34,591 nucleotides of DNA from an uncultured Mycoplasmatota bacterium (GTDB taxonomy: Bacteria > Bacillota_I > Bacilli_A > RF39 > UBA660). A program made the translations under genes and the position numbers. Of this stretch, positions 1-34,591 are shown in pieces (positions within the stretch are counted from its first letter, which is position 1; each line of letters opens with the position of its first letter). Where the stretch lies: contig CAMMOI010000009.1 of the NCBI GenBank assembly GCA_946498375.1, positions 1-34,591 on the forward strand. The letters run 5' to 3'. The notes below the pieces were generated by a model that was given only the letters and a program-made list of their open reading frames with translations, searched no databases and was not told where the DNA came from.

Positions 1-307
1 AATTATTTATTACATCAATCATTGTTAAACCATATGTTACAGGAAGAGTTCCTGTTTTTTTTACTGTAAATTTTGTTTGAATTGTTGCTCCAGGATATAA
101 ATTATCTGCTCCTACTAAAGTCGTGCCATCTAATACTAAAGACATTGTTCCGGTATTTACATTAACACCTTTTGCTGTATCATTACCAATTACCGTGGCT
201 GTAAAATAAGCATAAGAAATACTACTTATTATAATTAAGACTAATACGCACAAACTTATAACAACTATTTTAGAATTCCACACTAACCTATTATTTTTTA
301 TTTTCAT
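1..307 (-). CDS. SipW-type signal-anchored TasA/camelysin-like surface protein (5' part only)
   Basis: This is the first 102 codons of a gene whose remainder lies beyond the left edge. The ATG at 307-305 follows an AGAGGAG ribosome site about 9 bases upstream. The product has a short basic N-terminus (MKIKNNR), one hydrophobic segment (about residues 12-32) and the motif SYAYFTA just after it. In TasA/camelysin-class proteins exported with SipW-type signal peptidases, an AYF-type motif sits at this place. The following residues, with VNVNTGTMSLVL and later KKTGTLPVTYGL, look like the start of the TasA-like beta domain. A related layout occurs in the C-terminal head of the neighbouring repeat protein. 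The likely location is the cell surface or a matrix fibre. Family assignment rests on motif resemblance, and the missing C-terminus limits confidence. Its promoter contains a G8 tract, described separately. Confidence 0.75.
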   Translation of the reverse strand, partial: MKIKNNRLVWNSKIVVISLCVLVLIIISSISYAYFTATVIGNDTAKGVNVNTGTMSLVLDGTTLVGADNLYPGATIQTKFTVKKTGTLPVTYGLTMIDVINN

Positions 308-337
308 AAACAAACTCCTCTACTTTACGCTGTCTTT

Positions 338-364
338 AGTATACCCCCCCCGGTTTTTTGTCAA
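338..364 (-). promoter_or_regulatory. Sigma-A promoter with G8 tract in the spacer (possible phase-variable switch)
   Basis: On the minus strand a perfect -35 (TTGACA, 364-359) and a good -10 (TATACT, 343-338) are separated by 15 bases: five A, two C and eight consecutive G (351-344). Two more G would give the optimal 17-base spacing. The run is striking in such an AT-rich window. Homopolymers between -35 and -10 are a known form of slipped-strand phase variation of surface proteins (for example porA in Neisseria). An alternative weak -10 (TACTAA, 341-336) lies at 17 bases. The switch function is inferred. Confidence 0.6.
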
Positions 365-390
365 ACAAAAAACTTGCGTTTACGCAAGTT
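365..390 (-). terminator. Intrinsic terminator of the four-gene operon
   Basis: An 8-bp perfect stem (AACTTGCG with CGCAAGTT) and a 4-base loop lie at 371-390, followed on the minus strand by TTTTGTTT. It ends the operon whose last gene stops at 399. It lies immediately upstream of, and slightly overlaps the approach to, the G8 promoter, so the two units are insulated from each other. Confidence 0.8.
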
Positions 391-398
391 TTACATTT

Positions 399-1673
399 CT
401 AATCATCATATTCGGCATTTACTATTGCACTAAATGTACGCCCCTGATCAATATTTTGCTCTGTATAAGTACCCTCAAATCTAAATGACAAAGTATATGT
501 TTGAGTAACTTTTGGGGGAATAGTAATATAAGTGGCAATAACTTCATCGGTTTTTGGTACAGTAGCATAATCAGTAGTGATTCCTCCATTGGTACCAGTT
601 AATCTAAATTTAAGATTTCCTGTTTCAAAATCATTGGAATAAATTTTCCATACCAAACGATAAATAATTGGATAACTTGAAGTATTTTCAATAGTAAATG
701 TTTTATCAGGAATTGGGGCTGAATAACTCATATCATTTGGCAAATAACTATAACCAGATAAATTATCGCTACTATAAGTAATAACTAATCCTCCTGTTAA
801 GATATCTACATTAGGATTGCCCGTAATTGTAGTCGTACCACTTTGTTTTATAGAATCAAGTGTAGTTCCTATACAATATTCATCACATATTAAATCGCCA
901 TTTGTATCACACATTAAATTACAAGTTCCATCACCATTAGTATCTAAATTTAAATCAGCAATTCCATCTCCATCTGTATCAATATCCATATCGGCAATAC
1001 CATCACCGTCTAAATCAATATTCAAATCTGGCCAACCATCGCCATTTGTATCACAATTTAAACTACAAACTTTTCCATCAGTAGCATCATTTACTAGATT
1101 ATAATCAGCAATACCATCATTATCAGTATCTATATTAAAAACTGCTTTTCTATTACCCTTATAATCAATATTTAAATCAGGCTTATCATCTTTATTTGTA
1201 TCAATATTTATCTCAGCTTTGCCATCGTTATTTAAATCTAAATTAATATCAGGAATTCCATCACCATCAATATCTTTATTTAAATCAGCTCTACTTAAAT
1301 AAAATACTGCCCAATATGTTGCAGCCAACACACCTAATATAAAAGCTACAATATAAATTCCTAACAAAAAAGCATTTAATCTTCTTTTTTTTCTAAAACG
1401 AAAAGTAATATCGCCTTTCTTTTTTTCTACAGCTAAATTTTTTGCTAGATAAATAACTTCATCTTTAGGAGAACAAGAAAGTTCAATACAACTTATAATC
1501 CAATCTTTAGAAATTTTTGTTTCTTTGGCATAAGCTTTTCCTAATACTTCTTTTAATATAGAAAATTGTTCATTTACTGGTTTTTCTGTAAAGTCTTTTA
1601 AAGAGAGTTTTTCTTCCTTAAAATTTTTATTGATTTGAACATCTTTTTCTGTGTCTTCAATCTTTTTTTTCAA
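399..1673 (-). CDS. Single-pass membrane protein with calcium-type (TSP3-like) repeats and a TasA-like C-terminal domain
   Basis: The 424-aa protein is made of distinct parts. Residues 1-98 are charged and probably cytoplasmic. One membrane segment follows a basic cluster (FRFRKKRR) at about 101-126. Residues 132-267 hold about eleven tandem 12-residue units of the type IDTDGDGIADLN, matching the Asp-rich calcium-binding loops of thrombospondin type 3 or dockerin-like repeats. Cysteines at 203, 207, 251, 255, 263 and 267 could form disulfides. Residues 280-424 form a beta-rich head with phrases such as NVDILTGGLVITY and TIENTSSYPIIYRLVW, resembling the TasA-like protein at 1-307. The start is TTG, chosen because AGAGGTGAT lies five bases upstream. 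It is the last gene of the four-gene operon, and the gap to the preceding gene is 18 bases. The function is unknown; a stalk displaying a surface head is inferred. The arrangement appears unusual. Confidence 0.75.
   Translation of the reverse strand: MKKKIEDTEKDVQINKNFKEEKLSLKDFTEKPVNEQFSILKEVLGKAYAKETKISKDWIISCIELSCSPKDEVIYLAKNLAVEKKKGDITFRFRKKRRLNAFLLGIYIVAFILGVLAATYWAVFYLSRADLNKDIDGDGIPDINLDLNNDGKAEINIDTNKDDKPDLNIDYKGNRKAVFNIDTDNDGIADYNLVNDATDGKVCSLNCDTNGDGWPDLNIDLDGDGIADMDIDTDGDGIADLNLDTNGDGTCNLMCDTNGDLICDEYCIGTTLDSIKQSGTTTITGNPNVDILTGGLVITYSSDNLSGYSYLPNDMSYSAPIPDKTFTIENTSSYPIIYRLVWKIYSNDFETGNLKFRLTGTNGGITTDYATVPKTDEVIATYITIPPKVTQTYTLSFRFEGTYTEQNIDQGRTFSAIVNAEYDD
873..1280 (-). repeat. 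Degenerate 36-bp tandem repeat encoding 12-residue calcium-loop units
   Basis: About eleven in-frame units of 36 bp encode DxDxDGxxDxN-type loops. The best conserved are at residues 206-266, with GATGGTGATGG-like cores. Several upstream units have lost acidic residues (for example the one reading YKGNRKAVFN), so the array is diverged. Such repeats can expand or contract by recombination, which would change stalk length. Confidence 0.8.
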
Positions 1674-1691
1674 AGAATATCACCTCTTTTT

Positions 1692-2789
1692 CTATTTTAA
1701 ACTATAAAATATTTTACCAATTTGAACTTCACAATTTTTTATAAATTCATCACAACGTTTATAAATTAAACTACCAACTTTAGCTTCTTGCCTACGTATA
1801 TTTTCAAAATTAGCTGTTATTTGTTTTTTAAAATCATCAATATCAATTGCACTTTCTAATGCATATTCTCTAGTTAATTTATTTATTTCTTTTAATTTTT
1901 CATCTAATGTATCTTTTTTTGGCGTTTTAGAAGATAAATTACTATAATCTAAAAAGTATGTTACTAAAAATTTGTTTTTTAATGCATCATCTGAAGAACT
2001 TTCAGTTGTTGACTCTTGTTTTACAAAATCATAGTTTTCTATTGCATCTAAATATTCCCACAATTTAACAGCTTGTTGAAAGTTAGTTTCTTTTAATATT
2101 AAGTTGGTTTTTCTAATAGGCGATGTTACCTCTGCTACTTGAGAAAGCCCTTTTACAAAATTAGTTGTTAAAAAACCATTTACTAAAACTGTCATATCAT
2201 AAATACGTTTATTTATATCATTAATATTTTTAGAAACATTATACTCTTTTTGAGACTTAGTTTTTTCTAGTGTAAGATTTATATTAACTTTTTCTTTGTC
2301 TATTTTTGTTTGTCCAGTATAATTAACTTTTTTATTTATTTTACAAGTACCAGCATACTGACTATTTTGAGCTTTTTGTTCTAAAAAAGAATATAATCTT
2401 TTAATTAATGTATAAATAAATCTATTTTCATATATATCAAAAGTTTCTTCTCTATTAATATTTAGCAATTTCTTAGGCTGAACCATTCCCTCTTCATCTA
2501 TACTTTGAATTAAAGAAGCATGCTGAGCTAAGTGCTTAACTGTTTCTTCATTAATTCTTTTTGTTTTTTCGACTAATAAAACTTCTTCTTCTGGAATTAT
2601 AAATCTTCGAGGATTTCGAATAATATTATCCAAATATGGCAATTGTTTTTCTATAAAATCTACCCATGAATAATCAAATACTTGTTTAGTTGTTGTTGTT
2701 GTAATAGTTAAAGCATTTTTAGTCTGCTCTTTAAAATTAGTAAACTTTTCTTCATTAAAATCCTTAATAAATTCTAAATCATTTTGCAT
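1692..2789 (-). CDS. DUF2357-like protein, partner of the adjacent McrB-like ATPase; no nuclease motif seen
   Basis: This 365-aa soluble protein carries landmarks I associate with DUF2357: a NPRRFI segment (about residues 58-63), EKTKRINEETVKHLAQH, the block TFDIYENRFIYTLIKRLYSF (about 134-153) and SPIRKTNLILKETNFQQAVKLW (about 222-243) given here in part only as the SPIRKTNL and FQQAVKLW words. DUF2357 proteins are usually encoded beside McrB-like AAA+ GTPases/ATPases and often end in a PD-(D/E)XK nuclease. No convincing D-x(n)-ExK motif is visible here and the protein stops early. An upstream GTG at 2798 overlaps the ATPase stop codon. I prefer the ATG at 2789 because AGGTGAT sits four bases before it. 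The overlap implies translational coupling with the ATPase. The family call is from recalled motif patterns only. Confidence 0.6.
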   Translation of the reverse strand: MQNDLEFIKDFNEEKFTNFKEQTKNALTITTTTTKQVFDYSWVDFIEKQLPYLDNIIRNPRRFIIPEEEVLLVEKTKRINEETVKHLAQHASLIQSIDEEGMVQPKKLLNINREETFDIYENRFIYTLIKRLYSFLEQKAQNSQYAGTCKINKKVNYTGQTKIDKEKVNINLTLEKTKSQKEYNVSKNINDINKRIYDMTVLVNGFLTTNFVKGLSQVAEVTSPIRKTNLILKETNFQQAVKLWEYLDAIENYDFVKQESTTESSSDDALKNKFLVTYFLDYSNLSSKTPKKDTLDEKLKEINKLTREYALESAIDIDDFKKQITANFENIRRQEAKVGSLIYKRCDEFIKNCEVQIGKIFYSLK

Positions 2790-2794
2790 TTTTA

Positions 2795-4303
2795 TCACCT
2801 ATATTGTTTTTTTAATAATTCTAAATAATCAATACACTCACTCATAGCATTTTTACCAAATAATTTATTAAGATATTCAATTAATCCATCTATCTCATGT
2901 TTAATTAAAGAAAAGTTAAGCTGTTCTAATTTTCTTAAAATTTTATGAGCTATAATATAATCAATAGCCTCTACATCTGTTCCTCCACAAGCTACGTAAA
3001 CAGGGGTAAAATCAGTAATCTGCTTCATTATACGATTACCAAATGAAATACGAATATGCGAAATAATATAATGATCTAAATTATTAATTTTTTCTATCAT
3101 TTCAGAACTTAGAGGGTTTGTTTTTTGAGCAGTTTCAAATAGTGTTTCTAAATATTTTGCTGTAATTTTATAATTTGATGTTTTAGGGGCATCAAATGGA
3201 AGACACTTATCATTAATTGAAATAGGCATTGCTCTATCATAAACTTTATCTGTTACTGAGAATGTTGAATCATCATTATTTATTGTACCAACATACCACA
3301 TGTTCTCTGGTATAACAATTTTACCATTATCTAGTAGTTTTGGATCATTATCCCAAGCATTAGGAACTAATTCAATAATCCATTCATCTTTACTAGGCAA
3401 TTCCAAAACTGACAACATTTCCGCAAAATAATATTCTACACGAGCTATATTCATTTCATCTAAGATTGTAATAAATATATCATCTTTATATTTTGCTTCG
3501 TACATGCTACTTAAGACTTCAGTTTCATTAAATTTTTTGGTAAATTCATTGAAATAACCAAAAAGTTCTGAAGTATCACGCCATGATGGTTGAACTGAAG
3601 CTATTGTAGCATCATTTTTTACCATTTTACCAAGTGCATGGGCCAAAGATGTTTTTCCGGTTCCAGAGATACCTTCTAGGATAATTAACTTATTTGAAGC
3701 AAAAGCTGAAATAAATAATCTAATCATTTTATCAGTATAATATAGTTTTAATTCAGATGCTGAGTAATTTCTAAAATCATTACAAAATTGACTTAAACTA
3801 ACGGTATCATTTGCCGGAGTTTGTTCATAGTTTTCCATTAACTGATCAATTTTAGTTAATTTAAAGAAACGACTTTCGCCTTCTTTTAATTTATTTATAA
3901 CATTACCATTTTCATCATACTCTACTTCATCTTCGGCTGTGGCCATAGCCATTAGTTTTTCATTTGTCGCTTTTAATTTATAAACTTGCGAATTCAACTT
4001 ATCAATTTCATCAGTCAATGCCTCTTCACGATGTAAATTTTTACGAAATTTAATAATTCTTCTAACTAACCAGATAATTAATATAATAAGTAAAGCAAAT
4101 AGCCCAAAAATACATAATATACTAATTATTAAAATAAATATTCCAAACCCCGATAAACTATCACTATATTCATTAATTACATCAACGTAATTAAGTAAAT
4201 TTAGCATTTTCCAAATTCCCTGGATTATTCCTTTAAATATTGTTGTAATTCCATTAAAAAATGGTGCCATAAAATCCAAGAAAAAATTCCCATAATTACT
4301 CAT
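2795..4303 (-). CDS. Membrane-anchored McrB-like AAA+ ATPase
   Basis: This 502-aa protein begins with a hydrophobic/amphipathic region (residues 10-38) and a strong membrane segment (52-80), followed by RRIIKFRK, which favours a cytoplasmic C-terminus. A predicted coiled coil covers about 88-122. The AAA+ core has Walker A GISGTGKTS (211-219), Walker B ITILDEMN (278-285) continuing into ARVEYYFAEML, a sensor segment GTINNDDSTF (339-348) and DKVYDRAM (352-359). The DEMN-ARVEYYF and DDSTF-TDKVYDRA words are typical of the McrB-like branch that works with McrC or DUF2357 partners. Ordinary McrB proteins are soluble with an N-terminal DNA-binding domain; here membrane helices take that place. ATG at 4303 has GGAGG eight bases upstream. 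It is second in a four-gene operon, 16 bases after its upstream neighbour. The substrate is unknown. Confidence 0.85.
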   Translation of the reverse strand: MSNYGNFFLDFMAPFFNGITTIFKGIIQGIWKMLNLLNYVDVINEYSDSLSGFGIFILIISILCIFGLFALLIILIIWLVRRIIKFRKNLHREEALTDEIDKLNSQVYKLKATNEKLMAMATAEDEVEYDENGNVINKLKEGESRFFKLTKIDQLMENYEQTPANDTVSLSQFCNDFRNYSASELKLYYTDKMIRLFISAFASNKLIILEGISGTGKTSLAHALGKMVKNDATIASVQPSWRDTSELFGYFNEFTKKFNETEVLSSMYEAKYKDDIFITILDEMNIARVEYYFAEMLSVLELPSKDEWIIELVPNAWDNDPKLLDNGKIVIPENMWYVGTINNDDSTFSVTDKVYDRAMPISINDKCLPFDAPKTSNYKITAKYLETLFETAQKTNPLSSEMIEKINNLDHYIISHIRISFGNRIMKQITDFTPVYVACGGTDVEAIDYIIAHKILRKLEQLNFSLIKHEIDGLIEYLNKLFGKNAMSECIDYLELLKKQYR

Positions 4304-4319
4304 ATTTTTTCCTCCATAC

Positions 4320-5360
4320 TTAATTTAATAATTCTTGCTCAGTAAATGTCTTATCAAAGCACTTAGTAATTGCAATTATTTGATTATTATCAAAATACTC
4401 TTTCATTGTTGGAAATAAAGTTAGATAATTTTGATCTATTAATACCATTTCCTCAGCATTAACTTCTACTTTATTAGAAACTTTTTCTAAATCTAAAAAA
4501 TAATTAAACCCCTGATCTTTTAATAATTCTAATTTTTTAAAATTTTTTTGATAAGTAGTATAATCTACCATAAATATTACACTATCTTTAAAATTGAAAA
4601 ATTTTTTTTCTAAATCTTTGATGCGTTTTGAAGTTTTCAATAAATATTGGTTGATTGGAACAATAAATTTATATGTATTATGTTTTAAAAGCAACTGCTT
4701 TAATAAAAAATTACTTAGTATGTGGTTTGATAAGTTTAAAAAACGATATTGCAATTCTTCATTTTGAATTGCCTTTTGTACTTGAGCTGGATAAAAATTA
4801 TCTAGTTCTTTTATATCAAATTCAAATTTTACTAAATAAGTATCTTTTATGTAAGGGGTTTTAATATACATATTTTTAATATTTTCTAAATTAGATAACG
4901 AATTAATAAAACGACTTTCCTTTAAATAATTATGTTTTATTGCTCTAGTTAAATTGTCTACTTTTTCTTTATTTTTTTTACTATTGCTATTAATATTAAG
5001 AAGGCTTAAAATTTTTGCCACTTGCTCTTTTAAGGTATCTAAATCAACATTAGTATTTTTTGCTGGATTTAATATTTTATCAATTTCAATTGTAAGATGA
5101 ACTATAGATGCTGCATTTCTAAGCGAATTATCATTATCATTATTTATTATTGTATTAATAATTTTAAAAGTACTATCACTAGAAAAATATAAATTTTTAG
5201 TATATTGTTCAATTATATTTTTGGTAGTGGTTAAATAATATTTTTTTTGTTCCCGAGTTATTTTTTCCTCATTAATTAAAAGCTGGATTATTGTCTTCGC
5301 ATAATCACTTAATACTTTATTTTTATTTTGCAAAAATAAATCAAAAGCACTCTCATTCAT
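4320..5360 (-). CDS. Unknown 346-aa, largely helical protein, first gene of the McrB-like operon
   Basis: I do not recognise this protein. It has no signal peptide or membrane segment. The N-terminal half (to about residue 170) is Lys/Asn/Ile-rich and looks helical. The C-terminal half has alternating hydrophobic stretches suggesting an alpha/beta fold, for example DSVIFMVDYTTYQKN, then GFNYFLDLE and EMVLIDQNYL. That pattern faintly recalls the ends of EAL-type folds but lacks the catalytic motifs, so no such function is claimed. The ATG at 5360 is preferred over an upstream TTG (5369), because AAGGTAGG precedes it at plausible distance. It directly follows the operon promoter and lies 16 bases before the AAA+ gene, so it is probably a component or regulator of the same system. 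Confidence 0.7.
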   Translation of the reverse strand: MNESAFDLFLQNKNKVLSDYAKTIIQLLINEEKITREQKKYYLTTTKNIIEQYTKNLYFSSDSTFKIINTIINNDNDNSLRNAASIVHLTIEIDKILNPAKNTNVDLDTLKEQVAKILSLLNINSNSKKNKEKVDNLTRAIKHNYLKESRFINSLSNLENIKNMYIKTPYIKDTYLVKFEFDIKELDNFYPAQVQKAIQNEELQYRFLNLSNHILSNFLLKQLLLKHNTYKFIVPINQYLLKTSKRIKDLEKKFFNFKDSVIFMVDYTTYQKNFKKLELLKDQGFNYFLDLEKVSNKVEVNAEEMVLIDQNYLTLFPTMKEYFDNNQIIAITKCFDKTFTEQELLN

Positions 5361-5389
5361 ACAAACCAACCTACCTTACACTACTATAA

Positions 5390-5418
5390 AGTATAGCAAA
5401 TATATTTTATATTTGCAA
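5390..5418 (-). promoter_or_regulatory. Operon promoter with a perfect palindromic operator filling the spacer
   Basis: On the minus strand -35 TTGCAA (5418-5413) and -10 TATACT (5395-5390) are 17 bases apart. A perfect inverted repeat, GCAAATATA - 3 bases - TATATTTGC (5396-5416), fills the whole spacer. Such a site would suit a dimeric repressor blocking RNA polymerase. I do not recognise the regulator family; it is not a CIRCE, Fur/PerR or LexA box. Confidence 0.7.
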
Positions 5419-5463
5419 TCAACTGGATAAATTTTTTTATTACGCGTATTATCTTTATATTAT

Positions 5464-5488
5464 AAAAAAACTAGTGATTAAACACTAG
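5464..5488 (-). terminator. Terminator of the SNF2 helicase gene
   Basis: The stem CTAGTG/CACTAG (5471-5476, 5483-5488) with a 6-base loop is followed on the minus strand by seven T (5470-5464). The stop codon of the helicase gene (5480-5478) lies in the loop. It separates the helicase unit from the McrB-like operon. Confidence 0.8.
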
Positions 5489-8400
5489 AATTTTCAAACT
5501 TAAGTAAGTTACGAATATCTTTTTCAGTTAGATGAGCTAAAATTTCACTATTTTCATTTTTCTCAATTAATGTATCACTTAAAGTTTTCTTCTTTTTTTG
5601 TAAATCTAATATTTTTTCTTCAATTGTTCCTGTAGAAATTAATTTTATAACTTCAACATTGTTTTTTTGACCAATCCGATGTGCTCTATCTGTTGCTTGG
5701 TTCTCTGCTTGAGGATTCCACCATAAATCTAGATGGATAACAACATCAGCACTAGTTAAGTTAAGTCCTGTCCCTCCACTTTTTAGAGTAATCAAAAACA
5801 CTTGTGTTAAATCAGTATTAAATTTATCAACCAATTCTTGACGTCTTTTAGAACTAATAGTACCGTCTATTTGATAATAAGTTATATTATTATTATCTAA
5901 TTGTTTACTAACAATATCTAAGGCTGATTTAAAGCTTGTAAAAATCAATATTTTATGATTGTTATCGATTAATTCCTTAATTATTTTAATTAAATTTTCA
6001 ACTTTAGAACTTTTTCCTTTATAATTTTCAAATACTAATTTTGGATCTATACATAATTGTCTAAGTTTAGTTAAAAGCTGTAAAATCATTAATTTAGATT
6101 TAGAAAATCCTTCACTCATAATTAACTGATCCATTTGTTCCTCTACTCTTTTAATTTCAGCAGCATACAACCTTTTCTGTTCTTTATCTAAATCAATAAA
6201 TATATTATTTTCAATTTTTTTTGGCAATTCTTTCAAAACATCTTTTTTCTTACGACGTAATATAAAAGGAGAAATTATTCGATTTAAATTAGATAGCATA
6301 ACAGAGGATTTTTCATCTATTTGCTTAAATTTATATTTACGATTAAATTTAGTTAAAGTTGATAAAAAACCAGGCATAATAAAATCAAATATGCTCCACA
6401 ACTCCTCTACTGAGTTTTCAATTGGCGTACCTGTTAAGGCAATTTTTGTCTTTGCATTAATCTTTTTTACTACTTTTGTATTTTTAGCAAGAGGATTTTT
6501 AATATTTTGGGCTTCATCTATTACACATATTTTAAAGTTTTTATCCTGATAATTTTCACTATCTTCTCTTAATGTTCCATAAGATGTTATATAAACACTT
6601 ACTTTTTCATGTTCAATTAAGTTTTTTCTTTTTTGTTTTTCCCCTACAAATATTCCAACTTGAATATCCGGAGCAAATTTTTTAAATTCATTTAACCAAT
6701 TATAAACTAGTGCTGTAGGACAAACTATTATAAATTTTGCTTGAGGATCCTCATTAAGTAAATGTTTAAAAAAATAAATAGTTTGAATAGACTTACCCAA
6801 GCCCATTTCATCGGCTAAAATTCCGCCTAAATCACATTTATGAATATTATAAAGCCACTGCACTCCTTCTTGTTGATAATTTCGCAATAACTTTTTTTCC
6901 TGCTCATTAAAAGTTATTTTAGCATCTTTATATTTTTGAAATTTTTCAATAAAATTAGTAAACATATCATCTGTTTTAATAATGTTATATTTTTCGGATT
7001 TTAAACTCTCTAAATATAAAGCCTTATATTTAGGAATAGAGCCACTTTCTTTTTCAAAACTTATATCTAAATCATCTACTAAATTAGCTAGTTGATTAAG
7101 TGATTCATCTTCCAGGGATAAAATATCTCCATTTTTTAATTTATGATATTTTTTCTTTTCTTTTAATGAACTAAATACATTTGATAATTCTTTATAATCT
7201 ATTCCATCAAGATTAAAGTTATAATTTAGAATATTATCCTTTCCAATTGAAAAGGTACTAGATATTCTTAATTTTTTTCGAATGTCTGTATTCTTAATTT
7301 TTTCTGATGTAAATACTTTATATAAACTAGCTAATTGCGTAATTTCTTTTTCTAGAAAATCTACAATATCATTAATTTCATTTAATATTATCTTCCTTTT
7401 AATTATTTTAAATTTATATTTTAACAATTCATTAATCACTTGATTTTCATATTCGGTATCTTTAAATACTTTAGTACTTTTATCAAAATATCCTACTTTA
7501 TCATTCCCATAAATAAAAACAGGATTACAAACAACATAATCTTGATTTATATCAAAATATAATTCTACTTCCGGTTTAGAAATAATTTTTAAATCTTCTA
7601 ATTCTTGGCTTAATGTCAACTCATTTTTTACAATCGGCAATATGCCTTTAGAAAATGAATCAAAATCTTCATCTTTAAAAACTAAAGTATCTAACTGTTC
7701 TTCTTGCATTAATTTTATAAATTTTCTAATTTTAGGTTCTAAATGATAAATTTTATTTTCATAAAATATATATTCTAAATTATTAGTAAGAGGAATAAAA
7801 TTTTTATCAAAATCTATATTTAAATAATATTTATCTGCTTCTTTAGATAAGTTTATTAAAATGGGACTACTATTTAAAATTCCACTGAATTTTCCTAAGT
7901 TTTCTATTAAAAAAACTTTATTACTTAAAAGATGCATTAATTTTATAAAATCATTACTTTCAATATAAATAGAAGAATTATGATATTCAGCATTAGTGTA
8001 TAAAAAATTTAATATTCGACTATCATCTTCAGCAAAATAGTAATCTGATGGATCATATGTAAAATTTTTTCCAAATTGTACACGACCATTTTCATCATGG
8101 TATGCCGCTATAAACTTATTATATTTAGATCCAATACTATATAATTTATCAGTACCAATTTTTAATTTAATTGTATAATCTAAACCCCAATAAGTATTTC
8201 TTAAAACTAGTAAATATTCGACATTTAACTTTTTTTTAGTTATTCCAGAATGATTGGTTTGGGAAAATGATTTAAGTATTTCTCGAGATTTTAGAATTAT
8301 ATAATCATCACTAGATTCTGGCAATAAATAATTAGCATAATTAATTACTGCAGCAGCAATATGAAAACAAGAATTATGCTTTTGAAAATCTATACAAGAA

Positions 8401-8600
8401 CAATCTACGCTTTTAATATTTTGATTTTCTACTACTATACTAACAAATACTTTTTCCTTAGTAAAAATAAATTGATGACGTAAAGAATTAGAAAAGTTTG
8501 AATTTCCTACATAAACAATTTTGTCTTTATATGTATAGGCTTGATTTATATCATAAGTATAAACAAACTTTTTTAAATCATTCATTATTTTCTTTTCCAT
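5478..8600 (-). CDS. SNF2-family helicase with N-terminal SWIM zinc finger
   Basis: This 1040-aa protein is a full-length Swi2/Snf2 ATPase of the bacterial HepA/YwqA-like type. A SWIM zinc finger is present at C67-x-C69 ... C78-x-H80. A long SNF2-associated region follows to about 560. The helicase core has LRNYQQEGVQWL (572-583), Walker A DEMGLGKS (597-604), the DEAQ box (695-698), TGTPIEN (723-729), and the helicase C-terminal motifs SGGTGLNLT (941-949) and DRAHRIGQ (971-978). Members translocate on double-stranded DNA and remodel protein-DNA or RNA polymerase complexes; the exact role of this subgroup is poorly known. The start at 8600 has only a weak ribosome site; a second ATG at 8585 is possible. 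It is monocistronic, with its own promoter carrying a LexA-like box and its own terminator. Confidence 0.93.
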   Translation of the reverse strand: MEKKIMNDLKKFVYTYDINQAYTYKDKIVYVGNSNFSNSLRHQFIFTKEKVFVSIVVENQNIKSVDCSCIDFQKHNSCFHIAAAVINYANYLLPESSDDYIILKSREILKSFSQTNHSGITKKKLNVEYLLVLRNTYWGLDYTIKLKIGTDKLYSIGSKYNKFIAAYHDENGRVQFGKNFTYDPSDYYFAEDDSRILNFLYTNAEYHNSSIYIESNDFIKLMHLLSNKVFLIENLGKFSGILNSSPILINLSKEADKYYLNIDFDKNFIPLTNNLEYIFYENKIYHLEPKIRKFIKLMQEEQLDTLVFKDEDFDSFSKGILPIVKNELTLSQELEDLKIISKPEVELYFDINQDYVVCNPVFIYGNDKVGYFDKSTKVFKDTEYENQVINELLKYKFKIIKRKIILNEINDIVDFLEKEITQLASLYKVFTSEKIKNTDIRKKLRISSTFSIGKDNILNYNFNLDGIDYKELSNVFSSLKEKKKYHKLKNGDILSLEDESLNQLANLVDDLDISFEKESGSIPKYKALYLESLKSEKYNIIKTDDMFTNFIEKFQKYKDAKITFNEQEKKLLRNYQQEGVQWLYNIHKCDLGGILADEMGLGKSIQTIYFFKHLLNEDPQAKFIIVCPTALVYNWLNEFKKFAPDIQVGIFVGEKQKRKNLIEHEKVSVYITSYGTLREDSENYQDKNFKICVIDEAQNIKNPLAKNTKVVKKINAKTKIALTGTPIENSVEELWSIFDFIMPGFLSTLTKFNRKYKFKQIDEKSSVMLSNLNRIISPFILRRKKKDVLKELPKKIENNIFIDLDKEQKRLYAAEIKRVEEQMDQLIMSEGFSKSKLMILQLLTKLRQLCIDPKLVFENYKGKSSKVENLIKIIKELIDNNHKILIFTSFKSALDIVSKQLDNNNITYYQIDGTISSKRRQELVDKFNTDLTQVFLITLKSGGTGLNLTSADVVIHLDLWWNPQAENQATDRAHRIGQKNNVEVIKLISTGTIEEKILDLQKKKKTLSDTLIEKNENSEILAHLTEKDIRNLLKFENSSV

Positions 8601-8629
8601 ACTAATTCACTAATCCTTTTTATTCTTTT

Positions 8630-8658
8630 ATAATACCAACCGAACACTAGTTTGTAAA
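8630..8658 (-). promoter_or_regulatory. Helicase promoter with LexA/DinR-like box
   Basis: -35 TTTACA (8658-8653) and -10 TATTAT (8635-8630) are spaced by 17 bases. Overlapping the -35 end and spacer is CGAACACTAGTTTG (8641-8654), close to the Firmicute SOS box (CGAAC-N4-GTTYG/C), with one arm imperfect. SOS control of the helicase is inferred. Confidence 0.5.
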
Positions 8659-8675
8659 GATTATTTTTTGTTAAT

Positions 8676-8702
8676 ATAAAACCACCAAAATTATTTTAGT
8701 GG
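8676..8702 (-). terminator. Terminator of the CotF-like pair
   Basis: A 9-bp stem including one G-U pair (CCACUAAAA with UUUUGGUGG; 8682-8690 and 8694-8702) and a 3-base loop is followed by a T-rich tract on the minus strand. Confidence 0.7.
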
Positions 8703-8712
8703 CTTTATAATA

Positions 8713-8982
8713 TTATATTTCTGTTAAATTTTCTAATATTTTCTGATTTTTCTTTTCTTCTTGAGTTATTTTTGTTTCTGTTGCATTTTCTAACTTATAC
8801 CATCCTTGTTCATTCATAAAATTAAATACTTCTTTCTGCATTTGTAATACTTCTTGAAACTGTTCTAATAAACTACTAGTTAATTTATCATTTCCTGCCT
8901 CTGTTAAAGATATAGCATAATTTTTAACCATATTTTTTTCAAATTCTAATATTATTCCTAATATTTCTTGATCTTTTTGCAT
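8713..8982 (-). CDS. Spore coat CotF-like small protein (C-terminal half type)
   Basis: This 89-aa helical protein has the ending FNFMNEQGWYKLENA, which matches the M-x3-GWY pattern at the end of CotF-type coat proteins (ferritin-like helical fold). It also has the SLTEAGNDKLTSSLLEQFQE helix. CotF proteins sit in the spore coat of Bacillus. AAGGAGG lies seven bases before the ATG. It follows the sister gene by 9 bases, so the two are co-transcribed and together resemble the two halves of one CotF domain. The last 20 residues are charged and variable. Family confidence is moderate because the protein is short. Confidence 0.65.
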   Translation of the reverse strand: MQKDQEILGIILEFEKNMVKNYAISLTEAGNDKLTSSLLEQFQEVLQMQKEVFNFMNEQGWYKLENATETKITQEEKKNQKILENLTEI

Positions 8983-8991
8983 TTTTCCTCC

Positions 8992-9183
8992 TTATTTTAT
9001 TAATTTTAATGTTTTTTGAGCTAATTGCTTATGCTTTTTTTCAAGCGAATTAATTAATTGAATTGCATTTTCATCTTCTACTAAATTAGAAAAATGATTA
9101 CATAAGTTAAAAGCATTAATATTCCAATTAAAAATATCAGCCAAATAACTCAAGTCTTTTGTACTTAAATTAGAATTTTTCAT
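8992..9183 (-). CDS. CotF-like small protein (N-terminal half type)
   Basis: This 63-aa protein begins MKNSNLSTKDLSYLADIFNW and ends with NSLEKKHKQLAQKTLKLIK. The pattern of a helix starting L-S-x-KDL-x-YL, then a second helix with x-H-x-Q-L near its end, is that of the first helices of CotF/YhcQ-like coat proteins. ATG at 9183 is chosen because AGGAGGT precedes it at ideal distance; an in-frame TTG at 9210 has no such site. It probably pairs with the downstream 89-aa protein. No clear sigma-A promoter is visible in the 50 bases upstream, which would fit sporulation-sigma control, though I cannot define a site. Confidence 0.6.
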   Translation of the reverse strand: MKNSNLSTKDLSYLADIFNWNINAFNLCNHFSNLVEDENAIQLINSLEKKHKQLAQKTLKLIK

Positions 9184-9230
9184 AAATTTAACCTCCTTTT
9201 TTATTATCAAACAAATAAATATTTTTATAC

Positions 9231-9269
9231 AAAAAAAGAAAGTTATAAAGAGATTTTCTCTAAACTTTC
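9231..9269 (-). terminator. Terminator overlapping the 3' end of addA
   Basis: On the minus strand a long imperfect stem pairs GAAAGTT...AGAGA with TCTCT...AACTTTC (9238-9269) and is followed by seven T (9237-9231). The addA stop codon (9245-9243) is inside the hairpin. Confidence 0.8.
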
Positions 9270-12200
9270 ATTTAAAATTGAATATAAATAAACAGAAACA
9301 TCTTTTTTAGTCAAAGTTTGAATATAATTTTTATATCCTGCTAATTGTTTTATATAGGCTGAATCTTGGGTATTTTTTAATTTATAATCAACTATTTTAT
9401 ACTCACTATCATATTCTAATAATAAATCAATAAAGCCATGATAAATTACATTATCAGAATTAAACTCAAACTCATATTCTTTATAAATATTCTTAACGCC
9501 ATCTAAAATTTTTGAATCAATAAAAGCTTTTACTTTTTGAGCTTCCATTTTATTTAAAAGATCATACTGAGGATTTAAAAAATCTATATTTTGCATAATT
9601 TCATGAAAATGATTACCAAATTCCATATTATCATGTTCTTCTTTTGTTATTAATTTATTGCTAACTTTAGAAAAGTGTTTATCTTCAATTTCTTGAGAAA
9701 TTATTTTTAAAGCCTTAATTTTTAACTTTTCAGCATTTTCCTTAATTATCTTTTTATAATTAGATTTTTTTATAAGATTATAATCATGTGTTAAATTAAT
9801 ATTTTCTAAGTTTATATAATGAATATATTTAATTAATTTAGGTTTTATGGAATTTAAAATATCTAAAAAAGAACTATATTTTAATCTTATATTATTATCA
9901 ACTATTTTTCCTATTAGATTACTTTCCTCATTTAATGAAGCAATTAAAATAATTTTTTCTTTAGCTCTAGTTAAGGCAACATAAAATAAACGAATTTTTT
10001 CAGATATTTCTTCTTGAATTTGTTTATTTTTTATTAAATCCTTATATATTGTTGATCTGATTCCTTGATCTATAAAAGGCGTAATTAATCCATAATTATT
10101 ATCATACATAAAACGTTCTTTTATATCACTTAAATTAAATTTAGCATATAGTCCACTATAATAACAAATATGATATTCTAATCCTTTAGATTTATGAATC
10201 GTCATAATCTTTACACCATCAGAGGAGTTAAAAGATGGCAATGTAATATCATAATTCATTTCTTGTAATCTACATAAGTAATTATAAAAATCATAAATAG
10301 TATAGCCTATATCAGTCAAATTACTAGCTAGTGTAATTAAATAATCTAAAATTGTTAAATGCTTATCTACATCACCAACTGTAATAATTTTATTATACAT
10401 ATCAAATTTATCAATTATTTGTTCAATAATTTCTTTAGGGGTTAACATATGATAATCTATGCTATTAATTATTTCCATCAACTTACTTTTTTCATAATTT
10501 TCTTGAATAAAATAATTAAATATTTCATTATCAGTAGTACTAAATAAATAACTACGTAGAACACTTACAAAAGAATACTTAAAATCTTGATTAGAATAGT
10601 TATTTAACATTAAATTTAAAATATTTTTTATTATAGAAATATCCATACTATTACTAATAGATTCATCTTTATATACTGCAAGAGGAATATTTAAATATTC
10701 AAATATTTTTTTATATAAATTAAAATTAGTCGCTCGATCCATTAAAATGACTATATCTTCATACTTAATAGGCCTTTTTTGTAAACTGTCTTTATCAAAT
10801 ACTAAATATTGTTTTTCAATTTTTTCTTTTATATCATGAGCAATACAAAATGCTTCTATTTCCTCTTTAGAATATCCTATTTGTTTATCATAACTATAAT
10901 TTAAAATTTCTAAATCATTAGAGTGATTCATTTTTCCTTCGTTTTCATATGCTAAATTACCAAAAATCATCTGATGAGTTTCTTTATAATTGGCCCCACC
11001 AATAAAATCATCCATAATACAATTAAATATTAAATTAATATTATCTAAAACTTCTCTTCGTGATCTAAAATTCTTATTTAAATCTATTTTTATGCCCGTA
11101 GAATTTTGAGAATATTCATCGTATTTAGATTTAAATAAAAGTGGATTAGCATTTCGAAAGCGATAAATCGATTGCTTAATATCTCCAACCATATAGACAT
11201 TATTATCTTCAATTAATGAAATAAACTTATCTTGAAGATCATTCGTATCCTGATACTCATCAATCATTATTTCATTTAAACTTGCTTTTAATTCAAGAGC
11301 TATCTCTTTATTTTTTTCCAGTACACTTATTGCCATTTTGGCTATGTCATTAAATTCATATAAGTCAGTTTTGAATTTATAATTATTTATTCTTTTATCA
11401 AGCTCTTTAATAATAGTAATTATTATTTCAACATATTCTTTGGTCTTATATATAGAATCTTTAATCTCTTCCTTATCTTTATAACAACATAAAATAGAAA
11501 GTTCTTTTAATAAAGAGCTTATGTTATCTTTAGTTTTCTTGGCTTCTTCTGTAGCATTTTTAGGCAGTCTTGGTAAAACATTTAAATTTTGTTTTACTTG
11601 ATCATAATTATCTGATATTAATAACTCAGCTAAAGCATTATATGCTTGCATATAATAATCGCTATCAACATATTCTTCTAAAGTTTCAAATTGTTGATTA
11701 ATAATAGCTATTTTATTTAACAAAATATTTTCATATTCTCTTATTTTTTCTAAAATATATTCATCATTATAAAAGTAATTTAAATAATTATTTAAATACT
11801 CTTCTTTGTCGTATCTCATGTCTAATTTAGCATTAATATCTAAAATAGATTTTTTTATACTTTTATCATCTTTTTGACAAAAATCATCAATTAATTTTAA
11901 AAACTTTGAATCTTTTATTGTATAAAAATAATTAAATATTTCATCTATTATATCTTCTTTTTTCATCTTAATAATATTAGAATCAATAATCGAAATATTG
12001 GAAGATACATTAAGTAAATAATTATATTTTTTTACTATAGTAAGACAGTAGGAATCAAAAGTTGTTATATATGCATTATCTATTCTTGATAATTGTTCTT
12101 GTAAAGTTGGCTCTTCAGCTATTTTTTTTCTAATTCTAATTTTCATTTCTTCAGCTGCAGCTTTGGTAAAAGTTAAAATTAAAAGTTCATCGATATTTAC

Positions 12201-12332
12201 TCCATCTTTTAACTTTCTAAGAACTCTTTGCGATAGTACAGCAGTTTTACCTGATCCAGCACCAGCACTAACAATTATATTAGAATTATCTAAATTAATC
12301 GCTTCATTTTGTTCTTTAGTCCATCGTGGCAT
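9243..12332 (-). CDS. addA: ATP-dependent helicase/nuclease subunit A
   Basis: This 1029-aa protein is a UvrD-like superfamily 1 helicase fused to a RecB-type nuclease. Walker A is SAGAGSGKT (22-30), further helicase motifs include DEYQDTND and GDIKQSIYRFRNANP, and the C-terminal nuclease shows GNHFH (His910), GFIDLL (Asp969) and VDYKLK (Asp982, Lys984). AddAB is the Firmicute counterpart of RecBCD and resects double-strand breaks for RecA. Bacillus AddA is about 1230 residues, so this copy is compact, but all catalytic landmarks I looked for are present. AGGAGGTG lies just before the ATG. It follows addB by 16 bases in one operon. Confidence 0.95.
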   Translation of the reverse strand: MPRWTKEQNEAINLDNSNIIVSAGAGSGKTAVLSQRVLRKLKDGVNIDELLILTFTKAAAEEMKIRIRKKIAEEPTLQEQLSRIDNAYITTFDSYCLTIVKKYNYLLNVSSNISIIDSNIIKMKKEDIIDEIFNYFYTIKDSKFLKLIDDFCQKDDKSIKKSILDINAKLDMRYDKEEYLNNYLNYFYNDEYILEKIREYENILLNKIAIINQQFETLEEYVDSDYYMQAYNALAELLISDNYDQVKQNLNVLPRLPKNATEEAKKTKDNISSLLKELSILCCYKDKEEIKDSIYKTKEYVEIIITIIKELDKRINNYKFKTDLYEFNDIAKMAISVLEKNKEIALELKASLNEIMIDEYQDTNDLQDKFISLIEDNNVYMVGDIKQSIYRFRNANPLLFKSKYDEYSQNSTGIKIDLNKNFRSRREVLDNINLIFNCIMDDFIGGANYKETHQMIFGNLAYENEGKMNHSNDLEILNYSYDKQIGYSKEEIEAFCIAHDIKEKIEKQYLVFDKDSLQKRPIKYEDIVILMDRATNFNLYKKIFEYLNIPLAVYKDESISNSMDISIIKNILNLMLNNYSNQDFKYSFVSVLRSYLFSTTDNEIFNYFIQENYEKSKLMEIINSIDYHMLTPKEIIEQIIDKFDMYNKIITVGDVDKHLTILDYLITLASNLTDIGYTIYDFYNYLCRLQEMNYDITLPSFNSSDGVKIMTIHKSKGLEYHICYYSGLYAKFNLSDIKERFMYDNNYGLITPFIDQGIRSTIYKDLIKNKQIQEEISEKIRLFYVALTRAKEKIILIASLNEESNLIGKIVDNNIRLKYSSFLDILNSIKPKLIKYIHYINLENINLTHDYNLIKKSNYKKIIKENAEKLKIKALKIISQEIEDKHFSKVSNKLITKEEHDNMEFGNHFHEIMQNIDFLNPQYDLLNKMEAQKVKAFIDSKILDGVKNIYKEYEFEFNSDNVIYHGFIDLLLEYDSEYKIVDYKLKNTQDSAYIKQLAGYKNYIQTLTKKDVSVYLYSILNESLEKISL

Positions 12333-12348
12333 TTTTTCACCTCCTAAT

Positions 12349-14634
12349 TTAATTATCGTTTAAAAAGTCTTGATAATTAACTGATTTTAAATTATTCATA
12401 TCTTCTTCTTTTTTATAGCAAATATCTTTAAATTTGCAAAATTCACACCCAATATTTTTATTATCTATTACTTTAGGATTAATACTAAATTCTGCATTTT
12501 CTATGGCTTTTATTGCTTCATTTATTTTTTCATCAACTAAAGAAATAATTTTATTAATTTGTTCATTGCTTAGGACTTTAGCATAGCTATAAAATCCTTT
12601 AGAAGACATTTTTAATGATTTTATAAATTTACTACTTGTATAGGTCTGATCAAATTTTGATAAAATATTTTCATTATCATTGCTAAAACCATCTAAATAA
12701 TATAATTTTTCTATTTCATGATCATAATCTTTTCCATATTGAAAACTAATATTTTCATGAATTATTTTTTGTAAATAAAATCCAGCAATGTTAATATCTT
12801 CTTTAAATACATGTTTTAATAAATATAAATATATTGGTAATTGCATAGATAACCCATAAATTAGATTATTAATATTAACATTAGGAATCCCGGTTTTATA
12901 ATCAATAACTGCTATATATTTTTGATTATCAATTTCATCATATTTTATTTTATCTATAATACCTACAAAATTAACATCTATTTTAGACTGTATAGGTACT
13001 GTAATTTTTTGTTCATATAATGTTTTATTAAGTAAAGAATATTGATCTTGAGCTTTGATAATTTTAATTATTTCTTGTAATTTTATTTTTAAACGAGATA
13101 TAAAATGTTCTTCTTTAGCATTAAAATTTTTATCTTTAATAAACTCTTGAAAACTAGTTTCAAAATCAAAATCTTCTTTAAAAGCTAATGATAATATATA
13201 ATGAAATAAATTTCCAATAAAAGTCATAAAAGTTTCTTCATACTTATCTAACTTTAAAATATTAGCTATATAATATCTAAAACTACAATGATAAAAGTTA
13301 TCTAAGCTAGAATAAGATAATGTAAGTTTACTATTTATAAATTTTCTAAATAAATTTACATCAATTTGATGGTATTTATTATCATAAGCAAGGTATGGCA
13401 AATCTTGATAATTATTATATAAAAGGCTTAAATTAGGATCTATGATATTATATTTTATAAAATTATCAAGTAAAGATGCTAATTTTAATTTATTATAAAT
13501 ATGAGAATAAGAAAATTCATTATTCTCTATTGTTTGTATCGGAAGATTTAATTGTTCTATTAATACAGAAGGATAACAATCTACTGATTGTTGCTTTTGT
13601 TTATACGTAATTATTAAATTAGAAAAGCTACTTACTTTATTAATCACTTTTTGCTTTTCTAAAATATTTTTTTCTAATGAAGTTAGTATGCCATTCTGAG
13701 TTTTTTTTGCATCTGATAAATAATCTTCATCTTTAAAAGTTAAAGGACAAATTCCTTCATTAAAGCCTAGTAAAAAGTAGTAAGCATCTTTATCAATCAT
13801 TTGATCAAAATCTATTATATTGATGGCATTTACAAGTTTTTTATCTTGCAGATAAGTATTTTTTAATTCTTCTTCAATACAATAAATTACAATGTCATCA
13901 ATAGATGTAAATTGATATTTATTACAAACATCTATAATATAATTATAAATCTCATCTTTTTCTATTTTATTTAATGCACTTTCTAAGTCTTTGCTATTTT
14001 TTAATTCTTCTAAAAATAACTTTACAGAAATAGTGCCATATATTTTTTTCTTTTCAGCTAGATTTAAAGGAATATTATACATTGCAAAAAATCTTTTTAT
14101 AGCGATGTAATAATCTTGATTTAAATTTACAATAAATATTTTATTAATATCGATTTTATCTAATAATTTTAAAATAGATATAGCTACATAATTAACTTCT
14201 TCTTCAAGCGTTTTTAACTTTTTTACAGCTGGAATATAATTTTTAGTTTCTTCATTTAAATATAAATGTTCATATTTTTCAACTTCTTTTGCAATATATG
14301 GATCTAAAAAAGTATCAATTACCACTATACGAGAAATACTTTCTTTAAATAGAGGCGTTTTTATAATTAAATTATTTAATTCTAATTCTTGATATAAAGA
14401 ATCAATAAATAGAAAATTATCCAAATAAACTTTAGCTATATCAAATTTATAATGATATTTTTTTATTAAGTAGTAAATTGCTTTTTGATTAGTATATCCA
14501 AAATAGTTATCTACAAATTCTTTTAATGACATAATCTTTAAATTAAGTAATTGTTTAGTATCATTTAAATATTTTAAAATAATTTTCTTATTACTTGTAA
14601 TTACTAAATCATTTTGTTTTAAATTCTCAAGCAT
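12349..14634 (-). CDS. addB: AddB-like helicase/nuclease subunit B, shortened, without an evident Walker A
   Basis: This 761-aa protein is encoded just upstream of addA. The C-terminal nuclease is recognisable: His478, GIIDKI (Asp561), VIDYKTG (Asp578, Lys580). The iron-sulfur cluster ligands typical of AddB are Cys450 (in YHCSF) and C730-x2-C733-x5-C739. The N-terminal part is helicase-like only in outline. Bacillus AddB is about 1160 residues and has a P-loop near its start; here residues 1-50 show no GxxGxGK(S/T). AddB does not drive unwinding in the Bacillus enzyme, so loss of its ATPase may be tolerated. The start ATG has AGGAG eight bases upstream, and an extended -10 promoter lies about 25 bases further up. 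Confidence 0.85.
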   Translation of the reverse strand: MLENLKQNDLVITSNKKIILKYLNDTKQLLNLKIMSLKEFVDNYFGYTNQKAIYYLIKKYHYKFDIAKVYLDNFLFIDSLYQELELNNLIIKTPLFKESISRIVVIDTFLDPYIAKEVEKYEHLYLNEETKNYIPAVKKLKTLEEEVNYVAISILKLLDKIDINKIFIVNLNQDYYIAIKRFFAMYNIPLNLAEKKKIYGTISVKLFLEELKNSKDLESALNKIEKDEIYNYIIDVCNKYQFTSIDDIVIYCIEEELKNTYLQDKKLVNAINIIDFDQMIDKDAYYFLLGFNEGICPLTFKDEDYLSDAKKTQNGILTSLEKNILEKQKVINKVSSFSNLIITYKQKQQSVDCYPSVLIEQLNLPIQTIENNEFSYSHIYNKLKLASLLDNFIKYNIIDPNLSLLYNNYQDLPYLAYDNKYHQIDVNLFRKFINSKLTLSYSSLDNFYHCSFRYYIANILKLDKYEETFMTFIGNLFHYILSLAFKEDFDFETSFQEFIKDKNFNAKEEHFISRLKIKLQEIIKIIKAQDQYSLLNKTLYEQKITVPIQSKIDVNFVGIIDKIKYDEIDNQKYIAVIDYKTGIPNVNINNLIYGLSMQLPIYLYLLKHVFKEDINIAGFYLQKIIHENISFQYGKDYDHEIEKLYYLDGFSNDNENILSKFDQTYTSSKFIKSLKMSSKGFYSYAKVLSNEQINKIISLVDEKINEAIKAIENAEFSINPKVIDNKNIGCEFCKFKDICYKKEEDMNNLKSVNYQDFLNDN

Positions 14635-14655
14635 GTGAACAACTCCTATAATTAA

Positions 14656-14664
14656 ATTATATCA
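14656..14664 (-). promoter_or_regulatory. Extended -10 promoter for addBA
   Basis: The minus strand reads TGATATAAT (14664-14656), a consensus -10 with the TGn extension. No good -35 is seen at the usual distance, consistent with extended -10 promoters. Confidence 0.5.
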
Positions 14665-14695
14665 TATAAGTTAAAGCAACTAATTAAATTGTTAT

Positions 14696-14719
14696 AAAAA
14701 AAGCACTTCATGTTAGTGC
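14696..14719 (-). terminator. Terminator after yutD
   Basis: The 5-bp stem GCACT/AGTGC (14703-14707, 14715-14719) with a 7-base loop is followed on the minus strand by seven T. It ends the yunB-yutD unit just after the yutD stop. Confidence 0.7.
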
Positions 14720-14720
14720 A

Positions 14721-14990
14721 TTATACTTTTTTTAAGATAAACCATTTACATCCATAAGCGCAATATAAAGTTATATATTTTTCAACATTATCAATATTAT
14801 TATGTTCTTCTGCTCTTTGGGGATTTTTAAACCCTTTTAAGCGCAATTTTGAATAAGACCAATCTCCAACAATATAATCAAAATCTTGAAAATAATCAGT
14901 GTATCTTTCTACAAATGCAGATGCATTAAAACCATCCTTTTCATTTCTAATTAATTCATAAACATTATTATCTACAGTTATTGTTTCCAT
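14721..14990 (-). CDS. yutD: YutD-family protein (DUF1027)
   Basis: This 89-aa protein has the family hallmark DYIVGDWSYSKLRLKGF in the middle and the ending YCAYGCKWFILKKV, as in Bacillus YutD. It is a small cytoplasmic protein of unknown function, widely conserved in Firmicutes. GGAG (as AAGGAGATAAAATG) precedes the ATG. It lies one base after the tail-anchored gene and in the same unit as yunB. In Bacillus subtilis yutD and yunB are also near neighbours, so this is conserved gene order as I recall it. Confidence 0.88.
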   Translation of the reverse strand: METITVDNNVYELIRNEKDGFNASAFVERYTDYFQDFDYIVGDWSYSKLRLKGFKNPQRAEEHNNIDNVEKYITLYCAYGCKWFILKKV

Positions 14991-14991
14991 T

Positions 14992-15729
14992 TTATCTCCT
15001 TAATAAAGTAATAGCAATTACTGCTCCTACTAAAATTTCTGTTGCTACAAAACTTACAATCATTAATGCATCAACAAATCCATTACCAGAGGATAAAGTT
15101 GGCGGGTTTAAAGCCTTATATACAATTTTATTTATCTTTCCCTTTAAATTATTATCATCTAAACTCAAATGATATTTTTTTAATATTTCTTCATTTAATT
15201 TAATTAATTCTTCATTAGATAATTCTTTTATATCAGCCATATTTTTACCTTGCAAGTAATAAATATAAGGATTAAAAACATTTTCATTAACTTTTTCAAA
15301 AGTAATCTTATTATTAATTCGATATAAAGCTTTATCCCAATATTCTTTTAAATGTTGAACACTACGTCCTTCAAAAAAGAATTTTTCATAATCTTTAACT
15401 TCTTCCTCAGTAATAAATTTATCTTTATATTTTTTTTCAATCATATCAATTATAATTTTATAAATTGTTAAAAAAGAATTAAAATCTTTAGTTTTTACAT
15501 AATTATCTAAACAATCATTAAATTTTACTAATTCTTCGGAATTTTTTAAATATTTCATTAAATTTTGATTTAGCAATTTATAATCATTTAGTAAAATAGG
15601 ATTTATAAGATCTATTTCATTATATATATGAGTAAGAATTGTAACAATTTTAACTTCAAATGATGGATCTTGTTTATTAGCCATATATTTATTAATAGCA
15701 TTTAATAAAGCATTTAGTATAATAATCAC
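14992..15729 (-). CDS. Unknown tail-anchored membrane protein
   Basis: I do not recognise this 245-aa protein. Residues 1-210 are charged and helical. Residues about 215-243 form a single hydrophobic C-terminal segment ending in LLRR, so it is probably tail-anchored with the bulk in the cytoplasm. The start is uncertain. A GTG at 15729 is embedded in its own would-be ribosome site (AGTAGGTGAT), and no ATG occurs until residue 16, which lacks a ribosome site. A non-standard ATT or ATA start just downstream would be better spaced. It lies between yunB and yutD, and is likely co-transcribed with them. Confidence 0.65.
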   Translation of the reverse strand: MIIILNALLNAINKYMANKQDPSFEVKIVTILTHIYNEIDLINPILLNDYKLLNQNLMKYLKNSEELVKFNDCLDNYVKTKDFNSFLTIYKIIIDMIEKKYKDKFITEEEVKDYEKFFFEGRSVQHLKEYWDKALYRINNKITFEKVNENVFNPYIYYLQGKNMADIKELSNEELIKLNEEILKKYHLSLDDNNLKGKINKIVYKALNPPTLSSGNGFVDALMIVSFVATEILVGAVIAITLLRR

Positions 15730-15757
15730 CTACTTTACTAAAATCATTATATCATAA

Positions 15758-16405
15758 TTACTCTTCAATTGGCACATTTATTAATGAACTATTTTTTTCA
15801 AGCAATCCCCCATAAATACTTGGAACAATTCCTTCTACAATTTGGGATGATAATAATATTTCACACTCATTATTTACTTTCTTAGAAGAAAAAGGAATAA
15901 TAATTTGTTCTTTTAAACTTACCGTCATATATACTTCTATTAAAGAATTATTTATGCCATAATCTTTAACTCTAGTTTTTAAAGAAGTAGTCAATGTACT
16001 TATGTATTCGATTTTAACAGGTAATTTTGGCCCAACATTAGCAAAATAAATATTCTCAGTTCCTATACCTATTGGAACATAAATAATATATCCTCCTTTA
16101 AGATTATGATCTTGATCTTTTTTTTCTAATGCTGTCTTAATATTTTTAGCTACATCTAATACTACTTCATATGCCGCTTCTAAATTAAAATCAACGGCAA
16201 CAATCTCATTATCTTTATTTTTATTTAAAATAACTATTTTACTTAAATCATGATCATCTAATAATTGCTGATCAAAAGATGAAGTAATGATATCACTACT
16301 CTCTTTGTGAATTTTTTGCTCTGCTATTTGTAATACTTTAGGTCCAATAACCTTATTAAAATGATTTAACATAAAAAAAGAAATAGTTAATATTATAAAA
16401 ATCAA
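15758..16405 (-). CDS. yunB: Sporulation protein YunB (5' end probably frameshifted)
   Basis: The body matches YunB: IGPKVLQIAEQKI after a membrane segment, YVPIGIGTEN, VGPKLPVKIEY, RVKDYGINNSLIEVYMTV, QIIIPF and IVEGIVPSIYGG. YunB is a sigma-E-controlled membrane protein needed for efficient sporulation in Bacillus. The given start is a TTG with no ribosome site, placed in the middle of the membrane segment. In the same frame the sequence upstream still encodes KFKVSTICLFL before reaching a TAA at 16447-16445. One extra base in the A9 run (16446-16438, minus strand) would join it to an ATG at 16460 and give a normal basic N-terminus plus a full membrane helix. So the 5' end is probably frameshifted or needs slippage. 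Confidence 0.85.
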   Translation of the reverse strand: MIFIILTISFFMLNHFNKVIGPKVLQIAEQKIHKESSDIITSSFDQQLLDDHDLSKIVILNKNKDNEIVAVDFNLEAAYEVVLDVAKNIKTALEKKDQDHNLKGGYIIYVPIGIGTENIYFANVGPKLPVKIEYISTLTTSLKTRVKDYGINNSLIEVYMTVSLKEQIIIPFSSKKVNNECEILLSSQIVEGIVPSIYGGLLEKNSSLINVPIEE

Positions 16406-16481
16406 AAAAAGACATATTGTAGAAACTTTAAATTTTATTTTTTTTTAATTTTAATTTCATATTACATTTTATGCAAACAAA

Positions 16482-16500
16482 AAGGAAATTATATAATTCC
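16482..16500 (-). terminator. Weak terminator-like hairpin
   Basis: The minus strand reads GGAA...TTCC as an imperfect AT-rich stem (16500-16484) followed by five T. It overlaps the stop codon of the upstream acidic protein gene. The stem is weak, so read-through into yunB is likely. Confidence 0.4.
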
Positions 16501-17322
16501 CCAATTAAAATATATATTCAAAAAAATAAATATTCCAGCTAAAAAGGCAATAATAACTATTATAGTTAGTATTGTAATTATAATTTTATTAGATTTAACA
16601 TCTTCTTGTAAATCTTTAAAATCTTCAAAATCTTCTTTGGATAAATTAAATGACTTTGTATAAAATGAATTATCTATTTGATTTTTTACTTCTGATTTTA
16701 CAACATCTTTTATTTTATCAGTATCAAAAGGCTTTACCTGATCGCTTAATGCTCCCATTACTTTTGTATCATCATCTCCCTTTAAATCTTCAAATAAATC
16801 TAAAGGATCAGAAGACTGATTCTTTTTACTTAATTCATTAGCTGTAATTGTATTTATTAAACTCATGAGTTTTTGTTCTTCAGGAGTAATATTTTCTGCT
16901 TGTTCTTCTTCATCATCAGGTTTTGATAGATTTAGCCCCTTTAAAATATCATATTGTGTATCACGAATTTTTTTTAAACGCTCTTTTTGATAATCAACAG
17001 TTTTATTCTCATGTGCTTTTTCTAAAATAGCATTAATATCATATTCTTTAGTTTTTTCTAATTCAATTTCTTCTTCGGTTTGAGGAATATCAAAATTTAG
17101 TTTTTTTCGTTCTTTATTAGAATTATACTTTTGATCAAGTAATTGACGCAGATCATCTAAATTAATACTAGTACCATTATCGCTTAGTACAGAAACATTA
17201 GAATTTACATTAAAATCTTCAACAGTTTGCTTTTTTACTTCTTGATAAAGTTGTTCGTTTTTCTGACTTCGTCTTCCAATAGAGTTAGAAGATTTATAAT
17301 ATTTGTCCATTCTACTGTCCAT
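16489..17322 (-). CDS. Unknown acidic tail-anchored membrane protein
   Basis: This 277-aa protein begins MDSRMDKYYKSSN and is rich in Asp, Glu, Lys and Gln, with low-complexity acidic stretches such as PDDEEEQAENITPEEQ. A single membrane segment lies at about residues 246-270 (KIIITILTIIVIIAFLAG), leaving a few residues outside. The N-terminal 245 residues are therefore probably cytoplasmic and partly disordered. I do not recognise a family. ATG at 17322 is chosen because GGAGTGAT lies eight bases upstream; an in-frame GTG at 17331 falls inside that site. It is divergent from the ferredoxin gene and upstream of yunB, which hints at, but does not prove, a role in sporulation or the envelope. 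Confidence 0.7.
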   Translation of the reverse strand: MDSRMDKYYKSSNSIGRRSQKNEQLYQEVKKQTVEDFNVNSNVSVLSDNGTSINLDDLRQLLDQKYNSNKERKKLNFDIPQTEEEIELEKTKEYDINAILEKAHENKTVDYQKERLKKIRDTQYDILKGLNLSKPDDEEEQAENITPEEQKLMSLINTITANELSKKNQSSDPLDLFEDLKGDDDTKVMGALSDQVKPFDTDKIKDVVKSEVKNQIDNSFYTKSFNLSKEDFEDFKDLQEDVKSNKIIITILTIIVIIAFLAGIFIFLNIYFNWGII

Positions 17323-17378
17323 ATATATCACTCCACTATTATAATAACATAACTCGACAAAATTTAAAACTTAATTAT

Positions 17379-17408
17379 TTGCTTTTTAGAATGATTTCAG
17401 TATATAAT
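17379..17408 (+). promoter_or_regulatory. Promoter of the ferredoxin gene
   Basis: -10 TATAAT (17403-17408) and a partial -35 TTGCTT (17379-17384) are separated by 18 bases, shortly before the GAGGAG ribosome site. Confidence 0.5.
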
Positions 17409-17429
17409 TAAATATGAGGAGATGATTTA

Positions 17430-17711
17430 ATGGATATTTTAGAAGTAGAAAAAAGCAGTTGCATAGGATGTGGCGCATGTATAAGTATTGATGAAGAACA
17501 TTTTGATTGGGATGACGATGGATTATCAAAAGTTATTTCTAATAATAATTTAAAATCAGAAAATCTAACAGAAGCTATAGAGTCTTGCCCTACTCAAGCA
17601 ATAACTATTGCTAAAACTGATGAAGTATATGACGGAAATATTACAAGTAGCGAACCAGATTTTCAAACTTTAGAAAATAATGTAATGGCTAGCTCTTCTC
17701 AAAAATCATAA
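17430..17711 (+). CDS. fer: Ferredoxin, single [4Fe-4S] type
   Basis: This 93-aa acidic protein binds one cluster through C11-x2-C14-x2-C17 (CIGCGAC) and a distant Cys in the SCPTQAI motif (Cys53). This is the layout of the short Firmicute ferredoxin Fer. It carries electrons in the cytoplasm at low potential; the partner enzyme is not evident here. The last 30 residues form a Ser/Asn/Glu-rich tail beyond the usual fold. GAGGAG precedes the ATG. It is one of two plus-strand genes, is divergent from the acidic tail-anchored protein, and ends in a bidirectional terminator shared with yqeH. Confidence 0.93.
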   Translation: MDILEVEKSSCIGCGACISIDEEHFDWDDDGLSKVISNNNLKSENLTEAIESCPTQAITIAKTDEVYDGNITSSEPDFQTLENNVMASSSQKS

Positions 17712-17750
17712 AAAATAGCTACTTATAATGTATAAAAGTAGCTATTTTTT
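17710..17750. terminator. Bidirectional terminator between ferredoxin and yqeH
   Basis: A perfect 15-bp stem (17710-17724 with 17736-17750) is flanked by A6 and T6, with an 11-base loop. It serves both converging genes; the yqeH stop codon lies within the right arm. Confidence 0.92.
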
Positions 17751-18743
17751 AAATAAAGAATTTCTAATTTCAATTAAATCATGATTGGCAATATAAATGC
17801 ATACTTTACATGCTTTTTTTATATTAATAAATCCTAATTCTTTAATGATGATATCACTATTTTCTTGAATATTATATTCTTTTGCTTTTAAGTTTGACAA
17901 TTTATCATTATTAAATACTCTTTCTAAAATAAGTGAATCACTCATATAAAAAGTAAAACTATTTTTTAAAGACATATTTTGAATACGCATTTTATCCTCG
18001 ATTAATACTGAAGCATTAGTTTTTAACTGATAAGTAATTGGTTTAATAACTTTTTTAGGGTTTATTTTTTTTAAAAACTTAATATCATTATTTTCATAAA
18101 TAGTATTTTTTAAAGTAAATCCTGGAGAATCTATAATAGTCAATTGATCTGTAATTTTAATATTCATGAAATCTAGTGTTGTATTAGGAACTAAACTAGT
18201 AGTTATAGATGTGTAATTTAAATGACATGAATTTATAATTTGATTAATTAAGCTACTTTTGCCAGCATTTGTAAATCCCAAAAAATAAATTAAAGAAAAA
18301 TTTTGGGATTTTAAATAATTTATAATCATATTAATATTTTGATTTTTTTTAGAACTTACAAAAAATATATCTTCAGCAATATTATATTCCTCTTGTAACC
18401 ATGTTTTTATTTTATTATATTTAATTGAACTTGGAATAATATCACTTTTACTAATAACTAAAGCTTTAGGATTTTTTAACTTTTTATACACATTTAAAGT
18501 TGCTTTATTTATGTTTAGAAAGTCTAATAAAAAAAGACAAAATGCTTCACTATGATTTACAATATCTAAAATTTTATTTTGATCAGTTGGTAAAGTAACA
18601 ATTTTGGCGTCGTTATAGTGAATTATTTTAAAACATCTTTCACAAAATTCAGCATTTTTTGTTTTTGTCTTAGGTTGATATCCCAAAGCATTTTTATCAA
18701 CACTTTGTAAAGTATAACCACAGCCTTTACATTTTTTAGTCAT
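17742..18743 (-). CDS. yqeH: Circularly permuted ribosome-assembly GTPase YqeH
   Basis: The 333-aa protein has a zinc finger (C5-x2-C8, C34-x2-C37) followed by G motifs in permuted order: SKSD (98-101, the G4 motif), then GFTNAGKS (156-163, G1), NTTL (G2) and DSPG (205-208, G3). This order defines the YqeH/YlqF-type GTPases. YqeH helps mature the 30S ribosomal subunit in Bacillus. The start has AGGAG upstream. It overlaps yqeG by 8 bases, the same yqeG-yqeH order as in Bacillus, so the two are translationally coupled. Confidence 0.95.
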   Translation of the reverse strand: MTKKCKGCGYTLQSVDKNALGYQPKTKTKNAEFCERCFKIIHYNDAKIVTLPTDQNKILDIVNHSEAFCLFLLDFLNINKATLNVYKKLKNPKALVISKSDIIPSSIKYNKIKTWLQEEYNIAEDIFFVSSKKNQNINMIINYLKSQNFSLIYFLGFTNAGKSSLINQIINSCHLNYTSITTSLVPNTTLDFMNIKITDQLTIIDSPGFTLKNTIYENNDIKFLKKINPKKVIKPITYQLKTNASVLIEDKMRIQNMSLKNSFTFYMSDSLILERVFNNDKLSNLKAKEYNIQENSDIIIKELGFINIKKACKVCIYIANHDLIEIRNSLFKK

Positions 18744-19257
18744 GATACTCTCCTTTAGTAAATAACCCTTTTTTAGATAAATGTTTCATTATTTTTCTTT
18801 CAATAAAGCGATTGAACTTAGTTGGTAAAAAATCTGATTTACTTATAGGATTAACTAAAATTGAAGTAAATCCCATTTTATTTGCTCCTAAAATATCTGT
18901 TAGTAGTTGATCTCCAATAGCAGCTATTTGAATATCTTCTAAATTATACAAAGACATTATTTTTTTATACTTACCACTTAATGGTTTTTTTGCCATACAG
19001 GCTGTATCTACATTAAAACCTTCTTTAAAAGGTTCTAATCTTTTCTTGCCACTATTTGAGATAATAATTACTTTAAATCCCATATCTTTTAAACCTTCAA
19101 TAAGTTCTTTTTCTTTAACGCCTGGAACATCACAATTAATTGGACATAAAGTATTATCTAAATCAAATAACAAACACTTTATTCCAGATTGCTTTAGGGC
19201 TTTATAATTAATTGAAAAAATACTTTGATAGTATTTATCAGGTACAAAAATATCCAC
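18736..19257 (-). CDS. yqeG: YqeG-family HAD phosphatase
   Basis: The 173-aa protein shows HAD motifs: DLDNT (32-36) with the nucleophile Asp32, IISNSG (motif II), lysine in AKKP (about 89-92) and GDQLLTD (115-121). This fits the YqeG/mitochondrial PGP phosphatase (HAD IIIA) family. Relatives dephosphorylate phosphatidylglycerophosphate, though for bacterial YqeG this is not settled. The start is GTG; the sequence AAGGATGGGAT upstream acts as its ribosome site. It lies between nifS and yqeH in one operon. Confidence 0.92.
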   Translation of the reverse strand: MDIFVPDKYYQSIFSINYKALKQSGIKCLLFDLDNTLCPINCDVPGVKEKELIEGLKDMGFKVIIISNSGKKRLEPFKEGFNVDTACMAKKPLSGKYKKIMSLYNLEDIQIAAIGDQLLTDILGANKMGFTSILVNPISKSDFLPTKFNRFIERKIMKHLSKKGLFTKGEYHD

Positions 19258-19272
19258 TATTTATCCCATCCT

Positions 19273-20403
19273 TTATTTATTTAATGAATTTAATTTTTTA
19301 TAATGTCTATCAAAAATTTCTAAAAATGTATTTATTTCATCTAAAGTAGTTAGATAAGATAAAGAAATTCTAATAGTAGACTCAGCTCTTTTTTTATCAT
19401 TATAAACAGCCATTATTGTCGGACTTAAATTTTTAGTTGAACAAGCTGTTGTTGTACTTATATATACATTATCAGAGGCTAAAGCATGAACAAAAGTCTC
19501 ACTTTTAATATTCGATAAACTAACATTTAAAATATGAGGAATTGAATAACTAGTATTATTTATTTTAATATCTGCATACTTTCGTAAATTATATGTTAAC
19601 TTTTCATTTAATTTACTGACAAAATGTTCCTTTTGTTCTAAATTCGTTAAGGAAATTCTTAAAGCTTTAGATAGGGCTACTATAAGAGGCAATGGTGGTG
19701 TTCCAGGTCTTAAACTGTTTAATTTACTTTCTCCATGAAACAACGGTTCCAAAATAATCTTTTTTGATTTATATAAAAAGCCAATTCCTTGCGGACCATA
19801 TATTTTATGACCTGAAGCACTAGCTAAGTCAACATCATGTAAGTTTACATTTACTTTTCCTAAAGCTTGAGTTATATCAGAATGAAAAATAGTATTTGGA
19901 TTTTCTTTTTTGATAATTTGTCTAAGTGTTTTTAAGGGTTGTCTAACACCTAATTCGCTATTTACAGCACAAATACTTACAAATATAGTCTCTTTAGTTA
20001 CCTTTTTCTTTAAATCATCAAACTTAATTACCCCATTTTCATCATTATCTACATAAGTGATTTCAAAACCTTTTGTTTTCAAATAATTACATATACTATA
20101 AATTGAAGGATGTTCTAAATTAGATACAACAATATTTCTACCATATTGGGAATAATGATTTATAATTCCTTTAAATGCCATATTATTAGATTCAGTTGCT
20201 CCACTAGTTATAATTATTTCCTCTTGATCAACATTTAGTAAATCCCCCATTTGTTTTAAAGCACTATTTAGTAACTCTTTGGATTTAACACCTAATTGAT
20301 GTATAGAATTAGAATTACCTATATACTCTTTACTAGCTTTATTATAAGAATCTAGTACGTCTAAAGAAATTGGTGTAGTCGCACTATAATCTAAATATAT
20401 CAT
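19273..20403 (-). CDS. nifS: Cysteine desulfurase (NifS/IscS family)
   Basis: This 376-aa protein is a PLP enzyme that takes sulfur from cysteine for Fe-S cluster or thiolated-tRNA synthesis. Key residues: His98 in LEHPS, Asp176 in the HSDITQ region, PLP Lys200 in SGHKIYGPQG, and catalytic Cys321 in TTACSTKNLS. The segment around FHGESKLNSLRPGTP replaces the commoner GGGQERGLRSGT. The scaffold partner is not in the window, so which pathway it feeds is unknown; ferredoxin and the AddB iron-sulfur protein nearby are only possible clients. ATG at 20403 follows AGGTGGT; an in-frame GTG at 20412 is less likely. Confidence 0.93.
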   Translation of the reverse strand: MIYLDYSATTPISLDVLDSYNKASKEYIGNSNSIHQLGVKSKELLNSALKQMGDLLNVDQEEIIITSGATESNNMAFKGIINHYSQYGRNIVVSNLEHPSIYSICNYLKTKGFEITYVDNDENGVIKFDDLKKKVTKETIFVSICAVNSELGVRQPLKTLRQIIKKENPNTIFHSDITQALGKVNVNLHDVDLASASGHKIYGPQGIGFLYKSKKIILEPLFHGESKLNSLRPGTPPLPLIVALSKALRISLTNLEQKEHFVSKLNEKLTYNLRKYADIKINNTSYSIPHILNVSLSNIKSETFVHALASDNVYISTTTACSTKNLSPTIMAVYNDKKRAESTIRISLSYLTTLDEINTFLEIFDRHYKKLNSLNK

Positions 20404-20420
20404 TATTACCACCTAAACAC

Positions 20421-20449
20421 ATTATAAACTAAATTATTTAAAAGGTCTA
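20421..20449 (-). promoter_or_regulatory. Promoter of nifS-yqeG-yqeH
   Basis: -10 TATAAT (20426-20421), a 17-base spacer and a partial -35 TAGACC (20449-20444) lie just before the AGGTGGT ribosome site. The stretch 20450-20499 is AT-rich with nothing else recognised. Confidence 0.5.
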
Positions 20450-20499
20450 TATATAATAAAAAATAAAGGCTACATAATCACAATTTATTCTTTCATAAT

Positions 20500-20536
20500 A
20501 AAAAAGACCCAAACTTTCTATTTGGCATCTTTTTGT
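20500..20536 (-). terminator. Terminator after kduI
   Basis: On the minus strand AAAAAGA and CCAAA pair with TTTGG and TCTTTTT (stem with a small bulge, loop TAGAAAG), ending in a T tract. It lies 7 bases after the kduI stop. Confidence 0.75.
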
Positions 20537-20542
20537 TCTATA

Positions 20543-21376
20543 CTATCTTAATTCACTAATTTTTATATCATCCATGTCTTCAAAAACTTTATTCTCACCT
20601 ACCATTGCCCAAATAAAATTATAAGAACTAGTTCCGCTTCCGGCATGGATAGACCAACTAGGTGAAATTACAGCACTTTCATTTTTAACAACAATATGTC
20701 TGGTTTCATTAGGTTGCCCCATATAATGCATCACAACATTTTCTTCATCCATTCCAAAATAGAAATAGACTTCCATTCGACGTTCATGAGTATGTGCTGG
20801 CATTGTATTCCAAACACTACCATCTTGCAAGCAAGTACACCCCATCATTAATTGACAAGTATCTACAATACTAGAATGGATTAATTGATTAATAACTCTT
20901 TTATTAGAAGTTTGGCTACTTCCACAATCAACTTTTTTGGCATTTTTGATATTTACCAATACAGTTGGCTTGTTTTCATGAGCAGGAGCAGAAGCAAGAT
21001 AAAATTTTGGATTTTCTATAGCTTTAAAAACTATGTTATGATGTCCTTTACCAACATATAAAGCATTAAGATTATCTAATTCATATTCTTCTTCATCAAC
21101 AATAACGCTTCCCTTAGAACCAATATTAATAATTCCAAGTTCACGTGACTCTAAAAAGTAGTTCATTCCTAAGTCTTTTTTTACATCAATTGCTTGATCT
21201 AATATTAATTCTTTATTTTTGGGCTCTGCTCCTCCAAATATAATTCTATCTATATGAGAATACGTTAAATTAATCTTATCTTTTTGAAAAATATTTTCTA
21301 CTAAAAACTCATCTCTAATCTGCTGTGTATCATATTTTTTAAAATCTTTTGGATTTGCTCCATATCTTACATTCAT
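20543..21376 (-). CDS. kduI: 5-keto-4-deoxyuronate isomerase
   Basis: The 277-aa cupin enzyme converts 4-deoxy-L-threo-5-hexosulose uronate to 3-deoxy-D-glycero-2,5-hexodiulosonate in breakdown of pectin or glycosaminoglycan unsaturated uronates. The zinc ligands are visible: His195 and His197 in PAHTHERRMEV, Glu202, and His244 in WSIHAGSG. Length equals the family norm (about 278). It normally sits with kduD, kdgK or lyases; here none is present and it closes an argS operon. Its ATG abuts the stop of the preceding gene (TAAATG), so translation is coupled. It may serve host-derived or cell-envelope uronates, which is inference. Confidence 0.93.
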   Translation of the reverse strand: MNVRYGANPKDFKKYDTQQIRDEFLVENIFQKDKINLTYSHIDRIIFGGAEPKNKELILDQAIDVKKDLGMNYFLESRELGIINIGSKGSVIVDEEEYELDNLNALYVGKGHHNIVFKAIENPKFYLASAPAHENKPTVLVNIKNAKKVDCGSSQTSNKRVINQLIHSSIVDTCQLMMGCTCLQDGSVWNTMPAHTHERRMEVYFYFGMDEENVVMHYMGQPNETRHIVVKNESAVISPSWSIHAGSGTSSYNFIWAMVGENKVFEDMDDIKISELR

Positions 21377-21961
21377 TTAATTATTCACCCTTCTTTTATA
21401 AGTTAAATTTATATCCGGCTGATTATGGAAAAAAATTATACAAATCAATGTTTGTTCAGGATCAATAAACCCTTTTATTTCATATCTTAAATTAGCTTTA
21501 GAACATAATTCTGCTAAATATTTTTCTTCATCTAAAGCCATAATTTTAGTTACAGCACTATAACTATTAGTACTCGTTTTTTGATTTTCTAAAGTACTTA
21601 TTGATTTAGCATACATGTCAAATATAGATATTAATCTAGCTTGCTGGGCTTCATCTGGCAATTCTTTTACTCTATCTATTAATTCTTCAATTTGACAAAA
21701 TATTTGAGTTATGAGCTCTTTTAATTGATTAGCATCATAATCATTAACAATAACTAAATTTTGAATTTCTTTTAGTATAGGATTTATTAAATCCGTTAAT
21801 TTCATCCTTAGATAAGCTGATATTGATGCTAATTCATCAATAGTTGTTAAAAAAGATATTCTTAAACTATAAAATTTTTTACTATCTTTATATAACTCCT
21901 TATCTATTTGTCCATTTTGATGTTTTATTATAAAATCATTTATTATATCTTTTACTTCCAT
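21377..21961 (-). CDS. Unknown 194-aa helical protein between argS and kduI
   Basis: I do not recognise this protein. It is soluble, has no signal or membrane segment, and is predicted mostly helical with heptad-like stretches (for example ITQIFCQIEELIDRVKEL). The last 40 residues look beta-rich (RYEIKGFIDPEQTLICIIFF). The start ATG has GTAGGAG eight bases upstream. It lies 21 bases after argS and directly abuts kduI. The co-transcription is clear but tells little about function. Confidence 0.7.
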   Translation of the reverse strand: MEVKDIINDFIIKHQNGQIDKELYKDSKKFYSLRISFLTTIDELASISAYLRMKLTDLINPILKEIQNLVIVNDYDANQLKELITQIFCQIEELIDRVKELPDEAQQARLISIFDMYAKSISTLENQKTSTNSYSAVTKIMALDEEKYLAELCSKANLRYEIKGFIDPEQTLICIIFFHNQPDINLTYKRRVNN

Positions 21962-21982
21962 AATCTTTACTCCTACTACTTT

Positions 21983-23671
21983 CTACATTTTACTTGGTAT
22001 ATCTATAACCAATAGATTTAATAACTGCTTGATAACTCTATTTAATAATTGTAAAACATATCCCCAATTTTGTTGTTTATCGATACTAGCTGTACTAACA
22101 TGATTAGTTTGATAAAAACTATTAGCTAAAACACATAAATTATATATATAATCTGCAATAAAAACTGGTTTACGTGCTTTATAAGCATTATTAATTACTT
22201 CAGGGACTTCTAAAATTTTGAGTCGTAATTTTCGATCAATATCATTATAAATTTTATTACTACTTTTAATAACATCAATATTTAAGTTTTTTAGTATTTT
22301 ATTAATTCTAACATATGTATATAAAATATATGGTCCAGTTTTACCAATTACATCAGAAAACTTATTTAAATCAAACACATAATCTTTTTCTCTGGAATTC
22401 TGTAAATCAGCAAATTTTAAAATAGCATTTACTATTTTGTCTATATCTTCTTGAGCCATATGTTCATTACTAGTTTTTTTAGAAATAAATATTTTTTTAG
22501 TCTCTTCAAATAATTCTTGTAAAGATGGAGCATTGCCATCTCTGGTTTTATATGGTTTATTATCAGTTCCATTAACTGTTCCATAACCTAAAAACTCTAA
22601 ATTATTATAAGGATAAATATCTGCCAAATCAGCTGCTCGAAAAACTTGTTCAAAATGTAATTCTTGACGATTATCTACAACATATAAAATATGATCTGGA
22701 TGATATTTATTTACTCTATCAAAAATTGTAGCTAAGTCAGTAGAAGCATATAAATATGCACCATTACTCTTTTTATATAAAAGTGGTGGAATTTCTTTAG
22801 TATCAGTATCTTTTTTTACATCAACTATTAAAGCTCCTTGGCTTTCTTGACATAAAGATTTTTTTTGAAGAATTTCTTCTACCTGTTTTAAATATGGATA
22901 AGCATCGCTTTCGCCATTCCATAAATCAAAATGAACATCTAAGTAATCGTATAATTTTTTCATATCAGAAACTGAAACTTCTAATATTTTTTTCCAATAT
23001 TTTTGATATTTGGAATCATTGTCTTGTAACTTTTTAGTAATTAAAGCACAACATGTTTTTAATTTTTCATCTTCTTTACATAAATTACTAATTTTAGGAT
23101 AAATTCTATTTAGTGTATCAATATTAATATCATTTATAGAGATATTTTCCTCTTCTAATCCATAAATTACCTGTCCTATTTGTAGACCATAATCTCCTAA
23201 GTGTATATCAGCAATAACCTCATGCCCCATAAATTTTATAATCCTTTTAATTGATTCTCCTACAATTGCAGTGCGCATGTGGCCAACATGTAAAGGCTTA
23301 GCAACATTAGGTCCACCATAATCTATTATAAATTTTTCTTTAATTTCCTTTTTTAATCCTAAATTTTCATTATTTATAACTTCTAAGTTTTCATTAATAA
23401 ATTCATCACTTAATGTAAGATTTATAAATCCTGGTAAAACAAATTCTATTTTGCTAAACACTTTTTTTAACTCTTCATCAACATTAGATAAAAGGTTGCT
23501 TCCTATAACTTGAGGAGCTTGATGATATATTTTACTTAATTTAAATATATCGTTACATTGATAATCACATAAATCTAAACGATTAGAAACATTAACAGTT
23601 ACTTTATCAATATTATAACCACTAGTTAAAAATAATTTTTTTACATATTTTTCTAATTTTTGGGTAATCAT
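21983..23671 (-). CDS. argS: Arginyl-tRNA synthetase
   Basis: The 562-aa class I enzyme has the N-terminal Add1-like domain, DYGGPNVAKPLHVGH with the HIGH-type signature HVGH (128-131), and GDYGLQIG after it. In place of a KMSK loop it has KPYKTRDGN, the usual form in many ArgS proteins. The C-terminal anticodon-binding domain ends near LLNLLVIDIPSKM, a typical ArgS end. It charges tRNA-Arg. AGGAG precedes the ATG, which overlaps the stop of the upstream membrane-protein gene by four bases. Confidence 0.95.
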   Translation of the reverse strand: MITQKLEKYVKKLFLTSGYNIDKVTVNVSNRLDLCDYQCNDIFKLSKIYHQAPQVIGSNLLSNVDEELKKVFSKIEFVLPGFINLTLSDEFINENLEVINNENLGLKKEIKEKFIIDYGGPNVAKPLHVGHMRTAIVGESIKRIIKFMGHEVIADIHLGDYGLQIGQVIYGLEEENISINDINIDTLNRIYPKISNLCKEDEKLKTCCALITKKLQDNDSKYQKYWKKILEVSVSDMKKLYDYLDVHFDLWNGESDAYPYLKQVEEILQKKSLCQESQGALIVDVKKDTDTKEIPPLLYKKSNGAYLYASTDLATIFDRVNKYHPDHILYVVDNRQELHFEQVFRAADLADIYPYNNLEFLGYGTVNGTDNKPYKTRDGNAPSLQELFEETKKIFISKKTSNEHMAQEDIDKIVNAILKFADLQNSREKDYVFDLNKFSDVIGKTGPYILYTYVRINKILKNLNIDVIKSSNKIYNDIDRKLRLKILEVPEVINNAYKARKPVFIADYIYNLCVLANSFYQTNHVSTASIDKQQNWGYVLQLLNRVIKQLLNLLVIDIPSKM

Positions 23672-24240
23672 TTTTTAGCTCCTTTCTTTTTTTTCTTTTT
23701 TAAACAACGAATACTAAGTAAAATCATAATAAGTACACAAATATATACGTTAATACTACCAACTGTTAAATCAAAAGTTAAATCACTATATATTAATGTA
23801 TCAGTATATCGTAAAATTATATTAGTTGTGTTAATAATAATAGTAAAAATACTACCAACTATAAACATTATTCCAAAAGCTTTTTTAAATGATTTAACAG
23901 CTTCTTCATTATCTCTAAACCAAAGCCCTACTAATCCTCCTAACAGCCCAACAAAAATATACATAATTATACAAGCCAAGTATGACTGCGAATATAGAAT
24001 AAAAGGCAGTGGCATAAACATAACAGAAGCAATTAAAGGAAAAATATAAAATAATCTTTTATATCTAGCCTCAATTATTGATCCGATAAAAATGGCTAGA
24101 TTATTTGCAACAAATATTAAAGTATTATAATTTACTTCACTAGGATTTTTAGATGTTAAATATAAATTGATAGGTAAAATATACATAATAATTGCTACCA
24201 TAATTAATAAAAAGAGATCTTTTTTATATTCCTTTAACAT
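23668..24240 (-). CDS. Unknown polytopic membrane protein, first gene of the argS operon
   Basis: This 190-aa protein has about six hydrophobic segments (for example LFLLIMVAIIMYILPINLYL and YIFVGLLGGLVGLW) and a very basic tail (KKKKKKGAKK). I do not recognise a family. The ATG at 24240 is chosen because AGAAGTGAT precedes it, and because a more upstream in-frame ATG (24276) would place the promoter inside the gene. It overlaps argS by four bases and is divergent from sigK. Confidence 0.7.
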   Translation of the reverse strand: MLKEYKKDLFLLIMVAIIMYILPINLYLTSKNPSEVNYNTLIFVANNLAIFIGSIIEARYKRLFYIFPLIASVMFMPLPFILYSQSYLACIIMYIFVGLLGGLVGLWFRDNEEAVKSFKKAFGIMFIVGSIFTIIINTTNIILRYTDTLIYSDLTFDLTVGSINVYICVLIMILLSIRCLKKKKKKGAKK

Positions 24241-24262
24241 GTAATCACTTCTTTTCAAGGTT

Positions 24263-24271
24263 ATTATAACA
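24263..24271 (-). promoter_or_regulatory. Extended -10 promoter for the argS operon
   Basis: The minus strand reads TGTTATAAT (24271-24263), a consensus extended -10. No good -35 is evident. It is 22 bases before the start of the membrane-protein gene. Confidence 0.55.
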
Positions 24272-24304
24272 CACATATATCCAATTTATTTTAAATTTTA
24301 ATAA

Positions 24305-24329
24305 TAGTTTTAAAAAATTAACATAATTT
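24305..24329 (+). promoter_or_regulatory. Possible sporulation-sigma promoter of sigK
   Basis: CATAATTT (24322-24329) resembles the -10 of sigma-E/sigma-K promoters (CATAnnnT). An upstream -35 is not clear, so this is only a candidate. In Bacillus sigK is transcribed by sigma-E and then by sigma-K itself. Confidence 0.3.
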
Positions 24330-24347
24330 TTATTAAGGGTGTGAATT

Positions 24348-25046
24348 ATGTTTTTAAGTATAATTAGTTGTATGTTAAAAAATTTAATGTTTTTTACAGG
24401 AAGTTATTCTAATAATATATTTCCTGATCCATTAGATAAAGATGAAGAAGAGAAAACCATCAAATTAATGCTTGAAGGAGATAAAAGTGCTCGCAATAAA
24501 TTGATTGAACATAACTTACGTTTAGTTGCTCATATTGTTAAAAAATTTGAATCTAAAAATAATAATACTGATGATTTAATAAGTATTGGAACTATTGGCT
24601 TAATAAAAGGAATTGATTCATATAATAACAATCATAAAACCAAAATAACTACCTACTGCGCAAGATGTATTGAAAATGAAATATTAATGTATTTTAGAGC
24701 TAATAAAAAAAATGAAAATAATGTGAGTTTAAATGATTCTATAGGTTTTGATAAAGATGGCAATGAAATGAATTTAATTGATATAATTAAAGATGACTCA
24801 ATTGATTTTTTAACTAAAATTCACAATCAAGATAGCATTAATTTATTAACTGCTTATTTAAATAAATTAACTAAACGTGAAAAAGAAATAATTATTAAAA
24901 GATATGGTCTTAATAATTGCAAAGAACAAACGCAAAAAGAAATTGCTAAAGAAATGAAAATTTCTAGAAGTTATGTATCCCGAATTGAAAAAAGAGCTTT
25001 AACCAAAATACTCAAAGAATTTATTATTAATAAACATGAAATATAA
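24348..25046 (+). CDS. sigK: RNA polymerase sporulation sigma factor, pro-sigma-K
   Basis: The 232-aa protein starts with a hydrophobic pro-sequence (MFLSIISCMLKNLMFFTGSY) leading into NNIFPDPL, as in Bacillus pro-sigma-K, where SpoIVFB removes about 20 residues. Region 2 has RLVAHIVKKFE, DDLISIGTIGLIKGID and ARCIENEILMYFRA. Region 4 has LTKREKEIIIKRYGL and the helix-turn-helix ISRSYVSRIEKRAL. It directs late mother-cell genes, coat genes among them. The gene is one uninterrupted frame, with no skin-type element. AAGGGTG is the ribosome site. It is convergent with the calcium ATPase. Confidence 0.92.
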   Translation: MFLSIISCMLKNLMFFTGSYSNNIFPDPLDKDEEEKTIKLMLEGDKSARNKLIEHNLRLVAHIVKKFESKNNNTDDLISIGTIGLIKGIDSYNNNHKTKITTYCARCIENEILMYFRANKKNENNVSLNDSIGFDKDGNEMNLIDIIKDDSIDFLTKIHNQDSINLLTAYLNKLTKREKEIIIKRYGLNNCKEQTQKEIAKEMKISRSYVSRIEKRALTKILKEFIINKHEI

Positions 25047-25089
25047 AAAAAGAATTTAGTTTATACTCCATAATCTAAATTCTTTTTTT
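25045..25089. terminator. Bidirectional terminator between sigK and the calcium ATPase
   Basis: A perfect 15-bp stem (25045-25059 with 25075-25089) is flanked by A and T runs, with a 15-base loop. The ATPase stop codon is in the loop. Confidence 0.92.
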
Positions 25090-27670
25090 TAATAATTATT
25101 TTTCTTATTAAATCTATAGGTATTACACTAAATGCAATAACTAAAACAAAGAAAAATTCAAAAATGCTTAATCCGTAAGTTCTAAATAAATTTCCTCCAA
25201 AATATATTAAATATATTTGAATAAATATTATGATGCCAAAAATTGCTAAAAATATTTTATTCTTGCTTATATTAGCTAATATATTTATTCTTTGACTTCG
25301 AGCATTAAAAGCATTAAATATACTTATAAAAATAAATAAAGCAAAATAAGCCGTCATGAGATATTTATAATTTTCCCCTACTCTAATAAATATTCTAATA
25401 AATGGCAATTTTAAAAATAAAATACATAACAAAGCTGAATATAAGCCTGTAAAAAATATTTCACCATACATATACTTGTTAATTATTGGCTCATTCTTTT
25501 TTTTAGGATACTCACTCATATATTCAAGTAAAGGTGGTTCAAAAGAAAATGCAATACCAGCTAATGTATCCATAATCATATTAATCCACAACATTTGAAT
25601 AATAGTAATAGGCGTATTTATTCCAATAAATGGCCCAACTATTGATAATACAACAGCACAAATATTAACTGTTAATTGAAATATAATAAATTTTCTAATA
25701 CTTTTAAAAATAGTTCTTCCAAATAAAATAGCTTTACTAATAGAGGCTATATTATCATCTAAAATAACTATATCAGCAGCTGCTTTTGCAACTTCTGTAC
25801 CACTTCCCATGGCAAAGCCAACATCACATTTTTTTAAAGCCGGAGCATCATTAACGCCATCCCCAGTCATACCTACTACCAAATGTTGTTTTTGAGCAAT
25901 TCTAACTAATCGTGATTTATCACTAGGCAAAGCTCGAGCTACAATTCTTATCTTAGGTAAAATTTTAGCAACTTCTTCATCTGATAATCTATTTAAGTCA
26001 TTACTAGTTAGGATTAAATCATTATCACTTTTTATTAAATTGATTTCTTTGCCAATAGCTATGGCTGTTTGCTTAGAATCTCCGGTGATCATAATGGTTT
26101 GAATATGAGCTGAATTTACTAAAGCTAAACCCTCAATTGATTCTTTTCTAATCTCATCTTTAATTAATACTACTCCTACTAAAGTTAAATTATCAAAATA
26201 GTTAGAATTTTTAGTATCCTCATTTATTGCTAATACTATTACTCTAACCCCTTTAGATGTTTCCTTAGTAATTGTATCATTAATTTGATCCTTATGTAGA
26301 AATACTTTTTTTATTCCTTGTTCATTATAATAATAGCGACAATGAGGCAAAATCTTTTCTGGAGCTCCCTTTATTAAAGACATTTTTTTACCCATGTCAA
26401 TTGTTGTAACTGCATATTTATCCGTACTATTAAATGGTAGTTTATCAATTATCGAAATATTATTAAATTTCTTTTTAGCAAACTCTAAAAGTGCTCGATC
26501 AGTTATATTTCCTCCGATTACTTTTCCTGCGTTATCTAACATACTAGCATTATTAACTACCATACATAAATCTACTAAATATGCTAAATTCTTGTGTTTA
26601 TCTATTTCTAAATGAGTTGTGTATCTTTTATTATCCCCTGTTACTAAGGCTGTAACTTCTAATTTTCCTTTAGTAATAGTTCCTGTCTTATCTGTAAGTA
26701 ATAAATTAATGCTTCCGGCTGTTTCTATACCTACTAGTTTACGAACTAAAACATTGCTTTTAAGCATTCTTTTCATATTTGATGATAAAACTAAAGTTAT
26801 CATCATCGGTAATCCCTCAGGAACTGCTACCACAATTATTGTTACACTCAAGGTAAGCGCATATAACAAATGTTCAAACATTAATCGATAGTTAGTTACC
26901 GTATTTACAATTTCAGATAAATTAAAATGATTTTGAATTACGATTACTGAAAATAAATATGATAAAGATACTAATAGTGCTCCCATATATCCTATTTTAC
27001 TAATTATATTTGCTAAACCTCTTAGTTTTATTTTTAAAGGGCTTTCAGGTTGCTTTTCTTGAATTTCTAGAGCTAATTTTCCATATTCAGTTTTGTCGCC
27101 TACACTTTCAATTAGCATTTTCCCATCTTTGTCAACTACTACACTACCTCTTAATAATTTATTATCTTTACTTACTGTTTTTTCTTTTTCTTTTGTTTCT
27201 CCATTTAATATAGATTCATCTACTTCAATGCAACCTTCAATTAATATGCCATCTGCTGGTATTTTATCTCCTGATGATAAAAATACTACATCCCCAACAA
27301 CTATATCATCAATTAATATTTCACATATACAATTATTTCTTAAAACTTTTACTTTTACTTTATCTACTTCACTTTCTAATTTTTTAAAAGCTTGCTCACT
27401 ACCATACTCAGAAATTGATGATATAAAAGAAGCAATAAAAATAGCTATAAGAATTCCTAAGGTTTCAAACCAATCAAAATCTTGAAATAAAAAAACTATT
27501 TTAATCCCTAGTGCTATTAGTAATATTTTTATAATAGGATCTCCTAAAGACTCTATAAGCAAACTTAAAAAACCATTTTGCTTATGATTGGTTATTTTAT
27601 TACTTCCATATTTTTTTCTAGATACAATTACTTCTTCATCGCTTAAACCTTTGCTTTGATAATTATTCAT
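25061..27670 (-). CDS. P-type calcium-transporting ATPase (P2B-like)
   Basis: The 869-aa protein has the P-type order: actuator loop with DESILNGETKE (NGET at 156-159, equivalent of TGES), M4 motif VPEGLP (about 283-288), phosphorylation site DKTGT with Asp327, KGAPEK in the nucleotide domain, MITGD and MTGDGVNDAPALK in the hinge, and M6 MLWINMIMDTLAG followed by FEPP. The M4 and M6 pattern matches plasma-membrane-type (P2B) calcium pumps with one transport site. It exports calcium. ATG at 27670 has GGAGGG upstream, so a further 18 hydrophobic upstream residues are not part of it. No clear promoter is seen in the 60 bases upstream. Confidence 0.93.
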   Translation of the reverse strand: MNNYQSKGLSDEEVIVSRKKYGSNKITNHKQNGFLSLLIESLGDPIIKILLIALGIKIVFLFQDFDWFETLGILIAIFIASFISSISEYGSEQAFKKLESEVDKVKVKVLRNNCICEILIDDIVVGDVVFLSSGDKIPADGILIEGCIEVDESILNGETKEKEKTVSKDNKLLRGSVVVDKDGKMLIESVGDKTEYGKLALEIQEKQPESPLKIKLRGLANIISKIGYMGALLVSLSYLFSVIVIQNHFNLSEIVNTVTNYRLMFEHLLYALTLSVTIIVVAVPEGLPMMITLVLSSNMKRMLKSNVLVRKLVGIETAGSINLLLTDKTGTITKGKLEVTALVTGDNKRYTTHLEIDKHKNLAYLVDLCMVVNNASMLDNAGKVIGGNITDRALLEFAKKKFNNISIIDKLPFNSTDKYAVTTIDMGKKMSLIKGAPEKILPHCRYYYNEQGIKKVFLHKDQINDTITKETSKGVRVIVLAINEDTKNSNYFDNLTLVGVVLIKDEIRKESIEGLALVNSAHIQTIMITGDSKQTAIAIGKEINLIKSDNDLILTSNDLNRLSDEEVAKILPKIRIVARALPSDKSRLVRIAQKQHLVVGMTGDGVNDAPALKKCDVGFAMGSGTEVAKAAADIVILDDNIASISKAILFGRTIFKSIRKFIIFQLTVNICAVVLSIVGPFIGINTPITIIQMLWINMIMDTLAGIAFSFEPPLLEYMSEYPKKKNEPIINKYMYGEIFFTGLYSALLCILFLKLPFIRIFIRVGENYKYLMTAYFALFIFISIFNAFNARSQRINILANISKNKIFLAIFGIIIFIQIYLIYFGGNLFRTYGLSIFEFFFVLVIAFSVIPIDLIRKIIIKKKNLDYGV

Positions 27671-27726
27671 ATTGCCCTCCAAAACAATATATGTTAAGTA
27701 AATACAAATTATTACCAAGATCAAAC

Positions 27727-27753
27727 AAAAAAAGACTGATAAATTTATCAGTC
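27727..27753 (-). terminator. Terminator of the heat-shock operon after dnaJ
   Basis: A perfect 20-base palindrome GACTGATAAA/TTTATCAGTC (27734-27753) is followed on the minus strand by seven T (27733-27727). The dnaJ stop codon (27750-27748) lies in it. Confidence 0.9.
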
Positions 27754-28881
27754 AATATAACGATTAAATTCTCTAAATTCTAAAGAATTTTCTAAATTCG
27801 TTTCATCTAATTCTTTAAATAGTTTCTTCTGAATTCGATCTAGTTTTGTAGGGATTACAACTTTTAATATGACTATCATGTCCCCTTTTCTAAATGAATC
27901 TGGAACTTTTATACCTTTACCACGTAATTTTAATTTATCTTGATTTTGAGCTCCGGCTTTAATATCTAATATAACATTTCCTTGAAGAGTCGGTATTTCT
28001 TTTTTACAGCCTAATACTGCTTGAGTAACAGTAATTGGTACTTCTAAATAAATATCTTCCCCATCTCTTTGAAATAATGGATGATCTTTTACTTTAAATT
28101 CAATATAAATATCCCCATTAGGGCCACCATTATATCCAGCTGAACCTTTTCCCGTAATTCTGATTTTATTACCGGTATCAACTCCTTCAGGTACTTTAAC
28201 AACAATATCTTTATTTTTAAGTACATGTCCTTTACCACGACAAGCGCTACATGTTTGCCTAAAGGTTTTACCAGTTCCTTGACAATCCGGACAAGTGCTT
28301 TCACTTTGGAATACCCCAAACATAGTTTGCTGTTGAGATATTACTCGACCTCTACCATTACAAGTTGAGCAGGTGCTTTCATCAAAACCGCCTTTTCCAT
28401 TACATTTACTACACTTTTCATCTAAATCTAAATTTATAGTTTTTTCACAACCAAATACAGCTTCCTCAAATGTTAAATTCATTCTAATCAAGCTATCTTT
28501 TCCTTTGGCAGGACGATTTTGACGATTAGATCTAGAACTTCCAAATCCAGAAAAGCCACCAAAAGCACTTCCGAAAATATCTCCAAAGATACTGCTTAAA
28601 TCAATATCATCAGCACTAAAACCAGAGAATCCACCAAAGCCTCCTGCGCCATTATTTTCAAAAGCTGCATGACCAAATTGATCGTATTGACGTCTTTTTT
28701 CTTTATCAGATAAAACTGCATAAGCCTCGCCAATTTCTTTAAATTTTTCTTCAGCGCCAGGCTCTTTATTAATATCTGGATGATACTGTTTGGCTAATTT
28801 ACGAAACGCTCTTTTTATTTCATCATCGGTTGCATTTTTAGAAACGCCTAAAATCTCATAATAATCTTTTTTACTGTTCAT
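27748..28881 (-). CDS. dnaJ: Chaperone DnaJ
   Basis: The 377-aa Hsp40 has an N-terminal J domain with HPD (34-36), a Gly/Phe-rich linker (about 75-120), four CxxCxGxG zinc motifs ([32 protein letters not shown]) and the C-terminal client-binding domains. It stimulates DnaK ATP hydrolysis and delivers substrates. GGAGGT precedes the ATG. It overlaps the end of pepF by 11 bases, so its translation is probably coupled to pepF rather than to dnaK. Confidence 0.97.
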
Positions 28882-30685
28882 TGTTTACCTCCTTATAAAT
28901 TTTAATAAAATTATCCATTAGCTCATTAAGCAAATCAATCGTAGGTATAAATGCTTCTTCTTTATTTAAATCAATTCCTAATTTTTTTAATTGATTAACT
29001 GGATAATCAGTGTTACCAGATTTTAAGAAAGATAAATATTTTTCCTTAAATCCTGCAGTATTATTTAAAATATTCATAGCCACATAGCAAGCACAACTAA
29101 TACCTATAGAATATTTATATGTATAAAAAGGAGAATAAAAATGAGGAATTCGACACCAATTAATACTACATACATCATCAAATACAACAACTGGAGCATA
29201 ATATTTACTTTGAATACTTTGCCATAAGTTATTTAAATCATCTTTTGTTAAAGCTTCTTTATTACTAATTTTAACATTTAATTCTTTTTCAAAAGTTGCC
29301 TGAAGTGATGCATCATAAAAATTAGATGTAATCATTTCTATTAAATTGTGAATACAATTTAGTTTTTCATTATTATCTAAGGAATGTTCAATTAAATATT
29401 TATTTAATAATATTTCATTAGTTAAAGAAGCTACTTCAGCTACAAATATTGTATATTGACTATTATTATACGAATTATTTTGATCACTTAAATATGAATG
29501 AATAGCATGACCAATTTCATGAGCCAAAGAAGAAACATTTTCTAGTTTGCCTAAATAATTAGCATAGATCAAAGGGTGTGTATTATAAGCATTTATTTGA
29601 TACCAACGATTTACTTTACCCTTGTAAACAGCATAATCTATCCAATGTTCATCAAATACTTTTGTTAAAACTTTAGAATATTCATCTCCTAAAATTTGTA
29701 GAGCATCTTTAATCATTATCTCTGCTTCTTGAGGCGAATATTTTTTATCGTACTCCTTTATTAAAGGAGCATTTAAATCATATTGATGTAATGTCTTTAC
29801 ACCTAATACTTTTTTTATAATTTTATACCATTTTTTATAAAGATCTAAATGATTTGATATAAAATTTAATAAATTGTTATATAATGACTCATCAACATTA
29901 TCAGCATATAAAGCTTGCTTAAAAGCATTTTCATATCCTCTAAGTTTTGCCTCTGTATCTACTGCTTTTAAACTAGAAACTAAACTAGTTGCAAAGGTAT
30001 TACCAAACTCATTTAACTTTTGCATTTTTTGCAAACTAGCTTTTTTTCTAACTTGACGATTTTTATGAGTTGCAAAAAATAGCCCATTAGTACTAGTTAT
30101 TTCTTTTAATTTCCCATCAACTTTAATACTTCCATATTTTATTTCACTATTATTAAGTAATTCAGAAATATTTTCAAACGATATTAATGATGGTGTGAAT
30201 GAAGAAATTATAGCCTCTTCATTTGCTGATAAGCTATGTTTTTTATAGCGATATATTTTTTCTAAAGAAAAGCGGTATTGTTCTAATGCACTATTTTCTT
30301 TTATATAATCAGTAACAGTTTCTATATTAGCCTGTAATAATTCGGGCATTATAAACGAAGTAATCGTAGAATACTCAACATTTAGATTTACTATTTTATC
30401 ATACATTTTAATAGCACTTGCATCTGTTATATCACAATCTTTAGAAAACATTGCATAAACATATAATTTTTCTAAATGTTGTTCTATTTCATCGCTTTTT
30501 TTAAGTACCTCTTCTAAATTTTTAGAACTATCTAAAATATGATTTTGATATCTATCTAAAGCATGTAAATTTTCACTTACCCATTTAAAATCTTCTTCCC
30601 ATTTTTGGGTATTTTCATATATACTTTTAAGATCTGCTTTTAAATTAGTGGGAACATTTTGTCTATTTTCAAATTCCAAATTCAT
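28871..30685 (-). CDS. pepF: Oligoendopeptidase F
   Basis: The 604-aa M3B metallopeptidase has the zinc site HEIGH (His389, Glu390, His393) in [14 protein letters not shown] and the third ligand Glu417 in FVAEVAS. The C-terminus carries [17 protein letters not shown], typical of PepF. It cleaves oligopeptides of roughly 7-17 residues in the cytoplasm. ATG at 30685 is chosen because AAGGAG lies before it; an in-frame ATG at 30706 would overlap the dnaK terminator. It lies between dnaK and dnaJ, an unusual place, and overlaps dnaJ by 11 bases. Coupling peptide degradation to the heat-shock operon is inferred. Confidence 0.95.
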
Positions 30686-30706
30686 ATTTTTCTCCTTAAA
30701 TACCAT

Positions 30707-30732
30707 AAAAAGAGATAGCCAGATCTCTTTTT
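30707..30732 (-). terminator. Terminator/attenuator between dnaK and pepF-dnaJ
   Basis: A perfect 10-bp stem (AAAAAGAGAT with ATCTCTTTTT; 30707-30716 and 30723-30732) and a 6-base loop end in five T on the minus strand. Only about 20 bases lie between it and the pepF start, with no room for a promoter, so pepF-dnaJ expression must come from read-through or processing. Confidence 0.75.
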
Positions 30733-30740
30733 AATTTGTA

Positions 30741-32576
30741 TTATTTTTCTTCATAATCTGCTTCTTGAACATCATCATTTTTACTTGATTTACTATCTTC
30801 TTTAGTATCTGCAGTATTTTGATTTTCTTTTGCTGCTTGTTCATATACCTTAGTTGCTAACTTCATAGCTACTTCATTTAAAGCATCTTTTGCAGATTTA
30901 ATCTTTTCAATATCATTTTTTTCCATTGCATCTTTAAGGTCTTTAATCTTATCTTCAGCTTCTTTTTTATCATTAGAATCTACTTTATCGCCTAAATCTC
31001 TAATGGCTTTTTCTGTAGCAAAAATAATTTGATCAGCTTCATTTTTAAGGTCAGCTTCTTCTTTACGCTTTTCATCAGCTTCTTTATTAGCTTCTGCTTC
31101 TTTCATCATTCTATCAATTTCTTCATCAGTTAAATTTGTAGATGATGTTATTGTTATTGATTGTTCTTTATTAGTACCTAAATCTTTTGCTGAAACATTA
31201 ACTATACCATTAGCATCAATATCAAATTTAACTTCAATTTGAGGAACTCCTCTTGGTGCTGGAGGTATATCTGTTAATTGGAATCTTCCTAATGTTTTAT
31301 TATCTGAAACCATTGGGCGTTCACCTTGTAATATGTGAATATCTACTGCTGGTTGATTATCTGCAGCAGTTGAAAATATTTGTGATTTACTTGTTGGAAT
31401 TGTTGTATTTCTTGGAATTAAAACAGTCATAACATTACCTAGTGTTTCAATACCTAGTGATAATGGAGTTACATCTAATAATACTAAATCATCAACTTCA
31501 CCAGTTAAAACTCCACCTTGAATTGCAGCACCCATAGCAACTACCTCATCAGGGTTAACTTCTTTAGAAGGTTCTTGGCCTAATTCTTTTTTAACTAATT
31601 CTTGAATATATGGAATACGTGTAGAACCACCAACAAGAATTACTTTATTAATATCACTACTCTTTAATTTAGCATCTTTTAATGCTTTTCTTACACTATC
31701 CATAGTACTATCAAATAAATCACGACATAAATCTTCAAATTTAGCACGAGTAAGTTCTACTTCTAAGTGTAAAGGTCCATCTTCGCCTTGAGAAATAAAT
31801 GGTAAACTAATTTGAGTAGAAGTCATACCAGATAAATCTTTTTTAGCTTTTTCAGCTGCATCTTTTAGACGTTGAACTGCCATTTTATCTTTTGATAAAT
31901 CAACACCATTTTCTTTTTTAAATGTATCAACTAAGTAATCGATAATTCTTTGATCGAAATCATCTCCCCCTAATCTATTGTTTCCTGATGTTGATTTAAC
32001 TTCATATACACCATCACCTAATTCAAGGATAGATACATCAAATGTTCCTCCACCTAAATCATATACTAAGATTGTGTGAAGATTATCTTGTTTATCTGCG
32101 CCATATGCTAATGCTGCTGCAGTTGGTTCATTTATAATTCTTTTAACGTCTAATCCTGCAATTTTACCAGCATTTTTAGTTGCTTGACGTTCAGCGTCGT
32201 TAAAGTATGCAGGAACTGTGATAACAGCCTCACTAACTTTTTCTCCTAAATAACTTTCGGCATCAGTTTTAAGTTTACTTAAAATTTTAGCACTTATTTC
32301 TTCTGGAGTATATTTCTTACCATTAAGTTCTATTTTTTCACTAGTTCCCATTTTTCTTTTTACAGAAATAGCAGTTTTACCAGGATTAGCAATAGCTCCA
32401 CGCTTAGCTGCTGCGCCAACAATTGTTTCTTCTTTTCCTTTTTCTCCTTTTATTAAAACTACTGAAGGAGTAGTTCTTTCACCTTCTGCATTTGCAATAA
32501 CTGTAGGATTTCCACCTTCCATTACAGCAACGCAACTATTTGTTGTACCTAAATCAATACCTATTATTTTTCCCAT
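30741..32576 (-). CDS. dnaK: Chaperone DnaK (Hsp70)
   Basis: The 611-aa protein has the Hsp70 signatures [14 protein letters not shown] at the start, [14 protein letters not shown] in the middle and [17 protein letters not shown] later, then the substrate-binding domain and a lid ending in a short acidic [10 protein letters not shown] tail. The lack of the extra segment in the ATPase domain is as in Gram-positive DnaK. ATG at 32576 is followed directly by GKIIGIDLG, and AAAGGA lies upstream; an earlier ATG at 32594 lacks a ribosome site. It follows grpE and a small ORF and is followed by a strong hairpin. Confidence 0.97.
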
Positions 32577-32601
32577 AATATCATTTCCTTTCATTTTTTA
32601 T

Positions 32602-32631
32602 TTTATATCAATCTATTTTTTAACGCTCTAA
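32602..32631 (-). promoter_or_regulatory. Possible internal promoter before dnaK
   Basis: An extended -10 (TGATATAAA, 32610-32602) with a weak -35 TTAGAG (32631-32626) at 18 bases lies in the 61-base gap upstream of dnaK. It is only a candidate. Confidence 0.3.
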
Positions 32632-32637
32632 CCATTC

Positions 32638-32829
32638 TTATTTTAAGATCGGTCTAGCAATTTCTTCTTCTAGATTTAAAATGCTATTTTTGTACAATTC
32701 ATAAGCACAGGGATAGCTCCCATTTTCTATTGCATATATACATGTTTTTATAACATTATCATAAATATCATTATATATTTTTTGAGATCCATCAGATTTA
32801 TTAATAGCTTCTATAATAATAGGAGCCAT
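32638..32829 (-). CDS. Unknown 63-aa ORF between grpE and dnaK
   Basis: The frame starts with ATG two bases after the grpE stop (TAACAATG) and has no ribosome site of its own, so it would be translated by re-initiation. The product (MAPIIIEAINKSDGSQKIY... ending EEEIARPILK) is helical, with two cysteines and no membrane segment. It has a normal amino-acid composition rather than that of a chance frame. I do not recognise it. No gene is usual in this place in hrcA-grpE-dnaK-dnaJ operons. Coding status is plausible but unproven. Confidence 0.5.
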   Translation of the reverse strand: MAPIIIEAINKSDGSQKIYNDIYDNVIKTCIYAIENGSYPCAYELYKNSILNLEEEIARPILK

Positions 32830-32831
32830 TG

Positions 32832-33461
32832 TTATTCATTTACTTTAACCATAGCTGGTCTGATAACTTTGCCTTTATATGTATAACCTTTTTGTAATAC
32901 AGTAAGTACTATATTTGGTTCTTCTGTAATAACACTTTCTCTTAAAACAGCTTCCATAGTATAAGGATCAAACTCTTTACCTAAACATTCTATTTCTTTT
33001 ACTTCAAATTTTTCTAAAACTTTAATCAAATTAGCATAAATTAATTTAAATCCTGCTAAATATTTTTCATCTTCAGTTGTATCCATTTCAATTGCCCGAT
33101 CAAAATCATCAACAATTGGTAAAATACTTTTAATAAAAGCTTCACCATCATATTTCAATAATTTTTCTCGTTCTTCATTATTACGTCTTATAATATTAGC
33201 TAGTTCTGCACTAGTACGTAACAATTTATCGTTTAATTTTGCATTTTCTTCCTTTAAAGATTCTATTTCTTTGTTAGTCTTTACCTTTTTATGTTTATCT
33301 TTATGTTTCTCCTCATGCTTTTCTTCTTTTTCTTTACTAATATTTTTTTTAGAATCCAAATCAGCTTGAGTTTCTTCAACATTTGTTTTTTCTTCTTTTT
33401 GTAAATCTGTATCTATTGTTTTATCTTCATGAACATTATTTTTTTCTTCATTCATAATCAA
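32832..33461 (-). CDS. grpE: Nucleotide exchange factor GrpE
   Basis: The 209-aa protein has an acidic/lysine-rich disordered N-terminus (to about residue 65), a long coiled coil (KEIESLKEENAKLNDKLLRT), the IKSILPIVDDFDRAIEM helix and the C-terminal beta domain with GYTYKGKVIRPAMVKV, the GrpE signature. It releases ADP from DnaK. GGAGG lies six bases before a TTG at 33461 and 12 bases before an in-frame ATG at 33455; either could be the start. The TTG overlaps the hrcA stop (TTGA), giving translational coupling. Confidence 0.96.
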   Translation of the reverse strand: MIMNEEKNNVHEDKTIDTDLQKEEKTNVEETQADLDSKKNISKEKEEKHEEKHKDKHKKVKTNKEIESLKEENAKLNDKLLRTSAELANIIRRNNEEREKLLKYDGEAFIKSILPIVDDFDRAIEMDTTEDEKYLAGFKLIYANLIKVLEKFEVKEIECLGKEFDPYTMEAVLRESVITEEPNIVLTVLQKGYTYKGKVIRPAMVKVNE

Positions 33462-34453
33462 TCGTTACCTCCAATATTTTTGCTAATATAATCAAGTAAA
33501 CCAATCACTCTATCATATTCCATTCTTTTAGGGCCAACAATAGCTATTGTTCCCTCTTCTCCATTAATATTATATTTGGTTTTAATAATGGTTACATTTT
33601 TATCAAATTCATTTTCCTCACCAATATATACATTAACCCCTTTATCTTTTGCCTCTATTTTTTTTATTAAGTCTTCATCTTCAAATTTAGAAATAATATT
33701 TTTAATGGAATCTGCATCACTATATTCTGGCTGTTTTAAAATATTAGTTTTGCCACTAAAAAATATATTAGATGAATTTTTAGTAAAATCATTAAAAGCA
33801 TCGTAAAAAATATTATATACTGCTTCATATTGGGTAACTTTTTTAGCAATAATTGGTTTAATTTCAAACTCAAGTCTTGCACTTACCTCATCAATTGGTG
33901 TACCTACTAGCATTTTATTTATTATTTCACTTGTTTTTACTACTTCATCGATATAAATATTATCTGATAAAGTAAACTGTTTGTTTTCTACTATTCCTTT
34001 GTCTGTACAAACTAAAGCAACTATTTTATTATCCGAAAGCGGAATTATACTTACTTGCTTAAGTTCATTATCTTTACTACTTTTACCAAGTACTACCGAT
34101 GTGTAATTAGTAATTTCCGAAATAATTTTTACACATTCTGTAATAGCGTCACTAACTTCCAAGGTATTATTATGAAATATTGTTTGAAGTTTTAATACAT
34201 CCTCACCAGTTAATTCTTTAGGTTTCATCAGATTTTCAACATAATATTTATAACCATCTTCACTAGGAATTCTTCCTGATGAGATGTGATTTTTTTCTAA
34301 AAGCCCCATTTCTTCTAATGCAGCCATTTCATGTCGGATGGTTGCTGAGGAACATCCTAATTTATTACATAATGATTTGGAACCTACTGGTTTAGCGTTT
34401 TTAATATAACTTTCTACTATTTCTTTTAGAAGTTTCTTTTGCCTTTCGTCCAC
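33458..34453 (-). CDS. hrcA: Heat-inducible transcription repressor HrcA
   Basis: The 331-aa protein has the N-terminal winged helix with VGSKSLCNKLGCSSATIRHE and GLLEKNHISSGRIPSEDGY, the HrcA hallmark, followed by the GAF-like domain and a conserved end (GTIAIVGPKRMEYDRVIGLL). It represses its own operon by binding CIRCE and is kept active by GroEL in known systems. The start is GTG with AGAGGTGAT a few bases upstream. It is the first gene of the heat-shock operon, directly downstream of the CIRCE sites. Confidence 0.96.
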   Translation of the reverse strand: MDERQKKLLKEIVESYIKNAKPVGSKSLCNKLGCSSATIRHEMAALEEMGLLEKNHISSGRIPSEDGYKYYVENLMKPKELTGEDVLKLQTIFHNNTLEVSDAITECVKIISEITNYTSVVLGKSSKDNELKQVSIIPLSDNKIVALVCTDKGIVENKQFTLSDNIYIDEVVKTSEIINKMLVGTPIDEVSARLEFEIKPIIAKKVTQYEAVYNIFYDAFNDFTKNSSNIFFSGKTNILKQPEYSDADSIKNIISKFEDEDLIKKIEAKDKGVNVYIGEENEFDKNVTIIKTKYNINGEEGTIAIVGPKRMEYDRVIGLLDYISKNIGGND

Positions 34454-34468
34454 TTCATCACCTCTTAA

Positions 34469-34495
34469 TTAGCACTTGCAATACCAAAATGCTAA
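34469..34495. promoter_or_regulatory. CIRCE operator (proximal)
   Basis: TTAGCACTT - 9 bases - AAATGCTAA matches the CIRCE element (TTAGCACTC-N9-GAGTGCTAA) with changes at the inner ends of both arms. It covers the expected transcription start of the hrcA promoter. Confidence 0.85.
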
Positions 34496-34499
34496 TATC

Positions 34500-34528
34500 A
34501 TTATAATATTATGTTTAGCACTTGTCAA
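34500..34528 (-). promoter_or_regulatory. Consensus sigma-A promoter of the hrcA operon
   Basis: A perfect -35 TTGACA (34528-34523), a 17-base spacer and a perfect -10 TATAAT (34505-34500). It is flanked and overlapped by CIRCE-like sites, as in a strongly repressed heat-shock promoter. Confidence 0.9.
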
Positions 34529-34542
34529 TATATGAGTACTAA
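34515..34542. promoter_or_regulatory. Second, degenerate CIRCE-like operator (distal)
   Basis: TTAGCACTT - 10 bases - GAGTACTAA overlaps the -35 region. The spacer is one base longer than standard and one arm has a substitution, so HrcA binding would be weaker or indirect. Confidence 0.6.
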
Positions 34543-34591
34543 TTTTTAATTTTTTTAATTAATTTTTATTTTTTCTATAATTTTTACTAGT

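Follow-up and report, generated by a model that had tools for sequence, protein, structure and literature searches.

The locus raises the question of what a McrB-type AAA+ motor and its DUF2357 partner do in an operon that ends in a membrane surface protein. It lies in a window of 34,591 nucleotides (the whole stretch of DNA that was analysed), which is contig C9 of the 969-kb assembly G000, 68% complete, from an uncultured Mycoplasmatota bacterium. The operon is formed by four minus-strand genes, A, B, C and D, between positions 5418 and 369. Its genes and signals are:

4320..5360, minus strand: gene A, a helical N-terminal domain and a predicted EAL-like C-terminal domain (AlphaFold model, Foldseek against the PDB)
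2795..4303, minus strand: gene B, 502 aa, membrane-anchored McrB-type AAA+ NTPase with the NxD-clade motif NNDDS
1692..2798, minus strand: gene C, 368 aa, DUF2357 (McrC N-terminal-like) protein without a nuclease domain
399..1673, minus strand: gene D, 424 aa, membrane surface protein
5390..5418, minus strand: promoter-like site of the operon, TTGCAA-17-TATACT, with TG preceding the second hexamer
369..392, minus strand: terminator after D, 10-bp stem and T tail

The earlier note on this DNA described four same-strand genes with overlaps or gaps under 20 bases, and the reading frames agree: A and B are separated by 16 bases, B and C overlap by 4 bases and C and D are 18 bases apart. The longest reading frame of A spans 4320-5369 (349 aa), with an ATG start at 5360, and D starts with a TTG that has a good ribosome site in front. 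The terminator placed after the last gene was recovered as one of 7 terminator-like sites, where 1.1 were expected. The single promoter proposed at 5390-5418 is present as a site, but matches of this type are as common as in shuffles (39 found and 38.5 expected).

Gene B was identified as McrB by its match to family NF008457 (E=6e-9, profile search) and by its best PDB matches, which are McrB (E about 1e-6), in line with the McrB-type core first proposed for it. Its two landmarks are:

4073..4129, minus strand: transmembrane anchor of B, residues 59-77, a hydrophobic segment
3650..3673, minus strand: Walker A of B, GISGTGKT, residues 211-218, invariant in 38 sequences

The N-terminal membrane anchor, also part of that proposal, is general: all 86 B homologues examined, from many families, have a strongly hydrophobic segment ahead of the AAA+ core. 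The 38 family sequences align with a mean column identity of 62% and conserve the Walker A GISGTGKTS, the Walker B region LDEMN(I/L)(A/S)RVEYYF and GTINNDDS. The NNDDS motif is complete in all 38, and N[NKR]DDS was identified in 42 of 49 non-family sequences, the other 7 being missed by the pattern used. Because of its NNDD motif, B belongs to the NxD clade as defined in PMC11090510, whereas the McrB of E. coli has NxxD. Profiles of FtsL and DivIC matched 3 and 2 of the 38 sequences, weakly (best E 0.013 and 0.018).

Gene C matches PF09823 (DUF2357, E=1e-9), as do all 38 of its homologues, and bears out the DUF2357-like protein overlapping the ATPase. Outside DUF2357 it is helical in the model, with a long C-terminal helix; in Acholeplasma-type genomes C is longer and has a charged tail, coiled-coil-like by eye. 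Profile searches identified a nuclease family in 0 of 38 C homologues, and a search of the PDB with the C model returned no nuclease fold; a nuclease hidden in C was rejected by alignment, model and profile. TolC matches of the same model (TM 0.2) were taken as chance. A, C, D and the scanned cluster genes likewise gave no match to a nuclease, and the neighbours of the ATPase are not ordinary nucleases in clusters or flanks. The operon shares the McrB motor core and the McrC N-terminal DUF2357 partner with the McrBC type IV restriction system of E. coli, and differs from it in the membrane anchor, in that no DNA-recognition domain was seen and in that no PD-(D/E)XK nuclease was found. CoCoNuT systems compensate for a missing McrC nuclease with a HEPN or other nuclease, whereas none was found in the window operon.

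Gene D is the element that faces the surface. Its parts are:

1374..1673, minus strand: cytoplasmic N-terminal domain of D, residues 1-100 (sequence and hydropathy)
1317..1373, minus strand: transmembrane helix of D, residues 101-119, ending in an ATY-type motif (hydropathy)
870..1286, minus strand: aspartate-rich Ca-type repeats of D with paired cysteines (sequence)
402..848, minus strand: TasA/camelysin-like head of D (alignment)

The membrane helix and calcium-type repeats first described for the last gene are both present, the repeats being of DxDx type and numbering about 14, and the ATY-type motif at the helix end recurs in TasA/camelysin-like precursors. The proposed TasA-like head can be aligned with camelysin/TasA-like proteins of the sister cluster L039, but D itself gave no match to the Peptidase_M73 profile. 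Membership of D in the TasA/camelysin family would thus be transitive, since the link runs through two L039 proteins, aligned to the head of D, that score E=2e-4 and 2e-3 and so lie near the Peptidase_M73 cut-off. The N-terminal domain of D is a possible docking part.

Gene A had been described as lacking a known family, and sequence searches indeed gave no match. Its AlphaFold model, built from 38 aligned homologues (pLDDT 85, pTM 0.81), very probably represents an EAL-like protein: the best 50 PDB matches listed by Foldseek are all EAL-domain proteins, with 6hq5 at the top (E=2e-5), the match being partial, with a TM of about 0.4 of the query. Profile-profile comparison of A with the EAL domains of relatives points, weakly, to the same region (E 2e-4 to 2e-3, probability 14-43%). 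Conserved EAL catalytic motif positions were not found in the 38 aligned sequences, which have almost no invariant residue; judged from this alignment, phosphodiesterase catalysis by A is therefore very unlikely.

FimX is a degenerate GGDEF-EAL regulator of the type IV pilus motor, and its structures are among the Foldseek matches of A. Both would have an EAL fold and stand beside a surface-appendage motor, but the motor families differ and binding of c-di-GMP by A is doubtful in the window's family.

A profile search of contigs retrieved three close relatives and one distant one, and whole-genome searches were then used. B is present in 43 of 145 family genomes and 140 of 395 class genomes, and in a wider sample of the phylum all B among the matches listed belong to the same class. 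The family loci read in detail were 39, the window included, and C adjoins B in all of them (9/9 D-type loci and 30/30 others). The D-type operon was identified in 8 loci besides the window, so the co-occurrence called for by the earlier note holds in 9 of 9 loci; the arrangement is not a product of chance, because these further loci form one clade with it in the B tree (support 0.997). A was found by profile in 8 of the 9 D-type loci and in the 30 others, and in the remaining one (L041) its position is occupied by a gene of comparable size.

Signal peptidases of the SipW type flank the B-C pair in 30 of 30 other family loci, where TasA-like genes are found too; many of these TasA-like neighbours were assigned only via iterated profiles and an N-terminal motif, few reaching the PF12389 cut-off. 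A single protein combines the peptidase with A in one clade of the tree (10 tips, support 1.0), and this fusion gives a Peptidase_S24/S26 match. Ser and His are kept in nearly all copies of the peptidases, as in the ER/SipW type. Among the 9 D-type clusters only 2 include a signal peptidase; at the window locus none was seen and D stands in its place. The window's own assembly (68% complete) yielded no SipW-type peptidase; its weak signal-peptidase match, on contig C14, resembles an ordinary Lys-type enzyme. A further ten genomes contain D-type loci or belong to the genus of one that does (G291, G191 and G185 being counted by genus assumption). Each encodes one or more SipW-type peptidases, which in six of the ten lie exclusively on contigs other than that of B.

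Outside the family, SipW-type peptidases were identified in 25 of 37 loci, and three architectures were found. The first is peptidase-B-C-peptidase, mostly with TasA-like genes (25 loci); in the second, B and C are accompanied by a giant surface-type protein and a degenerate GGDEF-EAL protein; the third is formed by B-C-B tandems with large proteins, one carrying a transglutaminase domain. The degenerate GGDEF-EAL protein lies immediately before B in L135, L138, L142 and L155. The 12 loci of the second and third architectures contain no signal peptidase; their other large proteins appear to be exported, so a TasA-like client is not universal. Across 8 single-contig genomes, 19 of the 32 SipW-type peptidases are located no more than 8 kb from B, where 0.6 would be expected and 20,000 simulations of random placement reached 6 at most. 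In seven of these genomes, of Acholeplasma type, the same holds for 14 of 38 EAL domains (0.8 expected) or, with tandem EAL genes merged, 9 of 31 (0.6 expected). Although this null model is simple and the genomes are related to one another, the excess is large and recurs.

The operon is thus probably a membrane-bound, NTP-driven machine that acts on TasA/camelysin-type surface proteins, and a divergent member of the CoCoPALM class. A motor acting on surface proteins from inside is the best reading because B-C constantly accompanies membrane processing and display, without nucleases or defence genes. The earlier suggestion that a McrB-DUF2357 pair has shifted to the membrane and become linked with a surface structure gains support from the anchors and from the company of peptidases and surface proteins. 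Among the roles then offered (defence, contact-sensing or surface assembly), surface-protein assembly or processing is the most likely, and defence, for which nothing was found, is unlikely.

In such a machine B would form a hexamer held at the inner membrane face by its N-terminal helices. McrC stimulates NTP hydrolysis by McrB, and C, equivalent to the N-terminal part of McrC only, would sit on the hexamer and do the same, the nucleotide being either GTP, as in McrB, or ATP. A, as an EAL-like pseudo-enzyme, would tether the motor to a membrane client: the signal peptidase in the relatives, to which it is fused in some, and the cytoplasmic tail of D in the D-type clade. The motor may then pull, unfold, release or order its clients during or after export, with the outcome that D, with its Ca-repeat stalk and TasA-like head, and similar proteins would reach the surface or assemble on it. 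A fuller version, offered tentatively, is a new type of energised surface-assembly system in Bacilli, in which the McrB-type motor, the DUF2357 activator and the EAL-like adaptor would together process or order TasA-like filaments in step with their export; c-di-GMP would regulate this in Acholeplasma, which lacks a cell wall, and the window's family would have lost that regulation.

The CoCoPALM class is named in one paragraph of a 2024 eLife census (PMC11090510), where a fuller paper is announced. The traits of the class are an NxD-clade McrB NTPase, the NxD motif being usually followed by D or E, an FtsB-like domain, with transmembrane and coiled-coil parts, fused to that NTPase, an association with proteins of the signal peptidase family and a DUF2357 partner usually with a coiled coil. 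The operon shares the NxD-clade NTPase, the N-terminal membrane extension and the DUF2357 partner, as well as the signal peptidase in its relatives; by motif, anchor and partner the window system appears to fit the class. It differs from its CoCoPALM relatives in the Ca-repeat/TasA-like D found where they have the peptidase. No EAL partner, TasA-like clients or peptidase fusion is named in the main text of the census. Its CoCoPALM paragraph was the sole report found in the literature joining McrB and signal peptidases, and none was found joining McrB and TasA. New here are the partner with a predicted EAL fold, the proteins in which it is fused to the peptidase, the TasA-like partners and the D variant, the class itself being already known.

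Of the other explanations, the least unlikely is a c-di-GMP-controlled switch, in which A would be a nucleotide receptor gating the motor; it is compatible with a surface machine, as its control. The predicted fold of A, the clustering of EAL genes with B in Acholeplasma-type genomes and the four degenerate GGDEF-EAL proteins directly before B are consistent with it, and in those genomes such control is plausible. As an account of the window operon it is doubtful: A has the near absence of invariant residues described above, the genomes G123 and G083 have A-B-C but no GGDEF protein, and no canonical EAL was identified in 4 of 4 family genomes searched, so that the window's family would have lost such control or kept it in a weaker form. 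The length of the one GGDEF protein encoded in the window's own genome suggested GdpP, which was rejected because the sequence is that of a membrane protein with a DGTEF motif.

Surface quality control or shedding, with the NTPase extracting mis-assembled membrane clients instead of assembling them, is rather unlikely. Msp1 and FtsH extract such clients, and a AAA+ protein anchored at its N-terminus would suit the extraction of clients that present cytoplasmic tails to it; such a motor could serve assembly and extraction alike. However, no protease domain or gene was found in the cluster, and B shares its operon with the presumed clients, as is more usual for a dedicated assembly system.

Least probable, and very unlikely, is a membrane-stationed anti-phage system in which the pair would sense phage adsorption or injection via the surface protein and trigger an effector: McrB-DUF2357 relatives are restriction systems, the PADLOC candidate PDC-M26A matches B at 1e-39 and the distribution of B in the family is patchy, but no nuclease or toxin was found in the operon or in C, the coupling of B-C to signal peptidases and surface proteins is constant, the 66 flanking proteins scanned are mostly housekeeping (the defence-library matches listed are one protein per family, mainly UvrD-helicase families) and the distant relative L034, which does lie in a defence-like locus, lacks the coupling and has an 817-aa DUF2357 partner. 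A defence island around B-C was rejected on the same flanking proteins.

If the surface-machine reading is true, a restriction motor has been repurposed for cell-surface building and CoCoPALM systems gain a function. The relatives of the operon resemble the tapA-sipW-tasA operon of Bacillus subtilis in combining a SipW-type peptidase with TasA-like proteins. That operon is described without an NTPase, and TasA fibres assemble outside the cell by donor-strand exchange (PMC9674648). A conserved membrane NTPase beside SipW-type peptidases and TasA-like proteins contrasts with such fibres, described without a cytoplasmic motor.

The 5' side of the operon comprises an SNF2 helicase (5478-8600), a CotF-like gene and AddA/AddB-like genes; the SNF2 gene was rejected as a member of the block, the relatives carrying other genes at that position. 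On the 3' side, past the terminator and outside the operon, lies one neighbour:

2..313, minus strand: camelysin/TasA-type gene, PF12389 (E=9e-8), truncated by the contig end

The window's own genome contains at least 5 camelysin-type genes.

Tandems in which two genes for the membrane-anchored McrB-type ATPase (B) enclose the DUF2357 gene (C) lie outside the family of the window operon and were identified at L156, with the ATPase genes at 7332-8684 and 10490-11926, and also at L129, L150 and L152. The AAA+ part of the paired ATPases is identical in DNA across 1.1 kb at L156, L129 and L150, and 99.8% identical across 1 kb at L152. Despite this likeness the membrane anchors differ between the two copies, which are mutual closest relatives at every one of these loci. 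The paired sequences look as if repeated gene conversion had maintained their likeness.

A second ATPase copy in genome G037 (L066, contig C72, 4440-5960) contains an in-frame TGA, being either a broken gene or a sequencing error. The ATPases of L131 and L147 are 614 and 663 residues long. They contain three to four hydrophobic segments each, and none of the adjoining genes was recognised as encoding DUF2357.

Signal-peptidase homologues without the catalytic Ser motif were identified at L162 (3833-4363) and L163 (4736-5356). They share clusters with active-looking copies and are possible pseudo-peptidases.

A degenerate GGDEF-EAL protein is encoded immediately ahead of B at L135, L138, L142 and L155, preceded in turn by a protein of more than 2000 residues. 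The sole GGDEF protein found in the window's own assembly (L167, contig C15, 476-2524) is membrane-embedded, exposes a long portion on the outside and has DGTEF replacing the GGDEF motif.

Two related genomes with the calcium-repeat surface protein (D) beside A-B-C present a Tad/Flp-type pilus set, formed by a T2SSE ATPase and two membrane proteins (L037, 2867-6485; L033, 249-3728), which is located upstream of the A-B-C-D operon at a distance of some 520-540 bases. Finally, the own assembly contains at least five scattered camelysin-type genes (window 1-313; contigs C3, C4, C12 and C28), two of them at contig ends, which suggests that these genes form a repetitive family of surface proteins at which the assembly breaks.
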